A stretch of 32,926 nt of DNA from Candidatus Omnitrophota bacterium (GTDB lineage Bacteria; Omnitrophota; Gorgyraeia; Zapsychrales; Zapsychraceae), in NCBI GenBank assembly GCA_016214285.1, contig JACROV010000017.1, forward strand, positions 1 through 32,926, given 5' to 3'. The first letter of the stretch is position 1. Every line of letters begins with the position of its first letter. The notes under the pieces are model-generated. The model was not told the DNA's origin. It searched no databases and saw nothing but the letters and a program-made list of their open reading frames with translations. Positions 1-32,926 of this stretch are shown here, in pieces. The position numbers and the translations under genes are program-made.

Positions 1-1
1 G

Positions 2-124
2 ATTCAAGCGGCCAAGGTTAAAGCCCGAGGTTTTCGCACCTTTCGTTATTTTAAGATTGTTGTCTTTTTAATAACGGGTAAACTCAATTTTGCTCAACTC
101 AATAAGCATTACTTACCCATTTGA
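2..124 (+). pseudogene. C-terminal end of an ISL3-like transposase (5' part outside window)
   Basis: Frame 2 reads IQAAKVKARGFRTFRYFKIVVFLITGKLNFAQLNKHYLPI*; resembles the ISL3-family C-terminal 'IQAAKxKARGxR...xLIxGKL' block. Whether the gene is intact upstream cannot be seen. Confidence 0.6.
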
Positions 125-236
125 AATTCAAAGGAGCCTCAAAAAATAATTTGACAATTTGCATATTGTTGTTCGCTGATCGGTAACGTGGCGAGAAACG
201 TTGTTCGTCGGTGGGTTACGTAACCGAAAGACGATT

Positions 237-254
237 CCTCCCCGCAGGGAGCCT
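237..254 (+). repeat. 18-bp core of GC-rich nested element (CCTCCCCGCAGGGAGCCT)
   Basis: Reverse complement of the core seen at 18633-18656 and twice in aceE. Confidence 0.7.
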
Positions 255-290
255 ACTCGGCAGTTGCGCCACCGTTTGACGATATCCTTC

Positions 291-803
291 ATGACCACCA
301 CTGTTCCCTTAAAAATCAGATTATATGGAGACCCTTGCCTTCGGAAAAAATCCGTCCCCGTCGTTTATGTCGGGCCCACGGAACAATCTTTGCTCTTTGG
401 CCTGCTGGCTGCCATGCGCGAGAACAAAGGGGTCGGATTGGCCGCTCCCCAGGTGGGGGTCAACCGGCAGATCTTTGTCGCGGATATCGGTGACGGGCCG
501 ATGGCTTTCATTAACCCCAAGATCATCAGAAAATCCGGCGGTGATGTTATCGAGGAGGGATGCTTGAGCATCCCCGGGGTGACGGTAATGGTCCGGCGGC
601 CCGAAAAGATCGTCGTGCGTTATATCGATGAGAACAACCAGCCCCATGAAAAGATCTATGAAGAAATGATGGCCCGGGTCATCCAGCATGAAATGGACCA
701 CCTCGACGGGAAATTGATTGTCGATTACGCCGGGATCAAGGAAAAGATCAAACTGCGCGCGCGACTCAGGGAACTTAAACGCAAACAGAAGGGAATGGAA
801 TAA
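291..803 (+). CDS. def: peptide deformylase
   Basis: Motifs GVGLAAPQVG, EEGCLSIPG, QHEMDHLDGKL. Start moved from 201 to ATG 291 because the upstream extension contains a repeat and is not deformylase-like. Confidence 0.95.
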   Translation: MTTTVPLKIRLYGDPCLRKKSVPVVYVGPTEQSLLFGLLAAMRENKGVGLAAPQVGVNRQIFVADIGDGPMAFINPKIIRKSGGDVIEEGCLSIPGVTVMVRRPEKIVVRYIDENNQPHEKIYEEMMARVIQHEMDHLDGKLIVDYAGIKEKIKLRARLRELKRKQKGME

Positions 804-1720
804 TGGCTTGTCTTCTTGAGAACAATACGGGGGCGGCCGTTACTCCGTTGCCATCGTGGTTCAAGCAGGATCTTCCGGACATGGTGAAGACCCGGGAGAT
901 GAAAAATTCGTTCCGTCAGGCGGGCCTGCACACCGTCTGCGAAAGCGCGTTGTGTCCCAATCTGGGCAAGTGTTGGGGGCGCGGCGTGGCCACCTTTATG
1001 ATTTTAGGCGAGGTGTGCACCCGGGCGTGCCGCTTTTGCGGGGTGAAGACCGGCCGGCCCATGACCGTTGATCCGCAGGAACCGCGTCAGGTTGCCTCGG
1101 CCGTCCAGCGGCTTAACTTGCGCTACGTCGTCGTCACTTCGGTCGCCCGTGATGACTTGGCTGATGAAGGCGCCAGCCAGTTTGCGCAAACCATTCATGC
1201 CATTCGCCCTGTGATGCCGCAAACCAAGATCGAAGTTCTGATCCCTGATTTCTCCAATAAACCGGAATCCCTTGAACAGTTCGTGACGGCACGCCCGGAG
1301 GTGATCAGCCACAATATGGAAACGGTGCGCCGGCTGTCTCCCGATGTTCGTCCGCAGGCGGATTATGAGCGTTCGCTGGCGGTTCTGGGGAACCTCAAAA
1401 AATTCGCTCCATCGGCTTTTATTAAATCAGGATTTATGGTCGGTCTGGGCGAGACCGGCGCGGAGATCACCGCATTGATGCGCGATCTGGCCGCGGTCGG
1501 CTGCGATATGCTTACCATCGGACAATATTTAGCTCCTGGACGTAAAAAACGTTTCTTGCGCGTCCAGCGGTTTGCCCGGCCGGAAGAATTTGAGAATTAT
1601 AAAACAGTTGGCCTGAAGCTCGGGTTCAAACACGTGATGAGCGGCCCATTGGTGCGCAGTTCTTATGTCGCGGAAGAAGGATACCGTGAATGTTTTGGAA
1701 AAACGGTACATGGTGAATAG
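803..1720 (+). CDS. lipA: lipoyl synthase (radical SAM)
   Basis: CESALCPNLGKCW and CTRACRFCGV cysteine motifs; start overlaps def stop (TAATG). Confidence 0.95.
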   Translation: MACLLENNTGAAVTPLPSWFKQDLPDMVKTREMKNSFRQAGLHTVCESALCPNLGKCWGRGVATFMILGEVCTRACRFCGVKTGRPMTVDPQEPRQVASAVQRLNLRYVVVTSVARDDLADEGASQFAQTIHAIRPVMPQTKIEVLIPDFSNKPESLEQFVTARPEVISHNMETVRRLSPDVRPQADYERSLAVLGNLKKFAPSAFIKSGFMVGLGETGAEITALMRDLAAVGCDMLTIGQYLAPGRKKRFLRVQRFARPEEFENYKTVGLKLGFKHVMSGPLVRSSYVAEEGYRECFGKTVHGE

Positions 1721-1780
1721 TTAATGGTTAATGGCGGATGGTTATGAAGACCATTTACTATTAACGATATACCATTAACC
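1710..1780. repeat. inverted repeat type C (GGTGAATAGTTAATGGTTAATGG... / CCATTTACTATTAAC...CCATTAACC)
   Basis: Imperfect self-complementary words; same words at 24251-24323. Confidence 0.8.
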
Positions 1781-1786
1781 AAACTT

Positions 1787-2779
1787 ATGCGTTCAAATGT
1801 GTTTATAAAAAACGTATTTTCGTTTCTTCTGCGCGTCGGGTTAAGCGGCGCGCTGTTGTGGTATCTTTTTTCGAAGATCGACATGGTCAGGATATGGGAG
1901 GTCTTGCGCGGCGCGCGCCTTGAATTCCTGGTCTATGCCGGCCTTGTTTTCTTCGTCGTCAATCTTGTCCTTCTCGCGCGCTGGTTTATCTTCATCAAGG
2001 CTTTGGAAGTCACCTCTTCCGCGCGGGACATCGTGCGGTATTATTTCGCCGGGCTGTTCGGCAATCTTTTTCTGCCGAGCACCATCGGCGGCGATATCCT
2101 CAAGATCTACGGTTTGTGCCGCAATAGTTCCCAGAAAACGAGGGTCGTTGCTTCGGTCTTGCTGGACCGCTTGAGCGGGTTCGCCGCAATCGTGGTGGTC
2201 TCGGTGATGGCCTTTACCCTGGGATACCGGTTCTTCCAGGAGGGCGTCATTGTGGTCCCGATTATCGGGATGGCTGTTCTGGCCGGGGGGTTTGCCTGCG
2301 TCTTGTTCAACGAAAAGCTCTTCAGTTTTTGTTGCGGTATTTTTGCCAAATTGCCAAAGGTCCAAAAGGCCCTGATGGGCCTTCATTATGATATCGCTTT
2401 GATGAAGGGTAAACGCCGCGAGGGTTTTAGCGCGATCGCCGTTTCCTGTCTGTCGCAGGCCGTTTACGCGGTGTGCTGGTATCTGATCGCGCGGGCGCTC
2501 TCCCAGGACGTTGACCTGGTCTATTTTTTTATTTTTGTTCCTCTGACGTGTGTCGCGGCCTCGTTCCCGTCGCTCGGGGGTTTAGGCGTACGGGAGATCG
2601 GGACCGTCTATCTTTTTGGCAAGGTCGGTATGAATTCGGAGATCGCGGTCAGTATTTCACTTGTTAACTTTATATTCATGGTCCTGATCGGGCTGCTCGG
2701 CGGGCTCAGCTATGTCCTTACACTATCTTCTGGACGGATACAACATCATCCATCAGATGCCTCCCCTGAACAAGCTTGA
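1787..2779 (+). CDS. flippase-like / lysylphosphatidylglycerol synthase TM-region family (UPF0104) membrane protein
   Basis: Multi-TM protein with 'GLFGNLFLPSTIGGDILKIYGL' and 'PSLGGLGVREIG' motifs. Confidence 0.85.
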   Translation: MRSNVFIKNVFSFLLRVGLSGALLWYLFSKIDMVRIWEVLRGARLEFLVYAGLVFFVVNLVLLARWFIFIKALEVTSSARDIVRYYFAGLFGNLFLPSTIGGDILKIYGLCRNSSQKTRVVASVLLDRLSGFAAIVVVSVMAFTLGYRFFQEGVIVVPIIGMAVLAGGFACVLFNEKLFSFCCGIFAKLPKVQKALMGLHYDIALMKGKRREGFSAIAVSCLSQAVYAVCWYLIARALSQDVDLVYFFIFVPLTCVAASFPSLGGLGVREIGTVYLFGKVGMNSEIAVSISLVNFIFMVLIGLLGGLSYVLTLSSGRIQHHPSDASPEQA

Positions 2780-3200
2780 GGATCAGCGCCAGCAGCTGAT
2801 CCAATGGATCGAATCCCGCGCTCCGCAGGGGAGCTTGCGCAATACGGTGACCGTTGTTTTTGACGGCAGATCGGATGTCTGGGGCGGCGGTGCGGTGCCC
2901 TCACCGGTCCAGATTATTTTTTCGCGGGAGGAAAGCGCCGACGAGAAGATCATCCGGATGGTCGAAGAGGCCGCGCACAAGAAAAGCGTCGTTGTCGTGA
3001 CCGACGACCGGTCGCTTCAGTACTCGGTGCGCGCCCTTGGGGCGAAGGTCAGCGGCGTCCAGACATTTTTGGGGCAGGGAGCGCCTGTCCCGGTCCGCCG
3101 GCCTGAGTCGGGGAAAGATATTTCGAAAACTTTGGAACACAAGATCACTTCTGAATTCACCAAGATCTGGTTAGAGAAGAAAAAGGGTAAAAAGACATGA
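2712..3200 (+). CDS. NYN-domain (YacP-like) RNA-binding/nuclease protein
   Basis: MSLHYLLDGYNIIHQ... VVFDGRSD... VVVTDDRSLQ; overlaps the upstream gene. Confidence 0.85.
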   Translation: MSLHYLLDGYNIIHQMPPLNKLEDQRQQLIQWIESRAPQGSLRNTVTVVFDGRSDVWGGGAVPSPVQIIFSREESADEKIIRMVEEAAHKKSVVVVTDDRSLQYSVRALGAKVSGVQTFLGQGAPVPVRRPESGKDISKTLEHKITSEFTKIWLEKKKGKKT

Positions 3201-3967
3201 AGGCGCTGATCGATTGGGGAATGGGATATGTCGCGCGCTCAGGGAGCGCGGTGTGTTTCTTGGGAGAGATCACCGGACACATTGTCCGGGGGCGTATCCG
3301 CTGGCCGGAGGTCCTCAAACAGATGTATGAGCAGGGGATCCAGTCTGTGATGATCATCGTCCTGACTTCACTCGCCTCCGGCGCGGTTTTGGCCTTGCAG
3401 GGATACACGGCGATGGTACGTTTCGGCGCCAAGGAATATATCGCGCATCTGGTCGGGCTTTCGTTGGTGAGGGAGCTCGGCCCTGTTTTTACCGCGCTTA
3501 TCTTTTCCGGTAAGGCCGGGGCCCGGATCGCGGCGGAACTGGGCACGATGAGCGTCAACGACCAGGTGCTGGCCACCCGCACGATGGGGGTCGACCCGGT
3601 CGAATTCCTGGTCGTCCCGCGGATGGCAGCCTGTTTTTTGGTTTTGCCTGTCTTGACGATCATCGGAGAGATCGCGGGGATTACCGGCGGCTATCTTATC
3701 GCCACCCTGGAGGCCGGTATCCCGGGGACGTTTTACATCAACCAGACGATCAAAGCTATCCAGTATGTGGATTTCTGGGGAGGGTTTGCTAAAGTATTCT
3801 TTTTTGCTGTCATTATCGGGTGGATCTGCTGCTATCAGGGATACTCGACCAAAGGCGGTTCGCTGGGTGTCGGGCGGTTCACCACCAAGGCTGTTGCTTT
3901 TTCTTATATTTTTGTTATCTTGTCTAATGCGGTATTAACTAAAATTATACTGACACTGTGGGGGTAG
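3197..3967 (+). CDS. mlaE: MlaE-family ABC transporter permease
   Basis: Typical MlaE core 'RELGPVFTALIFSGKAGARIAAELGTMSVNDQ..ATRTMGVDPVEFLVVPR'. Confidence 0.93.
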   Translation: MKALIDWGMGYVARSGSAVCFLGEITGHIVRGRIRWPEVLKQMYEQGIQSVMIIVLTSLASGAVLALQGYTAMVRFGAKEYIAHLVGLSLVRELGPVFTALIFSGKAGARIAAELGTMSVNDQVLATRTMGVDPVEFLVVPRMAACFLVLPVLTIIGEIAGITGGYLIATLEAGIPGTFYINQTIKAIQYVDFWGGFAKVFFFAVIIGWICCYQGYSTKGGSLGVGRFTTKAVAFSYIFVILSNAVLTKIILTLWG

Positions 3968-3968
3968 A

Positions 3969-4304
3969 ATGAGAGTCATTAGTCTTCAGTCATTAGTCTT
4001 TAGTCTGTTGTTTCTGGCGGGTTGTATGACGCAGACGGGCAACGTGGGCAACCTCCAGAGTTATTCCGCTCCGGCGCTTGAGGCGAAATGGATCCGCGAC
4101 GGCGAACCGATCGAATTCGAGGGAGCATTGTGGTACCCGGCCGACGGGATCGAAAGCTTGATGGATTCCGAGGTGTATCATATCGGCGAATATAAAGGCA
4201 CGCAGTTTTTTATCGACAAGCTCGATGTGCGCCCGTATGAACGTCTTTATACCAAGTACGGGAAAAATCAGTTCCGCTATTTCGAGAAGGAGAAACAGCC
4301 GTGA
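3969..4304 (+). CDS. small hypothetical lipoprotein inside the mla cluster
   Basis: Signal peptide MRVISLQSLVFSLLFLAGC (lipobox LAGC); overlaps mlaF start. The signal-peptide DNA is repeat-like. Confidence 0.8.
   Translation: MRVISLQSLVFSLLFLAGCMTQTGNVGNLQSYSAPALEAKWIRDGEPIEFEGALWYPADGIESLMDSEVYHIGEYKGTQFFIDKLDVRPYERLYTKYGKNQFRYFEKEKQP
3973..4008 (+). repeat. single arm of type D repeat (GTCATTAGTCTTCAGTCATTAGTCTTTAGTCTG)
   Basis: Tandem AGTCTT/AGTCAT words shared with 12752-12782 and 21905-21974. Confidence 0.75.
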
Positions 4305-5017
4305 TCCAGGTGCAGCATCTGCACAAATCGTTTAACGGTCAGCAGGTGCTTGAAGACATCAACCTGCAGGTAAAAAAAGGCGAGATCCTGATCGTTTTAG
4401 GTGAAAGCGGGACGGGAAAAAGCGTTTTGCTCAAACACCTGATCGGGCTGCTTAAGCCGGATCAGGGAAGTGTTTTGATCGAGGCGAGAGATATTACAAG
4501 AATGTCTGAGCGGGAACTTTTGGGTTTGCGTAAGGACATCGGTTACTTGTTCCAGGAAGGGGCGCTGTACGATTTTATGAACGTTTTTGAGAACATCGCT
4601 TTCCCGTTAAGAGAACATACGGCTTTCGATTGGAAAACCATCCGGGAAAAGGTGCAGAGTATTTTGAGGCTTATCGGCCTGGAAGGGATTGAAGAGAAGT
4701 ATCCGGCCGAATTAAGCGGCGGGATGAAAAAACGCGTGGCCCTGGCCCGGGCGATCATCCTGGATTCCAGGATATTGCTGTGCGATGAGCCGACCTCGGG
4801 GCTTGATCCTTTGCGCAGCCGAGACATTTCGGCTCTGATCCGCGACGTGGCGCGCAAACTGCACTGCACGACGGTCGTCACTTCCCATGACATCCAGAAT
4901 TCGTTGCGCATTGCCGACCGGTTGGCGCTTTTGCAGAACGGCCGGATTGCCGCCGTGGGCACGCCGTCGGAATTTGAGGCCTCCAACAATGTGTTCGTGA
5001 AGGAGTTCATCAGCTGA
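4301..5017 (+). CDS. mlaF: MlaF-like ABC transporter ATP-binding protein
   Basis: Walker A GESGTGKSVL, signature LSGGMKKRVALARA, Walker B ILLCDEPTSGLDP. Confidence 0.93.
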   Translation: MIQVQHLHKSFNGQQVLEDINLQVKKGEILIVLGESGTGKSVLLKHLIGLLKPDQGSVLIEARDITRMSERELLGLRKDIGYLFQEGALYDFMNVFENIAFPLREHTAFDWKTIREKVQSILRLIGLEGIEEKYPAELSGGMKKRVALARAIILDSRILLCDEPTSGLDPLRSRDISALIRDVARKLHCTTVVTSHDIQNSLRIADRLALLQNGRIAAVGTPSEFEASNNVFVKEFIS

Positions 5018-5688
5018 TGGATAAAAAGGAGCTGACCAAAGAGCTGCTGGCCGGATTATTTTTCTTTTTGGGGATATTTCTCCTAGTGACGTTTGTCATT
5101 ATCCTGGGAGGCAACAAGGGGCTGGCCCAATCCAGATTCCAGGTCACGGTGCTCTACCGTAATGTCGGCGGGTTGATGGAGGGCGCGCCGGTACGCCTGT
5201 CCGGTGTTAACGTCGGTACGGTGGACAGGATTGAATTCCTTAACCAGGAGTTCGACGGCCGCCGCGTTGAGGTGACGCTCAATATTCTTTCGCAATACCG
5301 AAAACAGCTGGAGAATAATCTGCGCTTTACGATCCAGACGGAAGGGATCCTGGGAGAGAAATTGATCGAGATCGATGTTCTGCGCGAAGGGCCGCGGGTC
5401 GATCTGAAAAATTCCGTTATCGGGGAGGACCCGCTGGATGTCGAGGACATGGCCGAGGTCTTTGCCAAGGCGGCCGAATCCTTTACCGCCACCGCCGATC
5501 AATTGAGCAAGATCGACGTTGTCGGCCTTAGCCGCGTCCTGGAAGATAGTTCGCGGTCCCTTTTGGTCACCTCCCGCGGGATCAACGAGATCATGGAAGA
5601 ATTGCAGGAGATCACCAAAAAAACCAAACGTTTGCTGGACCGCGTTGAACAGAAAGTCATCGAAGGGAACTTGTTTAAGGTATTTTAG
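5017..5688 (+). CDS. mlaD: MlaD/MCE-domain substrate-binding protein
   Basis: N-terminal TM followed by MCE domain 'VGGLMEGAPVRLSGVNVGTV'. Confidence 0.9.
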   Translation: MDKKELTKELLAGLFFFLGIFLLVTFVIILGGNKGLAQSRFQVTVLYRNVGGLMEGAPVRLSGVNVGTVDRIEFLNQEFDGRRVEVTLNILSQYRKQLENNLRFTIQTEGILGEKLIEIDVLREGPRVDLKNSVIGEDPLDVEDMAEVFAKAAESFTATADQLSKIDVVGLSRVLEDSSRSLLVTSRGINEIMEELQEITKKTKRLLDRVEQKVIEGNLFKVF

Positions 5689-5702
5689 CGAGGCGTCGAG
5701 AT

Positions 5703-6779
5703 ATGGAAGAAACCGTTATAGGAAATATCATTGTCCCTAACTGGATCATCCTGCCGTTGATCTTCCTGGTATGGGTCATGGCGCTATTGTCGTTCAAGCG
5801 CATAGCGTTCGGGGTGGTCCGCCGGCTGGCGGCGAGGACACGGACCAAGTTCGATGATATTTTTATCCGGACCTCCGATACGCCCCTGACGCTTGTCATT
5901 CTTGCCAGCGGGGGAGTGGTTATTGAACCGTTGGTCTCCGCCGCCTATGCCGGAGCCGCTCATTATTTTCCGGTCATTTTTAAAGCGGCTGTCATCATTT
6001 CCCTGATCATTTTCATGGAGCGGTTTTTGACCAGCGTTATCCATGAATATTCCGAGCGGGTGGAGATTTTGAGAAGTTCCGGCGGGTTTATCCGCGGGGT
6101 CACGCGGGTCATTGTCGTCGGGTTGGGTTTGCTGGTCTTGCTGGACAGCTTTGACATTTCGGTGACCCCTGTCCTCGCTTCTTTGGGAATAGGTTCTCTG
6201 GCGGTCGCCCTGGCTTTGCAGCCGACGCTGGAGAATCTCTTCGCGGGGGTCCAGATCGTCATCGACAAGCCGATCCAGGTTGGGCATTTCATCAAACTGG
6301 AATCCGGTGAAGAGGGCTACGTGCACAGGATCGGGTGGCGTTCCACGTGGATCCGGTTGCTGCCGGATAACATGGTGATCATCTCCAACAAAAATCTTGT
6401 GAACGCCAGGATCCTTAATTACTGTTATCCGGTCAAGGAACTCGCGGTCATCGCGGAAGCCAGCGTGCATTATCAGTCAGACCTCGAGCAGGTCGAGCGC
6501 GTCACCGTTGAGGTGGCCAAGGAAGTTTTGCAGGAATCTTCCGGCGGCGTCAAGAACTTCCAGCCGTTCATCCGGTATCATACCTTTGGAGATTCCGGAA
6601 TTCATTTTAGCGTGAGCCTGCGGGCGAAAGAATTTGTCGATCAGTATCTGATCAAACATGAATTCATCAAAAAGCTCCATAAGCGCTATATGGCCGAGGG
6701 GATCGTGATCCCGTACCCGGTCCGCGCGGTCAATTATGAACAGGAAAAGGCGTTGTCGGCGCCCGGCCAAAAGTCATAG
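5703..6779 (+). CDS. MscS-family small-conductance mechanosensitive channel
   Basis: 'VLASLGIGSLAVALALQPTLENLFAGVQIVIDKPIQVGHFIKL' MscS core. Confidence 0.92.
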   Translation: MEETVIGNIIVPNWIILPLIFLVWVMALLSFKRIAFGVVRRLAARTRTKFDDIFIRTSDTPLTLVILASGGVVIEPLVSAAYAGAAHYFPVIFKAAVIISLIIFMERFLTSVIHEYSERVEILRSSGGFIRGVTRVIVVGLGLLVLLDSFDISVTPVLASLGIGSLAVALALQPTLENLFAGVQIVIDKPIQVGHFIKLESGEEGYVHRIGWRSTWIRLLPDNMVIISNKNLVNARILNYCYPVKELAVIAEASVHYQSDLEQVERVTVEVAKEVLQESSGGVKNFQPFIRYHTFGDSGIHFSVSLRAKEFVDQYLIKHEFIKKLHKRYMAEGIVIPYPVRAVNYEQEKALSAPGQKS

Positions 6780-6806
6780 GGACATGGACAAGAAAGGATG
6801 TGACGC

Positions 6807-7100
6807 GTGTTTGTCTTGAGCAATCTTTTTATGGCGTGCGCCAAAATGGCCGAACTCATCCTCACGGTTTTGTACTGGCTGATCCTGGTCCGCGCGCTCA
6901 TCAGCTGGGTGAACCCTGACCCCTTTAATCCGGTCGTTCAGTTCTTGACCCGCACGACCGAACCCATCCTGCAGCCGATCCGCAGGCTCTTGCCGCCGAT
7001 GGGCATCGATATTTCGCCGATCATCGCTTTCTTGGCCATCATTTTTCTGAAATCATTTTTGGTGGCCACGTTGTTCGATATCGGCATGCGGTTGAGGTGA
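6807..7100 (+). CDS. YggT family membrane protein
   Basis: 'LVRALISWVNPDPFNPVVQFLTRTTEPILQPIRRLLPP'. Start codon GTG. Confidence 0.9.
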   Translation: MFVLSNLFMACAKMAELILTVLYWLILVRALISWVNPDPFNPVVQFLTRTTEPILQPIRRLLPPMGIDISPIIAFLAIIFLKSFLVATLFDIGMRLR

Positions 7101-7115
7101 TCGGGTAAATTAGTC

Positions 7116-7142
7116 TTGAAAATCGTTTGCAAAATATATAAG
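7116..7142 (+). promoter_or_regulatory. possible sigma70-type promoter upstream of ybaB-like gene
   Basis: TTGAAA followed by TATAAG after a short 15-nt spacer; read by eye only. Confidence 0.3.
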
Positions 7143-7176
7143 ATGGCATACAACTTTAGAGAAAAAAAGGGTATTT

Positions 7177-7467
7177 ATGCTCGATAAAATGAAACAGTTG
7201 ATGGAAATGAAGCGGCAAGCCGATCAGATCAAGCGGGAACTTGAGAGCGTGACCGTGGATGTCCAGGAAGTCCGGGGGATCAAGATCACCGTTAACGGTT
7301 CCCAGCATTTCAAGTCGATCGAGATCGATGAAGCTCTTTTAACCGCCGCCAATAAAGCGCGGTTGCAGGCCGATCTGTTGCGCAGTCTCAACGCCGCCAT
7401 TGGGAGATCCCAGGGTGTGGCGGCCCAGAAAATGAAATCTATTTTACCGGGGTTCCCGGGCATTTAA
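7177..7467 (+). CDS. YbaB/EbfC-like nucleoid-associated protein
   Basis: Small protein with 'VRGIKITVNGSQHFKSIEIDEALL' matching the YbaB fold pattern. Confidence 0.8.
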   Translation: MLDKMKQLMEMKRQADQIKRELESVTVDVQEVRGIKITVNGSQHFKSIEIDEALLTAANKARLQADLLRSLNAAIGRSQGVAAQKMKSILPGFPGI

Positions 7468-7502
7468 TCGCAATCCATAACACATTATTGAAAGGGGTTT
7501 GT

Positions 7503-7736
7503 ATGCCGTACGATCAGTCGCTGGACGTGGAAACATTCAAGGAAACCAAAGAATTTGAAAAAACGCGCGTTACCGTGGGGGTTTTTTCCTACAACAACGG
7601 CGCCAAAAAGCTGCAATTATCGCGTGAGAACCTGGACCAGAACGAGCAATGGCGTTTTGCCAAGCTGGGTCGTCTGACCAAGGAAGAGGCCAGGGAGATC
7701 ATCCCCATCATGATGAAGGCTGCCGAAAAGATGTAA
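7503..7736 (+). CDS. conserved-looking small hypothetical protein
   Basis: ATG at 7503; ORF MPYDQSLDVETFKETKEFEKTRVTVGVFSYNNGAKKLQLSREN... between ybaB-like and greA on the same strand. Confidence 0.7.
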   Translation: MPYDQSLDVETFKETKEFEKTRVTVGVFSYNNGAKKLQLSRENLDQNEQWRFAKLGRLTKEEAREIIPIMMKAAEKM

Positions 7737-7749
7737 CCAAAGGATTGCC

Positions 7750-8226
7750 ATGACCACTGGAATTTATTTAACGCGCTCTGGCTATCAGAAATTGCATGGT
7801 GAGCTGGAAAACCTTCAGAAACAGCGGCGCCAGATCGCCAAGGCTATCGGAGAGGCCCGGTTGCAGGGCGATATCTCCGAGAACGCCGAATACGACGCGG
7901 CCAAAGATGCCCAGGCGCATAACGCGGCCCGGATCGCCGAGCTGGAGGGCAAGCTGGCGGCGGTGAGGATCATCGAGGATGAAAATATCCCCTCCGACAA
8001 GATCTTCATCGGCGCTGTCGTGACGCTAAGGGACGTTGATTCGGGAGAACAGTTGAAATACATGATGGTTTCACCCGAGGAAGCCAGCTACGAGGAAAAC
8101 AAGCTTTCCATTTATTCTCCCGTGGGCAAGGGGCTGATGGGCCGCGCCGCGGGAGAAGAGGTCCAGATCAAGGTTCCCGCCGGCACTCTGAAATATAAAA
8201 TTGTTAAGATCGAACGGCCCAAATAA
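7750..8226 (+). CDS. greA: transcription elongation factor GreA
   Basis: 'YLTRSGYQKLHGELENL...RQIAKAIGEARLQGDISENAEYDAAKDAQ'. Confidence 0.95.
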   Translation: MTTGIYLTRSGYQKLHGELENLQKQRRQIAKAIGEARLQGDISENAEYDAAKDAQAHNAARIAELEGKLAAVRIIEDENIPSDKIFIGAVVTLRDVDSGEQLKYMMVSPEEASYEENKLSIYSPVGKGLMGRAAGEEVQIKVPAGTLKYKIVKIERPK

Positions 8227-8234
8227 AAATAATC

Positions 8235-8430
8235 AAGACGCAAGAAACAATCATCAAATAAATTACAAATTTCAAGCGCCAAACCACAAACAATAGACAA
8301 TACTAAATGACCGGATCCCAAAATATCGCGTTTAAAGATCGTTTTATAATTTGAATTTTGGTATTGTGTATTGCTTGTAATTTGTGATTTGTTTATTGGA
8401 TATTGCCTGGTTATTGTCTCTTGGTTATTT
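8235..8430. repeat. inverted repeat type B (ATTACAAAT..ACAATAGACAATAC / GGTATTGTGTATTGCTTGTAATTTGTGATTTG)
   Basis: Complementary arms; same words at 23527-23675, 25773-25915, 27836-27980. Confidence 0.85.
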
Positions 8431-8447
8431 CAACTTGGGAGTTAACT

Positions 8448-9479
8448 TTGGTTAATATTGGTGTCATCGGGTGCGGCCAGTGGGGTCCCAACCATATCCG
8501 TATCTTCTCGCGATTGTCCAATTCGCGCGCCGTCATGTGCGCTGATCTTAGCGCCGACCGCCTGAGAACGATCAAGGAAAACTTTCCGCACATACAAACA
8601 ACGACGGACTATAAAGATATCCTGAAAAACCCGGATATTCATGCCGTTTGCATCGCTTCTCCCACCAACACGCATTTTAATTTCGCCAAAGAAGCCCTGG
8701 AGCGCGGCAAACATGTTTTCTGCGAAAAACCGTTGGCCCTGAAGACGGAAGAATGCGCGCACCTCCAAAAAATGGCCGCGCAAAAGAAAAAGATCCTCAT
8801 GGTCGGGCATGTATTTTTATTTAACGCGGGGATCAAACAGTTGAAAGAATATGTCCGTTCGGGCGAACTCGGCCGTGTTCATTACGCTCACTCAACGAGG
8901 ACCAATCTCGGGCCGTTTCGCTATGATGTCAGCGCCCTGTGGGACCTGGCGCCCCATGATATTTCCATTTTTAATTATCTCTTTGACAGCTCGCCGGTGA
9001 ACGTTTCGGCGCGCGGACAAAAATGCCTGGGCACCGAACGCGATGACCTGGTCTTTGGCACTTTAGAATACCCGCCGAAGGCTCCCGCGGAGGGCAGCAC
9101 GGTCGCTCACGTTCATGTCAGCTGGATCGATCCCAAAAAGGTGCGGCAGATCACCATTGTCGGTGAAAAAAAGATGGTCACGTGGGATGACCTGGACGAC
9201 GTTGGCCCGATAAAGCTCTATGACAAGCACGTCGAAAAATCCAGCGCGTATTATCTGACGTACGGAGAATTCAGGCTGTTGTCCAAGGAAGGCGGGATCA
9301 CGATTCCCAAGATTGATCTGAGCGAACCGCTGAAGACCCAGGACCAGTATTTTGTTGATTGTGTTGAGCGCAACGTTTCTGCGGATCTTGCCGACGCGGG
9401 CAAGGGACTCGACGTGGTCAAGACGCTGATCGCTCTGCAGAATTCCATTGAGCGCCAAGGGGCGTGCGTACATCTTTAA
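8448..9479 (+). CDS. Gfo/Idh/MocA-family oxidoreductase
   Basis: NIGVIGCGQWGPNHIRIF, HVFCEKPLALK. Start taken as TTG 8448 because the upstream extension is repeat DNA. Confidence 0.9.
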   Translation: MVNIGVIGCGQWGPNHIRIFSRLSNSRAVMCADLSADRLRTIKENFPHIQTTTDYKDILKNPDIHAVCIASPTNTHFNFAKEALERGKHVFCEKPLALKTEECAHLQKMAAQKKKILMVGHVFLFNAGIKQLKEYVRSGELGRVHYAHSTRTNLGPFRYDVSALWDLAPHDISIFNYLFDSSPVNVSARGQKCLGTERDDLVFGTLEYPPKAPAEGSTVAHVHVSWIDPKKVRQITIVGEKKMVTWDDLDDVGPIKLYDKHVEKSSAYYLTYGEFRLLSKEGGITIPKIDLSEPLKTQDQYFVDCVERNVSADLADAGKGLDVVKTLIALQNSIERQGACVHL

Positions 9480-9482
9480 ACC

Positions 9483-9602
9483 CGGAATACGAAGCACGAA
9501 ACTCGAAATAAATTCGAATGACCAAAATATAAAGAACCAAAACAAAACATTTTAGAACTTTAGAATTTTGGATTTGTTTCGGATTTCGTGTTTCGGATTT
9601 TG
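9483..9602. repeat. inverted repeat type A (ACGAAGCACGAAACTCGAAA / GTTTCGGATTTCGTGTTTCGGATTT)
   Basis: Complementary arms; same words at 10911-11042 and 18533-18704. Confidence 0.88.
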
Positions 9603-9607
9603 AGCAA

Positions 9608-10174
9608 ATGATGAGTTACTTCAAACATAAAACCGCTCTGGTAGACAAGAAAGCCAAAATCGGCAAAGGCACCCGTCTGTGGGCTTTTACGAACGTCAAG
9701 GCCGGTGCCGTGATCGGCCGCGGCTGTAATATTTGCGACGGCAGTTTTGTCGAAGGCGGGGCGGTCGTCGGCGATAACGTCACCATCAAGCACCATGTGG
9801 CCGTCTTTGACGGAGTGACTATCGGCGACGGTGTTTTTGTCGGGTCGAACGCGGCGTTTATCAACGACCGGCATCCGCGCAGCAAGAAAAAAAAATGGGT
9901 GCTGGAAAAGACGGTCGTCGGTAAAGGAGCAACGATCGGCAGTAACGCGGTCATTATGTGCGGGATCAGAATCGGGGCTCACGCGGTTGTGGGAGCGGGG
10001 AGTGTCGTGACCAGGGATGTCGCGCCTTTTACGGTCGTCTACGGTAATCCGGCCTCGGTCAAAGGTTATGCCTGCCATTGCGGGCGCAAGCTTGATAAGA
10101 ACTTAAAATGTTCATGCGGGAAGCGATATTCAAAAGATCAATTGAAAGTAAGAAGTGACTTCTTACTCTTATGA
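9608..10174 (+). CDS. WbpD-like hexapeptide acyltransferase with C-terminal CxC...CxC tail
   Basis: Left-handed beta-helix hexapeptide repeats (VIGRGCNICDGSFVEGGAVVGDNVTIKHHV), FINDRHPRS; C-terminus CHCGRKLDKNLKCSCGKRY. Confidence 0.88.
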   Translation: MMSYFKHKTALVDKKAKIGKGTRLWAFTNVKAGAVIGRGCNICDGSFVEGGAVVGDNVTIKHHVAVFDGVTIGDGVFVGSNAAFINDRHPRSKKKKWVLEKTVVGKGATIGSNAVIMCGIRIGAHAVVGAGSVVTRDVAPFTVVYGNPASVKGYACHCGRKLDKNLKCSCGKRYSKDQLKVRSDFLLL

Positions 10175-10902
10175 ACAAGATCCTGGTCTGTCCCGTTGCT
10201 TTCAATGAGAACGTCAAGCTAAGGAGCGCCATCGAACGGTTCCTTAAGAGTCCCGCGAGGGACAGAGCGGATTATTTGATCGTGGACGATGCCTCGACCG
10301 ACGGGACGACGGAGATGATCCATAGTTTCGCCGCGCGCGGGGTGCAAACGATCCGGCATGAGAACCGCGGCGGGGTCGGCGCCGCCATTCGCACGGCGAT
10401 CAAATACGCCATCAGCCATGGATATGAAGTCCTGGTGATCATGGCCGGGAACGATAAGGATAACCCCGATGAAATTCCCCGGCTCATTGACCCCATTATC
10501 CGGGAAGGTTATGATCTCGTCCAGGGTTCGCGGTATTTAAGTCCTGAAGGTGCCGGCGGCGATATGCCTTTTTACCGGAAGGTGGCGACACGCCTTCATC
10601 CAATGCTGATGTCGCTTGTCGTCGGGAAGAAACTGACCGACAGTACTAACGGATTCCGGGCTTTTCAGTTATCGATATTCGAAAATAAGGCGATCGACGT
10701 CGATCAGGACTGGCTGGATCATTATGAACTGGAACCTTATTTGTTGTATAAAGCCATTACGCTGGGATGCAAGTTCAGAGAGGCTCCGGTAACGAAAATC
10801 TATCCGCCGCGGAAACTGGGGTACACAAAAATGCGTCCTATTGTCGGATGGTGGAGCATTTTGAAACCGGTAGTTTATCTGGGTTTGAGGATTAAAAAAT
10901 AG
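10171..10902 (+). CDS. family 2 glycosyltransferase (dolichyl-phosphate mannose synthase-like)
   Basis: 'LIVDDASTDGT...MAGNDKDNPDEIPRLIDPIIREGYDLVQGSRYL'; overlaps acyltransferase stop. Confidence 0.9.
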   Translation: MNKILVCPVAFNENVKLRSAIERFLKSPARDRADYLIVDDASTDGTTEMIHSFAARGVQTIRHENRGGVGAAIRTAIKYAISHGYEVLVIMAGNDKDNPDEIPRLIDPIIREGYDLVQGSRYLSPEGAGGDMPFYRKVATRLHPMLMSLVVGKKLTDSTNGFRAFQLSIFENKAIDVDQDWLDHYELEPYLLYKAITLGCKFREAPVTKIYPPRKLGYTKMRPIVGWWSILKPVVYLGLRIKK

Positions 10903-10910
10903 TACGTCTA

Positions 10911-11042
10911 AATTCGAAGCACGAAATCCGAAACAAGCACGAAATTTAAAACACTAAAAATTCAAAAAATGAAGTTGTTTTAACCATTTGAATTTAAAGT
11001 TTTGAGTTTGTTTCGGGTTTCGTACTTCGAATTTCGGATTTA
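10911..11042. repeat. inverted repeat type A
   Basis: aattcgaagcacgaaatccgaaac ... gtttcgggtttcgtacttcgaatttcggat. Confidence 0.88.
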
Positions 11043-11057
11043 CACAAAGGGGGACAT

Positions 11058-11330
11058 ATGAACAAGAAAATAATTTTGTTGTTTTTAGTATCGGCCATCG
11101 TTGGGTGTACTTATGCCGGCGAACGGGAATTAAGCGATTATATCAATAAACCTTCCACGATAGTTCAGGACCCGCATTTCGGGAATTACAAAGAAAAACT
11201 TGACGCGCTTGAGAAGCAGTATTTGGAGAAAGAGATCACGTACGCGCAATATCTGGAGCAAAAGACCGCCCTGGACGATCAATATAATAAGGAAGTCGAG
11301 GAGCGCAACCAAAAGATCATGGGGCAATAG
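11058..11330 (+). CDS. small hypothetical lipoprotein
   Basis: MNKKIILLFLVSAIVGC lipobox followed by a coiled/charged region. Confidence 0.75.
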   Translation: MNKKIILLFLVSAIVGCTYAGERELSDYINKPSTIVQDPHFGNYKEKLDALEKQYLEKEITYAQYLEQKTALDDQYNKEVEERNQKIMGQ

Positions 11331-11346
11331 CCCCTCAAGAGAGGTC

Positions 11347-12075
11347 ATGATGAAACTGTTCGGTAAAAATCCGGTGATGGAACGTTTGCGGTCGAACCCG
11401 CAGAGCATCCGCAAAATCTTTATCCAGCCCGGCCTGCCGGAGGCCGCCTACATTTACAAAAAGGCCAAGCAGCACGGGATCCCGGTCTTCGCGGTCCCGG
11501 ACGCGAAGTTCGCGAAGATCAGCCGGACGCGCAATACCCAGGGCGTTCTGATGGACGTCGATGATTTCGCGTACGTCCCTTACGATGAATTATTGGAGAC
11601 CGCGGGAGAAAAAAAGCGTACCATTGTCTTTTTGGACAGCCTCAATGATCCCCAGAACCTGGGCGCGATCATAAGAAGTTTGGGTTGTCTGGCGGGGTTC
11701 GCCGTTGTTTTGCCAACGCATGATTCGGTCGGCGTCACCGAGGCCGTCTTGCGGGTCGCCTCCGGCGGGGACAATTACATCCCTGTCGCCCGGGTCGCCA
11801 ATTTGAACAACGCTATCAAGGCGGCCAAAGAGGCCGGATATACGATCGCCGGGGCCGTCGTCGATGGCGGGCAAAGCCTGTTTGAGACCAGCTTGCCGTA
11901 TCCTTTGGGCCTGGTCGTCGGGTCAGAGCAAAAAGGGATCCGGGACGTCATCCGCAAGTATTTGGACCTGGAGTTGACGATCCCCATGCCGGTCAACACC
12001 CTGTCATTTAACGTGGCGCACGCCACAACGATTTTTTGCTATGAGATCGCGAAACAGAAAAAAAACGCCAAATAA
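11347..12075 (+). CDS. rlmB: TrmH/SpoU-family 23S rRNA 2'-O-methyltransferase (RlmB-like)
   Basis: 'FLDSLNDPQNLGAIIRS', 'GLVVGSEQKGI', 'IPMPVNTLSFNVAHAT'. Start 11347 chosen over 11200, which overlaps another gene. Confidence 0.9.
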   Translation: MMKLFGKNPVMERLRSNPQSIRKIFIQPGLPEAAYIYKKAKQHGIPVFAVPDAKFAKISRTRNTQGVLMDVDDFAYVPYDELLETAGEKKRTIVFLDSLNDPQNLGAIIRSLGCLAGFAVVLPTHDSVGVTEAVLRVASGGDNYIPVARVANLNNAIKAAKEAGYTIAGAVVDGGQSLFETSLPYPLGLVVGSEQKGIRDVIRKYLDLELTIPMPVNTLSFNVAHATTIFCYEIAKQKKNAK

Positions 12076-12658
12076 GAACAATAAATCCGTCGTGAACGCC
12101 GTCAATCTTTTCGCCGAAGCGGGACTGCTCAAGAGGATCAAACGCAGCGGCTGGTGGGTGGCCGGCATCAAAGACCCCGAGAGCGTGGCCGAACATTGTT
12201 TCCGGTGCGCCGTCATGGCCTATTACATCGCGCACCTGGAGAAGGCGAACGTTTCCAGGGTGATGATCATGGCGTTGTTCAACGACGTGCATGAATCGCG
12301 CATCAATGACCTGCACAAGATGGGGCATTTTTACATTGATTTTAAGGAAGCGGAGAAAATGGTCTTTAAAGACCAGATCAAGGATCTGGACCGGTCCGTC
12401 AAAGGAGAGCTGGAGATCCTGCGTAAAGAATATGAGGCCCAGCGGACGAAGGAGAGTTTGGTTGCCAGAGATGCCGATATCCTCGAGTGCTTGCTCCAGG
12501 CCAAGGAATATTACGACCACGGCTATCTTAAGGCCGCGAAGTTTTTCAAGGCCGCGCCGGAGCATTTAAAGACGAAAACCGCCCGGCGGTTGTGGCGCGA
12601 GATTCAACAATGGGACAGCAGTGCCTGGTGGGAAAGGGTAGTTAAATTTGAAAGGTAG
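12041..12658 (+). CDS. HD-domain hydrolase (YfbR/HDDC2-like)
   Basis: 'DPESVAEHCFRCAVMAYYIA...ALFNDVHESRINDL'; second metal motif 'ARDADILECLLQAKEYYDHG'. Confidence 0.88.
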   Translation: MRSRNRKKTPNKNNKSVVNAVNLFAEAGLLKRIKRSGWWVAGIKDPESVAEHCFRCAVMAYYIAHLEKANVSRVMIMALFNDVHESRINDLHKMGHFYIDFKEAEKMVFKDQIKDLDRSVKGELEILRKEYEAQRTKESLVARDADILECLLQAKEYYDHGYLKAAKFFKAAPEHLKTKTARRLWREIQQWDSSAWWERVVKFER

Positions 12659-13547
12659 AGTTACCGGACATCCGGTGACCCGGATATCCGGATATCCGGG
12701 TCTTCTAGTCCCGGGTTCCCGGATAGCCGGATTCCCAAAATTCTTAGTCTGTAGTCTCTGGTCTGTAGTCTTTGGTCTGTTCCTGCAAGGCTGCGCCACG
12801 ATGTACAACCCCGCCATGGGCCGCGAAGAATTCATCTTGATCTCCACGCCCTCCGAAGTGGAAATGGGCAAAAGTATCCACGAGAGCATTACCCGGGAAT
12901 ATAAGCTTTCCAGGAATCCGGCGCAGGTCGACAGGGTCCGCCGTATCGGTGAACGTGTCGCCAAAGTTTCCGACCGGCAGGATTATGAGTATCATTTCTA
13001 TCTTATCGAAGAAGACGAGATGAACGCCTTCACGACGCCGGGCGGCAATATTTACGTTTATACGGGTTTGCTGGAAAAGCTTAAGAACGACGACCAAGTA
13101 GCGTCGGTGTTGGCCCATGAGATCGGGCATTGCGCCGCGCGGCATACGGTCAAGAAATTTCAGGCAGCGCTGGGATATGATCTGATCAGCAGAATTGTCC
13201 TCAGCCGTATCGGTGACGGGACCGCCCGGCAGATCACGGAGTTGAGCTCCAACGCGGCCATGAGCATCATTTTTTCCGCCTACAGCCGCAAGGATGAATA
13301 TGAAGCGGACCGGCTGGGGGTCAAGTATATGCATCTGGCCTGTTTCGATCCCGGCGCCAGTATCGAAACGTTCAAGATCCTGGAGGCCGATTCCAAAGGC
13401 CCCGACGTTCCGCTTATTTTGCGCAGTCATCCCTATATCCATGACCGTATCCGCATGGCGGAAGAAGAGATCAAAGCTCTGGGGAGCAAATATGGGCCTG
13501 CCTGCCGACGTAACTTATCGTTTGCCCAAATTCCTATTGTCCTGTAA
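12648..13547 (+). CDS. M48-family metalloprotease, lipoprotein
   Basis: HEIGHCAARHTVK and EYEADRLGVKYM; lipobox LQGC. N-terminus is repeat DNA; start (TTG 12648 or later) uncertain. Confidence 0.9.
   Translation: MKGRVTGHPVTRISGYPGLLVPGSRIAGFPKFLVCSLWSVVFGLFLQGCATMYNPAMGREEFILISTPSEVEMGKSIHESITREYKLSRNPAQVDRVRRIGERVAKVSDRQDYEYHFYLIEEDEMNAFTTPGGNIYVYTGLLEKLKNDDQVASVLAHEIGHCAARHTVKKFQAALGYDLISRIVLSRIGDGTARQITELSSNAAMSIIFSAYSRKDEYEADRLGVKYMHLACFDPGASIETFKILEADSKGPDVPLILRSHPYIHDRIRMAEEEIKALGSKYGPACRRNLSFAQIPIVL
12657..12790. repeat. composite repeat: type E (CCGGATATCCGGATATCCGGG) followed by a type D arm (AGTCTGTAGTCTCTGGTCTGTAGTC)
   Basis: Type E words recur at 22325-22418; type D words at 3973 and 21905. 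Confidence 0.8.
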
Positions 13548-13606
13548 AATGACGGCTTAAGTAAAAAAGTCGATCCCCCATCCTGCTTGAAATAGGAGGA
13601 GTCAGA

Positions 13607-14035
13607 ATGCGCGTCATTTTTGCCATCCACGGGATCCGGAGCGCGAAGAAAGATAATTGGGTCTATAAATTTGCCGATTTCGTCGGCAAAGACCCGAGGT
13701 TTAAAGATGATCTCTCCGTTCCGTATCCATACGGGTTTCTTCTCGCTCTCGATTCTGTTAATCCCAAGACAAAATTTGATCATGTCAAAATGGTCATGAG
13801 GGAATTACGCGCGCTCACCGGCAAATATCCCGATGCCGGATTGAATATCGCCGCTCATAGTTACGGCACGGAATTAAGTTACCAGGCCATCAAGCGAAGC
13901 GGGGAGGACGGCAAGCCGCCGATCAAAGTCAACAAACTGATCCTCATCGCGAGTATCGTCTCCGCCCATCTCGAATATATTCTAGCCTTAATAAATTCTT
14001 CAATTCTTAATTATTTAATAGGGTTATGCCCTTGA
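13607..14035 (+). pseudogene. alpha/beta-hydrolase-like protein, apparently truncated
   Basis: IHGIRS... LNIAAHSYGTELSYQAI... KLILIASIVSAH then composition changes and the ORF ends in an inverted-repeat element; no remaining catalytic residues seen. Confidence 0.55.
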
Positions 14036-14110
14036 CTACCACTTCCAGCATACGATGGGCACGAAATCCTGTTGCACTGTTCATCAAAGGCATAACCCTA
14101 TTATTTAATT
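14009..14110. mobile_element. 102-bp element bounded by 25-bp imperfect terminal inverted repeats
   Basis: aattatttaatagggttatgccctt (14009-14033) versus aaaggcataaccctattatttaatt (14086-14110), with a 52-nt centre. Confidence 0.6.
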
Positions 14111-14114
14111 CACT

Positions 14115-14436
14115 TAGACAGAAGGGGACAGATTTGCATCCTCAAATTTTAGTTAGTGATCTTAAAAAGCTACCTATAAAGAATCTTCCCTTTCAGGACC
14201 AAAAACCGTTTCTTGTTTTGGTTGAGAGAATATTGGCTTTAACTAGAACAAATGATTATGAGAAAAATCTGGAGAAACAATCCAAGGTGAAAGGTTTTCA
14301 ATGCCAAATCGACCAGACGGTCTACAAGCTTTACGGCCTGACGGAAGAGGAAATCAAAATCGTGGAAGGTGATTCGAGCGCGCAGAACACCAGCGAACTC
14401 GTCAAAACCCGCTTCGACAAGGCGGGGAGTGTATAG
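14115..14436 (+). pseudogene. C-terminal remnant of a type IIG (Eco57I-like) restriction-modification enzyme
   Basis: 'ILVSDLKKLPIKNLPFQDQKPFLVLVERILALTRTNDYEKNLEKQSKVKGFQCQIDQTVYKLYGLTEEEIKIVEG' matches the C-terminal pattern of these proteins; no MTase domain present. Confidence 0.7.
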
Positions 14437-14521
14437 ACAAAGATGGGCGAAATCGGTTACTTTAAAATAAGTATAATAAAAAAGGCATCAATTTTATATA
14501 AATGATATACTTTTAACAAAT

Positions 14522-15211
14522 ATGAGCAAAGTCTATCCAAACTCTCCACTAGTTGAAGTTGTTTTTGAGATTCGATATCCAGCAGATTTATCAATAAAAT
14601 GCAATATCGATAAATATGCTCATCGGATAAAAAATAAATTCCCGCTGATTGTTCCCCATCCCGAGTTAGCTGCCCACCTGTATGCATTTAGTAATAATCA
14701 AAATACCGAGATAGTAAAAGTCGGACTAGATAGATTTTCGTATCATGCGAAAGAATATAAGAATGGCTTTGAGTCTTTTGAAAAGATCGCATTACAACAT
14801 GTAAGTGAATTTATTGAAATTTACAAGATTGAAACCACGGTTAGAACAGGCCTCAGATACATTAATCATATCCCTATAGTTAAAGTCAATGGATGTATTC
14901 CGCTGGAGCGATATTTAAACTTTGATTATAAACTGCCCGGTACCGGATCAATGCCGAATAAATATGAATTACTCCATACCATTCTTGTGGTTAAGGTGGG
15001 GGATGGTAAGTTACAAATAGTTATCGAATATAGGGAAAAACCAGACCTGATCAATTCTGAAATTTTAGTCTTAGATTTCGACTATTTTTTAACCGGCCAG
15101 CTAAAAAGTAGTGAAGTAAATTGTCATATCCAGGAATCACACACGCATACTAAAAAAATATTCGAAGATTTAATAACCGATGAGTATCGTCGAGTTATGG
15201 AGAGCGGCTAA
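14522..15211 (+). CDS. TIGR04255-family protein
   Basis: N-terminus 'YPNSPLVEVVFEIRYP', later 'RTGLRYINHI' and 'DFDYFLTG', typical of the TIGR04255 family of unknown function. Confidence 0.75.
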   Translation: MSKVYPNSPLVEVVFEIRYPADLSIKCNIDKYAHRIKNKFPLIVPHPELAAHLYAFSNNQNTEIVKVGLDRFSYHAKEYKNGFESFEKIALQHVSEFIEIYKIETTVRTGLRYINHIPIVKVNGCIPLERYLNFDYKLPGTGSMPNKYELLHTILVVKVGDGKLQIVIEYREKPDLINSEILVLDFDYFLTGQLKSSEVNCHIQESHTHTKKIFEDLITDEYRRVMESG

Positions 15212-15612
15212 TGACAGTTCTTACGTGTGATCCTGATCTGCAGGAAAAACAGGATTTTTTCTCCGCTATCGCCAGGAAAAAGGAGTCATTGCATATCTCT
15301 GTCCCGGTTTTTGATCCGCTTCCTGCTTCAACAGTAGTTATCTATACGATTTTTTTTGTGAATTACCCAACGATTAAATTTTTTAAGCCAATAAAGCTTG
15401 TATTCGAGCGCGGGGCTGAAACGGGTGCGTATATTATCGGAAATGAAGAGTTTAATAAATATGGTATCGGCAAGACAAAAGAGGATGCCCTAAAAGAATT
15501 TGAACAGAATGTTGTTTCAGATTATTTTGATTTAAAAATGTCCGATCATAATAAGCTTACACAAGACGCGAAAGATTTATTGATGATATACGGCGGGTAT
15601 TTTTCAGAGTGA
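15211..15612 (+). CDS. hypothetical protein, weak HicB-like C-terminal region
   Basis: Start overlaps upstream stop (TAATG); 'GIGKTKEDALKEFEQNVVSDY' resembles a HicB-type 'G.T.eeAl.n...' segment. Confidence 0.6.
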   Translation: MTVLTCDPDLQEKQDFFSAIARKKESLHISVPVFDPLPASTVVIYTIFFVNYPTIKFFKPIKLVFERGAETGAYIIGNEEFNKYGIGKTKEDALKEFEQNVVSDYFDLKMSDHNKLTQDAKDLLMIYGGYFSE

Positions 15613-15908
15613 GCATAATTCCTAAAAAAGATTTTATAAAAGGGTTACAAGATAAAGGATTTGAATATTCCCCTTCCGGAAGACAGCCCCATGAGAAGTT
15701 GAGATTAATCGTAGATGGAAAGAAAACAGGCATATCAGTTCCCATTTCGCGTGGTTCTAAAATTAAAGAATACGGCAGTGATTTAATTAATCTTGTCAAG
15801 CGGGAGTTGCGATTGGATACTAATAAACAGGTTGTTGATCTTATTGAATGTCCTTTGTCATATGATGATTATGTCAATCATTTGAAAGACAGGGGTGTAA
15901 GGTTTTAA
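15609..15908 (+). CDS. small protein with HicA-like (dsRBD-like) features
   Basis: GTGA overlap with upstream stop; 'KDFIKGLQDKGFEYSPSGRQPHEKLRLIVDGKKTGISVPISRGSKIKEYGSDLINLVKRELRL'. Confidence 0.55.
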   Translation: MSIIPKKDFIKGLQDKGFEYSPSGRQPHEKLRLIVDGKKTGISVPISRGSKIKEYGSDLINLVKRELRLDTNKQVVDLIECPLSYDDYVNHLKDRGVRF

Positions 15909-16129
15909 AATTATTTTCCTGACGATACTCTTAAGAAAATCTTGCCATATTAACGGATGGGATGAGTTTAAGAAATACACCCGCCACGCCTATGGGCCGA
16001 AAGGTCTACGCGCATCTCTGGCGGGTTTCCAATTTACAAATCAACCGCTTGATCGAGCTGGGTAATCAAATTCTTTTGATGGTTTTAGACGGGTCATAGG
16101 GCTGGATTGATTGACAAACATAATAGAGT

Positions 16130-17110
16130 ATGCTAAAGTTTGCCAATATGCGTCGAGTTATAATATTAATATTATTCTTTTTGTTGAGCGGCACGACCTT
16201 GGTGCCTTCCCGCGGGTTTGCTTTCTGGGTCTGGACGCCGGAAACCAATAAATGGGTGAACCCCAAATATTCGGTCAAAGATACTCCTTCCGAACAGCTC
16301 GAATACGCCCTTGCCTTTTACAAATCCCAGGAATATAAAGAAGCTATCCAGGAATTGCGCAAGCTGATCGATCATTATCCCCGGGCCCGGGAAGCCGCCG
16401 ACGCCCAATATTACATCGGTGCCTGTTGGGAACAGATGGACAATCCCCAGGAAGCGTTCAAAAGTTACCAGGAGGTGGTCGACAAATATCCCTTTAGCGA
16501 GCGTTCGGCCGAGATCGTCCAGAAGCAGTACGATATCGCCGTGAAGTTGCTTGAAGGCCGGGATAAACGCGGGGTTTTGGCTAAGACGTTCTCCCTCACG
16601 GATTACACGGCCATCGATATATTCAAAGCGGTCATCAAGAACGCCCCTTACGGCAATCTGGCGGCGCCATCACGCTACAAGATCGGATTATATTACCTGG
16701 AAAATGGTTTGTATCAGGAAGCGAGGGATGAATTTGAGAAGGTGATGAACGATTATCCCGAGAGCGAGTGGGCCAAGGCCGCTAAATATCAGATCGCCGT
16801 TTCGGACAGCAAGCGTTCCACCGACGCTCAATACGACCAGAAGATCACGCAGGCCGCGGTCAAAGAATTCAAGGAATTCGCCGAACACTATCCCGACGCG
16901 GAACTTTCCCAGCAGGCCAAAGAGCAGATCCAGGGGTTGCGCGACAAGGAAGCGGAAAGCAATTTCCATATCGCCCAGTTTTACGAGAAGAACAAAAAAT
17001 ATGAATCGGCCAAGATCTATTATCAGAGGATCGTGGATGAGTTCCAGAATTCCCGCTGGACAGCCCAGGCGCTTAACAAGATCCGCGAATTGAGCCAGAA
17101 GGTGCAATGA
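16130..17110 (+). CDS. BamD/YbgF-like TPR outer-membrane assembly protein
   Basis: N-terminal signal sequence and repeated TPRs (ALAFYKSQEYKEAIQELRKLIDHYPRAREAADAQYYIG). Confidence 0.8.
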   Translation: MLKFANMRRVIILILFFLLSGTTLVPSRGFAFWVWTPETNKWVNPKYSVKDTPSEQLEYALAFYKSQEYKEAIQELRKLIDHYPRAREAADAQYYIGACWEQMDNPQEAFKSYQEVVDKYPFSERSAEIVQKQYDIAVKLLEGRDKRGVLAKTFSLTDYTAIDIFKAVIKNAPYGNLAAPSRYKIGLYYLENGLYQEARDEFEKVMNDYPESEWAKAAKYQIAVSDSKRSTDAQYDQKITQAAVKEFKEFAEHYPDAELSQQAKEQIQGLRDKEAESNFHIAQFYEKNKKYESAKIYYQRIVDEFQNSRWTAQALNKIRELSQKVQ

Positions 17111-17694
17111 ACAGAGACTATAGACCATCGACTATAGACTATCGACCGGCGTCAGTTATGTTCTCCCGATTTTTCAGGTCTATGGTCTATGGTCTATGGT
17201 CTATGGTCTTGATCGCCGGTTGCGGCTACACCACGAAGTCAACACTTCCTTCCAGCATCAAGACGATCCATGTCGAAACCTTCAAGAACAACATCGATTT
17301 TGCCGCTGAAGGGAGGCGCAATCTCTATTTGCCCCTGCTGGAGATTAAGGTCCGGAACGCGGTTATCAACCGATTTTTATTCGATGGGAATTTGAAGATC
17401 TCCGAGGCCGACAAGGCAGACCTTGTTTTGAAGGGACAGCTCCTGAGTTATGACCGGTCGGCGCTAAGGTATACGGATAATGGCGATGTCCAGGAGTACC
17501 GTGTCCACATTACGGTTTCTTTGGAGATGCACAACGCCCAAAGCGAAGAGGCTGTCTGGACGGAAACAGGGTTTGGGGGGGAAGCGACGTATTTTGTGAC
17601 TGGCGCGTCGGCCAGATCCGAGGAAGCCGCGGTTGAGGACGCCATTACGGACCTTGCCCGCCGGATCGTAGAACGCACGGTGGAGGATTGGTAA
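17107..17694 (+). CDS. lptE: LptE-like LPS-assembly lipoprotein
   Basis: Lipobox IAGCGYTTKSTLPSSIKTIHVETFKNN; C-terminal 'DLARRIVERTVEDW'. Start may be ATG 17158. Confidence 0.8.
   Translation: MNRDYRPSTIDYRPASVMFSRFFRSMVYGLWSMVLIAGCGYTTKSTLPSSIKTIHVETFKNNIDFAAEGRRNLYLPLLEIKVRNAVINRFLFDGNLKISEADKADLVLKGQLLSYDRSALRYTDNGDVQEYRVHITVSLEMHNAQSEEAVWTETGFGGEATYFVTGASARSEEAAVEDAITDLARRIVERTVEDW
17116..17208. repeat. inverted repeat type F: 32-nt arms 17116-17147 and 17177-17208
   Basis: gactatagaccatcgactatagactatcgacc versus ggtctatggtctatggtctatggtctatggtc; about 27 of 32 positions complementary by eye. Confidence 0.9.
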
Positions 17695-17703
17695 GAATTT
17701 AAA

Positions 17704-17820
17704 ATGCCTAATGACAAATGGTCCAATGTCAAATTAATGACAAATATCCAATGACAAATGACTTAACTCATTTGTCATCGGGCATTAATTTGACATTTTT
17801 CATTTGTTCATTTGACATTA
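17704..17820. repeat. inverted repeat type G (AATGACAAATGGTCCAATGTCAAATTAATGACAAAT / CATTTGTCAT...AATTTGACATTTTTCATTTG)
   Basis: Tandem ATGACAAAT words and their complement flanking a short centre. Confidence 0.85.
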
Positions 17821-17846
17821 AAAAAGTCGTTTGATCTCTCTGCTTT

Positions 17847-18503
17847 ATGACCTATCTCCTGCTGGGTGAAGATTCTCTCGCCAAAGATCAAAAGATCACC
17901 GAGCTAAAAGAAGAAATCCTTCCTTCCACGGATGCCCTCGCGTTCGATTATGAAAGCCTCGATGGCGCTGAAGTGGACGCGCGCGTGCTGCACAAAGCGC
18001 TTCTGGCTCTGCCCGTCATCGGCCGCCGCAGACTGGTCGTCCTTCGTTGCGTACACAAACTCGATGCGCAATCTAAAGAGATACTTTCGCGATGTGCCGC
18101 CCAGAAACGGGATGACATAGTTGTTGTCCTGGAAGCCGGTGATACGCAAGCAACCAACGCCTTTATGAAAAGCCTGGCGGCGCATTCGAAAGTCATCAAC
18201 GTTGCGACCCGCAAACGCCAGAATGTCTTTGATGTGACCAACGCTTTATCGGCGCACGATCCTGTTGAGGCCTGCGCGATATTGAACAATTTATTCGCGC
18301 AAGGGGATCATCCGCTGCAGATCGTGGGCGGGCTGATCTGGTTTTGGGGCAAATCACGGCTCAGATTATCCGATGAAAATTTTCGTAAAGGTTTGGAGGC
18401 GCTTCAGGAAGCGGACCTGAACATCAAACGCAGCCGTCTAAAACCCGAACATGGGGTAGAACTGCTGGTCGTCAAGCTCGCGGGATTATACGGCAAAGGG
18501 TAG
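17847..18503 (+). CDS. holA: short DNA polymerase III delta subunit (HolA-like)
   Basis: YLLLGEDSLAKDQKITEL... LLALPVIGRRRLVVLR... NVFDVTNAL... GDHPLQIVGGLIWFW; 218 aa. Confidence 0.75.
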   Translation: MTYLLLGEDSLAKDQKITELKEEILPSTDALAFDYESLDGAEVDARVLHKALLALPVIGRRRLVVLRCVHKLDAQSKEILSRCAAQKRDDIVVVLEAGDTQATNAFMKSLAAHSKVINVATRKRQNVFDVTNALSAHDPVEACAILNNLFAQGDHPLQIVGGLIWFWGKSRLRLSDENFRKGLEALQEADLNIKRSRLKPEHGVELLVVKLAGLYGKG

Positions 18504-18532
18504 CTCTTGAATGACAGGATGGAAGTTGATTT

Positions 18533-18704
18533 TAAATACGAAGCACGAAATCCGAAACAAATTCAAATGGCCAAAACAGCAAAACCCAAACAAAACATTT
18601 TGAATTTAGGATCTTGCCGTTAGGCTCCCTTTGGCCAAAGGCTCCCTGCGGGGAGGAGGAATTTTTAATTTTTTTCGAGTTTCGTGCTTCGAATTTCGAG
18701 TTTG
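18533..18704. repeat. inverted repeat type A carrying the GC-rich nested element
   Basis: Outer arms tacgaagcacgaaatccgaaacaaattc / gagtttcgtgcttcgaatttcgag; inner 18622-18659 interrupts the repeat. Confidence 0.88.
18633..18656 (+). repeat. 24-bp core GGCCAAAGGCTCCCTGCGGGGAGG, copy in intergenic repeat
   Basis: Identical to 29940-29963 and 29978-30001. Confidence 0.9.
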
Positions 18705-18718
18705 ATCGTCTGTGATTT

Positions 18719-18985
18719 CTAGGCGGAAATGGTCTGGACGAGTTTGCTGAAACGGGCCTTGCGGCGGGAGGCCGTATTGTCGTGCAGGACATGGCGCTTG
18801 GCGGCCTTATCCAGTTTTTTGTAGACCAGTTTTAAAGCGGATCGCGCTTCCGCGACGTTCTTGGCGGTTATCAAAGCCAGAAAATTTTTAATAGTTTTTC
18901 TTAGATCCGTCTTGATATCGAGATTATGCAGATGGTGTCTTCGATTCCTGCGCAGGTCCTTGATGGCGGTTCTTCGTTGTGGCAC
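18719..18985 (-). CDS. rpsT: 30S ribosomal protein S20
   Basis: MPQRRTAIKDLRRNRRHHLHN...RKTIKNF...LDKAAKRHVLHDNTASRRKARFSKLV. Confidence 0.92.
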   Translation of the reverse strand: MPQRRTAIKDLRRNRRHHLHNLDIKTDLRKTIKNFLALITAKNVAEARSALKLVYKKLDKAAKRHVLHDNTASRRKARFSKLVQTISA

Positions 18986-19055
18986 AGCAATGACTCCTTT
19001 TTGATGACTCGTCCGGCAGAAAATTTATGCACAAATATAACAAATAAGGGTATCC

Positions 19056-20648
19056 GTGTCAATCAATAAATTGCTCCACAAAGATTCCCACCGTTCCTTG
19101 ATCAAATCGACATCGATCCTTTCGCTGGGGACCTTAAGTTCCCGTATCCTGGGTTTGGCGCGCGACGTTATTGTGGCCAAGCTGCTGGGAACGGGATTCC
19201 GGGCCGACGCTTTTTTTGTGGCTTCCAAGATCCCCAATTTATTCCGGGATCTGGTCGGCGAAGGGGCCATGAACGCCGCCGTCGTGCCGGTTTTGTCCGA
19301 ATACAAGGAAAAAGAGGATATAAAGACCTTTTGGGAATTTGCCAATACCCTTTTGGTCTGGTCCATGATCGTTTTAAGTGCGATCACCATTTCAGGCATC
19401 ATCGCCGCGCCGGTGGTCGTTCGGGTGATCGCGCCGGGGTTCATGGCGGACCCGGAAAAACTTGCCTTGACCATCAATCTGACCCGGTTCATGTTCCCGT
19501 ATCTGATCTTCATCGGGCTGACCGCTTACAGCATGGGGATCCTGTTCTCATTTCGTTCTTTTGCGGTCCCCGCCTTCAGCCCGTGTCTTTTGAACATTGC
19601 CATGATCGTGGCCGTGCTGATCTATTCCCGCGCCATGCGGGATCCTGTTCTGGGGTTGGCCATCGGGGTGCTGGCAGGCGGGGTCCTGCAGCTCGCGGCC
19701 CAATGGATACCGTTGATCAGGATGGGCATGCCTTGTCGAAGGCCGAAAACTTTGCGCCATCCGGGGGCCGTCAAGATCGGAAGGCTTCTTATCCCGCGCC
19801 TGTTAGGCGGCGGCGTGTACCAGCTGTCCATTCTGCTCGACACCTTTTGCGCTTCCCTTTCATCGATCGTCGGGCAGGGAGGGATCTCCGCCATTTATTA
19901 CGCCAACCGTATTATCCAGGGCCCCATGGGCATTTTCGGCGTGGCGATGGCCTCGGCGGTCTTGCCCACGCTCTCCGGGCTGTTTCACCGCAACGACGTC
20001 GCTTCCCTCAAGCGGACGATCATATTTTCGCTGGAAAATATCTTTTTCGTGATGTGTCCGAGCATGGTCGTCCTGGTCCTGCTTTCGGAGCCCATCATCC
20101 GGATCTTTTTTGAAAGGGGGGAATTTGGCTTATATTCGACGATGATCACCTCCTCGGCGCTTTCCTATTACGCGATAGGGCTGTTAAGTTTCGGCGGGAT
20201 CAAGATCCTGGTATCGGTCTTTTACGCCCTGCAGGACACCAGGACGCCCGCCCTGGTGGCGGCGTTTTGCCTGGCTATTAACGCGACTTTGAATTTTATT
20301 CTTATGTTTCCGCTGAAGGTCAGCGGTATCGCGCTTGCCAGCGCCGTTGCCGGGACGGCGGATTTCCTCATTTTGTTTTATATCCTGGATAAACGTTTGG
20401 GCGGATTTGACACGGATCTGTTCCGGTATTTTTTCAAGGTTTTCACGGCGGCGGCCATGACCGGCGTGACTGTCTTCTGGCTTTGGCAGTATCTCACTTT
20501 TATCCATGCGATCTTAAGGTTTGTTATTATCGGTGTTGCCGGGATCTGTGTCTACGAAGCGATCTGCCTGGCCTTTCGCGTCGATCAGGCGCGCAAGATT
20601 TGGGATTGGGTTAGAGGCGTGAAACATGAATATCCAGGAAAGAATTAG
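19056..20648 (+). CDS. murJ: MurJ lipid II flippase
   Basis: 'LSRILGLARDVIVAKLLGTGFRADAFFVASKIPNLFRDLVGEGAMNAAVVPV' and multiple TM segments. Confidence 0.94.
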   Translation: MSINKLLHKDSHRSLIKSTSILSLGTLSSRILGLARDVIVAKLLGTGFRADAFFVASKIPNLFRDLVGEGAMNAAVVPVLSEYKEKEDIKTFWEFANTLLVWSMIVLSAITISGIIAAPVVVRVIAPGFMADPEKLALTINLTRFMFPYLIFIGLTAYSMGILFSFRSFAVPAFSPCLLNIAMIVAVLIYSRAMRDPVLGLAIGVLAGGVLQLAAQWIPLIRMGMPCRRPKTLRHPGAVKIGRLLIPRLLGGGVYQLSILLDTFCASLSSIVGQGGISAIYYANRIIQGPMGIFGVAMASAVLPTLSGLFHRNDVASLKRTIIFSLENIFFVMCPSMVVLVLLSEPIIRIFFERGEFGLYSTMITSSALSYYAIGLLSFGGIKILVSVFYALQDTRTPALVAAFCLAINATLNFILMFPLKVSGIALASAVAGTADFLILFYILDKRLGGFDTDLFRYFFKVFTAAAMTGVTVFWLWQYLTFIHAILRFVIIGVAGICVYEAICLAFRVDQARKIWDWVRGVKHEYPGKN

Positions 20649-21906
20649 GACACTGCCTCTTGCCAGCGGCGTGTATTTGATGAGAGACGCGGCCGGCCGC
20701 GTCATTTATATCGGCAAGGCTGTTTCACTGCGCAAACGCGTGCGATCGTATTTTCTCCCGAAGGGAGCCTGCTGGCGCCCCAGCCGCGGAGTTTCCAGCA
20801 AAACGGACGTATTGGTCAATGAGATCCGCGCGATCGACCATATCGAGACCTCCAGCGAGGCCGAGGCGCTGTTTCTGGAAGCCAGCCTGATCAAGAAATA
20901 CCAGCCGAAATATAACGTCGAGCTTAAAGATGATAAAAGTTATCCTTACATCGAAATTACCGGCGAGCCGTTCCCGCGGATCTCGCTCATCCGGCGCATC
21001 GCCTTTGAGCGCGGCCAGGCGCGGGACGCCAAAGGTGCCGTGTATTACGGCCCGTATGTCAGCGCGGGGTTGATCCGGGAGGCGCTGACGATCATCCGCA
21101 GGATCTTTCATTTCCGCGCGTGCGATCCTTTCCCGCGTGAGGCGTGTCTGGATTATCATATCGGGCTCTGCGACGCGCCATGCATCGGCAATATCACCAG
21201 GAAAGATTACGCCCGTAACATCCGCAACGTGCGCCTTATCCTCGAAGGCAAAAAGGATGTTCTCTACAAAAATCTTAAAGTAGAAATGGAGGATATGTCC
21301 CGAAAGCACGAGTTTGAACAGGCCGCCGGGACCCGCGACCAGATACGGGCCATCGGCGCCTTGTATTCGGGCACGAGGGACATCAACTATTTCAAGGGAG
21401 CCGAGCAATTGCAACGGGCGCTCAACTTGCCGCGGCTGCCCGAACGCGTCGAGACCTTTGACATTTCCAACATCATGGGTAACCAGGCCGCCGGGTCGAT
21501 GGTCTCGTTTTTTAACGGTAAGCCGGATAAATCGAATTATCGCCGATTCCGTATCAGGGAGGTGGAGGGCATCGACGATTTTCGAATGATCGCCGAGGTC
21601 ATCCGCCGGCGCTACAGCCGTTTGAAAAGAGAAGAGCTTATTTTTCCGGATCTAATCATCGTTGATGGCGGCAAAGGGCAGTTATCCGCGGCGGTCGAGG
21701 CGTTGGTGTCGCTGGAAGTCCGGATCCCGGTCATGGCCATTGCCAAGCGGCAGGAGGAAATCTTCCTGCCCGGGAAAAGGGATCCCGTGCGACTACCGCC
21801 GGATTCCCTGGCCCTGCAACTGGTGCAGCGTATGCGCGATGAGGCGCACCGTTTCGCGGTTTCGTATCACCGTAAGCTGCGGCATAAGAATGTATTTGGA
21901 GTTTGA
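20626..21906 (+). CDS. uvrC: UvrABC excinuclease subunit C, short form
   Basis: GIY-YIG domain (GVYLMRDAAGRVIYIGKA), KYNVELKDDKSYPYI, endonuclease core FDISN...LIIVDGGKGQL...RMRDEAHRFAVSYHRKLR; ends without HhH domain. Confidence 0.93.
   Translation: MNIQERIRTLPLASGVYLMRDAAGRVIYIGKAVSLRKRVRSYFLPKGACWRPSRGVSSKTDVLVNEIRAIDHIETSSEAEALFLEASLIKKYQPKYNVELKDDKSYPYIEITGEPFPRISLIRRIAFERGQARDAKGAVYYGPYVSAGLIREALTIIRRIFHFRACDPFPREACLDYHIGLCDAPCIGNITRKDYARNIRNVRLILEGKKDVLYKNLKVEMEDMSRKHEFEQAAGTRDQIRAIGALYSGTRDINYFKGAEQLQRALNLPRLPERVETFDISNIMGNQAAGSMVSFFNGKPDKSNYRRFRIREVEGIDDFRMIAEVIRRRYSRLKREELIFPDLIIVDGGKGQLSAAVEALVSLEVRIPVMAIAKRQEEIFLPGKRDPVRLPPDSLALQLVQRMRDEAHRFAVSYHRKLRHKNVFGV
20755..20779 (+). repeat. 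degenerate copy of GC-rich element within uvrC
   Basis: CTCCC-GAAGGGAGCCTGCTGGCGCC aligned by eye to CCTCCCCGCAGGGAGCCTTTGGCC. Confidence 0.45.
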
Positions 21907-21974
21907 GTCATCAGACATCAGACTTCAGTCGTCAGATTTTGTCTGAAGACTGACGACTGATGACTGAAGACTGG
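21905..21974. repeat. inverted repeat type D between uvrC and ogt-like gene
   Basis: gagtcatcagacatcagacttcagtcgtcag / gtctgaagactgacgactgatgactgaagac. Confidence 0.88.
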
Positions 21975-21982
21975 AGGCCAGA

Positions 21983-22309
21983 ATGAACAATAAATCAGAA
22001 ATCACGCTAACAAAGTTCCAATGGAAAGTGCTTTCGGTCACGTCCACGATTCCCCTGGGCGAGACCAGGTCGTATCAGTGGGTCGCCCGAAAGATCGGAT
22101 CGCCGAAGGCGGTGCGTGCCGTCGGGCAGGCCCTGCGGCGGAACCCGTACCCTGTGATCATCCCGTGCCATCGGGTCATTCATGTCAATGGTTCCCTGGG
22201 CGGGTACACCGGCCGTTTTGGTAAGCGCAAGGCGCAATTATTGAGCAAAGAACGCGAGATCGCTGCTGAAATGACAAAATCAGTTGAATCCGCGCGCGGC
22301 GCGCAGTAG
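21983..22309 (+). CDS. methylated-DNA--protein-cysteine methyltransferase (Ogt/MGMT-like)
   Basis: IPCHRVI active-site motif, GETRSYQWVARKIGSPKAVRAVGQALRRNP. Confidence 0.93.
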   Translation: MNNKSEITLTKFQWKVLSVTSTIPLGETRSYQWVARKIGSPKAVRAVGQALRRNPYPVIIPCHRVIHVNGSLGGYTGRFGKRKAQLLSKEREIAAEMTKSVESARGAQ

Positions 22310-22324
22310 AATAAAATATTTAGA

Positions 22325-22418
22325 AGGATATCCGATGATCCGGGAATCCGGAATTAGGAAAACCGGATATCCGGATACCCGGATTTCCCAGTCACGGATG
22401 ATCGATGTCCGGATAACC
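22325..22418. repeat. repeat type E (GGATATCCGATGATCCGGGAATCCGG ... CCGGATATCCGGATACCCGG)
   Basis: Tandem, partly self-palindromic CCGGAT words shared with 12657-12735. Confidence 0.85.
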
Positions 22419-22432
22419 TGTAGAGAATAATT

Positions 22433-23515
22433 ATGACCCTCAAAGAACTATTCCAGCTCATGTGCGACAAGGAAGCTTCGGACCTGTACCTGAGGACCGG
22501 GGCCACCCCCCGCGCCCGCGTTAACGGCAAGATCGAGACGATCATTTCAGAGCCTTTGTCCAAACCCGACATGCAGGGCATCACGAACCTTTTGTTGGCC
22601 AGCGAGGTCCGTAAAAAGCATTTTTTGGAAAATTACGACATCGATTTTATCCACGAGGAACCGCAGGTGGGGCGCTTTCGGATCAATATTTTTATGCAGC
22701 GCGGGACCCCGGCCGTCGTCGCGCGCCACGTCCATATGCGGGTCAAAGATTTTGAGCAGCTTAATTTGCCGGCGGAATTGCTTAAGCAGGCTTGCGATGA
22801 ATCCAAAGGGCTTTTTTTAGTCTGCGGGCCCGCCGGAAACGGTAAATCGACCACCATCGCCAGCATGATCGAGTACATCAACGCGGTGTCGCCCAAGCAT
22901 ATCATCACCATTGAAGACCCCATCGAATTCTTGTTCCAGGACAAGAAAAGCATCGTCAACCAGCGCGAACTCGGCCTCGACGTCCAGTCTTATCCGATGG
23001 CGCTCAAGCACGTGACCCAGCAGAGCCCGGATATTATCTTTATCGGCAATATCCGCGACGAGCCGACCATGCGCGCGGCGATCACGGCGACCGAGCTGGG
23101 GGCGTTCGTCATCAGCACGTTCCACACGATCAACGCGGTCCAGACGATCATCCGCGTCGTCAATTTTTTTCCTCCGCACCTGCACGATGAGGTCCGGATG
23201 CAGCTTTCGCTTATTTTAAAAGGCACCATTTCGGTACGGCTCCTGACCCGCAAAGACGGTCATGGCCGCGTACCCGCGGTTGAAACGATGGTGGTCACCC
23301 CGACCATCGCGCGCTTGATCCGCGACGGGGAGATCCGCGAGATCCAGATGTATATCGATGAGGGCGCGCTTTTCGGGATGCAGTCGTTCAAAAAATCATT
23401 GGTGAAGCTGGTCAAAGACGGCCTGGTGGACCCGATCGAAGCGCGCAATTACGCGGACAGCAAGGATGAGTTCGACCTTGAGCTCAAAGGGATCAAACGA
23501 TATACCGATTCATAA
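22433..23515 (+). CDS. PilT/PilU-like type IV pilus ATPase
   Basis: DLYLRTGATPRARVNG, Walker A GPAGNGKST, STFHTINAVQTI. Confidence 0.9.
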   Translation: MTLKELFQLMCDKEASDLYLRTGATPRARVNGKIETIISEPLSKPDMQGITNLLLASEVRKKHFLENYDIDFIHEEPQVGRFRINIFMQRGTPAVVARHVHMRVKDFEQLNLPAELLKQACDESKGLFLVCGPAGNGKSTTIASMIEYINAVSPKHIITIEDPIEFLFQDKKSIVNQRELGLDVQSYPMALKHVTQQSPDIIFIGNIRDEPTMRAAITATELGAFVISTFHTINAVQTIIRVVNFFPPHLHDEVRMQLSLILKGTISVRLLTRKDGHGRVPAVETMVVTPTIARLIRDGEIREIQMYIDEGALFGMQSFKKSLVKLVKDGLVDPIEARNYADSKDEFDLELKGIKRYTDS

Positions 23516-23526
23516 CGATTCTATAA

Positions 23527-23675
23527 ATTCCAATGAACAAATTCCAAATCACAAGCAAATCACAAATTTTAATGACCCAAAATCAAAACATAAATAAAAG
23601 CATGCCGGATTTTGGTCATTGTGTATTTGGTATTGGATATTGTTTGTAATTTGGTATTTGTGATTTGGTCATTAA
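23527..23675. repeat. inverted repeat type B
   Basis: attccaatgaacaaattccaaatcacaagc ... gtattggatattgtttgtaatttggtatttgtgatttggtcatt. Confidence 0.85.
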
Positions 23676-23696
23676 AACCATCTGTCGAGGTATTAT

Positions 23697-24263
23697 ATGG
23701 ATGTATTACGTAAAGAACGACAGGATTTGTTAGAGCTTTTGACCAAAGAAGCTTATGTTAAAGGAAAAGTTATTCTTTCCTCCGGGAAAGAAAGCGATTA
23801 TTACGTCGATGCCCGCCGGGTCACGTTGACGGCCAAAGGCGCTTACCTTTGCGCGCGTTTGATCCTTGATCACGTCAAGGATGAGTCGTATGATGCCATC
23901 GGCGGCCCGACGCTGGGGGCGGACCCGATGTTGGGCGCGATCGGTGTTGTGAGCCTGCAGGCCGGGCGGCCGGTCAACACTTTTATCATCCGCAAAGCCC
24001 CCAAAGCCCACGGGAAACAGCGACAGGTCGAAGGCCCCGCGCTGCGAAAAGACAATAAGGTTATCCTGATCGATGACGTCGCCACGACCGGCAAAGCCTT
24101 TCTGGAATCGCTGGATGTCCTCATCCCCATGGGGGTCCGGGTCGTGAAAGCGGTATGTGTTCTGGACCGTGGGGAAGGCGCCCGGGAGGCCTTGGCGGCC
24201 AGGGGCTGCGAGCTGGTCTCCATTTTTGACATTTCAGAAATCCACAAACAGGTGAATGGTTAA
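23697..24263 (+). CDS. pyrE: orotate phosphoribosyltransferase
   Basis: 'ILSSGKESDYYVDARRVTL', PRPP motif VILIDDVATTGKAF. Confidence 0.93.
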   Translation: MDVLRKERQDLLELLTKEAYVKGKVILSSGKESDYYVDARRVTLTAKGAYLCARLILDHVKDESYDAIGGPTLGADPMLGAIGVVSLQAGRPVNTFIIRKAPKAHGKQRQVEGPALRKDNKVILIDDVATTGKAFLESLDVLIPMGVRVVKAVCVLDRGEGAREALAARGCELVSIFDISEIHKQVNG

Positions 24264-24323
24264 TAGTTAATAGTAAATGGGAAGAAATATTCACCATTAA
24301 CCATCCGCCATTTACTATTTACC
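24251..24323. repeat. inverted repeat type C
   Basis: ggtgaatggttaatagttaatagtaaatgg ... ttcaccattaaccatccgccatttactattta. Confidence 0.85.
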
Positions 24324-24329
24324 CGATCA

Positions 24330-24908
24330 ATGAAACAACTCATTCTCGCTTCGCAGTCTCCGCAGCGCAGAAAACTGCTCAAGTTCTTGGGTCTGCGATT
24401 TGCTGTCAAGCCCAGCCGCGTCCAGGAGATCAGCAAGATCAAAACGACGTGTTCGGCGTTGGTGCAGGAAAACGCCCTGCGCAAAGCCCTCGACGTCGCG
24501 TCCCGTCTCAAAAGCGGGGTGGTAATCGGGGCGGACACGCTTGTGTACGTCGGGAACAAGCGTATCATCGGTAAACCGCGCGATCTTAAAGATGCCCGGC
24601 GGACCCTCAAAATCCTTTTTTCCCGCCCGCAATGGGTCTACACGGGGGTGGCGGTCATCGACGCGGCCACCGGCAAAACGCTGGTCGATTACGAGAAAAC
24701 CAAGATTTTTATGGTCCCGTTGACTGACGCGGAGATCACCCACTATCACCGCCGGATCAACCCATTTGACAAAGCCGGCGGTTTTCAGATCGAAGGATGG
24801 GGAAGCATCTTTATCCATCGCATCGAAGGATGTTATTCGAACGTGATCGGCCTTCCCATGGCGAAACTTGCCGGAATGCTGAAAAAAGTCGGCATCTCAA
24901 TATTATGA
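24330..24908 (+). CDS. maf: Maf-family nucleotide pyrophosphatase
   Basis: LILASQSPQRRKLL, VIGADTLVY, FDKAGGFQIEGWGS. Confidence 0.93.
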   Translation: MKQLILASQSPQRRKLLKFLGLRFAVKPSRVQEISKIKTTCSALVQENALRKALDVASRLKSGVVIGADTLVYVGNKRIIGKPRDLKDARRTLKILFSRPQWVYTGVAVIDAATGKTLVDYEKTKIFMVPLTDAEITHYHRRINPFDKAGGFQIEGWGSIFIHRIEGCYSNVIGLPMAKLAGMLKKVGISIL

Positions 24909-25768
24909 GAGAAGAGAAGATGGAAGATAGAAGATGGAAAAAGATTGAGAAAAAACAGCCGCCTCTTTCTTCTTTTTTAGCCGCGCTCCGGTTTCGTCTT
25001 TCTTTTTTCCATTTTCTATTTTCTATCTTCTGCCTCATGATTTTAAGTGGTTGCAGCACCGAGTACAATCTCGCCACGCAACAGCAGGAAACGCTGATTT
25101 ACGGGACGGACAAAGAGGTGAGTATCGGCGAGGCCGTGTCGGCGAAAATGGAACAGCAGTATGATGTGGTGACCGACGTGGACGTCAATGAACGCGCGCG
25201 GCGCATCCTGGAGCGCGTCACGGCGGTCTGCGACCGCAAGGACATCGTGTATTTCGTCAAGGTGCTCGATAAGGATGTGATGAATGCCGTCAGTTTGCCG
25301 GGCGGCTACGTTTATATTTTTAAAGGATTGATGGACAAACTCGAAACGGATGATCAGATCGCCGGAGTTATCGCCCATGAAGTCGGTCACATCACGGCCA
25401 GGCACGCCGTCAAAAGGATCCAGAACGCCTATGGGGCCATGATCCTGCAGGGACTGGCGACACGCTCCAGCGCCAAGGTGGCCCAGGGGGTTAACTTCGC
25501 GTTGATCTCTCTTTTTTCGGAATATTCCCAGCAGGATGAATTCGAGGCCGACCGCCTGGGCGTCAAGTATATGAAGAAGGCTGGATATGATCCCAACGCG
25601 ATGGTCCAGGTGCTTGTCAAGTTAAGGGAAGAGCAGGAAAAAAGCCCGGCGCAGGAATACAGCTACTGGCGCACGCACCCGTTCATCCCCCAAAGGATCT
25701 CCGTCGTCAACCAGGCCATTACGGGCAAAATGGATTTTAAGGATTACCTGAACTTGATGGGGGAATGA
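24905..25768 (+). CDS. M48-family metalloprotease, lipoprotein (second copy in window)
   Basis: HEVGHITARHAVKR, EFEADRLGVKYM; lipobox LSGC; start overlaps maf stop (ATGA). Confidence 0.9.
   Translation: MREEKMEDRRWKKIEKKQPPLSSFLAALRFRLSFFHFLFSIFCLMILSGCSTEYNLATQQQETLIYGTDKEVSIGEAVSAKMEQQYDVVTDVDVNERARRILERVTAVCDRKDIVYFVKVLDKDVMNAVSLPGGYVYIFKGLMDKLETDDQIAGVIAHEVGHITARHAVKRIQNAYGAMILQGLATRSSAKVAQGVNFALISLFSEYSQQDEFEADRLGVKYMKKAGYDPNAMVQVLVKLREEQEKSPAQEYSYWRTHPFIPQRISVVNQAITGKMDFKDYLNLMGE
24916..25031. repeat. inverted repeat type H: arms about 24916-24943 and 24998-25031
   Basis: gaagatggaagatagaagatggaaaaag versus ctttcttttttccattttctattttctatcttc. Confidence 0.88.
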
Positions 25769-25772
25769 TATT

Positions 25773-25915
25773 AATGAACAAATTACAAATTACAAATTAC
25801 AAGCAATGGACAATATCCAAATTACAAAATATCAATAAAATTTTATCATTTGGTCATTGTTGTTTTTGGTATTGTTTATTGTTTGTGATTTGTGGTTTGT
25901 TGTTTGGAATTTCTA
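25773..25915. repeat. inverted repeat type B, coding for N-terminus of DUF192 protein
   Basis: aatgaacaaattacaaattacaa..atggacaatatccaaatta ... tggtattgtttattgtttgtgatttgtggtttg. Confidence 0.88.
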
Positions 25916-26313
25916 GCAGGAGTTTTTCTCAAAATACCAGCCAGGTCTGCTTTAAAGAAAAATGCATCAACGTTGAAGTGGTCCAGAAAGAAGAAGAGCT
26001 TCACCGCGGGCTGCAGTTTCGAAAATCCCTCGATCCCGATAGCGGGATGTTATTTGTTTTCAAAAAAAGCTGGCCGTACGCGTTCTGGATGAAAGACACG
26101 CTGATCCCTCTGGATATGATCTGGATGGACGACACGCGAAGAATCGTTCATATCGAACATAACGTCCCACCCTGCACGGCGGATCCCTGCCCAAGCTACC
26201 CGCCCCGACATGAGGCGTTGTATGTCCTGGAGATCAACGCGGGATACGCTGAAGAACTCGGATTAAGACTGAGAGACACGGCGGAATTTAGATTAAAAGG
26301 GGCAGAGAAATAA
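25774..26313 (+). CDS. DUF192 exported protein
   Basis: 'VEVVQKEEELHRGLQFRKSLDPDSGMLFVFKKSWPYAFWMKDTLIPLDMIW'; N-terminal signal region is repeat DNA. Confidence 0.9.
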   Translation: MNKLQITNYKQWTISKLQNINKILSFGHCCFWYCLLFVICGLLFGISSRSFSQNTSQVCFKEKCINVEVVQKEEELHRGLQFRKSLDPDSGMLFVFKKSWPYAFWMKDTLIPLDMIWMDDTRRIVHIEHNVPPCTADPCPSYPPRHEALYVLEINAGYAEELGLRLRDTAEFRLKGAEK

Positions 26314-26424
26314 GAAGCAAGAAACAAAGATAAGATGCAAAGAATCAAGAGACAAGAAGCAAGAGAACCAGCTCTATTTTTTTTATTCTTTGCTTCTTTA
26401 TTTCTTACTTCTTTGCTTCTTTGC
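26306..26424. repeat. inverted repeat type I between convergent DUF192 gene and lpdA
   Basis: aaataagaagcaagaaacaaagataagatgcaaag ... ctttgcttctttatttcttacttctttgcttctttgc. Confidence 0.85.
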
Positions 26425-27832
26425 GTGGTCGATAGATATGCGTGGCGTGGCCGAAGAAACTTTCGGCGGCTTCCATGATCGTTTCGGAGGTCGTGGGGTG
26501 AGGATGGATGGCCAGCTTGACGTCTTCGGCGACCGCGCCCATCTCAACGGCCAGAACACCTTCCGCAATCAATTCCCCTGCGCCCGGTCCGACAATAGCC
26601 ATTCCCAGAACACGTTGAGTATCGGTATCCAGGATCAGCTTGGTCAATCCATCGGTACGATTTAAGGTCATGGCCCGCCCGGACGCGCCCCACGGGAACT
26701 TGGCGACCGTGATGGCGCGGTTTTCCTGCCTGGCCTGCGTTTCGGTCAGGCCGCACCAGGCGATCTCGGGATCGATGAAAACGACCGCGGGGATGGCCTT
26801 GGGTTCGAACGCGGTTTTCTTGCCGGCGATCGCGTCGACGGCCACGCGTCCTTCGTGCGAGGCCTTGTGCGCGAGCATGGGTTCGCCGGCGACATCTCCG
26901 ATGGCGAAGATCGCGGAATCGGTCGTGCGCCGCTGAAGATCCACCTGAACAAATCCTTTGGGAGTGACTTTCACCTTTGCATTTTCCAATCCCAGATCAC
27001 TGGAATTCGGCTTGCGGCCAATGGCGATCAAAATTTTATCATACGTCTGCTGGCTGGTCTTCCCATCGGGATTTTCGAAGGTAACTTTCACGTTCTTTGC
27101 GGTCGTCTCGACTTTGGCGACTTTGGTGCCGAGCATGATCGATTTAAAGATGGTCTTCAGGCGTTTTTCCAGGACATTGACCAGATCACGGTCCGCCCCG
27201 GGGAGAAGCCCCGGCGTCATCTCCACGACGGAAACTTCACTGCCTAATTCGGCGTAAACTGTTCCCAGTTCCAGCCCGATGTACCCGCCGCCGACGACCA
27301 ATAACGATGAAGGGATCGTTTGAAGTTCCAGCCCCGTCGTTGAGTTGAGAATGAGCGGCGAGTCCGGTACATTGGGTAAGAGAATCGGACGTGAGCCCGT
27401 CGCTAAAATGGCATACTCGAATCGGACATTCTGCGATGAGCTGTCCGGTCTTTTGACTTTAACAGTATTGGAATCGACAAAGGTTGCTTTGCCCTGGATA
27501 AATGTGACCTTGCGGCTTTTGGCCAGCAATCCGAGGTTCCCGGTCATTTTGGAAACAATATCGTTTTTCCATGACCGTAATTTGTCGACATCGATGGCCG
27601 GCTCGTTGAATACGATTCCGAATTTTTTGGCATCTCTCGATTCGCTGACCACTTTGGCGGCGTGAAGGAGCGCTTTGGAAGGGATACATCCCCGGTACAG
27701 GCAGACTCCGCCGGGATGGAGTTCCGTGTCAACGAGAGTAACTTCCATTCCTGAGTCCGCGGCATAAAACGCGGCCGCGTAACCGCCGGGCCCGGCGCCG
27801 ATGACTAGCAATTGTGTTTTGATTTCGGACAT
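26405..27832 (-). CDS. lpdA: dihydrolipoamide dehydrogenase (E3)
   Basis: MSEIKTQLLVIGAGPGGYAAA, GGVCLYRGCIPSKALL, IHPHPTTSETIMEAA. Start ATG 27832. Confidence 0.95.
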   Translation of the reverse strand: MSEIKTQLLVIGAGPGGYAAAFYAADSGMEVTLVDTELHPGGVCLYRGCIPSKALLHAAKVVSESRDAKKFGIVFNEPAIDVDKLRSWKNDIVSKMTGNLGLLAKSRKVTFIQGKATFVDSNTVKVKRPDSSSQNVRFEYAILATGSRPILLPNVPDSPLILNSTTGLELQTIPSSLLVVGGGYIGLELGTVYAELGSEVSVVEMTPGLLPGADRDLVNVLEKRLKTIFKSIMLGTKVAKVETTAKNVKVTFENPDGKTSQQTYDKILIAIGRKPNSSDLGLENAKVKVTPKGFVQVDLQRRTTDSAIFAIGDVAGEPMLAHKASHEGRVAVDAIAGKKTAFEPKAIPAVVFIDPEIAWCGLTETQARQENRAITVAKFPWGASGRAMTLNRTDGLTKLILDTDTQRVLGMAIVGPGAGELIAEGVLAVEMGAVAEDVKLAIHPHPTTSETIMEAAESFFGHATHIYRPRKEAKK

Positions 27833-27835
27833 ATG

Positions 27836-27980
27836 AATTTTAATGACCAAATTACAAGCACCAAATCACAAACAATGGACAACACCAAACTTCCAATGGC
27901 CGAAACATTTTATTTGCAAATTTTGGTATTGTGATTTGTACATTGTTTGTAATTTGGAATTTGTTCATTGGGATTTCTTA
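27836..27980. repeat. inverted repeat type B between lpdA and aceF
   Basis: taatgaccaaattacaagcaccaaatcacaaacaatggacaac ... gtattgtgatttgtacattgtttgtaatttggaatttgttcatt. Confidence 0.88.
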
Positions 27981-27983
27981 AAA

Positions 27984-29267
27984 CTACTTTTCCAGCTCCG
28001 TCGTAAACGGTTGTTCGAGCGCTTCGCAAACCCAGCGCAGGAAACGCGCGCCGTTGGCGCCGTCGATCAGGCGATGGTCGTAGGAAAGAGAAAGCGGGAG
28101 CATAAAATGCGGAGAGAGCACCAGTTTGCCATTGACATAATACGGTTCCCACTGGGCGCGCGCAACGCCGAGAATAGCGACCTCGGGCCAGTTGACGATG
28201 GGGGTAAACTGCGTCCCGCCGATGCCGCCGAGATTAGTGACCGTCATGGACCCGCCCTGCAATTCATCCAGAGAGATTTTTTTGTCCCGGACGCGCTGGG
28301 CGGTCGCGTTGAGCTCATCCGCCAGCTGGTAGATGGTCTTGCGGCCGACGTCACGGATGACCGGCACGATAAGCCCGCGGTCGGTATCAACGGCGACGCC
28401 GATATGACAATATTTCTTGTAAATGATCTCCTGAGTCGTCATGTCGATCGAGGCGTTAAATTCGGGAAATGTTTTCAGGGCCGCGGCCAGGACTTTTAGA
28501 AGGAACGGGGTGACGGTCAATTTGCGTTCCGGCGTGGAATAGCGTTTGCGCAACTGTTCCAAATCGGTAATGTCGGCTTTGTCGAACTGTGTGACATGGG
28601 GAATTGTCGTCCAGCAAAGTGTCATGTGCTCCGCGGTCTTTTTGCGGATGTTGTTCATCGGCTGGCGGTCGATAGTGCCCCATTTGCTGAAATCCGGTAA
28701 TGGTTTGGCCGCGACACCCGTCGGCGCCATTGTCGCGCGGGAAGTATTGAGCGCTTTGGCAAAGGCCTTGACGTCTTCAACGGAAATTCTTCCGCCGGGG
28801 CCGGTCCCGGGAACCTGGGCGACGTTAATGCCTATTTCACGGGCGAAGCGGCGCACGGAAGGTGCGGCCGGGACATCCATAGGGACTTCCGGTAAAACAG
28901 CGGCTGCTGTTTGCGGCCGTGCCGCATAGGTTGCGGGTGCGGGCCGCGGGCTTCCCGGGGCCGCGGCAACAGAAGCCGCTGGCGTGGATTGCGGGGTTTC
29001 TTTCGGCGTGGTTTTCCCAACGCCGGAAGTTTTTCCCTCCGCGACGCGCATGACGAGCTGGCCGATCTTGACCTCTTCGCCTTTTTTGATCAAAATTTCT
29101 TTGATGGTCCCATCGCAAGGAGAGGGGATCTCCAGGGAAGCTTTATCCGTTTCCATTTCCAGAAGCGGCTGGTCTGCCTTGACAACATCACCGACCGCGA
29201 CAAGGACGGCGACGATATTGCCGGATGTGATGTTCTCACCGACGGCGGGTAATTTGAAGTTTAACAT
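27984..29267 (-). CDS. aceF: dihydrolipoamide acetyltransferase (E2)
   Basis: Lipoyl motif METDKASLEIPSP, E3-binding domain VRRFAREIGINVAQVPGTGPGGRI, catalytic SYDHRLIDGANGARF. Confidence 0.95.
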   Translation of the reverse strand: MLNFKLPAVGENITSGNIVAVLVAVGDVVKADQPLLEMETDKASLEIPSPCDGTIKEILIKKGEEVKIGQLVMRVAEGKTSGVGKTTPKETPQSTPAASVAAAPGSPRPAPATYAARPQTAAAVLPEVPMDVPAAPSVRRFAREIGINVAQVPGTGPGGRISVEDVKAFAKALNTSRATMAPTGVAAKPLPDFSKWGTIDRQPMNNIRKKTAEHMTLCWTTIPHVTQFDKADITDLEQLRKRYSTPERKLTVTPFLLKVLAAALKTFPEFNASIDMTTQEIIYKKYCHIGVAVDTDRGLIVPVIRDVGRKTIYQLADELNATAQRVRDKKISLDELQGGSMTVTNLGGIGGTQFTPIVNWPEVAILGVARAQWEPYYVNGKLVLSPHFMLPLSLSYDHRLIDGANGARFLRWVCEALEQPFTTELEK

Positions 29268-29299
29268 CTATCTTAACCCCTGGATGGAAGTCTCGCGTT

Positions 29300-29353
29300 A
29301 AGTGTTATGTTTTATGTGTTATGCCTGACCATGAAACATAACACATGACACGT
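29300..29353. repeat. inverted repeat type J between aceF and aceE
   Basis: agtgttatgttttatgtgttatg / catgaaacataacacatgacac. Confidence 0.85.
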
Positions 29354-32119
29354 TTACGAAATCATCGGATTCAGCTTCTTGGGATTTATTTCCAGCTTTT
29401 TGGCCGCTTGCTTGAGCACATCGGCTTTGATCTTTTTTTCCTTCGCGAGGGTCACCAGCGTGCCGAAGACGATATGGCGCGCGTCGACCTCAAAAAAGTC
29501 CCTGAGGGCTTTGCGGCTGTCGCTGCGTCCGAACCCGTCGGTCCCCAGCGATAACATCGGGCCCGGGACCCATTGCGCGATGCCATCGGGCATGATCTTC
29601 ATGTAATCCGAGGCGAAGATGAACACGTCGCCCTGGCCATGAAGGCATTTGGTCACGTAGGGGATTTCAGGCTTTTGCGCCGGGTTGAGCATGTTCCGGC
29701 GTTCGACGTGCAGGGCCTCGCGGCGCAGTTCATTGTAGCTGGTCACGCTCCAGACATCCGCGGCCACCCCATAATCTTCTTCCAGGATCTGCTGGGCCTC
29801 AAGGACCTGGTGAATGATGGCTCCACTGCCGAACAGTTGCGCGCGCGCCGCCGCTTTCTTCTTCCCGGAGGATTTGAATTTATACATGCCCTTGAGGATG
29901 CCGTCCCGGACACCTTCAGCCGGCAGGCTCCTCCCCCTCGGCCAAAGGCTCCCTGCGGGGAGGGGACCTATGGCTGCGGCCAAAGGCTCCCTGCGGGGAG
30001 GAGGCATCGGCGGCATGGCGTAATTTTCGTTGCCGACGCTGATGTAATAAAGAATATTTTCCTGTTTTTTGTACATGCGGTCGATGCCGTCACGGATAAT
30101 GACGGCCAGTTCGAAAGCGAAGGCCGGGTCATACGTGACGATGTTCGGGACGGTGGATAAAAGCACGTGGCTGTGGCCGTCCTGGTGCTGGAGGCCTTCA
30201 CCGTTAAGCGTGGTGCGTCCCGCGGTCCCGCCGATCAAAAAGCCGCGGCAGCGCGAATCCGCCGCCGCCCAGACCAGATCGCCGACGCGTTGCGGGCCGA
30301 ACATCGAATAATAGATGTAGAAGGGGATGGTGTTGATCCCTTGCGTCGAATACGCCGTACCGGCGGCGATAAACGAAGAAATGGCGCCGGCTTCATTGAT
30401 GCCTTCCTCAAGGATCTGTCCGTCCTTGGCCTCCTTGTAATAGAGGAGACTGTCTTTGTCCACGGGTTCATAGAGCTGTCCGACGTGTGAATAGATTCCG
30501 CACTGGCGAAAGAGGGCCTCCATGCCGAAGGTGCGCGCCTCATCGGGGATAATGGGGACGATGAGCTTGCCGATCTCTTTATCCTTGAGAAGTTTGGTCA
30601 GGATCCGGACGTAGGCCATGGTGGTCGAGACCTCGCGGCCCGCAGTCCCTTTGTAAAATTCTTCGAATAATTCGTCGGAGGGCGCGGGCAGCGGCTGGCT
30701 GGTCTCATGACGCGCGGGCATGTAGCCGCCTAAAGCCTTGCGGCGTTCATGCAGATATTTCATGACTTCGGAATCCGGGCCGGGTTTGTAAAACGGCGTT
30801 TCGGCGACGTCTTTGTCGGAGATCGGGATGTTAAAGCGCGTGCGGAATTGTTTCAGTTCGTCCTCGTTGAGCTTTTTCTGCTGGTGGCTGATATTTTTTC
30901 CTTCGCCGCTTTCGCCGAGGCCGTAGCCTTTGATGGTCTTGGCGAGGATAACGGTCGGCTTGCCTTTGAAGTCGACGGCCGCCTTGTAAGCCGCGTAGAC
31001 TTTTACGGGGTCATGCCCGCCGCGGCGCAGGTTTTCCAGGTCCTCGTCGCTTAAATGCCGGACCATCTCCAGCAGGCGCGGATCAGTGCCGAAGAAATTT
31101 TCGCGGATGTAGGCGCCGGATTCGACGGAATATTTCTGGTATTGGCCGTCGATGACCTCGCCCATGCGTTTGGCCAGAATGCCTTCCGTATCTTTTTCCA
31201 GCAAGGGATCCCAGTCTTCGCCCCAGATGACCTTGATCACGTTCCATTGGGCGCCGCGGAAGATCGCTTCGAGTTCCTGGATGATCTTGCCGTTGCCGCG
31301 CACGGGGCCGTCGAGGCGCTGGAGGTTGCAGTTGATGACGAAGATAAGGTTGTCGAGATGTTCGCGCGAGGCCAGATGGATCGCGCCGAGCGATTCCGGT
31401 TCGTCGCACTCGCCATCGCCCATAAAGACCCATATCTTGGCGTCGTCTTTCGGTTTCAGGCCCCGGTCTTCAAGATAACGCATGAACCGGGCCTGGTAAA
31501 TACCGGTTAGAGGCGCGAGCCCCATGGAAACGGTGGGGAACTGCCAGAAATTCGGCATGAGCCACGGATGGGGATAGGAGGAGAGCCCGCCGCCTTCTTT
31601 TAATTCCCGTCGGAAATTTTCGAGTTTTTCTTCGCTTAAACGGCCTTCCAAAAATGCCCGCGCGTAGACGCCGGGAGAGGCGTGTCCCTGGAAATAAACG
31701 AAATCGCCGCAAAAATTGTCCGTGCGCGCGCGGAAGAAATGATTGAACCCGACCTCGAACAAGGTCGCGGCGGAAGCGTAGGTGGAAATATGCCCGCCGA
31801 TGCCGGCCTCAGCGTGGTTGCCGCGAACGACCATCGCCATCGCGTTCCAGCGGATGATGCTTTTGATCTGGCGCTCAAGGTCACGGTTACCCGGATAGGA
31901 CGGTTGTTTGCTTTTGGCGATGGTATTAATATAGGGTGTGTTAACGGTAAAGGGGAGTGTGACGCCGGCTTCCTGGGCGCGGATCTGTAGCTGCTGGAGG
32001 ATCTTTTGGGCTTGTTCCGGGGACCCGTGCTTGAGGACATAATCCAGGGAACTCATCCATTCTTTGATCTCTATGTCATCGACCTCGGCTGCCCGACGAC
32101 GAAGCTCATCCGCGCTCAT
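29354..32119 (-). CDS. aceE: pyruvate dehydrogenase E1, homodimeric type
   Basis: ThDP region GDGECDEPES, full-length AceE-type sequence NYAMPPMP...EGVRDGILKGMYKF. Confidence 0.95.
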   Translation of the reverse strand: MSADELRRRAAEVDDIEIKEWMSSLDYVLKHGSPEQAQKILQQLQIRAQEAGVTLPFTVNTPYINTIAKSKQPSYPGNRDLERQIKSIIRWNAMAMVVRGNHAEAGIGGHISTYASAATLFEVGFNHFFRARTDNFCGDFVYFQGHASPGVYARAFLEGRLSEEKLENFRRELKEGGGLSSYPHPWLMPNFWQFPTVSMGLAPLTGIYQARFMRYLEDRGLKPKDDAKIWVFMGDGECDEPESLGAIHLASREHLDNLIFVINCNLQRLDGPVRGNGKIIQELEAIFRGAQWNVIKVIWGEDWDPLLEKDTEGILAKRMGEVIDGQYQKYSVESGAYIRENFFGTDPRLLEMVRHLSDEDLENLRRGGHDPVKVYAAYKAAVDFKGKPTVILAKTIKGYGLGESGEGKNISHQQKKLNEDELKQFRTRFNIPISDKDVAETPFYKPGPDSEVMKYLHERRKALGGYMPARHETSQPLPAPSDELFEEFYKGTAGREVSTTMAYVRILTKLLKDKEIGKLIVPIIPDEARTFGMEALFRQCGIYSHVGQLYEPVDKDSLLYYKEAKDGQILEEGINEAGAISSFIAAGTAYSTQGINTIPFYIYYSMFGPQRVGDLVWAAADSRCRGFLIGGTAGRTTLNGEGLQHQDGHSHVLLSTVPNIVTYDPAFAFELAVIIRDGIDRMYKKQENILYYISVGNENYAMPPMPPPRREPLAAAIGPLPAGSLWPRGRSLPAEGVRDGILKGMYKFKSSGKKKAAARAQLFGSGAIIHQVLEAQQILEEDYGVAADVWSVTSYNELRREALHVERRNMLNPAQKPEIPYVTKCLHGQGDVFIFASDYMKIMPDGIAQWVPGPMLSLGTDGFGRSDSRKALRDFFEVDARHIVFGTLVTLAKEKKIKADVLKQAAKKLEINPKKLNPMIS
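29921..30003. repeat. two copies of the 24-bp GC-rich core inside the aceE CDS
   Basis: GGCCAAAGGCTCCCTGCGGGGAGG at 29940-29963 and 29978-30001, plus an inverted partial copy (ggctcctccccctcggcc). Confidence 0.9.
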
Positions 32120-32281
32120 ATGTTTCCTTTTCCGATCTTAATCGTTAAATTTTTCAGGTGACTTCCGGGGTATGAAAACCTTTTGGGAAATCAGGTTGCC
32201 CCCGCTGTTTTGCTCGTAAGGGGGTACCCCTATTGTTTTACTCGTTGACATTGATAGTAACTCGTAAAACTAAGCATGGGG

Positions 32282-32312
32282 GGCACCAATTTTTCTCTGA
32301 AAAATTGGTGCC
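32282..32312. repeat. perfect 13-bp stem, 5-nt loop hairpin (GGCACCAATTTTT CTCTG AAAAATTGGTGCC)
   Basis: Direct reading; lies between the tRNA-Leu and aceE start. Confidence 0.85.
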
Positions 32313-32436
32313 GGAGGAGAGATTTTCCCGTCCTTTCTATCTATCATGGTAGACGGGATCCCGCTTTCAATGATCTTTATTTAGAACGAGCGGGAGAACT
32401 CTCAGAGGATCACCCTCATCCAGAAAAACTAAATAA

Positions 32437-32519
32437 TGCCGGAGGTGGGACTCGAACCCACACAGCCAAAGGCCACACGCCCCTGAAACGTGCGTGTCTA
32501 CCAGTTTCACCACTCCGGC
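32437..32519 (-). tRNA. tRNA-Leu(CAG), CCA not encoded
   Basis: Reverse complement GCCGGAGTGGTGAAACTGGTAGACACGCACGTTTCAGGGGCGTG...GGTTCGAGTCCCACCTCCGGCA; acceptor stem pairs, anticodon stem CACGT/GCGTG, loop TTCAGGG. Confidence 0.95.
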
Positions 32520-32535
32520 CCGGCTACGTCCAAAT

Positions 32536-32600
32536 GCTTCCACTTTGGACTTCGCCGGGCTTCGCTAAGCAGGGCTACGGGTGAAGTCCAAAGTGAAAGC
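32536..32600. repeat. inverted repeat GCTTCCACTTTGGACTTC / GAAGTCCAAAGTGAAAGC
   Basis: 17 of 18 positions complementary, just upstream of tRNA-Leu. Confidence 0.85.
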
Positions 32601-32623
32601 AATACCAGAAAAGGCTGGCCGTT

Positions 32624-32667
32624 GTCCTGCGAAGCTCTAAAACTTTCGTTTGAGAGCTTCGCAGGAC
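32624..32667. repeat. hairpin GTCCTGCGAAGCTCT ... AGAGCTTCGCAGGAC, perfect 15-bp stem
   Basis: Direct reading. Confidence 0.88.
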
Positions 32668-32926
32668 CGGCAATTCTTTAGAAAGATTTTCTTGCCCGAA
32701 TGTCTTCAAGAGTATATCGACAAAGGGTTTGGCTGTCAACTATTTGCTCTGCGCAAAAGGTCATGGGTTTTAACCCCGGCAAGATTGATAGTGTCAAAAG
32801 TTCTATGAAAAGTACACGTGGCGAGGGCGGATGATATGAAAATTTTTGATAAAGGATCTTGCAATTTTTTGTCACCCCCCGAATGTTTTAATCGGGAGTT
32901 GAGGAATATATAAACTGGATTTTGGA

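Follow-up and report, generated by a model that had tools for sequence, protein, structure and literature searches.

Word hairpins read through as putative signal peptides of envelope proteins in Candidatus Omnitrophota

The DUF192 locus

The window, i.e. the whole analysed stretch of 32,926 nt (assembly GCA_016214285.1, contig JACROV010000017.1), belongs to an uncultured Candidatus Omnitrophota bacterium, whose genome (G000) comprises 1.82 Mb in 104 contigs. It harbors a DUF192 gene on the plus strand (25774..26313), whose product scores 105.6 bits against PF02643 (E = 1.5e-30), above the Pfam gathering cutoff of 27. The protein begins with the leader MNKLQITNYKQWTISKLQNINKILSFGHCCFWYCLLFVICGLLFGIS, followed by SSRSFSQN and the mature domain. 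The leader is encoded by a type B hairpin, with an A-rich 5' arm (25779..25834, plus) coding for a polar/basic n-region and a T-rich 3' arm (25851..25906, plus) coding for a hydrophobic h-region. The repeat ends near residue 45, and SSRSFSQN is not part of it. The original prediction had proposed that a type B repeat is read through in this gene, and its sequence, frame and translation were found as claimed. The RNA stem has a minimum free energy of -51.1 kcal/mol (z = -8.3), and none of 200 shuffles folded equally well. The three further type B copies of the window, delimited by stem detection and used as controls without assigned strand (8221..8436, 23526..23679 and 27836..27985), are all intergenic, as had been stated. 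The last one lies upstream of the minus-strand lpd, and its plus strand is open by chance.

Two in-frame ATGs can serve as start of the DUF192 gene. The first, at 25765, the first position of the interval given in the original prediction, overlaps the stop (TGA) with which the upstream M48 gene ends (ATGA, 25765..25768, plus). The second, at 25774, is preceded by a better-spaced purine tract (GGGGGA) and has a counterpart in the related genome G003 (ATGAACAAAT). Sec signal peptides consist of an n-region followed by an h-region. By its sequence, the DUF192 leader shows this layout, a basic n-region with four Lys followed by the hydrophobic core FWYCLLFVICGLLFGIS, and its n-region, at about 30 residues, is of unusual length. 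For cleavage by signal peptidase, SRSFSQN presents S-x-S type sites only. The corresponding stretch of G003 reads SISCSQN; the lipobox Cys is missing in the G000 protein and present at the same place in eight aligned orthologs.

A second hairpin, of the AAGAAGCAAGAAAC type (26296-26422), overlaps the final codons and the stop of the DUF192 gene, so that hairpins of two different types border this gene. In G005, the DUF192 leader is formed by a related word type. A search of the window at Rfam gathering scores matched solely a tRNA (32437-32519) and nothing over the hairpins.

Genomes compared

All genomes compared are MAGs. The relatives are labelled G003, G004 and G005 (same genus as G000), G006, G008, G012, G015, G019, G021 and G038; G015, G012, G019, G038 and G008 represent other genera, G038 even another family of the order. 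The region from 16 to 32 kb of the window is syntenic in G003 and G005, and a large part of it also in G004 and G021. Stems were detected by arm-versus-arm alignment (score of at least 20) over 1.58 Mb of G000, including the window, and genes were called by a simple hexamer score.

Word hairpins in the G000 genome

In the 1.58 Mb, 195 stems reached the threshold, and none did in locally shuffled DNA; this total includes some MITE-like or GC-rich stems, which are not word hairpins. Word families among the stems include CAAATTAC, CGAAGCACGAAATCC, GACTATAGACC, GAAGATAGAAGATGG, AAGAAGCAAGAAAC and CCGGATATCC, besides others. Where called genes flank a non-coding-like stem on either side, they are codirectional in 157 of 164 cases. 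The DUF192 repeat as query gave 75 overlapping matches in the genome, read as roughly 30 separate places; the longer type B copies are 66-75% alike, and neither fixed ends nor a consensus were seen among them. At the protein level, the leader has 11 other matches in the genome, nine containing stops and two open. The open ones are C100, a real lipoprotein, and C1:27843, antisense to aceF.

Other inverted elements differ from these hairpins. An inverted repeat at 14009-14110 (AATTATTTAATAGGGTTATGCCCTTGA...), with a core (AATAGGGTTATGCC) occurring 51 times in 1.58 Mb, both strands counted, is MITE-like and unlike the word hairpins. Another MITE-like inverted element, CTAGTACTTTGTCAGAAAAGTTTTTAATAGTTGATT with its matching arm, is T-rich first and is present in the genome stretches L060, L096, L121, L125, L091, L097, L102 and C73. 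The inverted sequence AGCCATATTATCACCGAGCGAGTTCCGCAGCC, also with a matching arm, is repeated on several contigs, at G000:C36:7060, L042:8333, L090:9762, L092:4018 and L055:13510 and is not a word hairpin.

Evidence for translation

An open frame through a stem is not informative by itself. It had been suggested to ask whether the coding copy lacks stop codons more than expected. This check was run: 139 of 976 gene-free frames across stems (14%) are open, as is the intergenic copy at 27843, so that the openness of the DUF192 repeat alone proves nothing. Likewise, about 14 of 91 stems are open in the frame of the downstream gene, no excess over the 14% expected, and stop-codon enrichment was dropped as evidence for translation.

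It is the comparison with relatives, rather than the open frame, that makes a convincing sequence-based case for translation. The leader of the upstream M48 metalloprotease lipoprotein (M48a; 24905..25768, plus; MREEKMEDRRWKK...FFHFLFSIFCLMILSGC) is encoded across a stem (24896-24956 / 24991-25047). In G000, G003, G004 and G005, the ATG of this leader overlaps the stop of the gene before it in the four bases ATGA. The same overlap is present in G015, G012, G019, G038 and G008 and absent in G006. The leader ATG of the LptE gene (PF04390; 17107..17694, plus; hairpin leader MNRDYRPSTIDYRPASVMFSRFFRSMVYGLWSMVLIAGC, stem 17114-17147 / 17177-17210) is part of an ATGA overlap in each of the four genus genomes tested, whether a hairpin is present or not. 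Both stems are thereby placed between a pinned start and the lipobox, within the coding sequence, and must be translated.

For DUF192, the G003 ortholog has no stem. It shows the homologous start and then almost directly TTATTGTTTGTAATTTGTGGTTTGTTGTTTGG, i.e. the same core without the 5' arm. The signal-peptide core LLFVICGLLFGISS (25876..25917, plus) is identical in G003 and similar in G021 (VLFVIGGLLIGIWG), with 39 and 31 of 42 bases shared with G000, respectively, so the 3' arm coincides with a probably pre-existing core. All three base differences between G000 and G003 are synonymous (P = 0.011 for all single-base changes, 0.079 for transitions only). The original prediction had called the entire leader a repeat; the leader does consist of repeat DNA, but "entire" is too strong in view of this shared core. 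In the M48a 3' arm, 9 of 13 differences between G000 and G021 are synonymous (P = 0.0001, or 0.014 for transitions only). The same test on the LptE arms revealed no amino-acid-level constraint beyond hydrophobicity.

On these comparisons, the DUF192 leader is almost certainly translated. The competing reading, a start inside the 3' arm (TTG 25879 or GTG 25885) that yields a short conventional signal peptide and leaves the hairpin as a 5' untranslated structure, is very improbable. Such in-frame codons do occur in the arm, and a strong hairpin just past the start would hamper initiation (mean unpaired probability of 0.12 from +4 to +30); however, neither codon is preceded by a purine-rich ribosome site, and the upstream ATG with its MNK is conserved in the stemless G003. 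The neighbouring leaders speak against it as well, the M48a and LptE starts being pinned by the overlap in every genus genome tested. Past the first start codons of G000 M48a, the sole Met comes 7 codons ahead of the start of homology, too late for a signal peptide. For the two outcomes named beforehand as contradicting the original prediction, a translation start after the repeat and a non-exported protein, no support was found in the sequences.

Hairpin leaders at other genes and their replacement

The DUF192 leader hairpin is not a single curiosity, as judged from the sequences of neighbouring genes and related genomes, where other hairpin families are found in the same role. A second M48 lipoprotein gene (M48b; 12648..13547, plus), with an uncertain TTG start codon at 12648, has a leader running through an CCGGATATCC hairpin (12671-12739) and AGTCTGTAGTC words; its G005 ortholog carries a GACTATAG-type inverted repeat instead. 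The leader of a small lipoprotein, MRVISLQSLVFSLLFLAGC (3969..4304, plus), consists of AGTCTTCAGTCATTAGTC words, a half element without a stem. At M48a, the leader hairpin is of the GAAGATAG type in G000, G005 and G021, of the CGAAATTCG type in G003 (MKIRNSKHETRN...FILMLFCCALAGC) and of the CCAATAACC type in G038 (MTNKPITNHQ...FGYCLLVIGSFAGC), with no significant stem in G004. The DUF192 leader is of type B in G000 and of the AAGAGGTAAG (AAGAGG) type in G005; no stem was found there in G003, G004 and G021. The different types at the M48a, DUF192 and M48b leaders are all open in frame. The LptE leader shows a single hairpin type in G000, G003, G005 and G021 and no hairpin in G004.

The C100 lipoprotein has a type B leader in G000 only. 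Its G005 ortholog, 90% identical over the matched part, has MRKNVLLWVSLFAFAGC, and the orthologs in G005, G003 and G004 possess short ordinary signal peptides, which indicates a recent gain in G000.

Genome-wide, a gene follows 94 of the stems, and 18 of these 94 read open over three quarters of the stem or more. Among the 18, the genes whose start has to fall within or ahead of the stem encode LptE, M48 proteins, a YkuD L,D-transpeptidase, a TPR-containing protein, a GGDEF sensor with a long N-terminal part and small proteins that look exported. In G000, leaders that depend on a stem are thus found on envelope or exported kinds of protein, lipoproteins among them; this is a pattern rather than a test, as the genes were sorted by eye after seeing the data. 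For the 76 closed stems, the protein beginning at the first ATG after the stem was signal-peptide-like in 20 cases and carried a lipobox in one, according to a loose rule. The TPR-containing protein (G000:C25 (L091), 2368-2517, minus strand) and the YkuD transpeptidase (G000:C3 (L042), minus strand) both look exported, with hairpin-encoded signal peptides.

Built-in polarity

In 126 of 191 non-coding-like stems the 5' arm is the A-rich one, and the proportion is 82 of 102 among strongly skewed stems. "A-rich first" was discarded as an orientation relative to genes, where it is meaningless, since an inverted repeat reads alike on both strands. Codons with T at the second position all code for hydrophobic residues, for which reason T-rich arms tend to be read as hydrophobic segments. 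In A-first stems, the 3' half is more hydrophobic than the 5' half in 93% of six-frame readings (mean Kyte-Doolittle values of +0.86 and -1.01, respectively), and the 5' half has a charge of +2.8. Because an inverted repeat is identical on both strands, this polar/basic-then-hydrophobic layout, which matches the n-region and h-region of Sec signal peptides, is strand-symmetric.

Proposed function of the leader

It is considered probable that the repeat is translated and serves the DUF192 protein as a Sec-type signal peptide, as one case of a lineage-wide process. Translation would start next to the stop of the upstream gene, at ATG 25774 (or 25765). The long basic n-region would come from the A-rich 5' arm, and the hydrophobic core from the T-rich 3' arm. 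After export, the protein would either be cleaved by signal peptidase I near SRS/SFS or stay membrane-anchored, and with SRSFSQN in place of the SISCSQN of G003 it would no longer be a lipoprotein. Read-through, pinned starts, replacement of hairpin types in orthologs and built-in polarity are all shown by the sequences themselves; the signal-peptide role of the leader, with export and cleavage, is what they would imply, and export of the DUF192 protein is very probable. The leader may nevertheless have lost its function in G000, as the n-region is unusually long and the lipobox Cys is missing. In general, the word hairpins crowding gene boundaries might be tolerated in coding sequences mainly as the leader of an exported protein, since an A-rich/T-rich self-complementary repeat reads basic-then-hydrophobic in nearly any frame and on either strand.

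A neutral or selfish in-frame decoration is an unlikely alternative, albeit one of some weight. Here the old hydrophobic core alone would export the protein, and the added n-region would merely be tolerated. The identical core kept in the stemless G003 fits this view, as do the presence of hairpins at gene boundaries everywhere with open frames at chance level, and a GC-rich repeat of another kind lying in frame in the cytosolic enzyme AceE. Against it, most hydrophobic residues before the cleavage site are repeat-encoded in C100 (G000) and in DUF192 of G005, and there the repeat supplies the core.

Initiation may also be restricted by the stem at the DUF192 start codon, which would make coupling from the upstream gene important. 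It is improbable, however, that the hairpin acts mainly as RNA, setting the ratio of upstream to downstream product by translation coupling or mRNA processing, with the leader peptide being incidental. A structure of about -55 to -65 kcal/mol sits directly at start codons of overlapping genes, and pairing is kept in leader hairpins while the words change, both as expected for an RNA function. Yet M48a and DUF192 of G004 keep the same gene order without a significant stem, and G-U pairs between codirectional genes show only a slight sense-strand excess (87 vs 70), for which reason this strand bias was dropped as a sign of RNA-level selection.

Origin of the hairpin leaders

The similarity of the G021 core to that of G000 suggests an order in which the signal-peptide codons were there before the hairpin, which then grew on or recombined with them. 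G021 and G003 share 30 of 42 core bases in a fixed register, a value reached in none of 20,000 codon shuffles. The G021 core may instead be an old, decayed arm, since unrelated stems match the core comparably (28-30 of 42 bases) when searched freely. As a tentative generalization, for which the case is still short of even, A-rich/T-rich word hairpins could be a renewable, strand-symmetric source of signal peptides in this Omnitrophota lineage: new hairpins would arise on T-rich signal-peptide codons or by recombination with them, and leaders of envelope proteins would repeatedly be rebuilt from interchangeable families while export is kept.

Relation to known repeats

REP/BIME and ERIC are short palindromic repeats at gene boundaries. 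The Omnitrophota hairpins share this location, mainly between codirectional or convergent genes; in contrast to those repeats, their stems are long, of low complexity and composed of drifting words, and no GTAG/CGTC-tagged consensus came to notice. Most REPs located at predicted N-termini were considered non-coding (PMC3733652). In Yersinia, the RU-2 (YPAL) MITE makes up a portion of the signal peptide predicted for YPO1552, while the signal peptides of YPO1552 homologs bear no relation to this repeat (Delihas, 2007, PMC2759123; PMC2229807). RU-2, however, concerns few loci and one defined MITE family, whereas in Omnitrophota the leaders of several conserved envelope genes carry word hairpins of several unrelated families, which substitute for each other at one leader position, and no fixed MITE ends were seen. 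Many Rickettsia ORFs contain palindromic RPEs in frame, and the RPE type can differ between orthologs near the same site (PMC3767692; PMC3733652); R. conorii proteins with an N-terminal RPE-1 are expressed, according to work cited in PMC3733652. In-frame palindromes comparable to RPEs are seen here in the C100 gain relative to G005, G003 and G004 and in the type switching at M48a and DUF192. RPE-encoded stretches, however, have been reported from solvent-exposed protein positions (PMC3767692), whereas the Omnitrophota hairpins form the putative signal peptide, where the repeat's own composition would make the function. In Enterobacterales, signal peptides were gained by acquiring N-terminal regions; in the available portion of that source the N-terminus is not traced to a repeat (PMC5952966), in contrast to the repeat-derived leaders described here. 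A search of the open literature found no paper on such hairpins in Omnitrophota. Recurrence at several envelope genes, type switching and built-in polarity look new compared with the RU-2 and RPE precedents.

The hairpins outline a concrete route from non-coding repeats to working protein parts, in which inverted-repeat symmetry gives the basic and hydrophobic halves for free. Gene callers may mis-set starts or discard such leaders, and leader sequences of the kind MNKLQITNYK...WYCLLFVICGLLF in MAGs are not necessarily spurious.

An in-frame insertion of another kind is found in aceE (29354-32119, minus strand), which encodes pyruvate dehydrogenase E1. At 29905-30003, a GC-rich repeat, GGCCAAAGGCTCCCTGCGGGGAGG, adds about 28 residues (PPRREPLAAAIGPLPAGSLWPRGRSLPA) that are missing in G005 and G003 (MPPMPEGAEEG / MPAMPEGAREG). 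Lying in frame in a cytosolic enzyme, this insertion is RPE-like.
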